Shown: one piece after another, positions 1 to 64,000 of the stretch
Layout: each line of letters starts with the position of its first letter
Position numbering within the stretch: the stretch's first letter is position 1
Source: Jiella mangrovi
GTDB taxonomy: Bacteria; Pseudomonadota; Alphaproteobacteria; Rhizobiales; Rhizobiaceae
Assembly: GCF_017815135.1 (NCBI RefSeq)
Contig: NZ_JAGJCF010000003.1
Location: 186,001 to 250,000 of the forward strand
Direction: 5' to 3'
Length of the DNA stretch: 64,000 nucleotides
Program-made: the position numbers and the translations under genes
The notes under the pieces: generated by a model
Seen by the model: the letters and a program-made list of their open reading frames with translations, nothing else
What the model was told of the DNA's origin: nothing
Databases searched by the model: none

Positions 1-83
1 TGGCTTGACTCTTTTTTTAGAAGCCGGGCGTACGCTCAGCCTGATTGGGTCTGTGATTAGAGTATCAGCGTATCGAGAGTGCA

Positions 84-374
84 ATGACCGATCAGGTTAG
101 ACCACGGGTAAAATATGTCATCGGGCCGGATGGAAGCCCGCTGACACTGGCGGATTTGCCGCCGACCAACACGAGGCGATGGGTGATCCGTCGCAAGGCG
201 GAGGTCGTCGCGGCCGTCAGGGGAGGGTTGCTCAGTCTCGACGAGGCATGCTCCCGCTACACGCTGACTGTCGAGGAGTTCGTCTCCTGGCAGATGTCGA
301 TCGATCAGCACGGCCTGGCCGGGCTTCGGACGACCCAGCTTCAGGAGTATCGCCGCAAGGTGGATCTCCACTGA
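84..374 (+). CDS. sciP: SciP-like CtrA inhibitor (DUF1153)
   Basis: A 96-residue protein with the DUF1153 helix-turn-helix fold. The N-terminal YVIGPDGSPLTLADLPP stretch, the RRWVIRRKAEVVAAVRGG core and the EEFVSWQ and HGLAGLR segments match Caulobacter SciP closely. In Caulobacter, SciP binds CtrA, represses CtrA-activated promoters in G1 and also contacts DNA; the same role here is inferred from family. The ATG is preceded by a GAGAG ribosome-binding site. The gene stands alone on the plus strand. CpdR, another regulator feeding into CtrA, lies 230 bp downstream in convergent orientation. No consensus full CtrA box was recognised in the 83 bases upstream, which are cut by the window edge. 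Confidence 0.93.
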   Translation: MTDQVRPRVKYVIGPDGSPLTLADLPPTNTRRWVIRRKAEVVAAVRGGLLSLDEACSRYTLTVEEFVSWQMSIDQHGLAGLRTTQLQEYRRKVDLH

Positions 375-605
375 CGCGGCGGGCGACGAGATCGCCCGGC
401 GCGTTTGATCAGTGCCTTACATCGCCGGGCGAGCCGCAAGGCCGCCGGGCGCATAGCCACTTCGAGAACTCTGTCGGCCCATGCCCCTGCAAGCAGGGCA
501 CGCCCGTGGCGTTTGAGAGGATTAGTTTGACCGTCGATCGTGCCCGCCACAGCTCGTGCCGGCGATCGATTCTGCCCGCCGCCGATCATGGTCGGGCACT
601 CCCCC

Positions 606-1019
606 TCAGGCGCAGAAGCGCTCGGCCGTCTCGCCGCCGTGCGATCTCGAGGTCGGTGACGCGAGAACCCGGCCGATATGGCGGCGGATATCGACGAGGC
701 TGAACGGCTTGTCGATCACTCCAACGATGATCGCCGCCAGATCCTCGGCCGCTTCCTTCTGCTCCGCATAGCCGGTCATCAGCTGTATGCGCAGGCCGGG
801 CCACCGGCTGGCTGCGGCATGGGCGAGTTCGATCCCGGTCATCGCCGGCATGCGGATGTCGGACAAAAGCAGATCGAAGGCGCCGTCGTGCTCCTCGAGC
901 ATTTCGAGGGCAAGTTCGCCGTCCTCGACGGAAATGACCTCATGGCCTTCCAGACGCAGCGCACGCTCCACCAGGAGGCGCACACTCGTGTCATCTTCTG
1001 CGATCAGCAGTTTGGCCAC
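606..1019 (-). CDS. cpdR: CpdR-like single-domain response regulator
   Basis: A 137-residue receiver domain with no output domain. The acidic pair E8-D9-D10, phosphoacceptor D54 in LLLSDIRMP, the conserved threonine in LMTGY and the lysine in VIDKPFS are all visible. Overall similarity is to CpdR, the adaptor that, when unphosphorylated, primes ClpXP for degradation of cell-cycle proteins and is silenced by the CckA-ChpT relay. The GTG start was chosen because GAGGGAG lies six bases upstream; a TTG five codons earlier sits within that site. About 15-20 residues extend past the usual CpdR end. Role is inferred from family and from the nearby sciP. Confidence 0.85.
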   Translation of the reverse strand: MAKLLIAEDDTSVRLLVERALRLEGHEVISVEDGELALEMLEEHDGAFDLLLSDIRMPAMTGIELAHAAASRWPGLRIQLMTGYAEQKEAAEDLAAIIVGVIDKPFSLVDIRRHIGRVLASPTSRSHGGETAERFCA

Positions 1020-1291
1020 GTGAAACTCCCTCAATCATCGACGAATCGATAGATATACGACCTTCGCCGAAATCACTTGTGTGGAGCTTGCTTTTAATGA
1101 ATTGCGCGAAGCGCTGCGACAACGACGCCGGGTTTTCCCCAAAGCTTTACCGTCGCGTGTTCGCCGAGGCAGCGTTTTGAGGTCCGGCAAATGCTTTCAG
1201 ACGAAAATCGCGATTGCGGCGATAGCCTTCGCAGCGATGCCGGTCGTGGCGGGATGGTCAGGCGTCCGGAGGACTGTGGTCTCGCGCTGGC

Positions 1292-1828
1292 CTAGTCGAC
1301 AACGTGACCGATGAAGGGCAGCTCGCGCAGGGCGTGGCCGACATCCATGCCGTAGCCGACGACGAAATAGTCCGGGCAGTCGAAGCCGACATAGTCGCCC
1401 TCGATATCGGCCTTGCGATGGCCCTTCTTGTCGAGGAGGACGGCGAGTTCGACCTTGGTCGCGCCGCGGCCGAGAAGCAGCTTGCGGGCAAAGGCGAGCG
1501 TGCGTCCCGATTCCAGGATGTCGTCGAGCAGAAGGACCGGCCGGCCCTCAACGTCGGCGTCAATGTCGCGCATGATCTTCACGTCGCCGCCTTGCGTTCC
1601 CGCCCCGTAGCTCGACAGTGAGATGAACTCGACCTGCGGCGCGACGCCGGCATGATGCATGGCCCGGACGAGATCCGCCGCGAAGACGAATGCGCCCTTC
1701 AGAACCGAGACGACGACGAGGTCTTTATCGGCCGCAGCGGCAATTTCCTCGGCCAACCGCTGGACCTCTGCCGCAATCTGTTCGCTGCTGAACAGAACCT
1801 CGATCGATCTTCCACTGACTGTGATCAC
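1292..1828 (-). CDS. hpt: Hypoxanthine phosphoribosyltransferase
   Basis: A 178-residue type I phosphoribosyltransferase. It contains the PRPP-binding loop VLLLDDILESGRT, the N-terminal LKGAFVFAADL segment and the LLDKKGHRK and VGYGMD motifs of HPRT enzymes. It converts hypoxanthine or guanine plus PRPP to IMP or GMP in purine salvage. The GTG start overlaps the stop of the upstream DUF3426-like gene as GTGA, with AAAGGCGAG as ribosome-binding site, so the two are probably translationally coupled. The order hpt, DUF3426-like, then divergent ftsEX is a typical rhizobial arrangement. Confidence 0.95.
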   Translation of the reverse strand: MITVSGRSIEVLFSSEQIAAEVQRLAEEIAAAADKDLVVVSVLKGAFVFAADLVRAMHHAGVAPQVEFISLSSYGAGTQGGDVKIMRDIDADVEGRPVLLLDDILESGRTLAFARKLLLGRGATKVELAVLLDKKGHRKADIEGDYVGFDCPDYFVVGYGMDVGHALRELPFIGHVVD

Positions 1829-2571
1829 TGCTCGCCTTTGCCGCTTGTACCGAAGAAGCCCACCCGGACATCTCCCTTCGCATTGTCCGGCACGGCGATC
1901 ATCGAGACGAAGTCGACGGATTGGCCGGCGCCGAGACGGCCGACACTGGTCTGAAGCGTGCGCGAGCGCAAGCCCGCGCTGCGATCGGCGAAGTCGATCC
2001 TCAATGGAGGAACGCTGGCGATGGCGGTTCCGGAATTGGAGATCTTGCCGGCGATCTTCAGGATCCGGCCATTGCCATGGCTGACAAGGCTGGCGCTGAC
2101 GGTGTCGAGCCTGACGGCGTAGCCGCCGACATTCGACGCCGTCGCGGCGACGGGCGTGTCGGGAAAAGAGACGAGAAAGGCCGGCAGCAGCAGAAGGCCG
2201 AAGGCGAAGGCACATGCGACGAGACCGAGACGGCCGGGTGCGATACGGGCTCGTTCCCGGCGATGGCCGGACCGGGGCTTGCGGGTCGTCTCGGCCCCGG
2301 CGAGCGCTTCTGCGCCGGCGGCGCCCGTGTCACCGATTGCCGGTGAGGCGGGTTGGCGAGGCTGAATGCTCGTCCACTCCCGGGGCGCATCGGTGCGGCG
2401 ACGGCCAAAGGCCGGAAGCGGCTGGTTCGCCTGCGCGGAGTTGCCCGTGGAGCCGGAGCGCCGGGATGTGACTTCGGCGACGCCTTCGATGTACCCCACG
2501 CCGGAAGTCGCGCCGGTGGCTGCGTCCCTCGCCGTCATCCGGGAAACCGCGGGGTCTTTTTGCTCGCGCAT
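1825..2571 (-). CDS. DUF3426-like membrane protein, no zinc ribbon
   Basis: A 248-residue protein. The first ~125 residues are low-complexity and polar, followed by a single transmembrane helix (GLVACAFAFGLLLLPAFLV) and a C-terminal beta-rich domain. The C-terminal part (VGGYAVRLDTVSASLV, GRILKIAGKISNSG, LQTSVGRLGAGQ) resembles DUF3426, and the position between hpt and ftsE is where rhizobia carry the MJ0042-family zinc-ribbon protein. The usual N-terminal CxxC zinc ribbon is absent here, in this frame and in the overlapping frames. The ATG was chosen because GGAGG precedes it by six bases. It is co-transcribed with hpt. Function is unknown. Confidence 0.75.
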   Translation of the reverse strand: MREQKDPAVSRMTARDAATGATSGVGYIEGVAEVTSRRSGSTGNSAQANQPLPAFGRRRTDAPREWTSIQPRQPASPAIGDTGAAGAEALAGAETTRKPRSGHRRERARIAPGRLGLVACAFAFGLLLLPAFLVSFPDTPVAATASNVGGYAVRLDTVSASLVSHGNGRILKIAGKISNSGTAIASVPPLRIDFADRSAGLRSRTLQTSVGRLGAGQSVDFVSMIAVPDNAKGDVRVGFFGTSGKGEQ

Positions 2572-2735
2572 GCCTGCCTCCGATCGCCGATCCAGAAAAC
2601 CGTAAGGATTTATGGTTAACGAGCGGTGAAATTGCTCGTGTCGGCAAACCACTGCGGCGGGCAATCGTCAAATGGCCATCATGGTGGCGTCAGAGCGTCG
2701 TTCTGCCGAGATCAGAAGGAAATGGGGCTTCCGGT

Positions 2736-3395
2736 TTGATACGATTCGAAAATGTCGGTCTGCGCTACGACATGGGGCCGGAGGTGCTGCGGGATCTGAC
2801 CTTCGAGATCCGCCGCCAGTCCTTCCAGTTTCTCACCGGACCGTCGGGCGCGGGCAAGACCAGCCTGCTGCGCATGCTGTTTCTGGCGCTGAAGCCGACT
2901 CGCGGGCTGATCACCGTTCTCGGCCGTGACGTCGCGACCCTTTCGCGCAAGGACCTGCCCTCGATCCGGCGCCGAATCGGGGTCGTCTTCCAGGATTTTC
3001 GGCTCCTCGACCACATGACGACCTACGAGAACGTCGCGCTGCCGCTGAGAGTGCGCGGCAAGGAGGAGAGCGAATACCGCCAGGACGTCGTCGACCTCAT
3101 CAAGTGGGTGGGGCTTGGCGAGCGCATGAACGCGCTGCCGATCGTTCTTTCGGGCGGCGAGAAGCAGCGCGCGGCGATCGCGCGGGCGCTGATCGACCAG
3201 CCCGACATCCTGCTCGCCGACGAGCCGACCGGCAATGTCGACGCGCCGCTGGCGCGGCGGCTGCTGCGGCTCTTTCTCGAACTCAACCGGTCCGGCACGG
3301 CCGTCGTCATCGCCACCCACGATCTTGGTCTGATGGATCAGGTGGACGCGCGCCGGCTGGTGCTTTCCGACGGACGACTGGAATTTTATGACTGA
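2736..3395 (+). CDS. ftsE: Cell division ATP-binding protein FtsE
   Basis: A 219-residue ABC ATPase. Walker A is GPSGAGKT at residues 35-42, the Q-loop is VFQDFRL at 84-90, the ABC signature is LSGGEKQR at 138-145 and Walker B is ILLADEPT at 158-165, followed by the H-loop THD. FtsE pairs with FtsX at the septum and controls peptidoglycan hydrolases at division. The start is TTG, as in many rhizobial ftsE genes, with an AAGGA-type site upstream. It overlaps ftsX by eight bases, so the two are translationally coupled. Confidence 0.96.
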   Translation: MIRFENVGLRYDMGPEVLRDLTFEIRRQSFQFLTGPSGAGKTSLLRMLFLALKPTRGLITVLGRDVATLSRKDLPSIRRRIGVVFQDFRLLDHMTTYENVALPLRVRGKEESEYRQDVVDLIKWVGLGERMNALPIVLSGGEKQRAAIARALIDQPDILLADEPTGNVDAPLARRLLRLFLELNRSGTAVVIATHDLGLMDQVDARRLVLSDGRLEFYD

Positions 3396-4377
3396 CGCCG
3401 CAGCTTCTTCCGCCGTCCTCGTAGCGCGAGCCAAACGGCTGGCCACGCGGATGCGCGGCGAACGCCAGACCGCGATCGTGCCGGCCGGCAACGTCGCCGG
3501 CAGGGCCCTGACGACGGTGATTGCGATCATGACGTTTCTGGCGGCCTTGACCGTCGGCACGGTGAGCCTCGTCTCCGATACCGCGTCGCGCTGGCAGAAC
3601 GACATTTCCGACGAAGTGACCGTTCAGGTGAAGCCCGCCGAGGGCATCGACATGCCGACGGCGCTCGAAACGGCCCGGCAGATCGCGCTGCAGACACCCG
3701 GCGTCACCGGAGCTTCGATCCTCGATCAGGCGGCGACGAGCCGGCTTCTTGAGCCCTGGCTGGGCGACAATATCGATTTCGACGCCCTGCCGGTGCCGCG
3801 TCTCGTCATCGTCTCGATCGACACCAACGATCCGCCGAACTTCGCCTTCATGCGCGAGGAGCTGAAGGAGGCGGTGCCCGAGGCCGAGCTCGACGACCAT
3901 CGGGCCTGGGTGTCGCGGCTCGTCACCATGGCTCGGACGGTCGTGCTGATCGGCGTTTTCGTCCTGTCCCTCGTCATCGTCGCGACGACGATGACCGTCG
4001 TCTTCGCCACACGCGGCGCGATGTCCGGCAACCGCCATATCGTCGAGGTGCTGCATTTCGTCGGCGCGCAGTCCGGCTTCATCGCGCGCGAATTCGAGCG
4101 CCACTTCCTCCGGCTCGGCCTGATGGGGGCAGTGGCCGGCGGCAGTGTCGCGATCGTTCTCTTCGTCCTCATCGGCTATTTCACCGAGGTCAACCGCCAG
4201 ACGCCGCAGGCCGACCAGATTAGCGCGCTGTTCGGCTCCTTCACCATCGGCTGGACAGGCTATGCCGGCGTGATAATCCTCATTGCAACGGTTGCGACCC
4301 TGACGGCGTTGACGTCGCGACTGACCGTGACCCGGCATCTGGCGGAGATCGACATGATCTCGCCGGTGGAAAATTAA
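3388..4377 (+). CDS. ftsX: Cell division protein FtsX
   Basis: A 329-residue permease-type partner of FtsE. It has a cytoplasmic N-terminus, a first membrane span near residues 30-55, a periplasmic domain of about 120 residues, and three further spans near 178-203, 248-270 and 285-312, as expected for FtsX. The ATGACTGA overlap with the ftsE stop sets the start. FtsEX transmits ATP hydrolysis across the membrane to activate murein hydrolases. It is followed by an envelope gene 195 bp downstream on the same strand. Confidence 0.94.
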   Translation: MTDAAASSAVLVARAKRLATRMRGERQTAIVPAGNVAGRALTTVIAIMTFLAALTVGTVSLVSDTASRWQNDISDEVTVQVKPAEGIDMPTALETARQIALQTPGVTGASILDQAATSRLLEPWLGDNIDFDALPVPRLVIVSIDTNDPPNFAFMREELKEAVPEAELDDHRAWVSRLVTMARTVVLIGVFVLSLVIVATTMTVVFATRGAMSGNRHIVEVLHFVGAQSGFIAREFERHFLRLGLMGAVAGGSVAIVLFVLIGYFTEVNRQTPQADQISALFGSFTIGWTGYAGVIILIATVATLTALTSRLTVTRHLAEIDMISPVEN

Positions 4378-4572
4378 GCAACGGTTCATTCGATTGGCCG
4401 AGGCTGGAAGCGGCGTCGGCCAGCGCCGATGGCAAGGGAAGAACGAGACCTGCAAGGCGCAGATGGCCGATGGGATGGAAATCCGCTCAGCTTGGTGCCA
4501 TTTTCAGATGCTAATCGACGAAACCATGAGCCCTTGTTCGCAAGCCTCGTTCCCCGTCGATTTGGAGATCCA

Positions 4573-5298
4573 ATGACGGTTGCTGTCGACCCATCGCTTG
4601 ATCCTGTGCGCCGTGATCGCAAGGCGAGCGGCAAAGGCGCGCGGCGAGCGATCCCGAAGGCCCGCAAACGGCTCGTCGCACTGCTCCTTCTCGCCGCCGT
4701 CTCCGGCTATCTCCTGGGAGGCTTCTGGCGGTTTACCGAGGAGGTTGATCGGCTCTCGATCGCGTCGTCCAGCCCGAACGCGGATGCGATCGTGGTTCTC
4801 ACCGGCGGTGCGATGCGGATCGACTACGCGCTCGACCTGCTCCGCAGCGGTCACGGCAAGCGGCTTCTGATCAGCGGCGTTCACCCGGGCACCAGCGTAG
4901 CGACGCTGGCCCGCCTGACGAAGACCGACGAATCCTGGTTCGATTGCTGTGTCGACATCGACTACGTCGCCGCCGACACGATCGGCAATGCGGAGATCGC
5001 CGGGCGCTGGGCCGAAAGACGCGGCTATCGTGACCTCATTCTGGTGACGAGCGACTATCATATGCCGCGCTCGCTGCTCGAATTCGACCGGGTCGAGGGC
5101 ATTCGATCCGTCGTTCCCGTGGCGGTCCGCAGGGCCGATCTGTGGAGCCGCGACACGCTGCCGACCGGCTCCGGCCTCAAGCTGCTTCTGACGGAATACG
5201 GCAAGTTCATCGCGACCCGTGTCCGCGGAGCACTTGGCCTCGGTCCCGAGGAGCAGGAACAGGCCATCGCTTATCTCGCAAGCCTGCAGAAGCTCTGA
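4573..5298 (+). CDS. ElyC/SanA/YdcF family (DUF218) membrane protein
   Basis: A 241-residue protein with an N-terminal membrane anchor (LVALLLLAAVSGYLLGGF) and a DUF218 domain. The conserved segments are ADAIVVLTGG, GKRLLISG, AADTIGNAEIAGRW and the LVTSDYHMPRSL block. Family members ElyC and SanA act in envelope and peptidoglycan precursor homeostasis, but the reaction is not established. GGAG five bases before this ATG favours it over upstream in-frame starts. It lies between ftsX and plsC on the same strand, a common rhizobial order, which supports an envelope role. Confidence 0.85.
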   Translation: MTVAVDPSLDPVRRDRKASGKGARRAIPKARKRLVALLLLAAVSGYLLGGFWRFTEEVDRLSIASSSPNADAIVVLTGGAMRIDYALDLLRSGHGKRLLISGVHPGTSVATLARLTKTDESWFDCCVDIDYVAADTIGNAEIAGRWAERRGYRDLILVTSDYHMPRSLLEFDRVEGIRSVVPVAVRRADLWSRDTLPTGSGLKLLLTEYGKFIATRVRGALGLGPEEQEQAIAYLASLQKL

Positions 5299-5417
5299 CG
5301 AGCGGGCAGGGCGCTTCCCACATTCCAGGCAGAGACTTTGCGTCGCGCCCATCGCCGATTATGAACGGATCGACGCGCGCCTTCCGGCGCGCGCGACCGA
5401 TGGGAACTGGTTCGGCC

Positions 5418-6227
5418 ATGACGCTTTTGCGTTCGATCGCATTCAATGTGCTCTTCTACGGCAATCTCACTTTGCAGCTGATTTTCTGGTCGCCGTTCTT
5501 CTTCTTCTGCAGCGAGGCGACGGGATGGCGGATCGTCCGCAACTGGGCGCGGTCGAGCCTCTGGCTGCTCGAACATGTCGCCGGCGCACGGTCCGTCCTG
5601 TTGGGCCGTGAACATCTTCCCCAAGGTTCCGCGATCGTCGCCGCCAAGCACCAGTCGGTCTGGGAGATCCTGGCGCTCCTTGTCGCCGTCGATCGGCCGA
5701 CCTTCATCTTGAAGAAGGAGCTGTTGAGCATTCCCCTGTTCGGCGCCTTCGCGCGCCACATGGGCATGATCCCCGTCGATAGGGCGAAGGGGCGCGGCAC
5801 GATCCCGCAAATGATGGAAGCGGCAAAGGGCGCGATCGCCAATGGCCGGCGAATCATCATCTTTCCCGAAGGCACCCGCACCGCGCCGGGCGATGCCGTC
5901 GAGTATCGCCAGGGCGTCTTCAGGCTGTATGAGGCGCTCGATCTGCCGGTCGTTCCGGTGGCGCTCAATTCCGGTCTCTACTGGGGCCGCAACAGCTTCA
6001 TGAAGCGGTCCGGAACGATCCGGGGCGACTTCCTCGACCCCATCGGGCCGGGGCTCGACCGCCGCCGCTTTCTCGATACGCTTCGAACGGCCATCGAGAC
6101 GCGCTCGCGCGAACTGATGGCGGAAGCCGGCTGGATCGACCCGGGGCCTTCCCGGTCCGGCGCGCCGGACAGCCATCCCGCCGACACGACAAACGGGCCT
6201 GATCAAAGCCGCGAAACGACATCCTGA
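5418..6227 (+). CDS. plsC: 1-acyl-sn-glycerol-3-phosphate acyltransferase
   Basis: A 269-residue LPLAT-family acyltransferase. It has an N-terminal membrane segment (LFYGNLTLQLIFWSPFFFF), the catalytic HX4E motif in KHQSVWE, the glycerophosphate-binding FPEGTRTAPG motif and the VVPVALNSG block. It acylates lysophosphatidic acid to phosphatidic acid at the inner membrane. The ATG in front of TLLRSIAF gives the family's usual length; an ATG six codons upstream is possible. Its 3' end overlaps the convergent ChaC-like gene by 25 bases. Confidence 0.9.
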   Translation: MTLLRSIAFNVLFYGNLTLQLIFWSPFFFFCSEATGWRIVRNWARSSLWLLEHVAGARSVLLGREHLPQGSAIVAAKHQSVWEILALLVAVDRPTFILKKELLSIPLFGAFARHMGMIPVDRAKGRGTIPQMMEAAKGAIANGRRIIIFPEGTRTAPGDAVEYRQGVFRLYEALDLPVVPVALNSGLYWGRNSFMKRSGTIRGDFLDPIGPGLDRRRFLDTLRTAIETRSRELMAEAGWIDPGPSRSGAPDSHPADTTNGPDQSRETTS

Positions 6228-6715
6228 AGCCAGCGGTCTTTCAGGCCGAGCGCTTCTATGTGTTCAAAGGCGCTCGTGACATACTCGACATTCGGCCCGG
6301 ACTGGCCGTGGCTGCGCGCGACGATCGCCGCCGCGTGCGCGGCGTCGACCTTTCCGGCATATTGGGTGTGGCCGCGATCGACGACATATGTGACGGCTGC
6401 AAGCCGCCGGCCGTCGGCGGTGCGTATCGGCAGGCTGGCCTCGCGGTAGACGTTGGTGACGAGTTCGCGCGCTCTCAGATAATCCAGCGTCTCCTGGCGC
6501 TTGGATCCTGCGACGCGAAAGGCCATACCGATACAGGAGCCGCCACGGTCGAGACCGAATACGAGGCCCGGGCGCTCCGGTGTGCCGCGATGGACGTGCG
6601 AATAGACGCAGAGGGAACGATGGAAGCCGGAAAGCCTTGCTTTTAAACGTTCCTCATAGTCAAAACCGGGACGCCAAATCAGCGACCCGTAACCGAATAC
6701 CCAAAAATCTTCCAT
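6203..6715 (-). CDS. ChaC-like gamma-glutamylcyclotransferase
   Basis: A 170-residue protein with the GGCT fold. The N-terminal FGYGSLIWRPGF motif binds the gamma-glutamyl group, and the RRGTPE-like segment (HRGTPERPG), GMAFRV and VTNVYREASLP match the ChaC family, which splits glutathione into 5-oxoproline and Cys-Gly. The ATG start is used; a TTG three codons earlier is less likely. It converges on plsC with overlapping tails and is divergent from the DUF2125 gene 63 bp away. Confidence 0.85.
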   Translation of the reverse strand: MEDFWVFGYGSLIWRPGFDYEERLKARLSGFHRSLCVYSHVHRGTPERPGLVFGLDRGGSCIGMAFRVAGSKRQETLDYLRARELVTNVYREASLPIRTADGRRLAAVTYVVDRGHTQYAGKVDAAHAAAIVARSHGQSGPNVEYVTSAFEHIEALGLKDRWLQDVVSRL

Positions 6716-6778
6716 TGACTGCAAATCTTTCCGACCCGTGCATCCAGCACAATCGGCTCCGTCTAAGAGGATAACGGG

Positions 6779-7801
6779 ATGGCCTCGTCAAGCGACAGTC
6801 CCTCCAAGGCCGGCCGCGCCCTCTTCTGGGTCGTGGCTGTCGTCGTGCTTTTGGCCGTCGCCCTCAGCGGCGCGTGGTTCTACCTGTCGAGCCGGCTCGA
6901 TGGCGAGCTGACGCGCGCGATCGAGCAGGTGCGGGCAAGGGGCACCGAGATCGAGTGCCCCAACCGCGAGGTCTTCGGCTTTCCGTTCCGGATCGGTTTT
7001 CGGTGCGACGCGATCTCGGTCATCAGGAATGACGGCCGGCTTGGCCGGGCCTCCGCAGGGGCGGTGCGGACCGCCGCCCAGATCTACCGGCCGAACCGTC
7101 TCGTGGGAGAGCTCGACGGGCCGCTTCTGATCTCCGGCCCGTCCCTGCCGCCCCTCGACATCCGCTGGTCGCTGGCTCAGGCCTCGGCGACGTTCTGGAC
7201 CGAAGGGCTCGACCGGTTTTCGGTCGTGACCGACGATCCGAAGATCGCGATGGTTCAGCCGGCCGCCGGCAATGAGGGGCTCGTCGATGCGGATCATTCT
7301 GAGCTGCACGCGCGGCGCAGGGACGGCGATCTCGACATTTTCACGCTGATGAAGGGCGGCAAACTCGTCTTTCCCGGCGCGCCGGATCTCCCGCCGCTCG
7401 ATGCGAGCACAGACCTGACGATCGATGGCGCCGCCGACTGGCTGTCCGGGGCGGCGCGCGGGCTGACGGGGCGGCAGCTCTTTGCCGGCCGCCACGTCTC
7501 GCTGCGGTCGCTGCTGGTCGAGATGGCCTCGGCGAATGCCGAACTCAGCGGGGATTTCTCCTTCGACGACGAGGGGAGGGTCTCGGGAAAGTTCAACCTC
7601 GCGATCGCCGATCCCAAGGAAATCGCCCGGCTCGTCACCACCGTTGCGCCGAACCTCAAGGACATTGCGAGCGGCATCGCCTCGGCGCTGCCGATGGCCG
7701 GACGCCAGGCGGACGGGCGCACGTCGATCGAGCTGCGGGTGAAGAACGGCGTCGTTGCCGTCGGCATCTTCCCGATTGGCAAGTTGCCGTCGCTGCGGTG
7801 A
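6779..7801 (+). CDS. DUF2125 family exported/anchored protein
   Basis: A 340-residue protein with an N-terminal membrane anchor near residues 13-37 and an extended beta-rich body. The ECPNREVFGFPFRIGFRC segment, with its two cysteines, is diagnostic of DUF2125, a family found in alphaproteobacteria with no established function. The ATG follows AGAGGATAACGGG. Location is probably periplasmic and anchored. It neighbours the ChaC-like gene divergently and is followed by a repeat element and the rpoH terminator. Confidence 0.85.
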   Translation: MASSSDSPSKAGRALFWVVAVVVLLAVALSGAWFYLSSRLDGELTRAIEQVRARGTEIECPNREVFGFPFRIGFRCDAISVIRNDGRLGRASAGAVRTAAQIYRPNRLVGELDGPLLISGPSLPPLDIRWSLAQASATFWTEGLDRFSVVTDDPKIAMVQPAAGNEGLVDADHSELHARRRDGDLDIFTLMKGGKLVFPGAPDLPPLDASTDLTIDGAADWLSGAARGLTGRQLFAGRHVSLRSLLVEMASANAELSGDFSFDDEGRVSGKFNLAIADPKEIARLVTTVAPNLKDIASGIASALPMAGRQADGRTSIELRVKNGVVAVGIFPIGKLPSLR

Positions 7802-7832
7802 GGGCCCCGGCGGCACGCCGTTCACGACTTAG

Positions 7833-7935
7833 AGCGCCGTGCATCCGAATGGACGCACAAAGGACGCTCTAACCTATTGAATCTACGCATCGTGCTTTCC
7901 AAAAAGCGATTCCGATTTTTGGGCCGATGCTGTAG
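7833..7935. repeat. Rhizobial-type intergenic mosaic repeat
   Basis: This is a two-hairpin element. The first half pairs GTGC.TCC with GGA.GCAC, inside an AGCGCC / GGACGCT outer pair. The second half is closed by CTACGCATCG (7883-7892) pairing with CGATGC-T-GTAG (7925-7935) and has an inner CCAAAAA / TTTTTGG pair (7899-7905 with 7916-7922). The layout and the wording of the segments resemble the palindromic intergenic mosaic elements abundant in rhizobial genomes. No second copy was found in this window. Confidence 0.7.
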
Positions 7936-7974
7936 CCCGCTCGTCCGAGGGCTCGCGCCGGAAAGCAGACACGC

Positions 7975-7998
7975 AAAAGCCGGGACGTCTGCCCCGGC
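7975..7998 (-). terminator. Intrinsic terminator of rpoH
   Basis: Read on the minus strand, GCCGGG pairs with CCCGGC around an eight-base loop and is followed by TTTT. It lies 34 bases past the rpoH stop codon. Confidence 0.7.
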
Positions 7999-8031
7999 CT
8001 CATCGTCTCGATCGCTCACTATCAACCGCGA

Positions 8032-8934
8032 TCAGGCGCTGACGGGGGTCAGAGCCTCCTTCGCAGCGTCCGCCTTGTCGCGAACGGCCTTCTGCACTTT
8101 CTCGAAAGCCCGAACCTCGATCTGACGGACGCGCTCGCGCGAAATGTCGAACTCGCCCGACAGGGCCTCGAGGGTCAGCGGATCTTCCGACAGTCGCCGC
8201 GCCTCGAAGATCCGGCGCTCGCGGTCGTTGAGGACATCCATCGCCGACTGCAGCATGCCGCGCCGCTGGTCGTACTCGTCCTGACGCACCAGGACGTCCT
8301 CCTGAGAGTCCGAATCGTCGACCAGCCAGTCCTGCCATTCGCCGGATTCGCCCTCGGTGGCGCGGATCGGCGCATTGAGGGACGAATCGCCGGAAAGCCG
8401 GCGGTTCATCGAAACCACCTCGGCCTCCGAAACGCCGAGCGTCGTCGCGATCTGATTGACTTGGTCAGGCTTGAGGTCGCCCTCGTCGAGCGCCTGGATC
8501 CTGCTCTTCATCTTGCGCAGGTTGAAGAACAGCCGCTTCTGATTGGCCGTGGTGCCCATCTTCACGAGGCTCCACGAGCGCAGGATATATTCCTGGATCG
8601 AGGCCTTGATCCACCACATCGCATAGGTCGCCAGCCGGAAGCCACGCTCGGGATCGAAGCGCTTGACGGCTTGCATCAGCCCGACATTGCCCTCCGAGAT
8701 CACTTCACCGATCGGCAGGCCATAGCCGCGATAACCCATTGCGATCTTGGCGACGAGCCTTAGATGGCTGGTCACGAGCCGATGCGCCGCCTGCCGGTCG
8801 TCATGCTCGGCATAGCGTTTGGCAAGCATGTATTCTTCCTGCGGCTGCAGCATGGGAAACCGCCGGATCTCCTCCAGATAACGGGTCAGTCCGCCGTCAC
8901 CCGAAGACAGGGTGGGAAGATTCATCTGGGCCAT
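8032..8934 (-). CDS. rpoH: RNA polymerase sigma factor RpoH (sigma-32)
   Basis: A 300-residue heat-shock sigma factor. Region 2 (SEGNVGLMQAVKRFDPERGFRLATYAMWWIK) recognises the -10 element. The RpoH box NQKRLFFNLR, specific to sigma-32, follows, and region 4 near the C-terminus contains LSGEFDISRERVRQIE. It directs transcription of chaperone and protease genes. It has its own terminator and 239 bp upstream before rluD, where its promoters must lie, though no convincing consensus was identified there. Rhizobia often carry a second rpoH elsewhere, so this may be one of two copies. Confidence 0.96.
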   Translation of the reverse strand: MAQMNLPTLSSGDGGLTRYLEEIRRFPMLQPQEEYMLAKRYAEHDDRQAAHRLVTSHLRLVAKIAMGYRGYGLPIGEVISEGNVGLMQAVKRFDPERGFRLATYAMWWIKASIQEYILRSWSLVKMGTTANQKRLFFNLRKMKSRIQALDEGDLKPDQVNQIATTLGVSEAEVVSMNRRLSGDSSLNAPIRATEGESGEWQDWLVDDSDSQEDVLVRQDEYDQRRGMLQSAMDVLNDRERRIFEARRLSEDPLTLEALSGEFDISRERVRQIEVRAFEKVQKAVRDKADAAKEALTPVSA

Positions 8935-9173
8935 ATGCGCCCTCCATCGCTAGAATTCGGCCGCTTCGTCAAGAACCCGGCCGGCGTGCAGGCCGCTGTC
9001 GCCAGCCCGCAATCGCCCATGTGGTGATATGGGGATGCTGACAATCGATTGCATCATTTGCGCGGCAAAGATGACCGACAATTTATCCGCATCGCTGATC
9101 GAAGGCGGCCGGCAGAATCCGGCGCGCCACAAGTGTTCGAGATGAACGGGCTATGGCCGATTGTGTTGCATGC

Positions 9174-10199
9174 TCAGCCGTCGGAGCGGGTGGTCACGTT
9201 TTCGGGAACGCCGATCTCGAATGCGTGGCAGAGGGCGGCCATGTCGGCGGGAAGCGGCGAAAGAAACGACAGGCGTCGGGCGTCCTGCGGATGGCGAAAG
9301 CCGAGTTCGGCGGCGTGCAATGCCTGCCGTCCGAAGCCCTCAGCCGTCGCCCGCGCGGTGGGGTCGAGCTTGGCGCTCTTGGTGTTCATCCCTGCGCCGT
9401 AGAGCGGATCGGCGACGAGCGGATGGCCGATATGGGCCATGTGGACGCGGATCTGGTGGGTGCGCCCGGTCTCGAGCCGGCACCGGATGAGCGAGGCTTT
9501 GGCAGCCGCATCGCCGACCTTGAGCGTTTCGTAATGGGTGATCGCATGCCGGGCGTCAGGGCGCCCGGCTGGCACCACGGCGCGCTTGATCCGGTTGGTC
9601 GCCGAGCGCCCCAGCGCGGCATCGACGCTCGCCTTGCGCGGCTGCGGCTCGCCCCAGACCACGGCCAGATAGGCCCGCACGAGCCTTCCGTCCTTGCCGT
9701 GGGCGGCGAATTGTTCCGACAGGCCGCGATGGGCAAGCTCGGTCTTGGCGACGACGAGGAGGCCGCTGGTGTCCTTGTCGAGACGATGGACGATGCCCGG
9801 CCGGCGAACGCCGCCGATGCCGGTGAGGCTCGGGCCGCAATGGGCGACGAGGGCGTTGACCAGCGTCCCGTCCGGATTGCCGGCACCGGGATGGACGACC
9901 ATGCCGGCAGGCTTGTCGAGGACGAGGATCCAGTCGTCCTCGTAGCAGATGTCGAGGGGGATGGCTTCGGGTCTGGGCTTGGGATCCTCGGGCGCGGGGA
10001 GGGTGAACTCGACCGTTTCCCCGGCGACGACCTTCTGCTTGGCGCTTCGCGCCGGCGCACCGCCGAGCCGTGCCTGGCCCGTCTCGATCAGCGTCTTGAG
10101 GCGGCTGCGCGACAATTCTCCCTCCAAGGCCTCGGTCAGAAACACGTCGAGGCGCTCGCCGTCTTGAGTGTCGTCGACGAGGAAGCGTCTTGTCTGCAT
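9174..10199 (-). CDS. rluD: 23S rRNA pseudouridine synthase, RluD family
   Basis: A 341-residue protein with an N-terminal S4 RNA-binding domain (about residues 15-65) and a pseudouridine synthase domain. Catalytic D141 lies in HRLDKDTSG. The RTHQIRVHMAHIGHPLVADPLYG block is typical of RluA/RluD enzymes, which isomerise uridines in helix 69 of 23S rRNA. The order rpoH-rluD is common in Hyphomicrobiales, with a small membrane protein gene divergent from rluD, as here. Confidence 0.92.
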   Translation of the reverse strand: MQTRRFLVDDTQDGERLDVFLTEALEGELSRSRLKTLIETGQARLGGAPARSAKQKVVAGETVEFTLPAPEDPKPRPEAIPLDICYEDDWILVLDKPAGMVVHPGAGNPDGTLVNALVAHCGPSLTGIGGVRRPGIVHRLDKDTSGLLVVAKTELAHRGLSEQFAAHGKDGRLVRAYLAVVWGEPQPRKASVDAALGRSATNRIKRAVVPAGRPDARHAITHYETLKVGDAAAKASLIRCRLETGRTHQIRVHMAHIGHPLVADPLYGAGMNTKSAKLDPTARATAEGFGRQALHAAELGFRHPQDARRLSFLSPLPADMAALCHAFEIGVPENVTTRSDG

Positions 10200-10296
10200 G
10201 GTCTAAAGCCTTGTAGGAGCGGCCGGAACGACGAGGCAGCCGCACCAGTGATGCGGTGTGCCGGAAAGAACGTATGGCACCGCGAGGGGACGCATC

Positions 10297-10656
10297 ATGG
10301 GTTTCGGCAATCAGGACGCAGTCGAGGACGACAAGCCCCTCGACCCGGCAGCGGAGCGCCTGCGCCGTAAGATGGTGCGCCTTCTGGTCGTCTCGATCGG
10401 GATCATGATCATCGGCGTTATGGCGGTGCTCGGCGTCGTTGTCTACAAGACCCTGCCGAAGGCGGGCGGCCTCGGCGAGGAAACGGCGACCGTCGTTCTG
10501 GCGCCGGGCGAAGAGATCGTCGATACGAGCCTCGACGGCGATCGCGCCCTCATTCACACCCGGGCGAACGGTGCCGACCACCTCTATGTCGTCGCCATCG
10601 CCGACGGCCGGATTCTCAAACGATTGCAGATCGCGCCAGAAGCGGCCGGGCAGTAG
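10297..10656 (+). CDS. Small single-span membrane protein (DUF6476-like)
   Basis: A 119-residue protein with a polar N-terminus, one transmembrane helix near residues 28-50 and an ~65-residue extracytoplasmic tail (ETATVVLAPGEEIVDTSLDGDRALIHT...). GAGGGGA precedes the ATG at good distance; upstream in-frame starts lack this. It is divergent from rluD, a position where related alphaproteobacteria have a similar uncharacterised protein. Function is unknown. Confidence 0.75.
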   Translation: MGFGNQDAVEDDKPLDPAAERLRRKMVRLLVVSIGIMIIGVMAVLGVVVYKTLPKAGGLGEETATVVLAPGEEIVDTSLDGDRALIHTRANGADHLYVVAIADGRILKRLQIAPEAAGQ

Positions 10657-10665
10657 GCCCTGCAG

Positions 10666-10763
10666 CCTTTTCGGTGAGAGCCGGTTCGGGTTTCAAGTAC
10701 GGACAATTCGGCTCGACAAAGCGAGGATAGTTTCAGGGGAACTCGTGTTCGCCGGAACCGCGC
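10666..10763 (+). repeat. Dispersed ~100-bp repeat, copy 1
   Basis: It shares an ordered set of blocks with 15921-16020 and with the reverse complement of 62238-62342: an imperfect GCCGG..CGG.TTTC hairpin, then CGGACAAT.CGGCTCGACAAAG, then GTTTC.GG..AACTCGTGTTCGCCGGAA. It lies just downstream of the small membrane protein gene. It is noncoding and diverged. Confidence 0.8.
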
Positions 10764-10910
10764 CGGAAGCCATGTAAAGCCGGCTGGAAAGGAGCGGCTG
10801 TCGATGGCACGGCACCGGCTCCTCCCGGGCAATGAGAATTTCCACAGCGGACCGTGCCGAAACGGGTTGCCAATCCGGAAACGGCCAGTTATATCCCGCC
10901 GCATTGGCAC

Positions 10911-10985
10911 GCGCCCATCGTCTAGCGGTTAGGACGGCGCCCTCTCACGGCGCAAACAGGGGTTCGATTCCCCTTGGGCGTACCA
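10911..10985 (+). tRNA. tRNA-Glu (anticodon CTC)
   Basis: The cloverleaf reads as acceptor GCGCCCA/TGGGCGT, D-arm GTCTAGCGGTTAGGAC, anticodon stem GCGCC/GGCGC with loop CTCTCAC (anticodon CTC), and T-arm AGGGG-TTCGATT-CCCCT. The CCA end is encoded at 10983-10985. The G1-T72 wobble is usual for alphaproteobacterial tRNA-Glu. It reads GAG codons. Confidence 0.95.
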
Positions 10986-11295
10986 ATTACCTCCCCCTTC
11001 GACATCCAATGCGAAATCGATCGCCATTTCGTTGCCGTGAGCGTCGGTCTGACGAGATCTTCTCCCAGGACGCTGTAACCGAAGGCTTCGTCGCCAACCG
11101 ATTGCCTGAGGATAGCTGTCCGTTTCGGCCCGAGGCGGCCGGCCTGGCATAGATGCCGGACGGCGCAGCTATATGTGCTTTAAACAGAAGCTGGGTGGCC
11201 GCCAGACGCCTTGGTCGAGATGAGGCTGCGAAAAGGCGGTGGGACGCCGACTATGCTTCCATGGAACGATCAAACGAGGCGGGAGGAGGCCAGCC
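10986..11295. other. Intergenic stretch after tRNA-Glu
   Basis: These 310 bases lie between the tRNA and the acyl-CoA dehydrogenase. I see no convincing coding frame, hairpin with a U-run, or repeat. The last ~20 bases carry the GGGAGGAGG ribosome-binding site of the next gene. Confidence 0.5.
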
Positions 11296-12435
11296 ATGGA
11301 TTTTTCACTCACCGACGAGCAGCAGCAGATCTTTGCGATGGCGCGGGATTTCGCCACCGAGAAGATGGCGCCCTTCGCTACGACCTGGGAGGCCGAAAAG
11401 CGGCTGCCGCGCGAGGTTCTGGAAGAGCTGGCTGCCCTTGGCATGGCCGGGATCTATGTCCGCGACGATCACGGCTCCGGCCTCTCGCGCCTCGACGCTG
11501 CGCTGATCTTCGAGGCGCTGTCCTATGGTGATCCGTCGGTCTCGGCGTTTCTGTCGATCCACAACATGGTCGCCTGGATGATCGACGGTTTCGGTTCCCA
11601 AGAGCAGCGGGCCGAGTGGCTGCCGAAGCTCTGCTCGATGCAGGCCATTGCCAGCTACTGCCTCACCGAGCCCGGCTCGGGCTCAGATGCGTCCGCGCTG
11701 AGAACCACCGCCAGGGCGGATGGCGACGGCTACATCCTCAACGGCACCAAGAGCTTCATCTCGGGCGCGGGGTTCTCCGACCTCTACGTGGTCATGGCCC
11801 GCACCGGCGAGGCCGGGCCGAGAGGAATCTCGGCCTTTCTGGTGGAGGCGGGAACGCCGGGCCTTTCCTTCGGGGCTCAGGAGAAGAAGATGGGCTGGAT
11901 CGCCCAGCCGACGGCCGAAGTCCGGCTCGAGGACTGCCGGATACCGGCGGCCAACCTTCTTGGTGAGGCGGGCCGGGGATTCTCCTACGCCATGATGGGG
12001 CTCGACGGGGGGCGGCTGAACATCGCCGCCTGCGCGCTTGGCGCGGCCCAGGCCGCCCTCGACAAATCGGTCGGCTACATGCGCGAGCGGCAGGCTTTCG
12101 GAAAGTCCCTGACGCAGTTCCAGGCCCTGCAGTTCCGCCTCGCCGACATGGAGACCGAGCTTTGCGCTGCGCGCATCTTCCTGCGCGAGGCCGCCTGGAA
12201 GCTCGACCGCAAGGCCCCCGACGCAACCAAGGCCTGCGCCATGGCCAAGCGGTTCGTCACCGATACGAGCTTCGAGGTCGCCAACATGGCCCTGCAACTG
12301 CATGGCGGCTACGGCTATCTTGCCGATTACGGCATCGAGAAGATCGTCCGCGATCTGCGGGTGCACCAGATTCTCGAGGGCACCAACGAGATCATGCGGG
12401 TGATCGTCGCCAGGGCGGTGCTTGCGGAGCACTGA
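11296..12435 (+). CDS. Acyl-CoA dehydrogenase (isobutyryl-CoA type likely)
   Basis: A 379-residue FAD-dependent acyl-CoA dehydrogenase. ACAD signature 1 is visible as CLTEPGSGSDASAL, the substrate-loop region is ERQAFGKSLTQFQ, and the catalytic glutamate lies in QILEGTNEI near the C-terminus. The strong GGGAGGAGG site sets the start. Overall wording (SLTDEQQQIFAMARDFA, GYGYLADYGIEKIVRDLRV) resembles isobutyryl-CoA dehydrogenases of valine breakdown, but substrate cannot be fixed from sequence alone. In many alphaproteobacteria this gene precedes mmsB and an enoyl-CoA hydratase; those partners are not adjacent here. Confidence 0.85.
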   Translation: MDFSLTDEQQQIFAMARDFATEKMAPFATTWEAEKRLPREVLEELAALGMAGIYVRDDHGSGLSRLDAALIFEALSYGDPSVSAFLSIHNMVAWMIDGFGSQEQRAEWLPKLCSMQAIASYCLTEPGSGSDASALRTTARADGDGYILNGTKSFISGAGFSDLYVVMARTGEAGPRGISAFLVEAGTPGLSFGAQEKKMGWIAQPTAEVRLEDCRIPAANLLGEAGRGFSYAMMGLDGGRLNIAACALGAAQAALDKSVGYMRERQAFGKSLTQFQALQFRLADMETELCAARIFLREAAWKLDRKAPDATKACAMAKRFVTDTSFEVANMALQLHGGYGYLADYGIEKIVRDLRVHQILEGTNEIMRVIVARAVLAEH

Positions 12436-12632
12436 GCCGCGACCGGCGCCGCGAATCGGTGGGCAGACCCGCGATTTCGGGCGCGCCTGCCCGAATATGG
12501 CGATTTATTTGGCTGCGAGGGTGGATCTGCAATAGTTTTGCCACATCATGGCGTAATTCGTAATGCTCTGGAACGCGGCGGTCTCATGGGGATGGGGTCG
12601 CTTGCGACAGCCGGGGTTGGGGGTCACAGGAC

Positions 12633-14048
12633 TTGAAGAGCCGTCATTGGATCGTTCCGTCGCTTGCAGCCGCCCTCGGTGGGATCGGCTACGGGGTCGC
12701 GCAGAACATGTCGTCCGCGCAGATGGCCAATACGACGCCGGCTGCGCCCGCCGTTCGGGAATCATTGGCGCAGGCCGAGACGCCCGGGACGTCCGACCGG
12801 GTCTCGCTGAGCTATCGCCGCAAGGGCGATGAGAATTTCGCCGAAGTGAAGGTTGCGACGGTCGAGCCGTTCGGCGGTGCTTCGGCGGTCGAACATCATA
12901 TCGCGGCGAGGATCGCCGCGACGTCGGAGGCACACATCGCCGGGGAGACGGCGCTTGCTTCCAAAGGTTCGGATCATCCGGCACAGAACGGTGCCTCCGC
13001 CTTCCTGAGAAAGGTCGCGGCGGCCGGCGATGCCGCCGCCAGTGGCGATCAGACCGATGCTGCGCCGGCGCAAGCTCCCGCCTTCGAGACGACGCGGCTT
13101 TCGAGCCGGCTGATCGATAATGACGAACCGGCCTGGCAATCACGCTTCTTTGCCGACAACCCGCTCGTCGGCGGTATTTTCCAGGGTGACGGAAACCGGT
13201 CCGATGCCCAGCGTCTGATCGGCGCGGCAAAATCGGCCCGCTACGTTCTGCTCGGCGAGACCCACGACAATCCGGATCACCACCGCCTGCAAAGCGACAT
13301 CGTTTCCGATCTTGCGGACCAGTCGACCGATCTGGCGCTGGTCTTCGAGATGATCCCCCACCGCCTCGGCGATGCGGTCGCGAGCTTTGGCACGTCGCGG
13401 AGCAGTTCGATCGATCTCGATTCGATGGCGGACCGGCTGGAATGGTCGGACCGTGGTTGGCCGGAATTTTCCATGTACCGGCCGCTGTTCGAGACGGCGA
13501 AGCGCCAGGGGCTGTCCGTCGAGGCCGGTGATCTCGACCGGGACGTGGTCAGCGCCATCGCCAGGAACGGCGTTTCCGGCCTTTCGGCCGAAGAGCGCGC
13601 GCGCCTGTCTCTCGACGGCGCCGCTGATCCAGCCATGATCGCCGATCTCGGCGAAGAAGTCCGCAGCGCCCATTGCGGCCTGATGCCGGAGGCTGCGATC
13701 ATGCCGATGGTCGATGCGCAGCGCGCCCGAGACGGTTCGCTTGCCGCTGCCATGGTCGATGCTGCCAAGACCGGCGACAAGGCGGTCCTGATCGCCGGGG
13801 CAGGCCATGTCCGCGACGATCGCGGCGTCCCGTCGATCATCAAGCGCAACGACCCGGAGGCGCAGACGCTTTCGGTCCGCATGATGGAAGTCGCGGACGA
13901 GGATGGCGACCTGGCGGATTACGGCCTGACGGCCGAGGCGCCGGCGCCTTATGATTTCACGATCTTCACCCCTCGGGCCGATGTCGATGACCCGTGCGAG
14001 GCGTTGCGCGCCCGGCTGAAGGGCAAGGCGGGCACCGCCTCCGAGTGA
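12633..14048 (+). CDS. ChaN-like (DUF399) secreted protein
   Basis: A 471-residue protein with an N-terminal hydrophobic segment, a ~130-residue low-complexity Ala/Glu-rich region, then a ChaN/DUF399 domain from about residue 165. The motifs are YVLLGETHDNPDHH, LALVFEMIP and AVLIAGAGHVRDDRGVP. ChaN-like lipoproteins can bind haem, but no lipobox is visible here, and the catalytic or transport role is unknown. The apparent start is TTG with only a weak upstream site, so the true N-terminus may differ. It stands alone and converges on the LOG gene. Confidence 0.75.
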   Translation: MKSRHWIVPSLAAALGGIGYGVAQNMSSAQMANTTPAAPAVRESLAQAETPGTSDRVSLSYRRKGDENFAEVKVATVEPFGGASAVEHHIAARIAATSEAHIAGETALASKGSDHPAQNGASAFLRKVAAAGDAAASGDQTDAAPAQAPAFETTRLSSRLIDNDEPAWQSRFFADNPLVGGIFQGDGNRSDAQRLIGAAKSARYVLLGETHDNPDHHRLQSDIVSDLADQSTDLALVFEMIPHRLGDAVASFGTSRSSSIDLDSMADRLEWSDRGWPEFSMYRPLFETAKRQGLSVEAGDLDRDVVSAIARNGVSGLSAEERARLSLDGAADPAMIADLGEEVRSAHCGLMPEAAIMPMVDAQRARDGSLAAAMVDAAKTGDKAVLIAGAGHVRDDRGVPSIIKRNDPEAQTLSVRMMEVADEDGDLADYGLTAEAPAPYDFTIFTPRADVDDPCEALRARLKGKAGTASE

Positions 14049-14078
14049 CGGCGTATCGAAAGCCGATAGCCGCCGCAG

Positions 14079-14933
14079 TCAGAACCCGTAGAAATCCCGG
14101 ATCGCTTTCCAGCCTTCCTCGGCTGTCTCCGCGAAGGTGATGAGGTCGAGATCGCTTGGCGCGATCGTGCCTTCCTCGGCCAGCGCCTCGAAGTCGATCA
14201 CCCGCTTCCAGAATTTTTCCCCGAACAGGACCACCGGGATCTTCTGCATCCGTTTGGTCTGGATGAGGGTCAGCGCCTCGAACAGCTCGTCCATCGTGCC
14301 GAAGCCGCCGGGAAAGATCGCCATCGCCTTGGCCCGCAGGAGGAAATGCATCTTGCGGATGGCGAAATAGTGGAAGTTGAAGCACAGCTCCGGTGTCGCG
14401 AAATGGTTCGGCTCCTGCTCGTGCGGCAGGGTGATGTTGAGCGAGATGGACGGTGCGCCGACCTCCGACGCGCCCTTGTTGCCGGCCTCCATCACACCGG
14501 GGCCGCCGCCGGTGACGATGACGAACTCCTTGCTTCCCGACGAGGTGGCCGAGTGCTTCGAGGCGATCTGCGCAAAGCGGCGCGCCTCGTCGTAGAATTT
14601 CGAATTCGCTTCGAGGTTCTTCTTCTGCGTCTCGTTGCGTGCGGCCCAGGCGTCCTTGCCCGGCTCCGGGATTCGCGCGCCGCCGAAGAGCACCACCGTC
14701 GACAGGATGCCGGCATCGAGAAAGGCGAGCTCGGGCTTCATCAGTTCCAGCTGCAACCGAACGCCGCGCGTTTCTTCGCGGGTCAGGAATTCCGGATCGT
14801 CGAAGGCGAGGCGGTAGGTCGGAGAGCGGGTCTGCGGCGTGCCGCCGGATTTGGCCGCGGCGTCGTTCCGGTCGCGGCGCGAACTTGGAAAGGGATCCCA
14901 GCCGTCGTGGTTTCGAGGCGTTTCGTCTGTCAT
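14079..14933 (-). CDS. LOG family protein (Rossmann fold)
   Basis: A 284-residue protein of the LOG (formerly lysine decarboxylase-like, TIGR00730) family. The motifs GGGPGVMEA and PGGFGTMDE, shared with cytokinin-activating phosphoribohydrolases, are both present. This longer version, with ~80 N-terminal residues before the Rossmann core, forms its own subgroup. Activity on nucleoside monophosphates is plausible but unproven. It is divergent from dapD, 111 bp away, as in several rhizobia. Confidence 0.85.
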   Translation of the reverse strand: MTDETPRNHDGWDPFPSSRRDRNDAAAKSGGTPQTRSPTYRLAFDDPEFLTREETRGVRLQLELMKPELAFLDAGILSTVVLFGGARIPEPGKDAWAARNETQKKNLEANSKFYDEARRFAQIASKHSATSSGSKEFVIVTGGGPGVMEAGNKGASEVGAPSISLNITLPHEQEPNHFATPELCFNFHYFAIRKMHFLLRAKAMAIFPGGFGTMDELFEALTLIQTKRMQKIPVVLFGEKFWKRVIDFEALAEEGTIAPSDLDLITFAETAEEGWKAIRDFYGF

Positions 14934-15044
14934 GGCAGGCGCTGCATCTTTCTGCTTCGATTGACCTTGCGAAGTCGGGCAACTAGGGTCCGCGGCGATT
15001 TGGACAGGGCCTGCCGCCGTCCATTCCTTGCCTGATATGGAGCC

Positions 15045-15905
<861 letters not shown>

Positions 15906-15920
15906 TACGCTCGGGCTGGG

Positions 15921-16020
15921 CCATTTCCCGTGAAGGCCGGCTCGGCTTTCATCGGCGGACAATGCGGCTCGACAAAGTGACGAGGGTTTCGGGCGAGCTC
16001 GTGTTCGCCGGAAACGCTCC
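15921..16020 (+). repeat. Dispersed ~100-bp repeat, copy 2
   Basis: This is the best-preserved of the three copies: hairpin GAAGGCCGG-CTCGGCTTTC, then CGGACAATGCGGCTCGACAAAG, then GGGTTTCGGGCGAGC and CTCGTGTTCGCCGGAAACGCTC. It begins 16 bases after the dapD stop and marks the left edge of the accessory block. Confidence 0.85.
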
Positions 16021-16071
16021 AGATGGCGGCGCGTTGTTCGTGCTGCTTCGTTCAGCCCGATACATGCATCG

Positions 16072-16845
16072 CTATCTGAGAATGGCAGACCACGTCTTCG
16101 GCCCGACGATGCCGTCCGGGTTGAGGCTTTTGGTGCGCTGAAATGCGCGCACTCCGGCTTCGAGCATATGGTCGAACTCGCCGGTCTCGCTCGAGCCGAG
16201 TTTTCTCTGGATGATCTTTACGTCTTCGGTCTTTGCGCCGCGGCGAAGGGTGGGTTTCTTCGACGACGGATCGACGGCCTCGATCATCGTCGCCGTCTGC
16301 GCGTCTCCGGCAAGGATGCCGCTGATCGCGCGCCTGAAGGCTTCCATGTCGAAGGCGGGATCGGAGGAGCTGCCAAATGGCTCCGCATATTCCTTGTGTC
16401 CGCAGCACATTTCAGCGCCGGCACCGAGCTTCTTCAAAAGGGCCGCAGCACCCCACTGCAACGCTTCCATCTGGGCCGCCGGCCAGGGGTCGGGCGCAAG
16501 GCCGCTGTGTTCGGCGCATATCGCAATGAAGCCGGCATTGGCGTTGGTCACGGTCTTCCACGATCCGCGACCCGCATGATTGGCGCGTCCCGCCGCAATG
16601 ACGTAAAACGTGCCGTCGCGGCCGACGCCAATATTGGCGAGAGGCCCCGAAAAACCGGGGCGCCCCTTGGTCAGAACGTCGAGGGCAGGCATGTTGGCGC
16701 CGTCCTTCGAACCGGTGTGATGGCACATCACGCCGAGCGGTCTGCCGATCTGTGCCGTGCCACGATCCTCCCAGCCGTCGACCTCCGCGACTTTCAATCC
16801 GTGATCAAGAAGCGTCCCCGCCAACCATGTGAGAGCATACGCCAA
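16072..16845 (-). CDS. Signal-less amidase with peptidoglycan-binding domain
   Basis: A 257-residue protein. The N-terminal ~180 residues look like an amidase_2 / PGRP N-acetylmuramoyl-L-alanine amidase: candidate zinc-site residues are H42-H43 (VMCHHTG), H90 (RANHAGRGSW) and the H150-x-E152 segment (CCGHKEYA). A peptidoglycan-binding-1 domain follows at about 198-256 (TLRRGAKTEDVKIIQRKLG ... GIVGPKTWSAIL). No signal peptide is visible, which is more like a phage endolysin than a housekeeping amidase. It lies 41 bp downstream of, and in line with, the GFSER membrane protein gene, so they probably form an operon. The exact substrate is inferred. Confidence 0.75.
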   Translation of the reverse strand: MAYALTWLAGTLLDHGLKVAEVDGWEDRGTAQIGRPLGVMCHHTGSKDGANMPALDVLTKGRPGFSGPLANIGVGRDGTFYVIAAGRANHAGRGSWKTVTNANAGFIAICAEHSGLAPDPWPAAQMEALQWGAAALLKKLGAGAEMCCGHKEYAEPFGSSSDPAFDMEAFRRAISGILAGDAQTATMIEAVDPSSKKPTLRRGAKTEDVKIIQRKLGSSETGEFDHMLEAGVRAFQRTKSLNPDGIVGPKTWSAILR

Positions 16846-16886
16846 GTTTGTCTTCCTTCTCCCATTCTTCGACCGCTTGACCGCAG

Positions 16887-18191
16887 TCAGGCCGCCTTCA
16901 CGCCGCCTGTCGAAGCGGGGAGGTTCTCGTCCTTGGTCATGTCAGCCGCCCGCAGCGGGCTCTTGTGGATGCAGCCATCGCCGAGCTCGTCGGAGGCCTG
17001 GAAGGCGCTTGCCGAGGCTGCTGCCTGCTGATTGGCCGCCTGTCCTTCGGCCGCAGATCCGAGGGGGTTCATTTCGCCCTGGCCGGCCTTGCCATCGGTT
17101 CCGACGGCCATGCCCTCGCTGCCGGCGAGGTTCTCGGCATTCGAAAGATTTCGGGCAAACCGATTGAGCACGTCGCCGACCAGTCTCTCGGAAAAGCCGG
17201 CGAGAAATGCGACGACGATTTCAAGATGCGTGATTCGCGACGGTGCAAAGTCGCCGGATGGCCCACCAATCGTCAGATCGATCGGTCGCTCGCCGATGGT
17301 CAGCGAGATGAGGCCACTCTTGAAGATCGAAAACAGGATGACGGCAGACGTCGCCCCGATAAATATCCGCAAAATGGCGTCGCAGATATTGTCCCGTCTC
17401 TGGATATCGGTCTTGATGCTGCGATCCCGGATACTGATCGCTATCGAGAACATCGCGCCGATGGCACCGAGCGCGATCGCGAGCGTTATGTTGCTGCTTG
17501 ATACGAAACGCCAGAAACTGGCCTCTGCGAAAAACAGACCGAAGAAATGCGTCAACCAGGAAGCAAATTCGAGAAAATAGATCCAGAAATCCCCCGAAGG
17601 TCCGGACGCATTCCCGGTGTCCGAAGGATAGCTGGATCCGATGTATTCAAAAAAATTCGTGCTGAATACAGACGTGAAAAACGTCTTCCATAAGATTTCG
17701 ATCAATGCCGGGATCAGGAAGACAATGGCGGTCAATCCTGCCGCCTTGAGATGTTGGGTTCGTCCAAGCGACAGACGTTCTTCCAATATGTCGGCCTTGA
17801 CCTCATTCAAGATGGCAAGTGCGACATCCTGGTAACCCTGGAGACTGATGACGAGCGCATCGGCCGTACGCCGATCGAAAAGCTTTGCGAGAGCCGCGTG
17901 TTTCGATCGGGGTTTCTTCGTGCGCCAGCCATCGATCAGGCCGTTGATCTGCCCACGCACGGGGCCGAGCTTTGCCAAGGAGAGGCGTTGCTCTCGGCCG
18001 AGAGGGGTGCCGCTGTCGGCCATGACCTCTTCGTCGGCGAATTGAACGAGGACCCGCTCGAGCGTGCGGTAGACGGCATATCGCCCCGTGACTTTCGCAT
18101 AGACGAAGTCCACGACCTTACCCGTGCAATCCTTCTCACCCACATAGATGTCGGCCACTCGAAACGGTGCCATGAGATCTCTCACTCGCAT
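16887..18191 (-). CDS. Multi-pass membrane protein with GFSER motif
   Basis: A 434-residue protein I cannot name. Residues 1-145 are predicted cytoplasmic, helical and rich in Lys/Arg. Membrane spans follow near 148-167, 202-222, 234-254 and 272-292, then a final hydrophobic stretch near 322-341 that ends in FLAGFSERLVGDVL. The last ~90 residues are Ala/Gln/Gly-rich and probably disordered. The segment AFLAGFSER recurs in uncharacterised bacterial membrane proteins, as far as I recall. Codon choice is visibly richer in A/T than in the neighbours. A TTG three codons upstream, or an internal ATG six codons in, could also start it. The amidase gene follows in the same direction. A palindrome lies upstream. 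Confidence 0.65.
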   Translation of the reverse strand: MRVRDLMAPFRVADIYVGEKDCTGKVVDFVYAKVTGRYAVYRTLERVLVQFADEEVMADSGTPLGREQRLSLAKLGPVRGQINGLIDGWRTKKPRSKHAALAKLFDRRTADALVISLQGYQDVALAILNEVKADILEERLSLGRTQHLKAAGLTAIVFLIPALIEILWKTFFTSVFSTNFFEYIGSSYPSDTGNASGPSGDFWIYFLEFASWLTHFFGLFFAEASFWRFVSSSNITLAIALGAIGAMFSIAISIRDRSIKTDIQRRDNICDAILRIFIGATSAVILFSIFKSGLISLTIGERPIDLTIGGPSGDFAPSRITHLEIVVAFLAGFSERLVGDVLNRFARNLSNAENLAGSEGMAVGTDGKAGQGEMNPLGSAAEGQAANQQAAASASAFQASDELGDGCIHKSPLRAADMTKDENLPASTGGVKAA

Positions 18192-18211
18192 GAGACGCAA
18201 CGGAAGGTGAG

Positions 18212-18241
18212 TATATTGGAAGTTGTGGTTCTTACAATATA
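18212..18241. promoter_or_regulatory. Inverted repeat upstream of GFSER membrane protein
   Basis: TATATTG (18212-18218) and CAATATA (18235-18241) form a perfect 7-bp inverted repeat separated by 16 bases, in an A/T-rich patch 20-50 bp upstream of the membrane protein start. The geometry suits an operator overlapping a promoter. The regulator is unknown. Confidence 0.45.
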
Positions 18242-18328
18242 AAATTGTTGTTTGGAGCTACACTCCCTGCGCGGTTCGAGTTATGTGGACACGGTTCATC
18301 CCGTCGCATGGCGCGCGATCGAGGCCGC

Positions 18329-18352
18329 ACATCCTCGATTGGTTGAGGATGT
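18329..18352. other. Perfect 8-bp stem hairpin before DUF2233 gene
   Basis: ACATCCTC and GAGGATGT pair perfectly around the eight-base loop GATTGGTT. On the plus strand it is followed by TTTCG and then, 28 bases on, the DUF2233 start. It could be a leader hairpin or an operator; a terminator is less likely because the U-run is only three bases. Confidence 0.4.
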
Positions 18353-18380
18353 TTCGCAAACGGCCTAAGAACCGAAAGCC

Positions 18381-19142
18381 ATGCTCCATCTCAGTCTCGC
18401 TGCCGCCATCACTGCCGCAACCAGCCTGTTCGGCTTCTTTCAGGTCGTTCCCGATCTGCCGGCGGGTCATGCCGGCCTTTGCCGGACGGAGACGGTCCGG
18501 AACGTCGAGTATATCGTCTGCGATGTGCCGCTCGATCGCTATCGGCTATCGCTTCGCGCTGTCGACGAAGCCGGCAAGCCTTATGAGACCTTCGAGGCGG
18601 CCAGGGCCTCGATGGGCGGTGCGAATGTGCGGCTGATCATGAATGCCGGCATGTATCACGCGGACAGACGGCCCGTCGGGCTTGCGGTCGAGGACGGCAG
18701 GGAGGTTCACGGCGCGGTGCTCGGCACCGGCAGCGGCAACTATTCGCTTCGCCCCAACGGCGTGTTCTTCGTCGAGAACGGGCGGGCGCATGTGATGGAA
18801 TCGACCCGCTACACGAGCGGCGATCACCGCCCGGACCTCGCCACCCAGTCCGGGCCGATGCTGGTGATCGACGGCAAGCTGCATCCGCGCTTCATCGAGA
18901 ATTCCGACAGCCGCCATGTGCGCAACGGCGTCTGCGCGCGGGAGGGTGGCCGGCTCGTCACCCTCGTTCTGTCCCGATCGCCAGTGAATTTCTGGGACTT
19001 CGGCAGTTTCTTCAAGGATCAGCTCGGCTGCCGTGACGCTTTGTTCTTCGACGGCACGATTTCAAGCCTATATTATCCCGAAGGCGGGATCGACTATCGC
19101 CGCGATCGCCTCGGTCCGATGCTGGTCGTCACCGATCGCTGA
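18381..19142 (+). CDS. Phosphodiester glycosidase family protein (DUF2233)
   Basis: A 253-residue protein with an N-terminal hydrophobic signal-like segment (LHLSLAAAITAATSLFGFF) and a DUF2233/NAGPA-type domain. The family blocks are LIMNAGMYHADRRPVGLAVEDG, GNYSLRPNGVFFV, ATQSGPMLVIDG and DALFFDGTISSLY. Relatives include the uncovering enzyme that removes GlcNAc from phosphodiesters; bacterial substrates are mostly unknown. Periplasmic location is likely. It sits inside the block between dapD and dapE. Confidence 0.8.
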   Translation: MLHLSLAAAITAATSLFGFFQVVPDLPAGHAGLCRTETVRNVEYIVCDVPLDRYRLSLRAVDEAGKPYETFEAARASMGGANVRLIMNAGMYHADRRPVGLAVEDGREVHGAVLGTGSGNYSLRPNGVFFVENGRAHVMESTRYTSGDHRPDLATQSGPMLVIDGKLHPRFIENSDSRHVRNGVCAREGGRLVTLVLSRSPVNFWDFGSFFKDQLGCRDALFFDGTISSLYYPEGGIDYRRDRLGPMLVVTDR

Positions 19143-19176
19143 GGGCATTCGCGCAGTATCGCGGGGGCAGGGAGCC

Positions 19177-20250
19177 TCAGTCGTTCAATGACGGCCGCAA
19201 CTGTGGAACCGGCACAAAGCCGCCTGCGTCGGCGGTATCGCGGCTGCCCGTGTCGCCGCCCGTCTCATCGCCGAAGCGCGCGGCGAGGTTTTCGTCCCGT
19301 TCTTTCGACGCCTGACGCTCGGCCTCGGTGGCGGGCTCGCTCTTCGTCGAGGCGGCGAGGCGTCCAGCCTTGCGGGAGACGGCATCCGGGTCCCTGTGGC
19401 CCGTCGTCACCCGGATGGTCCGGGGCACGGCCTCGACCGGGGCGGAGCGTTGCCTGTCGTCCATGGCCGTGTCCGGCTCTGCCCCCGGCGCGAAGGCCGC
19501 AGCCGTAACGACGCCGGGCGTTGCGTGTTGCCGGGACGCGCGGGTGGTGATCGAAGCCGGCACGGCAAGGGCCGGGCCGCGGCGGGAGAGGTCGAGCTCG
19601 GCCATATGCGCCTTGACCTTGGAACAGTAGCTGCGGGCCGAGGCGCTCATTCGCGTTGCCCGGTGGCCACCCTTGTATTTCATCGCGGTTCTGCAGACGT
19701 CGTGGCCGCTCTTTTCCCAGGCGCCTTTCAGATAGCGCATGCCGTAGGTGAGGTTGGTGTCGGCATCGAGAAGGTCGCTCGCGGAGCCCGAAAAGCCGAG
19801 ACTGCGCGCGGTGGCCGGTTTGATCTGCGACAGGCCGTAGACGCCGCGGCCGCGCGCCCGGGGATTATACCGGCTTTCGACCCGGACGACCGCGAAGGCG
19901 AGGGCGGGCGGAATGCCATTTTCCCTGGCGTGCTGGACGATCATCCGGTCGATGGCCGCGCTGCCGGAGATCGTCCCGCTCTCGGCCGCCTGTGCGGATT
20001 CGCGTCTGGCGATCACCCGGTCGGATTTTTTGACGTCGTGGGTCGAGACTTCGGCGGTCTTTGCCGATTCCTCCGGCTGATCCTCCGTCGCGCCGTCTTC
20101 CTTGCCGGCGAAGGCGACGCCGAGCGGCGAACCGCCGGGACCATCGGCGATACAGCCCGATACGGCCAATAGCGCGACGACGAGCGCGCAGGAGGCCGAC
20201 GCCCGCGCCCGGTGCAGATCGATCCAGCGGTCCATCCGTTCAGTCAGCAC
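19177..20250 (-). CDS. Lytic transglycosylase lipoprotein (SLT family 1)
   Basis: A 357-residue protein. An N-terminal signal with a lipobox-like LAVSGC (C33) suggests a lipoprotein. The SLT domain (about residues 98-210) has the catalytic glutamate in VRVESRYN, followed by GRGVYGLSQIKPATARSLG and NLTYGMRYLKG, which fit family 1 lytic transglycosylases cleaving the MurNAc-GlcNAc bond. The C-terminal ~140 residues are low-complexity and basic. The GTG start has GGGGACGA upstream; an ATG five codons in is possible. It is divergent from dapE. Confidence 0.85.
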   Translation of the reverse strand: MLTERMDRWIDLHRARASASCALVVALLAVSGCIADGPGGSPLGVAFAGKEDGATEDQPEESAKTAEVSTHDVKKSDRVIARRESAQAAESGTISGSAAIDRMIVQHARENGIPPALAFAVVRVESRYNPRARGRGVYGLSQIKPATARSLGFSGSASDLLDADTNLTYGMRYLKGAWEKSGHDVCRTAMKYKGGHRATRMSASARSYCSKVKAHMAELDLSRRGPALAVPASITTRASRQHATPGVVTAAAFAPGAEPDTAMDDRQRSAPVEAVPRTIRVTTGHRDPDAVSRKAGRLAASTKSEPATEAERQASKERDENLAARFGDETGGDTGSRDTADAGGFVPVPQLRPSLND

Positions 20251-20405
20251 ACTCGTCCCCGCTCGAAATCATCCCCTGACTGCCTCTCCCGGCCGATCGC
20301 GGCACTATCGTGGCAAGGCGGCTCCCGGTCGCGACAAACCTTAACAAAAGGTCACTCTGCCAGGCTGGTGTGGCGATGCAGCATCAACTGGGTTATCCCT
20401 CGATC

Positions 20406-21647
20406 ATGACGCAAGCATTCCATTCCGCCGCCGAGGCCGAAACCATCGCCGCCGGCATCGACCCCACCGATCCCGTCGCCGTTCTCGCCGGCCTGATCCG
20501 ATGCCCCTCGGTGACGCCGCGCGAAGGCGGTGCGCTGGGGCTGCTTGAGGCTCTTCTCGCGCGAGAGGGATTCGCCGTCAGCCGCCCGGTCTTCGAAGAG
20601 GAGGGCACGGATCCGGTCGAAAATCTCTTTGCCCGGCTCGGCGATGCCGGCCCGCATCTCGTCTTTGCCGGCCACACCGATGTCGTGCCGCCGGGCAGTC
20701 TCGACGACTGGAGCGTCGATCCCTTCGCTGGGCAGATCGTCGACGGCGAGATGGTCGGCCGCGGCGCGGCCGACATGAAGGGCGGCATCGCAGCCTTCCT
20801 TGCGGCCAGCGCACGCCACGCCCGCAGGAATGGCGCCTCGATGGGGCAGCTGTCCTTTCTCATAACCGGCGATGAAGAGGGGCCGGCGGTCAACGGGACG
20901 GTGAAGCTGCTTGAATGGGCGGCCGAGCGGGGCGAGCGGTTCGATGCCTGCCTCGTCGGCGAGCCGACCAATCCGAACGCTCTCGGGGACATGATCAAGA
21001 TCGGCCGGCGCGGCTCGCTTTCCGGCGAGATCCGGATCACCGGGCGGCAGGGCCACGTCGCCTATCCCCATCTTGCCGACAACCCGGTGCCCGTCGCGGT
21101 CGAGATCGCCGGCGAACTTCTGGCGACGCCGCTCGATCAGGGCACCGATGCCTTCCAGCCATCCAATCTGGAAATCACGGCGATCGACACCGGCAATGGC
21201 GCCGTCAACGTCATCCCGTCGCGTTGTTCGATCCTCTTCAACGTGCGCTTCAACGATCTCTGGAGCATCGAGGCGCTTCAGGACGAAATCGCGGAACGGG
21301 TGGCGCGGGGAGCGGCCGGCGAGCGGCTGCGGCCTGGGCGAGCGTTACCCGACTACGAGATCATCTGGCGCGAGCGGCCGTCCGAGGCCTTTTCCACCGT
21401 CTCCGACGCCTTGACCGGCGAGCTCGTCGGGGCAATCCTCGAAACGACCGGACGCCGCCCGGAGCTGTCGACATCAGGCGGAACGTCGGATGCCAGGTTC
21501 ATCAAGGATTATTGCCCGGTCATCGAATTTGGGCTTGTCGGCAAGACCATGCACATGTCCAATGAGCGTGTCGCCTTGTCCGACCTCGAGGGACTGACGA
21601 AAATCTATGAAGCCTTCATCGCCCGCTGGTTCGCCGCCAACGCCTGA
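20406..21647 (+). CDS. dapE: Succinyl-diaminopimelate desuccinylase DapE
   Basis: A 413-residue M20 metallopeptidase. Metal-binding and catalytic segments are FAGHTDVVPPG, GRGAADMKGGIAAF and ITGDEEGPAVNGT; the dimerisation domain contains RRGSLSGEIRITGRQGHVAYP, and the C-terminal histidine lies in KTMHMSNERV. It removes succinate from N-succinyl-LL-diaminopimelate. The ATG before TQAFHSAAEAE gives about the expected length; no upstream start has a better ribosome-binding site. It is followed after four bases by a membrane protein gene. Confidence 0.95.
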   Translation: MTQAFHSAAEAETIAAGIDPTDPVAVLAGLIRCPSVTPREGGALGLLEALLAREGFAVSRPVFEEEGTDPVENLFARLGDAGPHLVFAGHTDVVPPGSLDDWSVDPFAGQIVDGEMVGRGAADMKGGIAAFLAASARHARRNGASMGQLSFLITGDEEGPAVNGTVKLLEWAAERGERFDACLVGEPTNPNALGDMIKIGRRGSLSGEIRITGRQGHVAYPHLADNPVPVAVEIAGELLATPLDQGTDAFQPSNLEITAIDTGNGAVNVIPSRCSILFNVRFNDLWSIEALQDEIAERVARGAAGERLRPGRALPDYEIIWRERPSEAFSTVSDALTGELVGAILETTGRRPELSTSGGTSDARFIKDYCPVIEFGLVGKTMHMSNERVALSDLEGLTKIYEAFIARWFAANA

Positions 21648-21651
21648 GTCC

Positions 21652-22242
21652 ATGCCAAGTTTCGATGACGTCCTCAGGTTCTTTTCCGCTGCCGTGCTGT
21701 TGATGGCCGGACGGCCCGACGGGTTGAGGCGCTTCGACCTTTCGGCCGACGGGTTCTGGCAGTCCTTCGCCGCGGTGCTCGTCGCCCTGCCGCCGCTGGC
21801 GCTGTCCTGGCTCGCCTATGAAGTCGGTGGCAGCCAGCCTTCGGGAAACGAGGCAAACGGCTTCGTCACCTACGGCGCTCATGCCTTCGCCGACGTTCTC
21901 GCCTGGCTCCTGCCGGTCTTCATCCTGATGCTCGCGGCCAGGCGGATCGGCTATTCGAAGAAGATCGTGCCACTCGTCGTCGCCACCAACTGGGGCGGGG
22001 CGCTGCTCGCCTGGGCGGTGGTTCCCTATTGGCTGATCGTCGTCCTGTTCGGCGTCAGCGAGGTCACCTCCTTCATCGGCCTCATCGTCACCATCGCGAC
22101 CGTGACCGCCACCATGCGGCTGATCTATTTCGCTCTGGGAAAGGATTTCGCCGCTGCCGTCGCCATCACAGTGATGATGATCGTCGCATCGCTGATGAGC
22201 TACGGCGCGGTGATGGACGTGACCGGCGTTCCGCTGGTGTAG
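21652..22242 (+). CDS. Conserved multi-span membrane protein after dapE
   Basis: A 196-residue hydrophobic protein with about five membrane spans (FWQSFAAVLVALPPLALSWLAY, DVLAWLLPVFILMLAARRI, WGGALLAWAVVPYWLIVVLF, SFIGLIVTIATVTATMRLIYF, AAVAITVMMIVASLMSYGAVM). It starts four bases past dapE and probably shares its transcript. Rhizobial genomes carry a similar unknown gene between dapE and truA. No catalytic motif was recognised. Confidence 0.75.
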   Translation: MPSFDDVLRFFSAAVLLMAGRPDGLRRFDLSADGFWQSFAAVLVALPPLALSWLAYEVGGSQPSGNEANGFVTYGAHAFADVLAWLLPVFILMLAARRIGYSKKIVPLVVATNWGGALLAWAVVPYWLIVVLFGVSEVTSFIGLIVTIATVTATMRLIYFALGKDFAAAVAITVMMIVASLMSYGAVMDVTGVPLV

Positions 22243-22308
22243 CCGGCGGGCCGGGGAGGCGCTCTATGCAGGCAGGCCGGATCTTACGGCATACGTCTCT
22301 TGCGCCCG

Positions 22309-23088
22309 TCATACCGCCGTTGTCGGCAACGTCCGCTTCGGCGCGTTGCCGTACTCCACCTTCGTCAGATAGAGCCCGTCCGGCGGCGCCACGGGCCCGC
22401 AGCGCGTGCGGTCGCGGGACTTCAGCGCGGCGACCACATCGTCTTTCGTCCATCGCTCCTCACCCACCAGCTTCAGCGTTCCCGCAAAGGAGCGGATCTG
22501 GTTGTGCAGGAAGGACTGGGCCATCGCGGTGATGTGGATCTCGTCACCCGGCCCCTTGGCGACGGAGAGTTCCTCCAGCGTGCGGATCGGGTTCTTGGCC
22601 TGACAGTGGCTGGAGCGGAAGGTGTTGAAGTCGTGGGTTCCGACGAGTGCCTGCGCAGCCTCGTGCATCGCTTCGACGTCGAGCCGCTTCGAGACCCACC
22701 AGACCCGCCCGCGATCGATCGCGGGCGGTGCCCGGCGGTTGAAGATCCGGTAGAGATACCAGCGCTTGCGTGCCGAAAAACGGGCGTCGAAATCATCGGC
22801 GACACGCTCGGCTGCGAGAATGGAAACGGGCTCGTCGCGGATATGGGCGTTGAGCGCGTCGCGCACCGTGTCGTCGTCCCAGGCGCGGGAAAGATCGACA
22901 TGGGCGACCTGGCCGGTGGCATGGACGCCGGCATCGGTCCGCCCGGCGCCGAAGATCACCGCCGGCTCGCCGGAAAAGCCGTGGATGCCGGTCTCGATCA
23001 CTTCCTGCACCGACAGGCCGTTCTTCTGGCGCTGCCAGCCGCAATAGGGCGTGCCGTCATATTCGATGGTGAGCTTGTAGCGCGGCAT
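22309..23088 (-). CDS. truA: tRNA pseudouridine(38-40) synthase TruA
   Basis: A 259-residue enzyme with catalytic D52 in the [12 protein letters not shown] motif. The N-terminal [18 protein letters not shown] and the [18 protein letters not shown] block are typical of TruA, which modifies positions 38-40 of the tRNA anticodon stem. The ATG before [11 protein letters not shown] is used, as in homologues. It follows fmt on the same strand after 106 bp, completing the def-fmt-truA order. Confidence 0.95.
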
Positions 23089-23194
23089 CAGCTGGCGGGG
23101 GACGATTGCGGCCGGGCATCGAGGCGACCGCCCGCGATCCCGCGATGCGAGTGGCTGCGCGGCGCCAGTCTTGAAGCATGAGGGCGCTCCGGGC

Positions 23195-24160
23195 TCACGC
23201 CGGCTCTCCACCCAGCGCCGTGCCGATGGGCACCGGGGTCCCCCGCAAGAGTTCGCCTGCCGCGATCTTCTTGCCGCCGGCGCGCTGAACTTCCAGGAGC
23301 CGCACGGCGCCCGTGCCGCAGGCGACTGTCAGATCGTCGCCGATGACCGTTCCGGCCGGGCCCGAACCCGCGGCGACCTCGGCCCGCAGCAGCTTCATCC
23401 GCTCCGGTTCTTTCGAAAACGCGATCGTCGTCCAGGCGCCGGGCATGGGCGAAAACCCGTTGATCTTTCCCGCGATGTCTCTTGCGTCCGCCTGCCAGTC
23501 GATCCGCGTTTCCGCCTTGTCGATCTTCTTGGCATAGACAGGCTGGCGGCCGGTCCGCGCCCCGATCTCGGCCTGATCCTCGAAGGCGAGGGTGCCGGCT
23601 TCGAGCTTTGCCAGCGCCTCGACCAGAAGCTCGGCGGAGATCAGCGCAAGCCGCTCCTGCAATTCGCCGGCGGTCTCACTGGGTCCGATCGCCGTTTCGG
23701 CCGTGAGGGCGACCGGGCCGGTGTCGAGCCCCGCCTCCATCTGCATCACCATCATGGCCGTTCGCGCGTCGCCGGCCTCGATCGCCCGCTGGATGGGTGC
23801 CGCGCCGCGCCAGCGGGGCAGCAGCGAGCCGTGGCCGTTGAGACAGCCGAAGCGCGGGGCGTCGAGCAGCGCCTGCGGCAGGAGCAGCCCGTAAGCGACG
23901 ACGACGGCAACGTCGGCTTTCAGCGCGGCGAAGGCCTCGATTTCGGCCGGGTCACGAAAATTCAGCGGTGTGCGCACACACAGCCCGAGCCGCTCGGCCT
24001 CGATCTGGACGGGCGAGGGCGTCAGCTTCAGGCCTCTGCGACCGGCCTTTCGCGGCGGCTGCGAGTAGACCGCCGGCACCCTGTGTCCCGCGTTTGCAAT
24101 GGCGGAGAGCGTCGGCACCGCGAAAGCCGGCGTTCCCATGAAGGTGACGGTGAGCGCCAC
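23195..24160 (-). CDS. fmt: Methionyl-tRNA formyltransferase
   Basis: A 321-residue enzyme with the N-terminal [12 protein letters not shown] nucleotide/folate fold, the catalytic-region [21 protein letters not shown] and the [10 protein letters not shown] segment. It formylates initiator Met-tRNA using 10-formyl-THF. The start is GTG, four bases after the def stop, so the two are coupled and probably one operon with truA. Confidence 0.95.
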
Positions 24161-24164
24161 CGGC

Positions 24165-24680
24165 TCAGCCTGCCTTCATCCGCGCCTGCTTGGTGAATTT
24201 CTTGATCACCATGTCGCGCTTCAGCTTCGAAATGTAGTCGATGAAGAGGACGCCATCGAGATGGTCGATCTCGTGCTGCAGACAGGTGGCGAAGAGCCCG
24301 TCGACGCTTTGCTCGTGCATGTTTCCGTCGAGGCCGAGATAGCGCACGGTGACACCGGCGGGACGTTCAACCTCCGCATAGTAGTCGGGGATCGACAGGC
24401 AGCCCTCTTCATAGACGCTGCGCTCTTCGGCGCTCGCCACGACCTCGGGGTTGAGGAACACCTGCGGCGCCTTCTCTTCGTCCTCCTTGGACACGTCGAG
24501 GACGAGCATGCGGAGCGGCTCGCCCACCTGGATCGCGGCGAGGCCGATGCCGGGCGCATCGTACATCGTCTCCAGCATGTCGTCGGCGAACTTGCGAAGG
24601 GTGTCGTCGACCCGCTCCACGGGCTTGGAAACCTCGCGCAGCTTGGGGTCGGGCAGGATGATAAGCGGCTTGATCGTCAT
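24165..24680 (-). CDS. def: Peptide deformylase
   Basis: A 171-residue metalloenzyme. All three motifs are present: [19 protein letters not shown] (metal-binding Cys) and QHEIDHLDG (HExxH variant). It removes the N-formyl group from new proteins, acting with Fmt encoded four bases downstream. It is divergent from rmuC. Confidence 0.96.
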
Positions 24681-24813
24681 GGCGGTGAGGTAGTCGCTGG
24701 CGTGAAACGGGTCAATCCGGTTCGTGCGGCGGAAAATACCCTTCTGGGAAGCTTTCGGCGCATTTGTTCCCGATTTGGTCTCTTTGTTAAGAAATCCCTG
24801 CTATCGTGACCCC

Positions 24814-25977
24814 ATGATTCGCGACATCACCGCCTTCCTGAACCAGCCCATCGTCTTCGTCGCCGGCGTCGAGGTGACGGGTCTCGCACTCCTGCTTTGC
24901 GGCTTTCTGCTGGCCGTCGTGGCTCTGTGGCTGCGGGCGGCCGCGCGGGCGAGGACGGCCGACGCCGCAGCCGACGCCGCCGAGGCCGATGCCGGAAGGC
25001 TGGATGCTCTGATGCGGGCGCAGACCGAGATGTCCGGCCGGATGCAGACCATGGCCGAGATCATCGGGGCGCGTCAGGCCGATCTGACGCGGTCGCTGTC
25101 GGACAGGCTCGACGGCCTGACCAGCCGGGTCGGCCAGTCGATCCTCGCAACCACCAAGGAGACGAAGGCGTCGCTCTCGGTCCTGTCCGAGCGGCTGGCC
25201 GTCATCGACCGTGCGCAGGGTGAAATCCGCAACCTGACGGGCGAGGTGGTGAAGCTGAAGGACATTCTCGCCAACAAGCAGACCCGTGGCGCCTTTGGGG
25301 AAAGTCGTATGCAGGCGATCGTCGCGGACGCCCTGCCGGCCTCGGTCTATGCCTTTCAGGCAACGCTCTCCAACGGTCGCCGGCCCGACTGTCTGATCAA
25401 GATGCCAAACGGCGCGCCCGGTCTCGTCGTCGATGCGAAATTTCCCCTCGAGGCCTATTCGGCGCTCGAAGCCTCGCAGGACGGCGAGGCGAGGGCCTCG
25501 GCCGCGTCGCGGCTTCGCCGGGACATGGACGTTCATGTAAAGGCGATCGCCGAGAAATACCTCATTCCCGGCGAGACGCAGGACACGGCATTCATGTTCG
25601 TTCCCTCGGAGACGATTTTCGCCACGCTCCACGAAGAGTTCGACGATATCGTTCAAAGGGCCTACCGGGCAGGCGTCGTCATCGTCTCGCCGTCCCTGCT
25701 CAATCTCTCGATACAGGTCGTGCAGGCCGTCCTGAAGGATGCGCGGCTGCGCGCTTCGGCTGGGCGCATTCAGGCCGAGGTACGGCTTTTCGCCGAAGAT
25801 CTCGATCGGCTGGAAACGCGCGTCGCCGCCCTCAAGGGCCACTTCGCCCAGACCTCGCGGGACCTCGACCAGATCGCCGTGTCGAGCGAAAAGCTGCAGC
25901 GAAGGGGACGCCGTATCACCGACATCGAACTCGGCGAGGAGGCGTCCGCGCGCGAACGTCAGGTCGCCAACGACTGA
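24814..25977 (+). CDS. rmuC: DNA recombination protein RmuC homologue
   Basis: A 387-residue protein with an N-terminal membrane anchor near residues 17-40 (GLALLLCGFLLAVVALW), a coiled coil to about residue 150 (Ala/Asp/Glu-rich, then RLAVIDRAQGEIRNLTGEVVKL) and the RmuC nuclease-like domain with GLVVDAKFPLEAY. RmuC limits DNA inversions at short inverted repeats; biochemical activity is poorly defined. The ATG before IRDITAFL matches homologues in context next to def. Confidence 0.88.
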   Translation: MIRDITAFLNQPIVFVAGVEVTGLALLLCGFLLAVVALWLRAAARARTADAAADAAEADAGRLDALMRAQTEMSGRMQTMAEIIGARQADLTRSLSDRLDGLTSRVGQSILATTKETKASLSVLSERLAVIDRAQGEIRNLTGEVVKLKDILANKQTRGAFGESRMQAIVADALPASVYAFQATLSNGRRPDCLIKMPNGAPGLVVDAKFPLEAYSALEASQDGEARASAASRLRRDMDVHVKAIAEKYLIPGETQDTAFMFVPSETIFATLHEEFDDIVQRAYRAGVVIVSPSLLNLSIQVVQAVLKDARLRASAGRIQAEVRLFAEDLDRLETRVAALKGHFAQTSRDLDQIAVSSEKLQRRGRRITDIELGEEASARERQVAND

Positions 25978-26118
25978 CGCTCCGCTCGATGGCTGAGGCT
26001 GCCGTGGAGGAGCCCCGTGCGACGGCGGTCATCGCCGGCAACCTTCGTCAGTATGACATCAACGCTTCGTGATGCGATGTCAATTCCGCTGCGTAAGGGT
26101 TAAGTCTGTCGAGAAACC

Positions 26119-26133
26119 TTAAAAAAAGATTAC
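26119..26133 (+). promoter_or_regulatory. Possible CtrA box upstream of protease gene
   Basis: TTAA-N7-TTAC differs from the CtrA consensus TTAA-N7-TTAA in one base and lies 66 bp before the protease start in a low-GC patch of an otherwise GC-rich region. A single near-match of this length can occur by chance. Confidence 0.3.
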
Positions 26134-26199
26134 GCTCGACGGATCGAACCAGCTCTGGCTGCATTATAGGCTAAACGTCGGTCACCGCAGGGGAATGAT

Positions 26200-27786
26200 A
26201 TGCGACGCGGTTTGGGGATCATCATGGCGGCATGTGTGCTGGCGGCTTCGCCGGCAGCATCTGCGCGTGATTTTGCCTCTAGCACGACTGCTATCACGTC
26301 CTCGCCGGCAGATCTGTCGCTCGCTTACAACACGCAGACGGACCTTTCCTTCCGCCGCGGCCTGCAGATCAGGCTGGGCTGGACGGGCGACTATGCCGGG
26401 CCGTTCTCGGGCGTCATCGAGGCGGCCACACTTAGGGCCATCCGCGATTTCCAGGCCCGCCACGGTCTGCGTGCCGACGGCGTCATCACCGAGGCGATGC
26501 TGCAGAAGCTGATCGCACTATCCGATGCCGTGCAGTCCGATCTTGGTGTGTCCGTCGTCGATGATCGTGAAACCGGTGTGCGCCTCGCGCTTCCTCTCAA
26601 TCTCGTCAAGGACGCCGGCCGGACCGAGGTCGGGCATCTCTGGCGCGCCCAAGACGGTAGTGTCGAGATCGAGACGGTCAGGATTGCCGATACCGGTCAG
26701 ACCTTGTCGGGGCTCTACGATACGCTGAGCCAGGCGACGGCCGAGCGTTCGGTGCTCGGTGCACAGAAGGCGGATGACTGGTTCACTGTCGCCGGGGTCG
26801 AATCCGGCCGGCGGTACTTCATGCGGTTTTCCGGGTCGAAGTCTGATCTGCGCGGGTTTTCGGTCTCCTACAAGGAAAGCGACGAGAGCGAAGTCGCTTC
26901 TTTCGTGACGGTTGCGTCCAATCTCTTCGAGCCTTTCGCCGGCGAGCCCGAAGCGCCGCTCGTTGCGGACAATCGCGGCAATTCGTTCTCCGCACTGCTC
27001 GAACGGCGGCGTTCCGCAGACAAGTCGGGAACGGCGCGATATGCGATGGCTGACAACGACGCGGACGGCCGTCGTTCCCATCTGTTCGAGTTGCCCCGCG
27101 AGCGCAGCTACGACAATGCGGCGATCGAGCCCGCTCAGGAAGCCGGCCGGCAAGCCGGCGCCGCACCGGCCTTCGACATGGCCGGGTCCGGTTTCGTCGT
27201 CTCGGATGGCTGGCTCCTGACCAACGCTCATGTCGTTCGTGGCTGCCGCAAGGTCGAGGTCGGCAACAACATTCCCGCATCCGAGGTTCGCATCGACTCC
27301 TCCAACGACCTGGCTCTCGTCCATGTGGGGCAAAGCCTCGGCTCGCCCCTGGCGATTTCGGCGGCAAAGCCGCGCCTCGGCGAGGATATCCTGGCGCTCG
27401 GCTTTCCGCTGCGCTCGATCCTGGCGGACTCCCTCAACGTCACCCGCGGCAATGTCTCCTCGCTTCTCGGGCTGATGAACGATCCGCGCTATCTGCAGAT
27501 CTCGGCGCCCGTTCAGCCCGGCAATTCCGGTGGCCCGCTTGTCGATCTGGCCGGACGTGTGGTCGGAGTGGTCACGGCAAAGCTCGATGCGGTCGCGGTC
27601 GCCGATGCGACGGGGGACATTCCGCAGTCCATCAATTTCGCTATCCGTCCCGATACCGTGTCTGCCTTCCTTCACAAGAACAAGATCGCCTTCCGCACGG
27701 CCAATCCGAAATCGGCACTCGAAAGCGTGCCGGACGCCACGGCGAAGGTGAAGGACTCGGTCTATCCGGTCGTCTGCACCGACTGA
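26200..27786 (+). CDS. Secreted trypsin-like protease with PG-binding-like domain
   Basis: A 528-residue protein with a signal peptide (residues 1-22, cleavage near ASA), a peptidoglycan-binding-1-like domain at about 48-107 (AATLRAIRDFQARHGLRADGVITEAML) and a middle domain of unknown type. A trypsin-like/HtrA protease domain occupies about 325-505, with catalytic H344 (TNAHVV), D370 (SSNDLALV) and S443 (GNSGGPL). No C-terminal PDZ domain is evident, unlike DegP. It is likely periplasmic and able to contact the cell wall. It stands alone; a possible CtrA box precedes it. Confidence 0.82.
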   Translation: MRRGLGIIMAACVLAASPAASARDFASSTTAITSSPADLSLAYNTQTDLSFRRGLQIRLGWTGDYAGPFSGVIEAATLRAIRDFQARHGLRADGVITEAMLQKLIALSDAVQSDLGVSVVDDRETGVRLALPLNLVKDAGRTEVGHLWRAQDGSVEIETVRIADTGQTLSGLYDTLSQATAERSVLGAQKADDWFTVAGVESGRRYFMRFSGSKSDLRGFSVSYKESDESEVASFVTVASNLFEPFAGEPEAPLVADNRGNSFSALLERRRSADKSGTARYAMADNDADGRRSHLFELPRERSYDNAAIEPAQEAGRQAGAAPAFDMAGSGFVVSDGWLLTNAHVVRGCRKVEVGNNIPASEVRIDSSNDLALVHVGQSLGSPLAISAAKPRLGEDILALGFPLRSILADSLNVTRGNVSSLLGLMNDPRYLQISAPVQPGNSGGPLVDLAGRVVGVVTAKLDAVAVADATGDIPQSINFAIRPDTVSAFLHKNKIAFRTANPKSALESVPDATAKVKDSVYPVVCTD

Positions 27787-27842
27787 GACACCAGCCGAAC
27801 TATCCAAGGCCTCTTTCACGACGCCCGGTTGGTGCTTTCCCA

Positions 27843-28436
27843 TCAGTCAGCCGCGACCTGCACGCTCTCTTCCTCGCGGATTTTCGGTGGTGCGGTGATC
27901 TGCGCAAAGGCTTCGTCCATGGCGACCGTTCGACTCCCCAGCCACGGGAAATGACCGTAGAGGAACGAGAGTTGTCGTTCCGCCTCTGAAACGCTCTTGC
28001 CCGCGACGAACCGTTCATAGAGGGCCGAAACCAGGCCGGCACGGTCCGAGCCTGATCTGCAATGGACGAGAATGGGCTTTGGAGCGGTCTTCAGGACGAA
28101 GAGGAGTTCCTCGACCGTGTTCATGTCGGGAGCGTGCTTCGCCGACAGGTGAAAGCTGAGGAAGTCCAGTCCGTGACGCCTGGCCACGGCGCGCTCGGCC
28201 TCGTACCACGGGCGGCCTTCGTCGCCTCGCAGGTTCAAGATCGTGCGGATCCCGGCTGTCTCGACAAGCCGCTCGAGCCTACCCGCCGAGAGAGTTCCGG
28301 ACCGGTAGAGACGTCCGGCTTCCACCGTATGAATATTGCCGGTGAGATGAATATAAGCGAGATTCGCCATCAGGATGCCGATCCACACAACGAAGACGCT
28401 TGTGACGCAAACCGTGATCAAGCGCAGCTGCTTCAT
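27843..28436 (-). CDS. Membrane-anchored tyrosine/dual-specificity phosphatase
   Basis: A 197-residue protein with one N-terminal membrane helix (residues 5-30) and a cysteine phosphatase domain. The P-loop is HC-X5-R with C126 and R132 (VHCRSGSDRAG), and the TILNLRGD segment supports the PTP/DSP fold. The general acid is probably D104. The catalytic domain may lie on the periplasmic side, judging by positive residues before the helix (MKQLR), but topology is not certain. GGGGGAAG precedes the ATG. Substrate is unknown. Confidence 0.8.
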   Translation of the reverse strand: MKQLRLITVCVTSVFVVWIGILMANLAYIHLTGNIHTVEAGRLYRSGTLSAGRLERLVETAGIRTILNLRGDEGRPWYEAERAVARRHGLDFLSFHLSAKHAPDMNTVEELLFVLKTAPKPILVHCRSGSDRAGLVSALYERFVAGKSVSEAERQLSFLYGHFPWLGSRTVAMDEAFAQITAPPKIREEESVQVAAD

Positions 28437-28823
28437 CCATCTTCCCCCTTGTTTTCGGGAAGAGGGAATAGCGGCCGCCGATCTCATCGCGCTGACAGTT
28501 GCATGGCAGACGGGCAACGCTTTGATGTCCGTTGCAAGACCGGCGTTCTGACGGTTCCTTGACGGGGTAAGCCGTTAAGAGCCATGGCGGATCTGGCGAC
28601 CGAGCGCCGCGCGAGGGAAGCGTCATTCGGGAACGCTTGGCCGGTCCGGGGGCGTCATGTCCGCCTGTTAGCGGTCGAGGAGTGGCGCGAAGCCCTGTTC
28701 GTGCTGGCTGCGACGGAACTCTCGCTCACCCACCTCGTTCGCCCATGAGACCATGGATCGCGACGATGATTTCGCCGTGACCAAACGTTTCGTCCAACGA
28801 CGCCAAGGCAGAAGAAGACCGTC
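28437..28823. other. Intergenic stretch, nothing recognised
   Basis: These 387 bases lie between the divergent phosphatase and the small charged protein gene. Frames here are short and lack ribosome-binding sites. I see no strong hairpin, tRNA or repeat. Confidence 0.4.
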
Positions 28824-29114
28824 ATGCCCGACCTCGACACCGACCCGAAAATGATGCGTGAACAGCAGGACAGGGATACGAAGGAAAACGCTGGCGAGAA
28901 GGACGGGGCGCGCCGGCAGGCCGACAGCGACGCGCAAAGCGCCGCAGAGCGGCAAGCTGCGTTGGAGGGAGAAGGCGGCTCGCAGGAGGACCAGATGGAC
29001 GCCATCCTGCGCCAGAACGGCGCGAAGGAAGGCTCTTCGAAACCTGAAAGCGCCGAGCCCGGTCACCCCAAGAAGGGGCTCGTCAGACGGGGGCGGTCGC
29101 TCCTCGGCGGCTGA
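28824..29114 (+). CDS. Small charged hypothetical protein
   Basis: A 96-residue, highly polar sequence rich in Glu, Asp, Gln and Lys, with no hydrophobic segment and a basic C-terminus (KKGLVRRGRSLLGG). It is probably disordered. AGAAGAAG lies upstream of the ATG. The composition is protein-like, whereas the antisense frame over the same bases looks unnatural. No family was recognised, and the call rests on composition and the ribosome-binding site. Confidence 0.5.
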   Translation: MPDLDTDPKMMREQQDRDTKENAGEKDGARRQADSDAQSAAERQAALEGEGGSQEDQMDAILRQNGAKEGSSKPESAEPGHPKKGLVRRGRSLLGG

Positions 29115-29497
29115 GGTCGGCGCGGGAGGCTAGAGTGATCACTGCCGGCACCCTATTTTCATAGGGATAAGAGCCAGTTAGGCGTTTTCTCGGATGCTCC
29201 GCCATAGCCGATGACACGGTACTCCAGGGCCGGCCACGACTTCATCGAGAAGGCGCACCATTCAACGCTTCGTCATTCTCGGGCCCCGTCCCGAGAATCC
29301 AGAAACTTTGGAAAAACAGAAGCTTAGGTGGTGCGCAGGATGCTCGGCGCGGCGCCCGAGCACGACGAGCGTGATGAAAGCTGACGCCTGATCGCGCAGT
29401 GCCAGTCACTCGGTGTTCGCCGTTCGACGAGACTGTCAGCCACTGTGGGGCTCCGCATCAGCCCTCCTTGTCGCCTCATGGCATGGCAGGGCCTGAC
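29115..29497. other. Intergenic stretch with a REP-like palindrome
   Basis: These 383 bases lie between the small charged protein and the HAD gene. The only structure seen is the palindrome at 29275-29298, listed separately. No credible reading frame was found. Confidence 0.45.
29275..29298. repeat. REP-like palindrome
   Basis: ATTCTCGGG and CCCGAGAAT pair perfectly over nine bases around loop CCCCGT, with CGTC before and CCAGAAAC after. The wording CGTCATTCTCGGG...CCCGAGAATCC resembles a short palindrome often repeated in alphaproteobacterial intergenic regions. No U-run follows on either strand, so a terminator role is less likely. Confidence 0.6.
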
Positions 29498-30211
29498 CTA
29501 TGTCAGGCCTTTCAGGAACTTGGCGAGATCGTCCGTGACATAGTCGATATGGTCGCCGTCATGGCCTTCATGCTCCCAAACGTCCCCGAAGGTGTCTTCG
29601 AAATTGTTCGGGACGATGAGGACGGTCCGCATTCCCAGACGCTTGGGCACTTCGAGGTTGCGCGCCAGATCCTCGAACATCGCCGCGTTCGGGGCGTCGA
29701 TTTCATGCCGCGCGAGGAACTTGTCGTAGGTTTCGGCGGCGGGCTTCGGCACGAGATCGGCGGCGACGAGATCGAAGATGTCCTCGAAATTTTCGAGGAT
29801 GCCGAGCTGGCGCGCGGCGCTCTCGGCGTGTCTCCGGTCGCCATTGGTAAAGATGAACTTGCGGCCGGGAAGCGCTGCGATGACCTCGCCGAGCGCCGGA
29901 TCGGGGCTGAGCCAGCTGTAATCGATGTCGTGGACATACTGGAGAAACACGTCGGGATCGACGTCGTGCTCCAGCATCAGCCCGCGCAAGGTCGTGCCGT
30001 GGCGGCGATAGAAATCTTTCTGGAGAAGCCGGGCCTCGTCCTTGGGAAGCGAGAGGAAATCGGCGACGAACAGGGTCATCCGCTGATCGATCTGCGAAAA
30101 CAGGTTTGAGTGGCGCGGATAGAGCGTATTGTCGAGATCGAACACCCAATCACGGATGCCGGCGAAATCGCCGCGTTTCACGTCCTCGGTCTTCTGGATG
30201 CTGGATGACAT
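29498..30211 (-). CDS. HAD-family pyrimidine 5'-nucleotidase-like phosphatase
   Basis: A 237-residue HAD hydrolase. The nucleophile motif VFDLDNTLY supplies D25 and D27, motif II is IFTNGD, and the conserved lysine lies in LVPKPAAETYD, followed by a C-terminal MFEDLARNLE motif IV. The sequence fits the TIGR01993 pyrimidine 5'-nucleotidase group, dephosphorylating UMP/CMP-type substrates. In rhizobia this gene often neighbours dapD; here it is 14 kb away. The start is uncertain because neither this ATG nor one 15 codons upstream has a good ribosome-binding site. Confidence 0.82.
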   Translation of the reverse strand: MSSSIQKTEDVKRGDFAGIRDWVFDLDNTLYPRHSNLFSQIDQRMTLFVADFLSLPKDEARLLQKDFYRRHGTTLRGLMLEHDVDPDVFLQYVHDIDYSWLSPDPALGEVIAALPGRKFIFTNGDRRHAESAARQLGILENFEDIFDLVAADLVPKPAAETYDKFLARHEIDAPNAAMFEDLARNLEVPKRLGMRTVLIVPNNFEDTFGDVWEHEGHDGDHIDYVTDDLAKFLKGLT

Positions 30212-30305
30212 CGGGGTGTCCGCTGGTGTCGAGGATCTGTTTGATTTTTGAAACATCCGCCGATGATAGACGGCGGACCTTGCCGAAGACAGGACGATTC
30301 GTCTG

Positions 30306-31205
30306 ATGCCCCTCTGGATTCCGATCACAATCGCAGCGGCTTTCTGCCAGAACCTGCGATCGGGCATGCAGAAGCGTCTCAAGGGACGCATGGGCACGAC
30401 CGGCGCGACATTCGTGCGCTTCGGCTTCGGCCTGCCCTTCGCGATCGTCTATCTGATCCTTGTCGCGGGGGTGAACAGCGAGGCGGTCCCCCGGCCGACT
30501 GCCGTATTCCTTGCGGCCGCGGCGGCTGGCGGCATCGCCCAGATCGGTGCGACCTTCCTCCTCGTCTATCTCTTCGGCTTCAGAAACTTCATGGTCGGCA
30601 CGGCCTATTCCAAGACAGAGCCGGTCCAGGCAGCCCTGTTCGGCTTCCTCATTCTGGGCGAGACGGTCTCGCCCTTCGGCCTTCTGGCGGTCGTCGCCGG
30701 CGTGGTCGGCGTGGTCCTCATATCGATCGGCAATTCGGGCGGTGGCAGCGTGCTCAGGGGGCTCGGCTCGCGGGAAGCGCTCATCGGCATCGCCTGCGGC
30801 GCCCTGTTCGGCGTTTCGGCGGTGTGTTTTCGGGCGGCCGCCCTCGCGATCGCGGACGGATCGGTAGCGATGCGGGCGGCGTTGACGCTCGTCGTCACCC
30901 TTTTCATCCAGAGTTCCGTGATGCTCGCCTGGATGACGCTGCGGGACCGCGGCGAATTGCGTCGCGTGGCGATGGCCTGGGCGCCGGGCCTTCTGGTCGG
31001 CCTCGCCGGCGCCAGTGCCTCGGCCGGCTGGTTCACTGCGATGACATTGCAGAAGGTCGCCTATGTCCGGGCGCTGGGCCAGATCGAGCTCGTCTTTACC
31101 CTGGCCTCGTCGCTCTTCTGGTTTCGTGAGACCGTCACCCGCCTCGAGCTTGCCGGCGCGGCGGTGATCGTGCTTGCGATCTTCGGGCTCATCGCCGGCG
31201 CCTGA
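30306..31205 (+). CDS. EamA/DMT-type transporter
   Basis: A 299-residue, very hydrophobic protein with about ten membrane spans arranged as two similar halves. The end of each half carries the EamA pattern (FGFLILGETVSPFGLLAVVAGVVGVVL and ASSLFWFRETVTRLELAGAAVIVLAIFG). It is probably an exporter of small metabolites; substrate is unknown. It is divergent from the HAD gene. No operon partner is evident. Confidence 0.82.
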   Translation: MPLWIPITIAAAFCQNLRSGMQKRLKGRMGTTGATFVRFGFGLPFAIVYLILVAGVNSEAVPRPTAVFLAAAAAGGIAQIGATFLLVYLFGFRNFMVGTAYSKTEPVQAALFGFLILGETVSPFGLLAVVAGVVGVVLISIGNSGGGSVLRGLGSREALIGIACGALFGVSAVCFRAAALAIADGSVAMRAALTLVVTLFIQSSVMLAWMTLRDRGELRRVAMAWAPGLLVGLAGASASAGWFTAMTLQKVAYVRALGQIELVFTLASSLFWFRETVTRLELAGAAVIVLAIFGLIAGA

Positions 31206-31319
31206 TCGCCCGGCGGCCTCATCGCTGCCGGCCCGGCGGGACGTGGTCCTTCCGCCAAGCATATCCACCATGCGCCAAAGCCGATTGCATCACGCCATTC
31301 TGCGTCCTAAGTAGGCTCC

Positions 31320-32294
31320 ATGGTCACCATCCTCGATACCCGCCAGTCAGAGGCCGACAGGCCGAGGCTTCGCCACCCCGAAAAGGCCCACCGGCCGGAC
31401 GCCAACGCCAGTCCGCCGAAGCCGGACTGGATTCGCGTGAAGGCGCCGGTTTCGAAAGGCTATTTCGAGACCCGCGAAATCGCCCGCGAGAACAGGCTTG
31501 TCACGGTCTGCGAGGAGGCGGGCTGTCCGAATATCGGCGGCTGCTGGGAAAAGAAGCACGCGACCTTCATGATCATGGGGGGCATCTGCACGCGCGCCTG
31601 CTCTTTCTGCAACGTCGCCACCGGCATGCCGCACGCGCTCGACGAGAGCGAGCCGGAAAGTGTCGGGCGAGCGGTTGCCAAGATGGGGCTCAACCACGTC
31701 GTCATCACCTCGGTCGATCGCGACGATCTCGCCGACGGCGGCGCGGAGCATTTCGTCCAGACGATCCGCGCGATCCGCGCTGCGGCGCCCGGCACGACCA
31801 TCGAGATCCTGACGCCGGACTTCCTGAGGAAGCCAGGCGCCCTGGAGCGGGTGGTCGAGGCCAAGCCCGACGTCTTCAACCACAATCTCGAGACCGTGCC
31901 GTCGAAATATCTGACGGTGCGCCCCGGTGCGCGGTATTTCCACTCGATCCGGCTGCTGCAGCGGGTGAAGGAGCTCGACCCGACGATCTTCACCAAATCC
32001 GGCATCATGGTCGGCCTCGGCGAGGAGCGGAACGAGGTTCTGCAGCTGATGGACGATCTGCGCACCGCCGACGTCGACTTCCTCACCATCGGCCAGTATC
32101 TCCAGCCGACCAAGAAGCACCATGCGGTGATCCGCTATGTGACGCCGGAGGAGTTCAAGTCCTTCGAGACGGTGGCGCTGACCAAAGGCTTTCTCGTCGT
32201 CGCGGCAAGCCCGCTCACCCGCTCCTCGCATCATGCCGGCGAGGATTTCGAACGCCTGAAGGCCGCCCGCCTGGCGCGCCAGTCCGCCGCCTGA
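31320..32294 (+). CDS. lipA: Lipoyl synthase
   Basis: A 324-residue radical-SAM enzyme. The auxiliary cluster cysteines are C64, C69 and C75 ([12 protein letters not shown]), and the radical-SAM CxxxCxxC supplies C90, C94 and C97 (CTRACSFC). It inserts sulfur at C6 and C8 of octanoyl groups on lipoyl domains. In most relatives it follows pdhABC-lpdA; those genes are absent upstream here. It is followed after 12 bp by the Coq10-like gene. Confidence 0.97.
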
Positions 32295-32306
32295 TCCCCG
32301 AGCATC

Positions 32307-32753
32307 ATGCCGAAATTCGAAACGACCCGCCCCGTCCATCACACCGCCGACGAGATGTTCGCCCTCGTCGCCGATGTCGAGAAATACCCCGAATTCCTTC
32401 CGCTGTGCCAGGCGCTGACCGTGCGCTCCGAGCGCGAGAAGGACGGCAAGCGGCTGCTCGTCGCCGACATGACGGTCGCCTACAAGATGGTCCGCGAGAC
32501 CTTCACGTCGCAGGTGCTGCTGAAGCCCGAGGAGCGGCGGATCGAGGTCTCCTATGTCAACGGCCCGTTCAAGTTCCTCGACAACCGCTGGGACTTCGTG
32601 CCGACGGGCGAGGGCACCTGCGACGTCAAGTTCTTCATCGAATACGAGTTCAAGAGCCGCACCCTCGGCATGCTGATGGGCACGATGTTCGACTACGCGT
32701 TCAGACGGTTCGCCGTGGCGTTCGAGGAGCGGGCGGACAAGGTCTATGGGTGA
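32307..32753 (+). CDS. Coq10/RatA-like START-domain protein
   Basis: A 148-residue polyketide-cyclase/START protein. The pattern ADEMFALVADVEKYPEFLPLC, ADMTVAYKMVRETFTS and VSYVNGPFKFLDNRWDF is that of the Coq10/RatA family. In alphaproteobacteria this gene usually follows lipA, as here, and probably binds ubiquinone or a related lipid for respiratory-chain function. A RatA-type ribosome role is the alternative name, but the context favours Coq10. Confidence 0.88.
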   Translation: MPKFETTRPVHHTADEMFALVADVEKYPEFLPLCQALTVRSEREKDGKRLLVADMTVAYKMVRETFTSQVLLKPEERRIEVSYVNGPFKFLDNRWDFVPTGEGTCDVKFFIEYEFKSRTLGMLMGTMFDYAFRRFAVAFEERADKVYG

Positions 32754-32851
32754 AGGGCATGGCGGGTGCAGGGCCTGCCATCATCAACGAATCGCCAGTT
32801 CCGCGTTTGAACCAGAATACGATGAAGAGGTTTCAAAAGCGCACCGATCGG

Positions 32852-33004
32852 CTAAACAAGAAGGCCGAGCAGAGTTCCGACAATAATTGCAAGAGCAATA
32901 ACCAACAGCTTCCTTACCGTCGATGCCTTGGCGGCGTTTTCCTTTGAAATCGGTTTGGAATTGGCTTTTTGAGCATCACGCATTTTCCCGTCGCTTTCGC
33001 TCAT
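32852..33004 (-). CDS. 50-residue single-span membrane protein
   Basis: This short frame reads M-SESDGKMRDAQKANSKP, then a basic KASTVRK linker, then a hydrophobic stretch (LLVIALAIIVGTLLGLLV) that ends at the stop codon. The layout is a charged cytoplasmic head with a C-terminal membrane anchor. The start codon lacks a strong ribosome-binding site. The frame sits in a 443-base region with otherwise no gene (32754-33196), of lower GC than its surroundings. Clean polar-then-hydrophobic composition supports it as real; no family was recognised. Confidence 0.45.
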   Translation of the reverse strand: MSESDGKMRDAQKANSKPISKENAAKASTVRKLLVIALAIIVGTLLGLLV

Positions 33005-33196
33005 TTCGTGATGCCGTTGGGTTTCGTTCTGAAATGGCGTGAAATGCTCTTTCGTTGAGGGGGCGAAATAATGGGAATGGAATCATCAATTCTGTTTCAG
33101 AAGAGATGATCGGCGGATTTCGACCCTTGTGGGACGTTCCGAGAACATGCGGCGAATGTCGGCGTCAGACTTTGGCTGCGTTCTAAAGGTCGAGCG

Positions 33197-33649
33197 TCAC
33201 ATCGATATGGCCGTGTCATCCTTGGCAGTCCGCCTGACCAGCATCGTGTAGAAGCGCGTCACGTTCGATTGATCCTCGAAGAGACGCTCACAAACAGCGT
33301 TGAGTTCCTCCGTGTCGCGTAGACGTAGGATCAGGATGACATCGGTCTGACCGGTAACCGCGTAGGCCTGCGATACCGCGTTTTCTCGTGTGGCAAAGTC
33401 CAAGAACCGACGCATATGCTGCTCGCCGTGCAGCTTGAGCTCCACTGTGACGACAGCCTTCAAAGTGCGCCCCGCCTTGGCTGGGTTCAAGATCGCGACG
33501 ATCCTGTCGATAACCCCTGTCTTTCGCAAACGCCGGACCCTACGCAGGCAGCTCGAAGGCGCCAGGCCGATCTTTTCTGCAAGATCGGCGTTCGTCCGCG
33601 AGGCGTCTCGCTGCAGCAGCTCCAACAGCTTTCTGTCAATTCTGTCCAT
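33197..33649 (-). CDS. Lrp/AsnC family transcriptional regulator
   Basis: A 150-residue protein with an N-terminal winged helix (DRKLLELLQRDASRTNADLAEKIGLAPSSCLRRVRRL) and a C-terminal RAM ligand-binding domain (HMRRFLDFATRENAVSQAYAVTGQTDVILILR). It probably senses an amino acid. It is divergent from the gate-domain membrane protein gene, with a strong palindrome in the shared 117-bp control region, so that gene is the likely target. Confidence 0.9.
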   Translation of the reverse strand: MDRIDRKLLELLQRDASRTNADLAEKIGLAPSSCLRRVRRLRKTGVIDRIVAILNPAKAGRTLKAVVTVELKLHGEQHMRRFLDFATRENAVSQAYAVTGQTDVILILRLRDTEELNAVCERLFEDQSNVTRFYTMLVRRTAKDDTAISM

Positions 33650-33676
33650 CGGACTCCCAACACAGCTGCCCCGTCA

Positions 33677-33703
33677 TGCAATAAAATTGCATCGTTTTGC
33701 AAT
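33677..33703. promoter_or_regulatory. Palindromic operator between lrp-like gene and gate gene
   Basis: TGCAAT-AAA-ATTGCA is a perfect 15-bp palindrome (33677-33691), and a third half-site TTGCAAT follows at 33697-33703. It lies in the shared promoter region and suits Lrp/AsnC-type proteins, which bind palindromic A/T-rich sites in multimeric arrays. Confidence 0.7.
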
Positions 33704-33766
33704 CTTTGACCGCATCTTCGATCGCGCTCGGCCTATCCAATGGATAGCAACTCCATGGAGGTCGAT

Positions 33767-34777
33767 ATGAAGCTTGTCCGATTTCTTGCTCGCCAGACAC
33801 GCGAGACGCTTGAGATTTACTGGCTTCTCGTGCGCATCATGGTGCCCGTCATCCTCGCGACGGAACTCTTAAAAGAACTCGGTGCGCTCGATTTCATTTC
33901 GCCGACCTTCGGACCGGTTATGGCGCTTATCGGGCTACCGCCAGAACTCGGCCTCGCTTGGCTGACTGGCTTGTTAGTCGGGCTCTGGGGGGCGGTCCCG
34001 ATCGTCTTCACCCTTGTTCCGGTGGAACAGCTGAGCACGGCCGACATGACGGTCTTCTCGGCTCTTCTCCTGATCGCGCATGGCCTGCCGGTGGAGCAGC
34101 GGATCATCGCGCAGGCCGGGCCGTCATTCCTGTTGACTTCCCTTCTCCGCCTTGGTGGCGGGTTGCTCTACGCATTCATGCTGCATCATCTCTTCGCGGC
34201 GACGGGTTGGCTCTCCCAACCGCTCGCTCCTGCGTGGGTCCCGATGGAGGACGCCACAGGGGGCTGGGTATCGATGTTCGGCAGTCTAGCCGAGACCCTG
34301 ATTTCGATGTTCGCCATCCTCTGGGCTTTATCCGTAGGACTGGAGCTTTCAAAACGACTTGGCGTTCTCGATCGACTGATCGCAATGATCAGGCCGGTGC
34401 TTCGTCTTTCCGGCATGAGCAGGGACGTAGGTCCATTCGCCGCAATCGGTCTTTTGCTCGGCATCTCCTATGGAGGCGCGCTCCTGATCCGGGAAGCCAG
34501 ATCAGATGTCGTCGAGCCTCGCCAGATCTTCGTCGCCTGCGTCTTCATGGGCTTCGCACACAGCATCATCGAGGACACGCTTGTCGTCGTGGCGCTCGGA
34601 GCCGATATCTGGGGCGTACTCGTGGGGAGGGTGGCGGTCGCAATCGCCTTCACGGCCGTCGTCGCCTTCTGTGTCAGAGCCCTTTCCGAAGAAAGCTTCC
34701 GAAAATGGGCGTTTCGCGATGAGCGAAAGAGAAACAGGAGGGGCTGGCGTTTCTGGCGTCGAAAGCGGGTTGCATAG
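33767..34777 (+). CDS. Gate-domain (nucleoside recognition/SpmA-like) membrane protein
   Basis: A 336-residue protein with about eight membrane spans, in two halves each resembling the Gate / nucleoside-recognition domain: an N-terminal IYWLLVRIMVPVILATELLKELG with GLLVGLWGAVPIV, and a C-terminal FAAIGLLLGISYGGALLIREA with FMGFAHSIIEDTLVV. Related proteins include spore maturation SpmA/SpmB and FeoB gates; substrate is unknown. GGAGG six bases before the ATG fixes the start. Control by the divergent Lrp-type regulator suggests amino-acid or peptide export. Confidence 0.8.
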   Translation: MKLVRFLARQTRETLEIYWLLVRIMVPVILATELLKELGALDFISPTFGPVMALIGLPPELGLAWLTGLLVGLWGAVPIVFTLVPVEQLSTADMTVFSALLLIAHGLPVEQRIIAQAGPSFLLTSLLRLGGGLLYAFMLHHLFAATGWLSQPLAPAWVPMEDATGGWVSMFGSLAETLISMFAILWALSVGLELSKRLGVLDRLIAMIRPVLRLSGMSRDVGPFAAIGLLLGISYGGALLIREARSDVVEPRQIFVACVFMGFAHSIIEDTLVVVALGADIWGVLVGRVAVAIAFTAVVAFCVRALSEESFRKWAFRDERKRNRRGWRFWRRKRVA

Positions 34778-34919
34778 TTGACATCGAACCATGGCCCTGC
34801 GAGCGGCAGCAAACCACTCATCCCAGCGATTCCATAATGGCCCCTACGCCACCGTCTATAAATTGCAAAATACTGAAATCGGTGTTCGCCATACCCCGGG
34901 CGGTTGGAGCTTCAAGTTG

Positions 34920-35420
34920 CTAGTTTTTCAGCAGCATCTCCAGCGCTACAATCACCGATGCCGCCCGTATTCCGGCGCGGCCCAAGTCTCCGAACCGCTT
35001 CTCCCGATACACCGTAGCGTCCGGCCCTGCGCAGGCGAAATGCACCAGCCCGACCGGTTTCGTCTCCGACCCGCCGCCCGGCCCGGCGATCCCGGTGATC
35101 GACACCGCTACCGTCACTCCTGAACGCTCTCGCCCGCCCTCGGCCATTTGCCGGGCGACCACCTCCGACACGGCGCCATGGGACTCAAGCGCCGCCGGAT
35201 CGACGCCGACGAGCTCGATCTTTGCCTGATTGGAATAGGTGACGAAGCCGCGGTCGATCACGGCGGAGGAGCCGGCGATGTCGGTGATCGCGCCGGCGAC
35301 GAGGCCGCCGGTGCAGGATTCGACCGTGGCGATCGTCCAGCCGGCAGCTGTGTAGCGCTCGACGATCTCGCGGGCGAGGGCGGTGATGCGGTTCTCGGTG
35401 TCCAGCGGGTCGTCTGTCAT
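34920..35420 (-). CDS. pncC: Nicotinamide-nucleotide amidohydrolase PncC (CinA C-terminal)
   Basis: A 166-residue CinA_C domain. The motifs [32 protein letters not shown] and [20 protein letters not shown] are those of PncC, which deamidates NMN to NaMN in NAD recycling. Its ATG overlaps the ispDF stop as ATGA, so it is translationally coupled. The order ispDF-pncC is standard in Hyphomicrobiales. Confidence 0.92.
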
Positions 35421-36625
35421 TGCGCCTCTCCATAGACCACCGAGGCCGTCGCGATCGCGGCGATGCCCTCGCGGCGGCCGACGAAGCCGATCGTCTCGTT
35501 GGTCGTCGCCTTGACCGACACCCGGTCCATCGAAAGCCCGGTCATCCTGGCAATGGCCTCGCGCATCGCCTCGCGATGCGGCGCGATCTTCGGCGCCTCG
35601 CAGATCAGCGAGATGTCGGCATTCATGATCCGCCCGCCCCTGGCCGCGACGATCTCCACGGCCTTCTCGACGAAGATATGGGACGCCGCCCCCTTCCACT
35701 GCGGATCGCTCGGCGGAAAATGATCGCCGATGTCGCCGGCCCCGCAGGTGGCCAGCAGCGCGTCGGTGAGGGCGTGGAGGCCGACATCGGCGTCGGAATG
35801 GCCGTCGAGCGTCTGGTCATGGGGGATCCTGACGCCGCAAAGCGTGACGTGGTCGCCAGCAACGAGGCGATGGACGTCGTAGCCATTGCCGGTGCGAACG
35901 TCGATCTGAGGGGCGGTCATGGGCAAGGTCTCCTTCAGCCTGTCGTTCGCGGCGACGATGTCTTCGCGGGTGGTGAGTTTCACATTGCCGGACGAGCCCT
36001 CGACCAGCGTGACGGCCAGCCCCGCCCATTCGGCGATCGAGGCATCGTCGGTGAAATCCGAGCGGCCGGAGCTCGCAGCGTCTCTATGGGCGCTCCGGAT
36101 TGCCGCAAAGCGAAAGCCCTGCGGCGTCTGCGCGCCATAAAGGCCCTTGCGCGGCACCGTCTCGGCGATCGAGCGGTCGCTGTTGGCACGCTTGATTGTG
36201 TCGGCGATGGCAACGGCCGGGATCGCACCGCCGTTTGTTGCCGCCGCATCGATCACACGGTCGATCGTCGCCGTGTCGACGAAGGGGCGCACGGCGTCGT
36301 GGATGAGGACGAGATCGGGGCCCGTTCCGGCCGCCGCAAGAGCGTCGAGGCCGCGGCAGACCGAGATCTGCCGTTCGGCCCCGCCGATGACGATTTCGAG
36401 GCCGTCGGCTCGTTCGCCGAGGGCGCGGGCGCACAGGTCGCGGTCATCGGCATGGATGACGACGACGATCCTGTCGATCCGCGGGTGGCTGCCAAACAGC
36501 GCGACCGTATGGGCGAGGACGGCCCGGCCGCCGATGCTCTGATACTGCTTGGGGCCCTCCGTGGTGTGGCCGGCGCGCTCGCCCCGGCCGGCCGCCACCA
36601 GGATCGCCGCGATGCTCGTCGTCAT
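35417..36625 (-). CDS. ispDF: Bifunctional IspD/IspF enzyme
   Basis: A 402-residue fusion. The N-terminal half is 2-C-methyl-D-erythritol 4-phosphate cytidylyltransferase ([33 protein letters not shown]). The C-terminal half from about residue 245 is MECDP synthase with [27 protein letters not shown] and IGDHFPP. It performs two steps of the MEP isoprenoid route. The fusion is typical of alphaproteobacteria. The ATG before [10 protein letters not shown] is used. It is divergent from dusB. Confidence 0.96.
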
Positions 36626-36779
36626 CCGGTCTGTCCTCGTTCGAAAACTCGCTTCGCAGGAGCACAAAGCAGTCAGCAAAGGCAAGCAATTTGCTTGTCA
36701 TTTGAGCACGCTCCGATTAAGTACAGCCCAGGTGCTGCAAGAATCGACAGTTGCGATGATCGCTCAGACTTTAGGCGAA

Positions 36780-37826
36780 ATGAGAAGGATCAAAGACGTT
36801 TCCCGTCCTCTGGCGGTCGGGGAGCTGACGCTCGCCAATCGCGTCCTGCTCGCGCCGATGTCCGGCGTCAGCGACGTGCCGTTGCGCCGGCTCGCCCGTC
36901 GGTTCGGTGCGGGGCTCGTCGTCTCCGAGATGGTCGCGAGCGGAGAATATCTGAAAGGCGTCGGCGAGACGAGCCTTCGCGCGCTGCGCGACGCGCCGGG
37001 CATTCATGCGGTGCAGCTCGCTGGGCGCGAGCCGGCCGTGATGGGCGAGGCCGCGGCGCGGCTGGCCGGTGCGGGCGCGGATCTCATCGACATCAATTTC
37101 GGCTGCCCGGCCAAGAAGGTCGTCGGCGGTCTGTCGGGGTCGGCCCTGATGCGCGAGCCCGAGCTTGCGCTGGCCATCGTCGAGGCCGTGGTCGCCGGCG
37201 CGGGCGACGTGCCGGTCACGGTGAAGATGCGGCTCGGCTGGGATCGCTCGACCATGAATGCCCCCTGGCTTGCATCGCGCGCCGAGGACGCGGGCGTCAG
37301 GATGATCACGGTCCATGGCCGGACCCGGATGGAATTTTACGACGGCGTCGCCGACTGGCGGGCCATCGCGGCCGTCCGCCGTCAGGTGAGGCTTCCGCTC
37401 GTCGCCAATGGCGACCTCTCCTCTGATGACCGCCTGCAGGAGATGCTGCGGTCGAGCGGCGCCGACGCGGTGATGGTGGGGCGCGGATGCTACGGTCGTC
37501 CCTGGCTTCCCGGGCTGATGGCACGGGCGATCGGCCTGTCCGATCTCGCGCGGATCGACTTGTCCGATTTCGTCGTCGAGCATTACGAGGCGATGCTGTC
37601 CCATTACGGATCGGCGACGGGCATTCGCCATTCCCGCAAACATCTGGGCTGGTACCTCGACCGCTTTGCGGCGACGGGCGCACCGGTTCCTTCCTGTGAA
37701 AGAAAGGCGGTCATGACCGCAACCAATCAGGACGACGTGAGGCGGCGGCTGGTTCGTCTGTTTGCCGGCACGACGCTCGCCGATGTCGAGCTGGCGGCGA
37801 CTGAAGTCAAAGCGGAGGCGGCGTGA
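36780..37826 (+). CDS. dusB: tRNA-dihydrouridine synthase DusB (NifR3)
   Basis: A 348-residue flavoenzyme: [14 protein letters not shown] binds [13 protein letters not shown] carries the catalytic cysteine, and [18 protein letters not shown] and [10 protein letters not shown] complete the TIM-barrel pattern. It reduces uridines in tRNA. It precedes ntrB, overlapping as GTGA, the classic nifR3-ntrB-ntrC order. An ATG eight codons upstream is an alternative start. Confidence 0.94.
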
Positions 37827-38956
37827 CGATGGCAGCTTCATCCGAAGACGAGACGCCGGTCTGTGCCTCGGCTGCCCAGGTTCTCAACGCGTTGCCCCAT
37901 CCCGTCATCGTCGTCGATGAGGCGGGGCGGTTCTGCTTTGCCAATTCCGATGCCGAGCAGTTCTTTTCGGCAGGCTCGGCCTATCTCGCCCGAAAGACGC
38001 TGCAGGATTTCGTCCCCGGCGACAGCCCGCTGTTCTTCCTGATCGAGCAGGCGCGCGAGCAGCAGGCGCGGATCAGCGAATATCGCGTCGACATCTCTTC
38101 GCCGCGGCTCGGAGGCGAGCGGCTGGTCGATCTCTACGTCTCGTCGATGAACGAGGCGCCGGAGCTCGTCGTCGTGATGATCCAGCAGCGCTCCATTGCC
38201 GAGAAGATGGACCGCCAGCTGACGCACCGCTCGGCGGCCCGCACCGTCACCGGGCTTGCCGCGATGCTCGCCCACGAGATCCGCAATCCGCTTTCGGGCA
38301 TCAAGGGCGCGGCGCAGCTTCTGGCGACCTCCGCCAGCGACGAGGACCGCGGGCTGACGCGGCTGATCCAGGAAGAGAGCGACCGGATCGTCAAACTCGT
38401 CGACCGGATGGAGGTGTTTTCCGACCAGCGGCCGATCGAGCGCTCGGCGGTCAACATCCATTCCGTGCTCGAACACGTGAAGACCCTGAGCCGGAACGGT
38501 TTCGCGCGGGACATGAAGATCGTCGAACTCTACGATCCGTCGCTGCCGCCGGTCTTCGCCAATCGTGACCAGCTCGTCCAGGTGTTCCTCAATCTCGTCA
38601 AGAACGCCGCCGAGGCGGTGCGTGGGAAAGAGGGCGCCGAGATCCGGCTGACCACCGCCTACAAGCCGGGCGTCAGGCTTTCCGTCCCCGGGACGCGGGA
38701 CCGGGTGACGCTGCCCCTGGAATTTGCCGTCGAGGACAATGGCGATGGCGTGCCGGACGACATTCGCGAGCACATCTTCGATCCCTTCGTCACCACCAAG
38801 CCGAGCGGCTCCGGCCTCGGCCTCGCGCTCGTCGCCAAGATCGTCGGCGATCATGGCGGCGTCATCGAATGCGAGTCGCAGCCGGGCCATACCGTTTTTC
38901 GCATTCTGATGCCGGCCTGGCGCGAGCTTTCCGTGCCCGGCGAGACCGACGAATAG
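37823..38956 (+). CDS. ntrB: Nitrogen regulation sensor kinase NtrB
   Basis: A 377-residue soluble kinase. An N-terminal PAS domain (about 15-115) is followed by the H-box [20 protein letters not shown] with H151, the N-box [10 protein letters not shown] and the G-box [10 protein letters not shown] with GSGLGLALV. It phosphorylates NtrC when nitrogen is low; PII (GlnB) binding switches it to phosphatase. The GTG start overlaps the dusB stop; an ATG two codons in is possible. There are 12 bp to ntrC. Confidence 0.96.
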
Positions 38957-38968
38957 GGCTGATACCGA

Positions 38969-40414
38969 ATGGCAATGCAGATCATCGTAGCCGACGACGA
39001 CGCCGCGATCCGGACGGTCGTCTCACAGGCACTCATGCGTGCCGGCTTCGAAGTGCGGGTCACCTCGAACATCGCGACGCTTTGGCGCTGGATTTCGGCC
39101 GGCGAGGGCGACCTCGTCATCACCGACGTCCTGATGCCCGACGGCAACGCCTTCGACACCCTGCCGAAAATCAAGAATTCGCGGCCCGAACTGCCGGTCG
39201 TGGTGATGAGCGCGCAGAACACCTTCATGACGGCGATCAAGGCGTCGGAGAGGGGCGCCTACGACTATATCCCGAAGCCCTTCGACCTGACCGAGCTCGT
39301 CTCGATCGTGCGCCGCGCCCTGTCCGAACCCAAGCCCGGTCCGCGTGCCGGCGCTCAGGACGACCTGCAGGAATCGATGCCGCTGGTCGGCCGCTCGCCG
39401 GCCATGCAGGACATCTATCGCGCGCTGGCGCGGATGATGCAGACCGACCTGACGGTGACGATCACCGGCGAATCCGGCACGGGCAAGGAGCTCGTCGCAC
39501 GGGCGCTGCACGATTACGGCCGCCGGCGCAAAGGCCCGTTCGTCGCCATCAACATGGCCGCGATCCCTCGCGATCTGATCGAATCGGAACTCTTCGGCCA
39601 TGAGAAGGGCGCCTTTACCGGCGCCCAGGCGCGCACCAGCGGCCGCTTCGAACAGGCCGAAGGCGGCACGCTCTTCCTCGACGAGATCGGCGACATGCCG
39701 ATGGAGGCGCAGACCCGCCTCCTGCGCGTCCTGCAACAGGGCGAATACACCATCGTCGGCGGCCGGACGCCGATCGCGACGGACGTGCGCATCGTCGCCG
39801 CGACCAACAAGGACCTGCGCCAGCTGATTTCCCGGGGTCTTTTCCGCGAGGATCTGTTCTATCGGCTGAATGTCGTGCCGCTGCGCCTGCCGCCGATGCG
39901 TGAGCGCATCGAGGACCTGCCCGATCTGGCGCGGCATTTTTTCGCATCCGCCGAGAAGGAAGGGCTGCCCCGCAAGACGCTCAGTCAGGGCGCGCTCGAC
40001 GTCATGCGGCGCTATGCCTGGCCGGGCAATGTCCGCGAACTGGAAAACCTCATCCGCCGTTTGGCGGCGCTCTATCCGCAGGACGAGATCTCCGCGGAGA
40101 TCCTCGAGCACGAGCTTACCAGCGACCCGATCAAAAGCCCGGGAATCGAGACGGACGGCAGCAAACCCATTGATCTCAGTGCTGCGGTGGAACGCTATCT
40201 CAGCGAATATTTTTCGTCCTTCGGCGACGATCTGCCGCCGCCGGGCCTGCATGGTCGTATCCTGCGGGAAGTGGAATATCCGCTGATCGCGGCAGCGCTT
40301 GCGGCGACGCGGGGCAATCAGGTCAAGGCCGCCGATCTCCTCGGCGTCAACCGCAATACGTTGCGCAAGAAGATCCGCGATCTCGATATTTCAGTGGTTC
40401 GTTCGATCCGCTGA
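38969..40414 (+). CDS. ntrC: Nitrogen regulation response regulator NtrC
   Basis: A 481-residue sigma-54 activator. The receiver domain has D53 (VITDVLMPD). The AAA+ domain has Walker A GESGTGKE, the sigma-54-contacting GAFTGA loop ([10 protein letters not shown]), Walker [11 protein letters not shown] and the R-finger region. The C-terminal Fis-type helix-turn-helix is [20 protein letters not shown]. It activates glnBA and other nitrogen genes; a candidate sigma-54 promoter for glnBA lies in this window. It is downstream of ntrB in one operon. Confidence 0.97.
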
Positions 40415-40494
40415 CTCGCTTTTTTCGGAGTTTCGTTGCAGTTTGGACACATTCCGTTGCTCAGTGGCAACGGAACTCGAATTGTCCGTAAAAC

Positions 40495-42708
40495 ATGACG
40501 ACACACCCGATCCATACCGATTCCGAAGTGCCGTTCCTGATGGAGCGACGCCGCTTCCTTCTGTTCCCCGGTCTTCTCGCCGTGGCGGGAGCGCTGATTA
40601 CCGGCGCGATCTCCTTCGTCGTCCTGATGGGCCTCACGCCGATCGAGCCGACCGATACGATCGTCACCATCGCCACGGTGGTGAACGGTGGATTCGTCCT
40701 GCTTCTCTGCGTCCTGATCGGCCGCGAGGTGCTGCGCATGCTGAGGGCGCGGCGTCAGGGCAGGGCGGCTTCACGCCTGCATGTGCGCATCGTCGTCCTG
40801 TTCTCGATCGTCGCCGCGCTGCCGGCGCTCCTCGTCGCCATCGTCGCCAGCGTCACCCTCGATCTCGGTCTCGACCGCTGGTTCGGCATGCGCACCCGCG
40901 CGATCGTCGAATCCTCGATCAGTGTCGCGAAGGCCTATGTGAACGAGAACGCCCGCAACCTGCAGGGCACGACGCTGTCGATGGCCTATGATCTCGATCA
41001 GCAGCGCCAGCTTTTCGATCTTGACCGGGGCGGATTTCAGGATCTGATGACCGAGCAGGCGCGGGGCCGGGCGCTGCTCGGCGCCCAGATCCTGCGTCTC
41101 GACGGCAAGCCCATCCTGAAAGCCGATGTCGATGAGAAGAAGCCGCTGCCGGTGCCGCCGGCGGACGCTCTGCAACAGGCGGCGGCGGGCAATCTTGTCT
41201 TCATCCCGCCGGGGGTGACCAATCTCGTCGGCTCGATCATTCGCCTCCGGCAGATCGCCAATGCCTATCTCTACACCGTGCGCGCCGTCGATCCCGACGT
41301 GATCAAGGCGCTGCGCGAAATGGAGGAGCGCTCGGCGGAATATTCGAGCCTGTCCGACAACCGGTTTGGCCTGCAGCTGGCTTTCGCGCTGCTTTATCTC
41401 GGCATCACGCTCATCGTCCTTCTGTCGGCGATCTGGACCGGAATCGGCGTCGCCGATCGGCTGGTCCGGCCGATCAGGCTGCTCATCGGCGCGGCGGACG
41501 AGGTGTCGGAGGGCAATCTCTCTGTGTCGGTGCCCGTCCGCGTGTCGGATGGCGACGTCGGATCGCTTTCCAACACCTTCAACAACATGATCCTGCAGCT
41601 GAGAAGCCAGCGCTCGGAGCTGGTCAACGCCAAGGACGTGATCGACGAACGCCGCCGTTTCATCGAGGCGGTGCTGTCGGGCGTGACCGTCGGCGTCATG
41701 GGCATCGAGCGCGACGGCACGATCTCCATGCTGAACCCCTCCGCCGAACGCATACTCGGCGTCGAGGCCGACGGCGTTACCGGCAAGAAGCTCGAGGTCG
41801 CATTTCCCGAGATCGGGCAGATCCACAAGTCCGTCGGAGCCTCGCGGCGTGCGGAGCATCTCGAAGAGGTCAAGCTTCGGATCCGCGAACGCGAGCGCAC
41901 GCTTGCGATCCGCATCACCTCGTCCGAGGATAGCGACGGCGATCATTCGTCGGTGGTGACGATCGACGACATCACCGATCTCGTCGATGCTCAGCGCACA
42001 TCCGCCTGGGCCGACGTCGCAAGGCGCATCGCCCACGAGATCAAGAACCCGCTGACGCCGATCCAGCTGTCGGCCGAGCGCATCCGCCGGCGCTACGGCA
42101 AGCGCGTCGAAGACGACCGCGAGGTCTTCGACCGCTGCGTCGAAACCATCATCCGGCAGGTCTCGGACATCGGCCGCATGGTCGACGAATTTTCCACCTT
42201 CGCCCGCATGCCGAAGCCCACAATGGAGCGGATGGATCTTCGCGACGCGCTGCGCGAGGCGGTGTTCATGCGCGAGATGGGCGATCACGGGATCGCGTTC
42301 ACGGCGCAGATTCCCGACACGCCGATGCTCGGCTCATACGATATAAGGCTTTTGTCCCAGGCGTTCGGCAATCTGGTCAAGAACGCCGTGGAAGCGCTGG
42401 AAGCCTGCGAAGACATCGAGGGGCGGATCGTCATCCGGGCGACGGCCGAAGGTGACGTGTACCGGATCGACATCGTCGACAACGGTCGTGGTTTTCCCAA
42501 GGAGAATCGCGATCGGCTGCTCGAGCCCTACATGACGACGCGCGAGAAGGGGACCGGCCTCGGCCTCGCGATCGTTCGCAAGATCATCGAAGACCATGGC
42601 GGCACGATTTCACTCGAAGATGCACCCGATCAGCCGCACGGCGCGCTGGTGCGGATCGTGCTGCCGGCAGGCCCTGCTCCGCACGACGCGAGCGCACTGA
42701 AAGACTGA
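40495..42708 (+). CDS. ntrY: Nitrogen regulation sensor kinase NtrY
   Basis: A 737-residue membrane kinase. It has two N-terminal spans (about 20-70), another near 95-120, a periplasmic region, a further span near 292-317, a HAMP domain, a PAS domain and a kinase core with H-box RRIAHEIKNPLTPIQLSAERI, N-box NLVKNAVEAL and G-box DNGRGFP. It partners NtrX in sensing, linked to nitrogen and redox state in relatives. It lies 80 bp after ntrC. Confidence 0.95.
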   Translation: MTTHPIHTDSEVPFLMERRRFLLFPGLLAVAGALITGAISFVVLMGLTPIEPTDTIVTIATVVNGGFVLLLCVLIGREVLRMLRARRQGRAASRLHVRIVVLFSIVAALPALLVAIVASVTLDLGLDRWFGMRTRAIVESSISVAKAYVNENARNLQGTTLSMAYDLDQQRQLFDLDRGGFQDLMTEQARGRALLGAQILRLDGKPILKADVDEKKPLPVPPADALQQAAAGNLVFIPPGVTNLVGSIIRLRQIANAYLYTVRAVDPDVIKALREMEERSAEYSSLSDNRFGLQLAFALLYLGITLIVLLSAIWTGIGVADRLVRPIRLLIGAADEVSEGNLSVSVPVRVSDGDVGSLSNTFNNMILQLRSQRSELVNAKDVIDERRRFIEAVLSGVTVGVMGIERDGTISMLNPSAERILGVEADGVTGKKLEVAFPEIGQIHKSVGASRRAEHLEEVKLRIRERERTLAIRITSSEDSDGDHSSVVTIDDITDLVDAQRTSAWADVARRIAHEIKNPLTPIQLSAERIRRRYGKRVEDDREVFDRCVETIIRQVSDIGRMVDEFSTFARMPKPTMERMDLRDALREAVFMREMGDHGIAFTAQIPDTPMLGSYDIRLLSQAFGNLVKNAVEALEACEDIEGRIVIRATAEGDVYRIDIVDNGRGFPKENRDRLLEPYMTTREKGTGLGLAIVRKIIEDHGGTISLEDAPDQPHGALVRIVLPAGPAPHDASALKD

Positions 42709-42730
42709 GAAAAAGAAGGAGTGGTGAGCC

Positions 42731-44095
42731 ATGGCATCGGATATTCTGATCGTCGATGACGAAGCCGACATTCGCGAACTCGTCGCGGGGCTTCTGGAGG
42801 ACGAGGGGCACGAGACCCGAACCGCCGGCAATTCGGACGCGGCCCTGCAGGCCATCACCGACCGGGTGCCGCGGCTGGTGTTTCTCGACATCTGGCTGCA
42901 GGGCAGCCGGCTCGACGGGCTCGACCTGCTCGATGCCATCAAGGCCCAGCACCCGGAGGTGCCGGTGGTGATGATTTCCGGCCACGGCAACATCGAGACC
43001 GCGGTCTCGGCGATCCGGCGCGGCGCCTATGATTACATCGAGAAGCCCTTCAAGGCCGACCGGCTGGTGCTGATCGCCGAGCGGGCGCTGGAGACCTCGA
43101 AGCTCAAGCGCGAGGTTCTCGAGCTCAAGCGCCGTTCCACCGATTTCGCCGAGCTCATCGGCAAGTCGCAGCCGATGAACCAGCTGCGCAGCGTCATCGA
43201 GCGGGTGTCGCCGACCAACAGCCGGGTGATGATCCTCGGCGCTTCGGGATCGGGCAAGGAGATGGTGGCGCGGGCGATCCACGCGGCCTCGCCGCGCGCC
43301 TCCGGCCCGTTCGTCGCGCTCAATGCCGCGGCGATCACGCCCGACCGCATGGAGCTCGAACTCTTCGGCAACGAGACGCCGCCGGGCACGGAGCGCAAGA
43401 TCGGCGCTCTGGAGGAGGCCCATCGCGGCGTCCTCTACCTCGACGAGGTCGCCGACATGCCGCGCGAGACGCAGAACCGCATCCTGCGGGTTCTCACCGA
43501 GCAGACCTTCGAGCGCGTCGGCGGCTCGAAACGGGTGAAGGTCGACGTGCGGATCATTTCCTCGACCTCGCAGAACCTCGATTCCTTGATCGCCGAGGGC
43601 CTGTTCCGCGAGGATCTCTATCATCGCCTCGCCGTGGTGCCGATCCAGGTCCCGCCTCTCGCCGATCGACGCCAGGACGTGCCGATGCTGATCGAGGCCT
43701 TCATGAATCAGATCAGCGAGCAGACCGGCATCAAGACGAAGCGAATCAGCGACGAGGCGATGGCCGTTCTTCAGGCCAGCGAATGGCCGGGCAATGTGCG
43801 CCAGCTGCGCAACAACGTCGAGCGGCTGATGATCCTGTCCCGCGACACCGACGCCGACCATCCGATCACCGCCGACATGCTGCCCAACGAGGTCGGCGAC
43901 ATGCTGCCGAGGACGCCGAGCCAGGCCAATGGCCAGATCCTCGCTCTGCCTTTGCGCGATGCGCGCGAGGTGTTCGAGAAGGAGTATCTCGTCGCCCAGA
44001 TCAACCGCTTCGGCGGCAACATCTCGCGCACGGCAGAATTCGTCGGCATGGAACGCTCGGCGCTGCACCGCAAGCTGAAATCTCTCGGCATTTGA
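42731..44095 (+). CDS. ntrX: Response regulator NtrX
   Basis: A 454-residue protein with receiver D53 (LVFLDIWLQGS), an AAA+ domain with Walker A GASGSGKE and Walker B VLYLDEVADM, and a C-terminal Fis-type helix-turn-helix (RTAEFVGMERSALHRKL). The sigma-54 contact loop GAFTGA is replaced by ETPPGTERKIG, so it is unlikely to activate sigma-54 polymerase. It is 22 bp after ntrY and is its cognate regulator. It probably works on other promoters as activator or repressor. Confidence 0.95.
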   Translation: MASDILIVDDEADIRELVAGLLEDEGHETRTAGNSDAALQAITDRVPRLVFLDIWLQGSRLDGLDLLDAIKAQHPEVPVVMISGHGNIETAVSAIRRGAYDYIEKPFKADRLVLIAERALETSKLKREVLELKRRSTDFAELIGKSQPMNQLRSVIERVSPTNSRVMILGASGSGKEMVARAIHAASPRASGPFVALNAAAITPDRMELELFGNETPPGTERKIGALEEAHRGVLYLDEVADMPRETQNRILRVLTEQTFERVGGSKRVKVDVRIISSTSQNLDSLIAEGLFREDLYHRLAVVPIQVPPLADRRQDVPMLIEAFMNQISEQTGIKTKRISDEAMAVLQASEWPGNVRQLRNNVERLMILSRDTDADHPITADMLPNEVGDMLPRTPSQANGQILALPLRDAREVFEKEYLVAQINRFGGNISRTAEFVGMERSALHRKLKSLGI

Positions 44096-44150
44096 GCTGC
44101 CTTTCCTTTAAGGGTGCGCCCCTGGAACTCATGGCGATGGAGCGGCCAGA

Positions 44151-45527
44151 ATGAAGGTGGTGATCTGCGGCGCGGGGCAGGTGGGCTACGGCATTGCCGA
44201 GAGGCTGGCCTCCGAGCGTAACGACGTGTCGGTGATCGACACCTCGCGCACGCTCGTCCAGGCGATTCGCGACAATCTCGATGCCAGAGGCTTCGTCGGC
44301 CACGGCTCGCAGCCGGACGTTCTGGCCGAGGCGGGCGCCGAACAGGCCGACATGATCATCGCCGTGACGTTGCACGACGAGGTCAACATGATCGCCTGCC
44401 AGGTCGCGCATTCTCTCTTCAACGTGCCGACCAAGATCGCCCGCATCCGCTCCCAGAGCTATCTGCGGCCGCATTGGCAGGACCTCTTCTCGACCGACAA
44501 TCTGCCGATCGACGTGATCATCTCGCCGGAGGTCGAGGTGGGCGAGATGGTGCTGCGGCGCATTGCCCTGCCCGGGGCGATGGACGCGGTGCGCTTTGCC
44601 GACGACAACATCGCCATGGTGGCGATCGAATGTTCGGAGGACTGCCCGGTCGTCAACACGCCGCTCGACCAGCTGACCGACCTCTTCCCCGATCTCAACG
44701 CCACCGTCGTCGGCATCTGGCGCGGCGACCGGCTGTTCATTCCCTCATCGACCGACCACATGGTGCCGGGCGACGTCGCCTATGTGGTGGCCGAAAAGGG
44801 CCATGTGCGCCGCGCCCTCGGCCTGTTTGGCCACGAGGAACCGGAGGCTGGCCGCATCGTCATCGTCGGTGGCGGCAATATCGGCTACTTCGTCGCCCAG
44901 CAGATCGAGACGCGCAGCATCGGGGCCAAGATCCGCGTCATCGAGGACAATCACGACCGCGCCGTGACGATCGCCGACGGGCTGAAGCGGACGATCGTCC
45001 TGCATGGCAACGGCCTCGACCAGTCGATCCTCAAGGAAGCGGACATCGGCTCGAGCGATCTCCTCGTCGCTCTGACCAACGACGACAAGGTCAACATCCT
45101 GTCGAGCGTCATGGCCAAGCGGCTGGGCTGCAAGGGCAATCTGGCGCTGCTCAACAATGCCGACTATCAGGGCTTCACCCGGACGCTGGGTATCGACGCC
45201 TTCATCAATCCCCGCTCGGTGACGATCTCGCGCGTTCTCCAGCATGTCCGGCGCGGGCGCATCCGGGCGGTGCATTCGATCCAGAACGGCGTTGCGGAGG
45301 TGATCGAGGCCGAGGCGCTCGAGACCTCGCCGCTGGTCGGCGAGCCGCTGCGCGACCTCGATCTTCCCGACAATCTGAGGATCGGGGCGATTTACCGGAA
45401 CGGCGCCTATGTCAAACCGAGCGGCCAGACGAAGATCCGGGCCAAGGACAGGGTCGTCATCTTCGCGGCGGCGGCCGCCGTACGTCATGTCGAGCAGATG
45501 TTCCGGGTGTCGCTGGAGTTCTTTTGA
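44151..45527 (+). CDS. trkA: Trk system potassium uptake protein TrkA
   Basis: A 458-residue peripheral membrane protein with two tandem RCK modules. Each has an NAD-binding Rossmann core, GAGQVGYGIAERLASE near residue 6 and GGGNIGYFVAQQIE near residue 240, followed by a TrkA-C domain. It gates the TrkH/TrkG potassium channel, which is not encoded here. It follows ntrX by 55 bp, a conserved alphaproteobacterial order. Confidence 0.95.
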   Translation: MKVVICGAGQVGYGIAERLASERNDVSVIDTSRTLVQAIRDNLDARGFVGHGSQPDVLAEAGAEQADMIIAVTLHDEVNMIACQVAHSLFNVPTKIARIRSQSYLRPHWQDLFSTDNLPIDVIISPEVEVGEMVLRRIALPGAMDAVRFADDNIAMVAIECSEDCPVVNTPLDQLTDLFPDLNATVVGIWRGDRLFIPSSTDHMVPGDVAYVVAEKGHVRRALGLFGHEEPEAGRIVIVGGGNIGYFVAQQIETRSIGAKIRVIEDNHDRAVTIADGLKRTIVLHGNGLDQSILKEADIGSSDLLVALTNDDKVNILSSVMAKRLGCKGNLALLNNADYQGFTRTLGIDAFINPRSVTISRVLQHVRRGRIRAVHSIQNGVAEVIEAEALETSPLVGEPLRDLDLPDNLRIGAIYRNGAYVKPSGQTKIRAKDRVVIFAAAAAVRHVEQMFRVSLEFF

Positions 45528-45710
45528 CCGGTGATTTTTACAGCGCGCATGTCAAACTCGCGCTTCGCCAGAAAATTGCGTCGTGATTCGCAACGGATGG
45601 GGCTTCGAAGTCATTCGCACCTGCGGTATCAATGAGAAAGCGTCCGCAAGAGACCGGCCGCGACTACGAGCAATCAAGGCTGCAGCACAAATCAAAAAGG
45701 ATATCTCTGC

Positions 45711-45959
45711 ATGCCAGAGCGGACCCAGCACCTTCAGGACCTGTTTCTCAACACGGTTCGCAAGCAAAAGATTTCGTTGACGATTTTTCTGGTCAACGGT
45801 GTAAAACTCACCGGCGTCGTCACGTCGTTCGACAATTTCTGCGTCCTTCTGCGTCGCGACGGCCATTCGCAGCTCGTCTACAAGCACGCGATTTCGACGA
45901 TCATGCCCTCGCAGCCCGTGCAGATGTATGAAGGCGTCGACGAGAGCGGGAAGGCCTGA
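45711..45959 (+). CDS. hfq: RNA chaperone Hfq
   Basis: An 82-residue Sm-like protein. Sm1 spans about residues 11-44 and Sm2 contains the YKHA motif (Y57-A60), with Q8 at the proximal RNA-binding face. It promotes sRNA-mRNA pairing. The 183 bp between trkA and hfq probably hold its own promoter. It is followed without a gap by hflX. Confidence 0.97.
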
Positions 45960-47351
45960 TTGGCGGAATTTTCAGACAAAGCGCCGCGCGGACCGATCGA
46001 GCACCGGAAGGTGCCGACGCGGGCGGCCGTGTTCGTGCCGGTCTTCAAACAGCGCAGCGACGCCGACAGCCGCGGCGTAACTGGCTCCGAGGCGGTCCGC
46101 CGCAGCGACGAGGCGCGGCTGGATGAGGCTGTCGGCCTTGCAGCAGCGATCGATCTCGACATCGTCGCCGCCCAGATCGTCTCCGGCCAGAAGCCTCAGC
46201 CGGCGACGCTGATCGGCAGCGGCAAGGTCGAAGAGCTGAAGGGGCTCGTGGCGGCAGAGGCCGTCGGCCTCGTCATCGTCGATCATCCGCTGACGCCGGT
46301 GCAGCAGCGCAATCTCGAAAAAGAGCTCGACACCAAGGTGCTCGACCGGACAGGCCTGATCCTCGAGATCTTCGGCCGCAGGGCGCGCACCAAGGAGGGC
46401 CGGCTGCAGGTCGAGCTGGCTCATCTGAACTATCAGCGCGGCCGGCTCGTTCGCTCCTGGACCCATCTGGAACGCCAGCGCGGCGGCGCCGGCTTCATGG
46501 GCGGCCCAGGCGAAACGCAGATCGAGGCCGATCGCCGACAGTTGCAGGAGAAAATCAAGCGGCTCGAAAAAGAGCTCGACCAGGTCCGCCGCACCCGCCA
46601 GCTGCATCGCGAAAAGCGCCGCAAACGTCCGCATCCGATCGTCGCTCTCGTCGGCTATACGAACGCCGGCAAGTCGACGCTGTTCAACCTCCTGACCGGC
46701 GCCGACGTCATGGCCCGCGATCTCCTCTTCGCGACCCTCGACCCGACCTTGCGCAAGACCATCCTGCCGCATGGAACGGAGATCCTGTTTTCCGACACGG
46801 TCGGCTTCGTCTCGGACCTGCCGACCCATCTCGTCGCCGCCTTCCGGGCGACGCTGGAAGAGGTTCTGGAAGCCGATCTCATCCTGCACGTCCGCGACGT
46901 CTCCGACCCCGACACGCTTGCCCAGGCCGAGGACGTTCGCCAGATCCTGCGCGATCTCGACGTCGATACCGAGGACACCGGCCATGTCGTCGAAGTCTGG
47001 AACAAGATCGACCGGCTCGACGAGGATGCGCGGAGCCTGATGGGCGCGGCGCAGGCTTCGCTGGCGGAGCCGAACGCCGCCTATCTCGTTTCCGCCGTCA
47101 CGGGCGAGGGAACCGGCGCGCTGCTCGCCGACGTCGAGCGCCGGATCGCCGGCAACCTCACCGGCGTCACCCTCGACGTGGCGCCGGAGGGCATGAGCGT
47201 CCTGCCCTGGCTCTACGACAATGCAACGGTGCTGGAGCGCGAGGACGGGGAAGACGGCGTCGTGCATCTCAAGGCCGAGATGACGGCGCAGGCCCGGACC
47301 GAGCTGCGCCGCCTCGGCGCGACATCGGACGGGATCACCATCGCGGGCTGA
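45960..47351 (+). CDS. hflX: GTPase HflX
   Basis: A 463-residue ribosome-associated GTPase. The N-terminal domain ends in the family motif GGPGETQIEADRR. The G domain has G1 GYTNAGKST, G3 DTVGF and G4 NKID. It splits stalled ribosomes under stress. The start is TTG immediately after the hfq TGA, with GGAAGG inside hfq as ribosome-binding site, so translation is coupled. Confidence 0.94.
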   Translation: MAEFSDKAPRGPIEHRKVPTRAAVFVPVFKQRSDADSRGVTGSEAVRRSDEARLDEAVGLAAAIDLDIVAAQIVSGQKPQPATLIGSGKVEELKGLVAAEAVGLVIVDHPLTPVQQRNLEKELDTKVLDRTGLILEIFGRRARTKEGRLQVELAHLNYQRGRLVRSWTHLERQRGGAGFMGGPGETQIEADRRQLQEKIKRLEKELDQVRRTRQLHREKRRKRPHPIVALVGYTNAGKSTLFNLLTGADVMARDLLFATLDPTLRKTILPHGTEILFSDTVGFVSDLPTHLVAAFRATLEEVLEADLILHVRDVSDPDTLAQAEDVRQILRDLDVDTEDTGHVVEVWNKIDRLDEDARSLMGAAQASLAEPNAAYLVSAVTGEGTGALLADVERRIAGNLTGVTLDVAPEGMSVLPWLYDNATVLEREDGEDGVVHLKAEMTAQARTELRRLGATSDGITIAG

Positions 47352-47352
47352 T

Positions 47353-47377
47353 GCCGGCGGCACCGTCCGCCGCCGGC
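47353..47377 (+). terminator. Possible weak terminator after hflX
   Basis: GCCGGCGGC and GCCGCCGGC pair over nine bases around loop ACCGTCC, directly after the hflX stop. No U-run follows, so it may be only a 3' stabilising hairpin. Confidence 0.35.
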
Positions 47378-47511
47378 GATCAGGGCGCAAGACGTGTGAC
47401 GCATGACCAGATGGGCGCCGCTCGTCCGTCTCGATCCATCGTCCTGCCCCGATCTTCGAGCCGTGGCAGGATCTTTCGCCAAACCCGGTTCCGGCCGTTC
47501 GGGACCGTGCG

Positions 47512-48471
47512 TTACCCGGCGGGGCTGATCGCCAGCCGCTCGCGCAGAAACGTCGCGACGAGGTCCAGCGCCTCGATCGTGGCCGGCAGGACGCCGGCCA
47601 ACTCTATGAAGCCGTGGATCATTCCAGGAAAATTCCGCTTCACGACAGGCACGCCGGCGTGGTCGAGCCGCGCGGCATAAAGGTTGTTCTCGTCGTGAAG
47701 CGCGTCGCAGCTGCCGGAGATGATCAGTGCGGGCGCAAGGCCGGCACTGTCCGTGACGGTGATCGGCGAGATCCGCCAGTCGCCCGCAATCGCCTTGTCC
47801 GGCAGCACCTTGGCCATGAAGTAGTCCATCATCGGTCGATCGAGCGGCGGCGTTTGCGCGTTCTCGATCCGCGAGGGATAGGCCCAGGCCGTTTCGCGGT
47901 TGTCGAGGCCGGGATAGATCAGCACCTGGCAGGCCAGCGGCAGGCTTTCGTTGCGGCAGTGAATGGCGGCGACGGCGGCAAGGCCGCCGCCGGCACTGTC
48001 GCCGCCGACGCCGATCCGCTGGCGGTCGAGGCCGAGGGCGCCGGCATTTTCAAAAATCCAGGAGACGGCGGTGCGGACATCGTCCGCGCCTGCGGGCGCC
48101 GGATGTTCCGGCGCAAGGGCGTAATCGACCGACACGACGACACAGCCGGCCCGCGCGGCGATCTGCCGGCAGACCTTGTCGTGGGAATCGAGGTCGCCGA
48201 TCACCCAGCCGCCACCATGGACGTAGACGAGCGCCGGCGCCTCCTTCTCCGGCGTGCCCTCTGGGCGGTAAACCCGCAGCGGAACTTCGCCGCGCGGACC
48301 CTTTGCCGCGGTGTTCACGACGCGGGCCATCTCACGCACGGGCCCACCGAAAAGCTCACTCTGCTGGCGATAGGCGGCGCGGCATTCCTCGACCGACATC
48401 TTGCTCATGTCGGGAGCGCCGTTTTCCTGCATCGCCTTCAGATGGGCCAGAACATGGGGATCGAGTTGCAT
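47512..48471 (-). CDS. Alpha/beta hydrolase, HSL-type esterase
   Basis: A 319-residue hydrolase of the hormone-sensitive lipase family. The oxyanion motif is VHGGGW, the nucleophile lies in GGDSAGGGLA, the acid in GSCDALHDEN and the histidine in GMIHGF. It hydrolyses short-chain esters. The ATG before QLDPHVLAHLK is used. It lies 146 bp downstream of padC on the same strand and might release phenolic acids from esters for PadC; that link is inferred. Confidence 0.88.
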   Translation of the reverse strand: MQLDPHVLAHLKAMQENGAPDMSKMSVEECRAAYRQQSELFGGPVREMARVVNTAAKGPRGEVPLRVYRPEGTPEKEAPALVYVHGGGWVIGDLDSHDKVCRQIAARAGCVVVSVDYALAPEHPAPAGADDVRTAVSWIFENAGALGLDRQRIGVGGDSAGGGLAAVAAIHCRNESLPLACQVLIYPGLDNRETAWAYPSRIENAQTPPLDRPMMDYFMAKVLPDKAIAGDWRISPITVTDSAGLAPALIISGSCDALHDENNLYAARLDHAGVPVVKRNFPGMIHGFIELAGVLPATIEALDLVATFLRERLAISPAG

Positions 48472-48617
48472 TGCGTTTCTCCTTGATGGCCGGATGAAGT
48501 CTCGGCAGGCCGGTGCGAGCGGCCTTCGCGATCGCCTTCGATCGCAAGGCCGCCCGATCTCGTTGCTAGCGCAAGATCTCAACGGGAATGCGGTTCCCGC
48601 ATTGTGAGGATCACGCC

Positions 48618-49136
48618 CTAGTTGCGGCGTGCGGCGTAACCGGCAGGAAGCTCTTCCGGGCCGCATGAGACGACCGTCTCGTCGTTTTCGGCGCAGGTCT
48701 CGACGAAGGTCACGGTGGCGAATTCGTCGATGACCAGCTTGGGATAGGTTGGCCCCGCATCGCGATAGCTCCGCATCAAATCGAGATGGTCGTTCTGGAA
48801 GCAGACGGTCTTCTTCGGCTCCTCGGCGATCCAGCGCGGGAAGAAGATCACCCCGTGAATGCGCCGCTCGGCAAAGTTCACCGCGACGGAGACGGTCGTG
48901 CCGGTCGGCTCGTCCCAGGAGATTTTAACGACGTCGTCGCTGAGGCGCACGATATGGGCCTTCTGGTCGCGAACCCAGCGCCCGCCGACCATGCCGGAAT
49001 GGATCCGGTAGTCGATAGTCCAGGGGTTCTTGACGTATAGCTCATATTGCCACCCATTGTCGTATGTATAGATGAGGTGCTTGCCGACGAAACCGGCGAG
49101 TTGTTCCGGCTTGGTGGACTCGAATGGATCTGACAT
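48618..49136 (-). CDS. padC: Phenolic acid decarboxylase
   Basis: A 172-residue lipocalin-like enzyme matching PadC/PAD length and pattern: [50 protein letters not shown] and [12 protein letters not shown]. It decarboxylates ferulic and p-coumaric acids to 4-vinylphenols without cofactor. AGGAG precedes the ATG. It is divergent from a LysR-type regulator, with a palindrome between them, which suggests induction by hydroxycinnamates. Confidence 0.9.
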
Positions 49137-49152
49137 GACAAACTCCTGTGAA

Positions 49153-49177
49153 ATATCATCATTTTCGAAACTGATAT
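49153..49177. promoter_or_regulatory. Inverted repeat between padC and lysR-type gene
   Basis: ATATCA and TGATAT form a perfect 6-bp inverted repeat with a 13-base spacer, 16 bp before the padC start and 74 bp before the regulator. LysR-type proteins bind interrupted palindromes of this sort between divergent genes. Confidence 0.5.
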
Positions 49178-49250
49178 AGGATAGACGCAAGGCTCATGGC
49201 CAAGTCATTCGACGGCTGAATTGATGCTTCAAAGGCATGGATCGACGACA

Positions 49251-50135
49251 ATGGAGCTGCGGCATTTGCGCTATTTCGTCGCCGTCGCCGAGGCGGCGAG
49301 CTTTTCCCGCGCGGCCGAACGGCTGCATACGGCCCAGCCTTCCTTGAGCCGGCAGATCCGCGATCTGGAAGAAGATCTCGGTGTTCGTCTGTTCGAACGG
49401 ACCAGCCGCCGTGTCGAGTTGACGGGAGCGGGCGCGATCTTCCTGGAAGAGGCACGGTCCATTCTCGACCATGTGACGAATGCCACGGTCAGGACCCGCG
49501 AATTTGCGCGCACGAAGGCCCGGACGCTGGTTCTGGGTTTCGTTCAGGGGATGGAGGCCGAGGAGCTCGACCGTGTCATCACCGCCCTGCGAGAGATCGG
49601 CGACACCGACATCGTGCTGCGAAACCTGTCCTCGCCGGAGGTGATCCAGAAGATCATCGATCGCGAAATCGATCTGGGTTTCGTGCGGCCCTCGCAGCAG
49701 GCAAGTGGCCTGAACCTGCGCACGCTGCGAAGCGAGCGCCTGATCCTTGCGATGCGCGCGGACCATGCCCTTGCTGGCCGCCAGATGGTGTCACCGGAGG
49801 AATTCGCCACAGAGCCGATGGTCGAGGTCACGTCGGACCAGGCGCCGGTCCTGGCGGAGGCCATCGCCGGCTATCTGGAGCCGAGGCAGGTTACGGTGCC
49901 GACGGTCTCGTCGTCCGGAAACCTCGCAATGGCGCTGTCACTGGTCGCAAGCCTTGGCTGTCTCGCCATCGTGCCGGAACATGCGGTCAAGCTGTTTCCG
50001 CGCAACGTCGTTGCCGTCGCGCTTCCGCCGGATGCGCCGACGATCGCGCTCTCGCTCGCCTGGCACCCCGCCAATTCCTCGCGGACCCTGAATTCGTTTC
50101 TGAAGGTGTTCTTGAAGACGCGGGGGGAGGGCTGA
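49251..50135 (+). CDS. LysR-type transcriptional regulator
   Basis: A 294-residue protein with an N-terminal winged helix (LRHLRYFVAVAEAASFSRAAERLHTAQPSLSRQIRDLE) and a C-terminal periplasmic-binding-protein-like effector domain from about residue 90. The ATG before ELRHLRYF matches the family's normal start. It is divergent from padC and probably controls it, perhaps with hydroxycinnamate as effector; that effector is inferred from context only. Confidence 0.9.
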   Translation: MELRHLRYFVAVAEAASFSRAAERLHTAQPSLSRQIRDLEEDLGVRLFERTSRRVELTGAGAIFLEEARSILDHVTNATVRTREFARTKARTLVLGFVQGMEAEELDRVITALREIGDTDIVLRNLSSPEVIQKIIDREIDLGFVRPSQQASGLNLRTLRSERLILAMRADHALAGRQMVSPEEFATEPMVEVTSDQAPVLAEAIAGYLEPRQVTVPTVSSSGNLAMALSLVASLGCLAIVPEHAVKLFPRNVVAVALPPDAPTIALSLAWHPANSSRTLNSFLKVFLKTRGEG

Positions 50136-50330
50136 GGCGACGGACGGATTTGCCGAAGCCTTCTCGAGAAAAGGCACTCCCAGGCAGGATATGCCTGTTC
50201 GAAGACCGAGGCGACCGGGCGATTTGCGACGGCGCCGTCACGTGGCACGCCGGTATCGCCGTGGCCGCAATGTCATGACGGTGGGAAGCAGTCAGAGAGG
50301 CGGGGACGTCCTAGTCCGCGCCTCGGGCCG

Positions 50331-51929
50331 TCAGGTGCCGGTTTCGATCAGCATGAAGGCGGGGATATCGTCGCCGAAGCCGACCGGCTGCTTGCCGCCG
50401 TCGTCGTTGCCGCCGCGCTGGCGGGAATTGCCGCTCGATCCTTCCGACCCGCGCTTGCTCCGGCCGCGGCTCGTGCCGCTGCTACGGGCGTAGCTCGGCG
50501 CAGACGCGCTCTGGCTTGCCGCCCGCGCGCCGGCCTCGCTGGCGACCGGCCGCTCGGCGATCGCCTCCACGGGGACGTCAAGCTCGCCGGCCTCGGCGCG
50601 CTCCATGACGGCGGCGTCGGCAACCGGCTCGGCCGTAGCTTCCGCCTCGGGCCGCGGCTGGCTCTTGGAACGCCTCGGTCGGCGCTCGGGCTTGTCGCCC
50701 GCCGCCTTGCGCGCTCCGCGCCGCTTCGGACGATCGTCCTCTTCGGTGTCGGCCGGCAGGTCGGCGACCGTCGTGCCCTGCCACTCGATCGAAGCGCCGA
50801 GCATCTTCTCGATCGAATCGAGATACTTCTTGTCGGACTTCGTCACCAGCGTGAACGCCTTGCCCGAGCGCCCGGCGCGGCCGGTGCGGCCGATGCGATG
50901 GACATAGTCCTCGGCATGGATCGGCACGTCGAAATTGAAGACGTGGCTGACCTTGGGAATATCGAGACCACGCGCTGCGACGTCGGATGCGACGAGCAGG
51001 GTGATCTTGTTGTCGCGGAATCCCTGCAGCATGGCCATGCGCGAGCGCTGGTCCATGTCGCCATGAAGGGCACCGGCAGAAAAGCCATGCTTTTCCAGAG
51101 AACGGAAAAGGGTGGAGACGTCACGCTTGCGATTGCAGAAGATGATCGCGTTGGTCAGCTCGTCCTCTTCCTTGAGGATGGTGCGAAGCGTCTCGCGCTT
51201 GTCCCACTCCTTGCCGCCCGTGGCGACGAGCCGCTGGGTGACGGTGAGGGCGGCCGACGCCTGTTTGGCGACCTCGACGCGAACCGGGTTCTGCAGGAAC
51301 TGCTCGGTCAGCCGGGTGATTTCCGGCGGCATCGTCGCCGAGAAGAACAGCGTCTGCCGAGTGAAGGGCAGGAGCTTGCAGATCCGCTCGATGTCCGGAA
51401 TGAAGCCCATGTCGAGCATCCGGTCGGCCTCGTCGATGACGAGAACCTCGACACCGGTCAAAAGCAGCTTGCCGCGTTCGAAATGGTCGAGCAGGCGCCC
51501 CGGCGTGGCGATCAGCACGTCGGCGCCGCGATCAATCTTCTTGTCCTGTTCGTCGAAGGACATGCCGCCGATCAGAAGCGCGACGTTGAGCTTCTGGTCC
51601 TTGCCGTAACGGGCGAAGGATTCCTCGACCTGAGCGGCGAGTTCGCGCGTCGGCTCGATGATCAGCGTGCGCGGCATGCGCGCCCGGGCCCGGCCCTTTT
51701 CCAGAAGTGTCAGCATCGGCAGCACGAAGGAGGCCGTCTTGCCCGTTCCGGTCTGGGCGATTCCAAGCACGTCGCGCCGCTCAAGCGCATGCGGAATGGC
51801 CTGTTCCTGGATTGGCGTCGGTTCGGTGTATCCGGTGGCTTCCACAGCCGCCAGCACCTTGGCGCTGAGACCGAGTTCGGAAAAAAGTGTCAAGCTGGCG
51901 TGTCTCTTCAAATGGAGATGACGGCGCAT
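50331..51929 (-). CDS. DEAD-box RNA helicase, RhlE-like
   Basis: A 532-residue helicase. The core has Q-motif PTPIQEQAI, motif I AQTGTGKT, Ia PTRELA, Ib TPGR, II DEAD, III SAT, V DVAARGLDI and VI HRIGRTGRAG. The C-terminal ~150 residues are Arg/Lys/Ser/Gly-rich and probably bind RNA non-specifically. It fits the RhlE group, active in ribosome assembly and cold growth. The ATG before RRHLHLKRHASL is used. It is divergent from an alpha/beta hydrolase gene. Confidence 0.92.
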   Translation of the reverse strand: MRRHLHLKRHASLTLFSELGLSAKVLAAVEATGYTEPTPIQEQAIPHALERRDVLGIAQTGTGKTASFVLPMLTLLEKGRARARMPRTLIIEPTRELAAQVEESFARYGKDQKLNVALLIGGMSFDEQDKKIDRGADVLIATPGRLLDHFERGKLLLTGVEVLVIDEADRMLDMGFIPDIERICKLLPFTRQTLFFSATMPPEITRLTEQFLQNPVRVEVAKQASAALTVTQRLVATGGKEWDKRETLRTILKEEDELTNAIIFCNRKRDVSTLFRSLEKHGFSAGALHGDMDQRSRMAMLQGFRDNKITLLVASDVAARGLDIPKVSHVFNFDVPIHAEDYVHRIGRTGRAGRSGKAFTLVTKSDKKYLDSIEKMLGASIEWQGTTVADLPADTEEDDRPKRRGARKAAGDKPERRPRRSKSQPRPEAEATAEPVADAAVMERAEAGELDVPVEAIAERPVASEAGARAASQSASAPSYARSSGTSRGRSKRGSEGSSGNSRQRGGNDDGGKQPVGFGDDIPAFMLIETGT

Positions 51930-52037
51930 CGGCGCCTTTGTGAGCCCATCTTGTATGGGGCGATAGGGTGACCGGTCGTCTGAGTCAACCGTTTCCCGTG
52001 ATATGGGCCCGTTTCGCAAGCTTTTGAAGGTGGTGTC

Positions 52038-52733
52038 ATGGAAAATTCGCAGATCGTCATGGTTCCGGGGCTGTTATCGACCGGCGAGGTCTATCGCCCG
52101 CAGATCGATGCACTGAGCGACCAAGTCCTCGTTGCCGAAACCCGACTTGACGATACGATCGAAGCCATGGCCCGGCGAATTCTCGCCGAGGCGCCGAGCC
52201 GATTTGTTCTTTGCGGCCACTCGATGGGCGGCTATGTCGCGCTGGAAGTCGTGCGGCTCGCGCCCGAGCGCGTTCGGGGCCTGGCGTTGATCGCCACCTC
52301 GGCGTGGCCGGACACGCAGGAGCAGACGGCGATCCGTCATCGGCTCGTCGCCATGGCACGCGCGCAGGGCATCGAGGCCGCCGCGCGGCTCCTCGAACCG
52401 AAGCTGTTCTCGCCGCCGACGGCGAGCCCGGCGCTGAAACGGCTTAACCTCGACATGTCCATCGCCTGCGGCGTCGAGACCTTCGCAAGGCAGCAGGCGG
52501 CCATCATCGGGCGGCGGGATCAGCGGCCGGAGCTGCAGCGGATCGCAACCCCGACAGTCGTCGTCACCGGCTCCGACGACGAGATCATCCCGGCGGAACG
52601 GTCAGAGGAGATGGCCGCCGCGATACCGGGGGGCGAGCTCGTCACGATCGAGGGCATCGGCCACATGGTCCCGGTCGAAGCGCCTGACGCGACGACTGCC
52701 GCGATCGCCGCGCTGCTCGCCCGGACGATCTAG
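52038..52733 (+). CDS. Alpha/beta-fold hydrolase
   Basis: A 231-residue alpha/beta hydrolase. The nucleophile elbow is CGHSMGGYVAL; the acid is probably in VVTGSDDEIIPAE and the histidine in IEGIGHMVPVEAP. The pattern resembles small esterase/lactonase-like enzymes of primary metabolism (MhpC type). Substrate is unknown. It is divergent from the helicase gene, 108 bp away. Confidence 0.82.
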   Translation: MENSQIVMVPGLLSTGEVYRPQIDALSDQVLVAETRLDDTIEAMARRILAEAPSRFVLCGHSMGGYVALEVVRLAPERVRGLALIATSAWPDTQEQTAIRHRLVAMARAQGIEAAARLLEPKLFSPPTASPALKRLNLDMSIACGVETFARQQAAIIGRRDQRPELQRIATPTVVVTGSDDEIIPAERSEEMAAAIPGGELVTIEGIGHMVPVEAPDATTAAIAALLARTI

Positions 52734-52813
52734 CTGCGAGACGTCCCCTTGGCAGAGTGCGACCAGCGTCGCGCATTTGCCGGACTGCCGAACAATTCGA
52801 TCCGCACAGCCGC

Positions 52814-53368
52814 TCAGTTGGAGGCCGGGCCGAAGACATATGGCTGGCCCGGCACGTAATGCAGCTCGTAGGTCTCGCTGATTTCCCCGTCGCTCGGGAC
52901 GACCTCGAAGAAGAGCGTCAGGCTGTTCGGCTCGGTGTCGCTCGGGTCGTCGGCCCGGTAGCCCACGACCTGGCCATCCATCTTGCCGATTTCCGGGATT
53001 TCCGCCGACGAGCGCACGGCCAGCGCGCCTTCGCCCGAGGCTTCGAGCTGCTGGATGAAGAAATACGTCTGGGCATCGTTCCCGGCGGGCTGCACCATCA
53101 CCGTTCGCCAGACGCCCTGGGCGTCACCATCCGACCAGGGGCCGACCACCTGGACGTCCTGCACCATGGGTGAAAGGCTCTCGATGGCGGAGGCGAACTC
53201 GCTCGACGATGGAGCCGCGGCGTCGGTGCCGGCTGCCGCCGGGGCCTGCTGCGGCGCGGCAGGCTGCGCCGCGGGGGGCTCGGCCCCGTCCTGCGCGCTT
53301 GCGGGAGCTGCGAAAAGCAGGGATGCCGCCAGAATGCCGGCGATTTGAGAACGGGAAGGGCTCGACAT
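52814..53368 (-). CDS. Secreted hypothetical protein
   Basis: A 184-residue protein with a signal peptide (MSSPSRSQIAGILAASLL... cleaved near ASAQD), a Pro/Ala/Gln-rich linker to about residue 60 and a ~120-residue beta-rich domain (VQVVGPWSDGDAQGVWRTVMV ... SLTLFFEVVPSDGEISETYELHYVPG). It is probably periplasmic. No family could be assigned with confidence. It lies 171 bp from parE on the same strand. Confidence 0.75.
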   Translation of the reverse strand: MSSPSRSQIAGILAASLLFAAPASAQDGAEPPAAQPAAPQQAPAAAGTDAAAPSSSEFASAIESLSPMVQDVQVVGPWSDGDAQGVWRTVMVQPAGNDAQTYFFIQQLEASGEGALAVRSSAEIPEIGKMDGQVVGYRADDPSDTEPNSLTLFFEVVPSDGEISETYELHYVPGQPYVFGPASN

Positions 53369-53539
53369 CGTTTTTACCTTTGCGCGGCTCGGCCGTCGTT
53401 GTTGGGGTGGGCTCCGCTTGTCGCGATGCGCCGGGGCAAGCTCGAAGCCGCTTGGGTCCGTCCGGACGATCCGCAGCCTCTTGAACATCTCTTCTCAAAC
53501 TCGGGAGCAAGGGCTCGAGGTCCAGATACGGCTGCCGCG

Positions 53540-55564
53540 TCAGATGTCGAGGTCGGAGACGAAGGCCGCGCGTTCCTGAATGAAGCGGAAGCGCGATTCC
53601 GGCTTGTTGCCCATCAGCGCGTCGACGGCGCCGGATGTTCCGGCCTCCGGCGTCTCATCGACGACGACACGCAGCAGCGTGCGCTTCTTCGGATCCATCG
53701 TCGTTTCCTTGAGCTGCCCGGGCATCATTTCGCCGAGACCCTTGAACCGGCCGACCTCGACCTTGCGGCCCTTGAACTCCCGGGCGACGATTTCCTCGCG
53801 ATGCTTGTCGTCGCGCGCGTAAAACGTCTTGCCGCCGCTGGAAAGCTTGTAGAGCGGCGGCACGGCGAGGAAGAGGTGGCCGCCCCGGATCAGCTCGGGC
53901 ATCTCGCGGTAGAAGAAGGTGATCAGGAGCGAGGCGATATGCGCCCCGTCGACGTCGGCGTCGGTCATGATGATGATCCGCTCGTAACGCAGATCCTCCT
54001 GCCGGTATTTCGACCGCGTGCCGCATCCGAGCGCCAGTGTGAGGTCGGCGAGCTGCTGGTTGGCCCCGAGCTTGTCGCGGCCGGCGCTCGCGACATTGAG
54101 GATCTTGCCCCTGAGCGGCAGGATCGCCTGGACCCTGCGATCGCGCGCCTGCTTGGCGGAGCCGCCAGCCGAATCGCCTTCGACGATGAAGATCTCGGCG
54201 CCGGATGCGCCGGTCTGCGAACAGTCGGCGAGCTTGCCGGGAAGTCGCAACTTGCGCGTCGCCGACTTGCGGCTGACCTCCTTTTCCGCACGCCGGCGCA
54301 GCCGCTCGTCGGCGCGGTCGACGACCCAGTCGATCAGGCGCGCGGCATCCTGGGGCGAGGAGGCGAGCCAGATGTCGAAACTGTCGCGCATCGACTGCTC
54401 GACGATGCGCTGGGCCTCGGCGGTGGCGAGGCGATCCTTGGTCTGGCCGACGAATTCCGGCTCACGGATGAACACCGACAGCATGGCCGATGCGGTCTGC
54501 ATGATGTCGTCGCCGGTGATGATCGAAGCGCGTTTGTTTCCAGAGACTTCGGCGAAGGCCTTCAAGCCACGCAGCAGGACCGAGCGCAGGCCGGATTCGT
54601 GAGTTCCGCCCTCCGGCGTCGGGATGGTGTTGCAGTAGGAGCGAACGAAGCCGTCCTCGGCCGTCCAGGAGACCGCCCATTCGACAGCGCCGTGGCCGGT
54701 CAGCTTCTCGGTGCGGCCGGCGAAGATCTGCGAGGTCACCCGGCTCTCGGAGCCGAGGGTGACGTCGAGATAGTCCTTGAGGCCGCCGGGAAAGTGGAAC
54801 GTCTCGCGGGCCGGCACGCCGGAATCGGCGGCCAGCAGCGACGGGTCGCAGGACCAGCGGATCTCGACGCCGCCGAAGAGATAGGCTTTGGAGCGCGCCA
54901 TCGCCATCAGCCGCTCGGGGCGGAACCGGCAATTGGCACCGAAGATCTCCGGATCGGGCCGGAAGCGCACTCTCGTGCCGCGCCGGTTCTGAATGTCGCC
55001 GACCTCTTCGAGCTTCGAGGTCGCAATTCCCCGCGCATAGGTCTGGCGGTAGAGTTTGCGGTTGCGGGCGACCTCGACTTCCAGATGCTCCGACAAAGCG
55101 TTCACGACGGAGACGCCGACGCCATGGAGGCCGCCGGAGGTCTCGTACACCTTGGAATCGAACTTGCCGCCGGCATGCAGCGTCGTCATGATGACTTCGA
55201 GCGCCGAGCGGTCCTTGTATTTGGGATGCGGGTCGATCGGAATGCCGCGGCCGTTGTCGCTGACGGCCAATGTGCCGTCGGCTTCCAGCTGGACCTCGAT
55301 GAAGTTCGCGTGGCCGGCCGTCGCCTCGTCCATCGAATTGTCGATGACCTCGGCGAAGAGGTGATGAACGGCCTTCTCGTCGGTGCCGCCGATATACATG
55401 CCGGGCCGGCGGCGAACCGGCTCCAGCCCTTCCAGAACCTCGATGTCGGCGGCGGTGTAATCCGCGCCGGGGACGAACTCCTGGGGTGGCTTTCGGGTCG
55501 GCGAGGCGGGCTTGGCCGCCCGTGGCTGACGCGCGGCGTTGCCCGAAAACAGGTCGTCGCTCAT
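53540..55564 (-). CDS. parE: DNA topoisomerase IV subunit B
   Basis: A 674-residue type IIA ATPase subunit. The ATP-binding domain has EVIDNSMDEA and DNGRGIP; the TOPRIM domain has EGDSAGGS and DADVDGAHI. Its length and the QARDRRVQAILPLRGKILNV block fit ParE rather than the ~800-residue GyrB. It decatenates daughter chromosomes together with ParC, which is not in this window. Confidence 0.94.
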   Translation of the reverse strand: MSDDLFSGNAARQPRAAKPASPTRKPPQEFVPGADYTAADIEVLEGLEPVRRRPGMYIGGTDEKAVHHLFAEVIDNSMDEATAGHANFIEVQLEADGTLAVSDNGRGIPIDPHPKYKDRSALEVIMTTLHAGGKFDSKVYETSGGLHGVGVSVVNALSEHLEVEVARNRKLYRQTYARGIATSKLEEVGDIQNRRGTRVRFRPDPEIFGANCRFRPERLMAMARSKAYLFGGVEIRWSCDPSLLAADSGVPARETFHFPGGLKDYLDVTLGSESRVTSQIFAGRTEKLTGHGAVEWAVSWTAEDGFVRSYCNTIPTPEGGTHESGLRSVLLRGLKAFAEVSGNKRASIITGDDIMQTASAMLSVFIREPEFVGQTKDRLATAEAQRIVEQSMRDSFDIWLASSPQDAARLIDWVVDRADERLRRRAEKEVSRKSATRKLRLPGKLADCSQTGASGAEIFIVEGDSAGGSAKQARDRRVQAILPLRGKILNVASAGRDKLGANQQLADLTLALGCGTRSKYRQEDLRYERIIIMTDADVDGAHIASLLITFFYREMPELIRGGHLFLAVPPLYKLSSGGKTFYARDDKHREEIVAREFKGRKVEVGRFKGLGEMMPGQLKETTMDPKKRTLLRVVVDETPEAGTSGAVDALMGNKPESRFRFIQERAAFVSDLDI

Positions 55565-55762
55565 CGGCTGAAGGTTCCTCGTGCGTTCGAAGGGGTCTCA
55601 CGCGGCGCCGCGATCACGGCCCTAGTGCTATACTTTCACGAAATGTTCTTCAAGCCGCGGTTTTGCCGCAACGCGCGTTTCAGCGCAAGCTTTGCCCGTT
55701 TTCCACGGATAACACGGTGCCCGGACGGGTGATCCCGAATTTTTCGCCCCGACATGCTGAAA

Positions 55763-55793
55763 GGCCGGCCGCATCATCGCGATGCGGCCGGCC
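55763..55793 (-). terminator. Intrinsic terminator of RTX gene
   Basis: GGCCGGCCGCATC pairs perfectly with GATGCGGCCGGCC (13 bp) around a five-base loop, and on the minus strand is followed by TTTC. It lies 43 bases past the RTX stop. Confidence 0.75.
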
Positions 55794-55835
55794 CTGTGGT
55801 GAAGGGGCAGGGGTGGCGTTGTGCCGCCCCGCTTG

Positions 55836-57740
55836 TCACAGCAGGAAGTCGTCGGCGCTGAGCCCGAGCGTATTGACGACGATCTGCATGTCGGCGCCGC
55901 CATTGCCGTCGCTGTCGACGAAGACCAGCGTGCGGTTCTGGGCGGCGATTTCGAAGATCCGCACCTCCTGGCTGCCGCCGCCGGAGAAGGCGGACGTGCC
56001 GACAAAGGAGAGGTCGGGCGCGACATCGGTCAGATCGAAAAGGTCGATCCCCGCCTCGAAATCGGTGATGATGTCGGGCGAGCCGCCATTCGGACTATCG
56101 GCGGTCGAATTGAAGTCGAACGTATCGGTGCCGCTGCCGCCGCGCATGACGTCGCGGCCGAGGCCGCCGTCGATCAGGTCGTCGCCAGACCCGCCGAGGA
56201 TGACGTCGGCGCCGTTGCCGCCGAAGAGTTCGTCGTCGCCGGCATCGCCGAAGATGACGTCGTTGGCGGCATCGCCCTCGATGACATCGCCGCCGCTGCC
56301 GCCCTTGATGACGTCGGCATTGTCGCCACCCGAGATGATGTCGGCGCCCGCGCCGCCATTGATGGTGTCGAGGCCGCTCTGGCCGAAGATGATGTCGTCG
56401 CCGTCTCCGCCCGAAAGGGTGTCGTTGTCGTCACCGCCGAAGATCTCGTCCTCGCCGTCGCCGCCCTCGATCGTGTCGGTGCCGGCCTCGCCGACGAGAA
56501 TGTCGTTGCCGCCTTCGCCGAGAAGCGTGTCGTTGCCGTCGCCGCCGTTGAAGGTGTCGGCGGCGGAGGCGCCGATGAGGAGATCGGTGCCGCCTTCGCC
56601 GGCCACGCGGCCGAGGACGTCACCGCTGCCCGAGGCGATGTAGCTGTCGTTGCCATCGCCGAGTTCGATGGCGCGGCCGATGACGCCGCTGTTCCTGACC
56701 GTGTCGCTGCCTTCGTCCAGCGTGATCCCGCCGCCGATCAGGCCCAGATTGTTGATCGCCGCGGCGGTGTTGCCGGAAACCAGGATCGCGTCGAAGTTTT
56801 CGTTGGACGAGATCGTTCCGGTATTGGTGATGGTATATTCCAGCGCGTCGGACGTGCTTTCGTTGAGATAAATCGCGAATGTATCAGCCGACGAGATGGT
56901 GCCGGAATTGTTGATGTTGGCCGACGCGTTGAACGCGTAGATGCCGTTGCTCGTGCTGCCGGAGATCGTGCCCGTATTCGTGATCGAAGCGACGCTGAGC
57001 CCCGACGAGAGGTAGATGCCGCTGCCTTCTCCGGCGATCAGCCCACTGTTGTCGATCGTCGTTCCGTTGCCGTTTGAAACGAAGATGCCGTTCGACACCG
57101 AGGACTGGATCGAGCCGGAATTGAAGATGTCGACGGGAACGGCGGTGGTCACCGCGGTGTTGGGCCGCACGTCCACCGCCGTGCTGCGGGCCTGGATCGA
57201 GCCGGCATTGGTCAGTTCGAAACGTTGCGCGTTGATCTCAAGCGCCGACTCATTCGAGCTGCCAATCGTGGCGCCGTGACCGTTCGTTATATAGACGGTC
57301 CCCGCGTTGTTCAGATCCACCGCGTCGGCGGAGGCCGTCATGGTTCCGGTATTGATGATTTCAGCCGTGGCGGCGCTGCCATTGGCGCTCGACATGTTGA
57401 TTGCGTCGAAGTCGGCCTGGACCGAGCCGGCATTGTTGAATTCGAACAGGGTGGTGATGTTGTCGATGTCGAGGCCGCCACCATTGGTGCTGACGACATT
57501 GCCGAGGCTGCCGACATTGAACTGAAGGAAGGTGACGCCGCCCGTCGTCGAAAGGGCATCCTGCCCGCTGAAGCCGACGAGGCCGCCGAGAATCGTGATC
57601 TGGTTGGCGCCGCCGGTGGTCGTGATCGGCGCTGACGGATCGAAGGTCGTCAGCGTCGCATCCTGCGTCACCAGAAGGTCGTCACCCGCAGAGAGGGTTC
57701 GGGCAGTGCTGGAGTCCGAGGAGACGAGTGTATCTGCCAT
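55836..57740 (-). CDS. RTX calcium-binding protein with beta-helix-like repeats
   Basis: A 634-residue secreted protein. Residues ~40-385 are an imperfect repeat rich in N.G.I.. turns (IINTGTMTAS, ELTNAGSIQA, INNSGTIS), like autotransporter or filamentous adhesin beta-helices. Residues ~388-545 hold about a dozen RTX nonapeptides (GGxGxDxUx). The C-terminus (FEIAAQNRTLVFVDSDGNGGADMQIVVN...) fits a type I secretion signal. No signal peptide is present, as expected for type I export. No ABC exporter or membrane-fusion gene is adjacent. The product may be an adhesin or surface-layer-like protein. GAAGGA precedes the ATG. Confidence 0.85.
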   Translation of the reverse strand: MADTLVSSDSSTARTLSAGDDLLVTQDATLTTFDPSAPITTTGGANQITILGGLVGFSGQDALSTTGGVTFLQFNVGSLGNVVSTNGGGLDIDNITTLFEFNNAGSVQADFDAINMSSANGSAATAEIINTGTMTASADAVDLNNAGTVYITNGHGATIGSSNESALEINAQRFELTNAGSIQARSTAVDVRPNTAVTTAVPVDIFNSGSIQSSVSNGIFVSNGNGTTIDNSGLIAGEGSGIYLSSGLSVASITNTGTISGSTSNGIYAFNASANINNSGTISSADTFAIYLNESTSDALEYTITNTGTISSNENFDAILVSGNTAAAINNLGLIGGGITLDEGSDTVRNSGVIGRAIELGDGNDSYIASGSGDVLGRVAGEGGTDLLIGASAADTFNGGDGNDTLLGEGGNDILVGEAGTDTIEGGDGEDEIFGGDDNDTLSGGDGDDIIFGQSGLDTINGGAGADIISGGDNADVIKGGSGGDVIEGDAANDVIFGDAGDDELFGGNGADVILGGSGDDLIDGGLGRDVMRGGSGTDTFDFNSTADSPNGGSPDIITDFEAGIDLFDLTDVAPDLSFVGTSAFSGGGSQEVRIFEIAAQNRTLVFVDSDGNGGADMQIVVNTLGLSADDFLL

Positions 57741-58410
57741 TGTCGTAGTCCTTCAATTAGGAGCGTTTGGGATGGATGGCTTGATAATCCTGGCTGCAGC
57801 CCGATCGAGACGCGGCCGCGACATGATGGAACTCCGCCCCCTCAAGGACGGAGCACAGCCTTGCACCTTGATTGTCGGCACCGAAGCGCCGCTTGGCGAA
57901 ACTCTCTTGTGACGAGCCGCCACTCCGTTCATCGACGTCAGGTGGGCGTCGACTGGCGCAAGGTGATCAAGGATTACGCTGCGTAAATTTCAGCGTCAAT
58001 ATGAAATGAATCTATGAGAATGGTAACAGATTCTTGATATTGCGCGTGATCAATCAATTCGATTGAAAGTCTATGTTGAATGAAACAACGAAGAAATGTT
58101 CCAGAAATTCTTTTGCGCGCCACGTAACAGTGGATTGGCTGCGATGAGGTCGAGAGGGCCGCGGCTTCCCCGTGGAAGGGATCGTCGTGACTGAGATGAG
58201 ACCGGCGCCGCTCCGGCGATCGAGAGCGCCGCTTTCGAAGGAGGCAGGCACCGGGTTCGCTTCACAAGGGACGTTGAACCGCGCCCCGTCTGTCAGCGTT
58301 GCCGTTGGCGCCATGTGAGAGCGTTGGCTTGGCGGCTCCGCGAACCCGAGGCCATCGGGCGCTTCGAGCCTTGCTCGTCATCGATCGCCGACCCTCGGCA
58401 TGGCAAACAA
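57741..58410. other. Upstream region of RTX gene, noncoding
   Basis: These 670 bases contain a markedly A/T-rich patch (about 57980-58100) that suits a promoter for the RTX gene. It includes the inverted repeat TCAATC-N5-GATTGA at 58050-58066. Apart from these I see no credible gene; short frames on both strands have unnatural composition. Confidence 0.45.
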
Positions 58411-58440
58411 AAAGGCCCCGGCATGTCTGCCGGGGCCTTT
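58411..58440 (-). terminator. Strong intrinsic terminator of glnA
   Basis: AAAGGCCCCGGC pairs with GCCGGGGCCTTT over 12 bases around loop ATGTCT. Being symmetric, it can stop transcription in either direction; on the minus strand it is followed by TTTG. It lies 72 bases past the glnA stop. Confidence 0.88.
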
Positions 58441-58511
58441 CATTCGTGGCGCGACCAATTCCCGATCCGCCCTTATGCGGCGGGCCTGACCGGCGAGGCT
58501 TGCGGCCGGTC

Positions 58512-59921
58512 TCAGACCGAATAGTACATCTCGAACTCGACCGGATGCGGCGTCATCTCGTAGCGCAGCACCTCGGCCATCTTCAGGTCGATGAAGGCGT
58601 CGATCTGATCGTCGTCGAAGACGCCGCCGGCTTTCAGGAAGTCGCGGTCGGCATCGAGGCTTTCCATGGCTTCGCGCAGGCTGCGGCAGACCGTCGGGAT
58701 TTCCTTCAGCTCCTCGGCCGGCAAGTCGTAGAGATCCTTGTCCATGGCGGCGCCCGGATGGATCTTGTTCTTGATGCCGTCGAGGCCGGCCATCAGCATG
58801 GCCGAAAAGGCGAGATAGGGGTTCGCCGTCGGATCCGGGAAGCGGACCTCGATGCGCTTCGACTTCGGCGATTGGCCGAAGGGAATGCGGCAGGAGGCCG
58901 AGCGGTTGCGGGCCGAATAGGCGAGCAGCACCGGCGCCTCGTAGCCCGGCACCAGCCGCTTGAAGGAGTTGGTCGAGGGATTGGTGAAGGCGTTGATCGC
59001 TTTCGCGTGCTTGATGATGCCGCCGATGTAGAACAGCGCGCTCTCCGACAGGCCGGCATATTCATTGCCGGCGAAGGCCGGCTTGTCGCCCTTCCAGATC
59101 GACTGGTGGACGTGCATGCCCGAGCCGTTGTCGCCGAAGACCGGCTTCGGCATGAAGGTCGCCGTCTTGCCGTAGGCGTTCGCCACCTGGTGGATGACGT
59201 ATTTGTAGATCTGCATCTTGTCGGCGTTGCGGGTCAGCGTGTCGAACTTGATGCCGAGCTCGTGCTGGGCCGCCGCCACCTCGTGATGGTGCTTTTCGAC
59301 CTCGACGCCCATTTCGGCCATTACGGTCAGCATTTCCGAACGCATGTCCTGGCAGGAATCGATCGGCGGGACGGGGAAGTAGCCGCCCTTGGTGCGCGGA
59401 CGATGGCCGAGATTGCCGGTCTCGTATTCGGTGTCGTCGTTCGACGGCAGCTCGGTCGAATCGAGCTTGAAGCCGGTGTTGTAGGGATCGGTCTTGTAGC
59501 GCACGTCGTCGAAGACGAAGAACTCGGCTTCCGGACCGAAGAAGCAGGTATCGCCGATGCCGGACTGGGAGAGATAGGCCTCGGCCTTCCGCGCCGTCGA
59601 GCGGGGATCGCGGTTGTAGCCCTCGCCGGAAATCGGATCGAGGATGTCGCAGGTGATCGCCATCGTCGCCTGGGCGAAGAACGGATCCATATGGGCGGTT
59701 TCGGGATCCGGCATCAGCACCATGTCGGATTCGTTGATGGCCTTCCAGCCCTGGATCGACGATCCGTCGAACATCGAGCCTTCCGAAAACATGTCTTCGT
59801 CGACGATGGAGGCGTCCATCGTGACATGCTGCATCTTGCCCTTGGGATCGGTGAAGCGCAGGTCGACGAACTTGATGTCGTTGTCCTTGATCTGCTTCAT
59901 AATCTCGTTGGCGCTCGTCAT
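58512..59921 (-). CDS. glnA: Glutamine synthetase type I
   Basis: A 469-residue GSI-beta enzyme. The N-terminal beta-grasp segment is followed by the catalytic [10 protein letters not shown] and [12 protein letters not shown] motifs, the [15 protein letters not shown]-binding region and the adenylylation site [10 protein letters not shown] near the C-terminus. It makes glutamine from glutamate and ammonia. The start has GGGAAGGAACG upstream. It follows glnB after 161 bp and is probably co-transcribed from the sigma-54 promoter. Confidence 0.98.
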
Positions 59922-60082
59922 GGCGTTCCTTCCCGTTTCATCTGCCCGTTGCGTGTTGCCTACCGGGTCCCCGGTGGATCGCTGCGAGCTTTTTTCAGTC
60001 TGCCCGACGATCCGTCCCGGTTCGCCGCCTTTATAGGGGCCTGTGCGTCATTTCCTACCCGCGATCGCGGCTCGTGATGCGA

Positions 60083-60442
<360 letters not shown>

Positions 60443-60481
60443 TCATCTTCGACCGAGCCTCTTGCCCGCCGGCATTGACGA

Positions 60482-60497
60482 TGCAGGTGTCGTGCCA
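60482..60497 (-). promoter_or_regulatory. Sigma-54 promoter of glnB-glnA
   Basis: TGGCACGACACCTGCA on the minus strand matches the consensus TGGCACG-N4-TTGCW at all but one fixed base, with the GG and GC elements exactly ten bases apart. It is 61 bp upstream of the glnB start. Upstream, TGCCG-N5-CGGCA (60572-60586) is a weak dyad that does not match the NtrC consensus well. Confidence 0.8.
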
Positions 60498-60670
60498 ACA
60501 GCCTGACGACGAAGCCTTACCGGAAATAGCTTGAATCCCGTCCGGGGCAATGGAGGCGAAGCCATCGGCGTTGCCGAAGAGCGGCATTTTCCACCGTTCT
60601 TGCAACGCTGCGGTCATCGACCGCCTTTCGAGATAAGGCGGCTGGCTGGAATGAACAGGGAATACGCAAA

Positions 60671-62218
60671 ATGAGCAAGAAAAGCGCAACGATGCTGGCG
60701 CAAAAAAGTGCAATGGATGCCGCGCTGCTCACGCCGACCGAAATGGGCGAGGCCGACCGCCTGACGATCGCCGCCGGGACGCCCGGCATCGTCCTGATGG
60801 AGCGTGCGGCGAAGGCCGTGGCCGATGCGGTCGAGACCGGTTTCGGTGACGCGGCACGGATCGCCCTCCTTGCCGGACCGGGCAACAATGGCGGCGACGC
60901 CTATGCCGCGGCCGCGATCCTCGAGCGGCATGGCCGTGACGTCCGGCTGTTTCATCTGGTTCCGTCGCAGGAGCTGACCGGCGACGCCGCGATCGCGGCC
61001 AAGGCCTATGGAGGGCAGGCCGCCCCGCTTGCGGATTTTCAGCCGCAGGAGTTCGATCTGGTGGTAGATGGGCTGTTCGGGGCCGGCCTGTCGCGGGCGC
61101 TGGAAGGGAAAGTCGTCGATCTGGTCGATCAGCTCAACGCCAGCGCGGTTCCGGTGCTCGCCATCGATCTGCCGAGCGGCATTTCCGGGACGAGCGGCGC
61201 CGTGCTTGGAGCGGCGATCGAGGCCGAGGCGACGGTGTCGTTCTTCCGCAGGAAGCCCGGGCATCTGCTGGAGCCCGGCCGGTCCCGTTGCGGCCGGGTC
61301 GCCATCGCCGACATCGGTATCGAGGCGGACGTCCTCGCCGAGATCGCTCCCACAAGCTTTGAAAACCGGCCGGCGCTCTGGCGCCACCGCCTGATGCTGC
61401 CGACGCAGGCCGGCCACAAATACGATCGCGGCCATGCCGTCGTCTTCTCGGGCCCGGCCTCGCAGACGGGCGCGGCGCGAATGGCGGCGATGGCGGCGCT
61501 GCGGGGCGGGGCAGGGCTGGCGACGGTGTTTTCGCCGGCCAGCGCGATCCTCGTCAACGCCGCCCATCTGACGGCGGTGATGCTGAAGCGATGCGAAAAC
61601 GCCGCCGAACTCGAAACTCTGCTCGAGGACGGGCGGATGAACGCCTTCGTCCTGGGGCCGGGTTTCGGGGCCGGCGAGGGCGCCCGGGCCTATGCCGAGG
61701 CCGTCCTGTCGGCCGGGCGTCGGCTGGTGCTGGATGCCGACGGCATCACGGCGTTTCAGGACATGCCAGACGCGCTTTTCGATGCAGCCGTGGCGGCAGG
61801 GAACGGGCGGGAGGACGATGGCCCCGCGCTCGTTCTCACGCCCCATGCCGGCGAGTTCAAGCGGCTGTTTCCCGACCTTGCCGAGGCAGAGCTTGGAAAA
61901 GCCGATCGGGCCCGCAAGGCCGCCGCCCGCTCGAACGCCGTCGTCATCCTGAAGGGCCGCGACACGGTGATCGCCGCGCCGGACGGGCGGGCCGCGATCA
62001 ACGCCACCGGCACGGCATGGCTTGCGACCGCCGGTTCGGGCGACGTTCTCGCCGGCCTCGTCGCCGCGCAGCTCGCCCAGAATACGCCGACCTTCGAGGC
62101 GGCCTGCGCCGCTGTCTGGATGCATGGAAAGGCGGCCGAGGCTTTCGGCCCGGGACTGATTGCGGAGGATCTTCCCGCGATGGTGCCGAAGGTTTTGGCC
62201 GATCTGATCGCGTTCTGA
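60671..62218 (+). CDS. nnr: Bifunctional NAD(P)HX epimerase/dehydratase
   Basis: A 515-residue YjeF-type fusion. The N-terminal epimerase domain has GPGNNGGDAY at residues 69-78 and LPSGI; the C-terminal ADP-dependent dehydratase has HAGEFKRL, ILKGRDTVIAAPDG and TAGSGDVLAG. It repairs damaged NAD(P)H hydrates. The ATG at this position was chosen by length; an ATG 14 codons in is possible. It is divergent from glnB, 249 bp away. Confidence 0.93.
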   Translation: MSKKSATMLAQKSAMDAALLTPTEMGEADRLTIAAGTPGIVLMERAAKAVADAVETGFGDAARIALLAGPGNNGGDAYAAAAILERHGRDVRLFHLVPSQELTGDAAIAAKAYGGQAAPLADFQPQEFDLVVDGLFGAGLSRALEGKVVDLVDQLNASAVPVLAIDLPSGISGTSGAVLGAAIEAEATVSFFRRKPGHLLEPGRSRCGRVAIADIGIEADVLAEIAPTSFENRPALWRHRLMLPTQAGHKYDRGHAVVFSGPASQTGAARMAAMAALRGGAGLATVFSPASAILVNAAHLTAVMLKRCENAAELETLLEDGRMNAFVLGPGFGAGEGARAYAEAVLSAGRRLVLDADGITAFQDMPDALFDAAVAAGNGREDDGPALVLTPHAGEFKRLFPDLAEAELGKADRARKAAARSNAVVILKGRDTVIAAPDGRAAINATGTAWLATAGSGDVLAGLVAAQLAQNTPTFEAACAAVWMHGKAAEAFGPGLIAEDLPAMVPKVLADLIAF

Positions 62219-62237
62219 AAGGCCGGCATACCGGCGT

Positions 62238-62342
62238 AGAGCGTTTCCGGCGAACACGCGTTCACCGGAAACCCTTATCGCTGTGCCCTGCCGCATCGTC
62301 CGCGCGTGAAAGCCGAACCGGCTTTCGCTGGAAAAATGCTCC
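62238..62342 (-). repeat. Dispersed ~100-bp repeat, copy 3
   Basis: The reverse complement matches 15921-16020 along its length: GAAAGCCGGTTCGGCTTTC hairpin, CGGACGATGCGG, GGGTTTCCGGTGAACGCG and GTGTTCGCCGGAAACGCTCT. It starts 20 bases past the nnr stop and ends directly before the panE-like stop. Confidence 0.8.
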
Positions 62343-62346
62343 GGGC

Positions 62347-63324
62347 TCAGCCGCCGAGAGGCGTCGCTGCCCTGAGGCGCAGAAGGCCGAGCACCATATC
62401 GATCGTCGGCGTCGCGATGCCCGTCAGTCGGCCCATTTCCTGAACCGAGGTGACCAGCGCGTCGATCTCCAGAGGCCGACCGAGTTCCAGATCCTGCAGC
62501 ATCGACGTCTTGTGTTCGCCGACGGCGGCAGCGCCCGCGATGCGCTTGTAGACGTCGATGGGGAAGGTGATGCCGAGCGCCTTAGCGATGGCTTCGGCCT
62601 CCAGCATCATGTCGCGGGCGACCGAACGGGCACCGTCATCGGCGCAGATGCCGGCGAGTGTGGCGCCGGTCAGCGCCGAAATCGGGTTGAAGGAGAGGTT
62701 GCCCCAAAGCTTCACCCAGATTTCGGACCTTATCTGCGGTCGCACGGGAGCGCGAAATCCGGCCTCGACCAGAAGCTTCGACAGGCCCAGCGCCCGTTCG
62801 CTCTTCTCGCCGGACGGCTCACCGAGCGGCAGCCGCTCGCCCTCGATGTGACGGATGATGCCGGGAGCCTCGATGTCGGCCGCCGGGTGGACGACGCAGC
62901 CGATGGCCCGTTCGGGCCCGATCGCCTCCCAGATCGCCCCGCCCGGATCGACGGCCTCGATGCGCCGGCCTTCATGCTCACCGCCGATCCTGTGAAAATA
63001 CCACCAGGGCAGGCCGTTCTGTGCCGTGACGACGGCGGTGTGCGGGCCCAGCAGTGGCTGCAGCGACGGCAGGATCGCGGGCACCGAATGGGCCTTCAGC
63101 GCGATGATCACGTAATCCTGCGGCCCGAGCTCTGCCGGGTCTTCGCAGGCGCGGACTTTGACGGTCGTTTCGCCGTCCTCGGCTCTGACCGTCAGCCCGT
63201 TCTCCTGCATAGCCTTGAGGTGCGGGCCGCGCGCAACGAGGCCGATTTCGGCATCAGTGCGCTCAGCGAGCCGCGCGCCGATCAGGCCGCCGATCGCGCC
63301 CGCGCCGAAGATCGCGACCTTCAT
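62347..63324 (-). CDS. 2-dehydropantoate 2-reductase family protein
   Basis: A 325-residue ketopantoate-reductase-like enzyme. The N-terminal NADPH fold is GAGAIGG at residues 7-13; KAHSVPAIL and [23 protein letters not shown] include the conserved lysine region. It may act in pantothenate synthesis or as a paralogue on another 2-oxo acid. Its ATG overlaps the stop of the acyl-CoA synthetase gene as ATGA, so it is translated after that gene in one operon. Confidence 0.85.
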
Positions 63325-64000
63325 TTCGCCGGCCCCGCGCCGAGGCCGAGCTTTTCGGCGAGGCCGATCCGCTGCAGCTTGCCGGTCGCGCCCTTCGGGA
63401 TCTCATCGAGGAAGAGGATCTTGCGGGGCACCTTGAAGTCGGCGAGCCGCGTTGCCGCAAAATCGCGGATCTCGCGTTCGGTGGCGGTGGCCCCGTCACG
63501 CAAGACGACGGCCGCCGCAACGTCCTCGCCGAGCTTCTCATGGGGCATGGCGAAACAGACCACCTGCTGCACGGCCGGATGGTCCATCAGAACCTCGTCG
63601 ACCTCGCGGGGCGAAATCTTCTCGCCGCCGCGATTGATGATCTCCTTGAGGCGGCCGGTCAGGAACAGGAAGCCGTCCTCGTCGAGCCGCCCCTGATCGC
63701 CGGTGTGGAACCAGCCATGGGCGAAGGCCTCGGCGTTCGCCGCCTCGTTGTTCTCGTAGCCGGCGGTGACGTTCGGCCCGCGGATCGAGACCTCGCCGAT
63801 CTCGCCGGCCGGGAGCGGGCGGCCGTCTGCCGAAAGGATCGCCACTTCCGGGCCGGCCGCCGGCCCGACGCTGCCGGGCTTCCTGGCGCCCGGCGGCAGC
63901 TGGTTCGACGTCATCTGGTGGGAGGCCTCCGTCATGCCATAGGCCTCGATCACCGGGCAGTCGAAGGTCTTTTCTAGCTCCGCCATCACCTGAGGCGGCA
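63321..64000 (-). CDS. Acyl/oxalyl-CoA synthetase, C-terminal part (cut by window)
   Basis: Only the C-terminal ~226 residues lie in the window; the start is beyond the right edge. The AMP-forming ligase pattern is clear: [44 protein letters not shown] and the catalytic lysine near the end in [10 protein letters not shown]. The wording resembles the Pcs60/AAE3 group, which includes oxalyl-CoA synthetases. It overlaps the panE-like gene downstream. Confidence 0.82.

Follow-up and report, generated by a model that had tools for sequence, protein, structure and literature searches.

Phage endolysins of the Amidase_2 plus PG_binding type (phrog_880) combine a catalytic and a wall-binding domain and have no signal peptide, and in holin-endolysin cassettes a membrane protein adjoins such a signal-less lysin. 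For the EACC1-caspase membrane-associated two-gene conflict system and EAD-linked effectors, caspases are reported as well as effectors that attack the wall, of lysozyme-like and papain-like kinds (Kaur et al. 2020, PMC7159879). In Streptomyces, the cytosolic particles of a contractile injection system need a membrane protein, CisA (PMC12237407).

We analysed a two-gene locus in the window (the whole 64,000-nucleotide stretch of Jiella mangrovi DNA under study). Its amidase resembles the phage endolysins in both domains and in having no signal peptide, but it is coupled to a tailed upstream protein, occurs outside phages and, in the window copy, lacks the Glu and Lys of its family. As in holin-endolysin cassettes, the membrane protein adjoins a signal-less lysin; here, however, the membrane bodies are interchangeable, large and equipped with a head, and the common element is a short tail. 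The nearest idea that we found is that of the EACC1-caspase and EAD systems (PMC7159879), in which a constant linking part likewise joins variable modules, and loci related to ours carry caspase, CHAT/TCAD7 and TIR genes. In contrast to that system, the constant enzyme here is the amidase, and Pfam matched neither window protein to an EACC1, EAD or caspase domain. CisA, likened here by description only, would be a conceivable parallel for those copies of the pair linked to extracellular contractile injection (eCIS) clusters, whereas the window genome has no eCIS marker. We found no description of the tail or of the pair in the literature, and since the search was limited to open-access papers, we regard the tail-amidase pair as provisionally new. 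The features of the locus are as follows.

15906..18412, no strand assigned: inserted segment of ~2.5 kb between dapD and a NAGPA-type (phosphodiester-glycosidase) gene; in eight genomes of the same genus it is missing or far shorter
16072..16845, minus strand: signal-less N-acetylmuramoyl-L-alanine amidase (Amidase_2 + PG_binding_1), TTG start, 257 aa (Pfam, PHROG, alignment)
16366..16368, minus strand: S160 codon, in a column that is Lys in relatives (GRKxDP to GSSSDP; family alignment)
16516..16518, minus strand: C110 codon, in a column that is Glu in relatives (IGIEAE to IAICAE; family alignment)
16887..18200, minus strand: GFSER-family membrane protein with a cytoplasmic head, ~4 TM helices and a conserved C-terminal tail, 437 aa from TTG 18200 (ATG 18173 likelier)
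16896..16997, minus strand: C-terminal tail DGC...T-x-D-x-x-L-P-x-A-x-G-G-V (tail profile E=2.8e-12), a putative amidase-docking or regulatory element
17166..17228, minus strand: last TM helix with the FLAGFSERLVG motif, common to the wider GFSER membrane family (sequence comparison)
17751..18173, minus strand: N-terminal cytoplasmic head of ~140 aa, in which three strands precede helices (pLDDT ~90 for most of the AF2 head model)

The original prediction had named the downstream product a signal-less peptidoglycan amidase. Its open reading frame, both domains and the absence of an export signal are all borne out: curated Pfam profiles match the Amidase_2 fold (E=1.7e-15) and the wall-binding domain PG_binding_1 (E=9.3e-11), phrog_880 (endolysin) matches in PHROG (E=1.6e-42), and hydropathy and charge revealed no hydrophobic N-terminus and no TM or signal-like stretch by which the enzyme could be exported on its own. 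The Zn-ligand pattern H/H/D, invariant across the family alignment, is kept (H42, H150 and D162). The conserved Glu and Lys of Amidase_2 zinc amidases are missing: the window copy has Cys (C110) for the family Glu in IGIE and Ser (S160) for the family Lys before xDP, and both residues are retained in every other amidase copy that we checked. In printed alignments the Glu is kept in AmpD and AmpDh2, and the Lys in AmpDh2 and 9hna. By homology we take the two columns to be E116 and K162 of AmpD, in which this Glu and Lys have a catalytic role. In the amidase tree, no branch is longer than that of the window copy, at 1.36 compared with a median of 0.35. Judging from the two replacements and the very long branch, this amidase has probably lost catalysis, which would make the copy degenerate or non-catalytic.

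The membrane protein gene lies upstream, exactly 41 bp away as had been claimed. ATG 18173 is its likelier start, because homologues point there. The earlier description of a multi-pass protein with a ~145-residue cytoplasmic head is plausible, with a head of ~140-150 aa and ~4 TM helices predicted. It had placed the end of the protein at FLAGFSERLVGDVL, which is wrong: this stretch covers residues ~332-345 of 437, and the protein runs on for ~92 residues, through a linker and then the conserved tail DGCIHKSPLRAADMTKDENLPASTGGVKAA. Pfam detected no domain above the cut-off in the membrane protein. Structure prediction, suggested earlier as part of a check, matched no solved fold, either with the AF2 model of the whole protein (poor, pLDDT 50) or with the good model of the head domain.

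The tail comprises ~30 residues, and the window tail gene is the sole significant match to the tail profile in its own genome; the product of this gene closes with T-x-D-x-x-L-P-x-A-x-G-G-V/I, and the amidase gene follows immediately. A tail gene stands directly upstream in 16 PGB-type amidase loci from four proteobacterial classes, Acidobacteria and Bacteroidota, a set gathered mostly by amidase similarity and not a random sample. Amidase relatives of ~50% identity occur in Dyella, Variovorax and MAGs of Comamonadaceae, Acidobacteria, Deltaproteobacteria and Hyphomicrobiaceae, as well as on plasmids of Hymenobacter, Rhizobium etli and Caballeronia; in each, the directly upstream gene ends in the same tail motif. 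The gap between the two genes is -4 to 41 nt in 13 loci and 105 nt in the Hyphomicrobiaceae locus. DGC is absent from some tails (G563, G727, G816).

The tail profile (A6) gave one strong match per carrier, and across 680 whole genomes all its matches with E<=1e-4 were to genes beside an amidase; with the recurrence of the pair in G055 and R. etli, this makes the arrangement more than a coincidence. Among 381 Burkholderiaceae genomes the amidase profile matched seven and the tail profile six, all six within those seven; in the seventh (G816) the tail was recognised by eye. G563, G587, G727, G812 and G816 are not among the profile's sequences, and four of the six Burkholderiaceae matches come from outside it. 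Likewise, among 299 genomes of the order of Dyella, the tail profile matched Dyella alone. The link is not absolute, since no tail was found at the PGB-type amidase of Acaryochloris, the sole exception of this type. No tail was found either at two gammaproteobacterial amidases without the binding domain or at one phage amidase.

The proteins that carry the tail fall into several kinds. Family a (GFSER) is found, tailed, in the window, in G055 and in R. etli; family b (MFGS...GAPFWFD) in Dyella, Acidobacteria, Hymenobacter, Caballeronia, G587, G812 and G816; and family c (LPPGSIRA) in Variovorax, Comamonadaceae, the deltaproteobacterium, G563 and G727. The tailed protein of the Hyphomicrobiaceae locus is small, basic and soluble-looking, suggesting that a membrane anchor is not obligatory. 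Comparison of the three membrane families with hhalign aligned the tail (E 6e-7, 2.5e-7 and 7e-10), which was all that aligned between a and b and between a and c; between b and c the last TM stretch was added. A tree gave no resolution of the order in which upstream families were swapped, and sequence searches of families a and b against solved structures returned chance-level matches only. Homologues of family b on ten further plasmids match over about residues 1-330 only; the amidase matches include none of these plasmids, and no tail was seen at the seven of these loci that were read. Because the upstream bodies are unrelated yet tailed, and tail-less relatives are without this amidase, sequence comparison indicates that the conserved unit is the tail plus the amidase, and that the membrane body is exchangeable.

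This changes the part assigned to the membrane protein. The original prediction named repeated pairing of the two families as support, and the pair does recur, at 38-54% identity in G055 and on the R. etli plasmid. That the membrane protein is the specific partner or route of the amidase is not supported, as the amidase follows the tail on unrelated membrane bodies and once on a soluble-looking protein. Wide occurrence of the membrane family without an amidase neighbour had been named as evidence against the pairing, and this holds in part: some GFSER proteins have neither tail nor amidase, among them the one that G006, of the same genus, carries at this very site. In the R. etli amidase (L053 6001-7380) the C-terminus is extended by ~200 residues that Pfam did not match and that, by eye, look like a second wall hydrolase.

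The neighbours of the tail-less family-b genes on plasmids are a patatin, a CHAP/Hydrolase_2 wall hydrolase (R. phaseoli), haloperoxidase/PAP2 or unrelated genes. In the wider GFSER family, the G070 protein adjoins a signal-less phage-type lysozyme, the Bosea protein adjoins amidase, lysozyme and caspase genes, and a Skermanella relative lies near an LCAT-like lipase and NlpC/P60-SLT. GFSER or related membrane families are also found without a lysin in G006, R. leguminosarum, Isosphaeraceae and Salipiger. Given these lysin and lipase neighbours, the membrane bodies often sit with envelope enzymes, while the tail goes with this amidase. Some related loci lie beside contractile-injection clusters, caspase, CHAT or TIR genes, or other wall lysins, and neighbourhoods that vary so widely indicate no single trigger or function. 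The Bosea plasmid cluster (L132 805-8295) contains TIR, M23, GFSER protein, Amidase_2, lysozyme and caspase genes; two genes downstream from its amidase, G812 encodes a CHAT protease that has a TCAD7 domain (L082 9641-12025); and in G727 a 1309-aa protein with VanY, Peptidase_M23 and 3D domains is encoded near the tail and amidase pair (L083 8365-12294).

How might the tail act on the amidase? For families a, b and c, hydropathy and charge, the only basis of the assignment and a rough one by which the topology may be wrong, predict a cytosolic tail, which could thus meet the unexported amidase. We propose, at about an even chance, that the tail docks and restrains the amidase at the inner membrane until signalled release and self-lysis, the window copy being probably degenerate or non-catalytic. 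The docked enzyme would be held there, probably inactive; the attached membrane or head module would respond to a signal, and the amidase would then be released to the wall for regulated self-lysis. The predicted compartment, the near-overlapping genes and the exchangeable bodies fit docking and restraint, though the role of the tail may equally be simple tethering, inhibition or chaperone-like action, or be exerted in some other way. More tentatively, the short C-terminal tail might be a transferable docking code: with it, many membrane or sensor proteins of unrelated origin would recruit the same family of cytosolic lysins and hold it in check, as a modular, non-phage self-lysis switch across phyla. 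Lysis or abortive infection is a possible function of the pair.

In G070, Bosea and Skermanella, GFSER-type proteins accompany signal-less lysins other than this one (lysozyme, amidase with lysozyme, and NlpC/P60, respectively), and tail-less family b accompanies the CHAP/Hydrolase_2 protein in R. phaseoli, as would be expected if the multi-pass body opened the inner membrane and let the amidase pass, in the manner of a holin and its endolysin. We consider this unlikely, because the upstream bodies are unrelated, one of them looks soluble, and the same membrane families also occur without lysins. Membership among holins was rejected for the window protein, which has 437 aa and a large head with no phage gene near; the phage search, run on the related G070 protein only, gave no match. 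The prophage or defence-island setting that had been named as support was not seen either: a prophage origin was set aside, as there was no IMG/VR relative and the phage matches were to distant, ordinary endolysins, and PADLOC models of known anti-phage systems gave no match.

Two further explanations draw on contractile injection. The pair stands at the end of an eCIS cluster in Dyella, and in G563 and G727 it lies downstream of such a cluster, with which it shares contig and strand; these placements, together with the tight gene coupling, would suit an upstream protein that protects the cell through its tail while the amidase serves as an effector elsewhere, delivered for instance by a contractile injection system. 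The eCIS marker Pvc16_N is, however, present in 5/18 genomes or records, and was not found in the window genome (G000), G055 or eight other carriers (three of them represented by plasmid records only); moreover, immunity to a wall enzyme would be expected in the periplasm and the tail is predicted to be cytosolic. Such protection is rather improbable. The pair could instead aid the release or anchoring of contractile injection particles, since the marker occurs in four of the six Burkholderiaceae carriers tested (the seventh, G816, is outside this count) against a family baseline of 53/301 (binomial P about 0.01), and lies on the same contig in three carriers. G563 and G727 are close relatives, so that these cases are not independent, and with the marker absent from most carriers we judge an accessory role very improbable.

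Docking and restraint by the tail would bear on a wider problem. Little is understood of bacterial programmed lysis outside phages, and least of all the way in which a wall enzyme is kept harmless in the cytosol and later let out; a single conserved tail by which membrane proteins of unrelated families are paired with the same kind of lysin offers a directly testable handle. The tail profile can also be used to pick out more members from membrane proteins that lack annotation.

The two genes are borne out as a unit that recurs (G055 and the R. etli plasmid) and as an insert. The site is empty in most genomes of the genus: in seven, the gap from dapD to the NAGPA-type gene is only roughly 100-220 bp. 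In an eighth (G005) it is ~700 bp and is filled by an acetyltransferase-like ORF (L130 2361-3071), which makes the site look like a variable slot, and in G006 the site holds only the GFSER protein, without tail or amidase. The amidase was found in 2/395 genomes of the family, and the pair in G055 occupies a different site. The window pair is best explained as an instance of a two-gene module that moves horizontally, inserted here as a unit. We also looked for mobile-element ends, and no flanking direct repeats resembled target sites. A dispersed repeat of ~100 bp occurs in the window at 15924-16023, 10668-10767 and 62239-62334, matches the genome 14 times at E<=0.001, and is more structured than shuffled sequences (z -2.6). 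The left edge of the insert bears one copy, which the loci of relatives lack; the repeat resembles rhizobial RIME-like elements.
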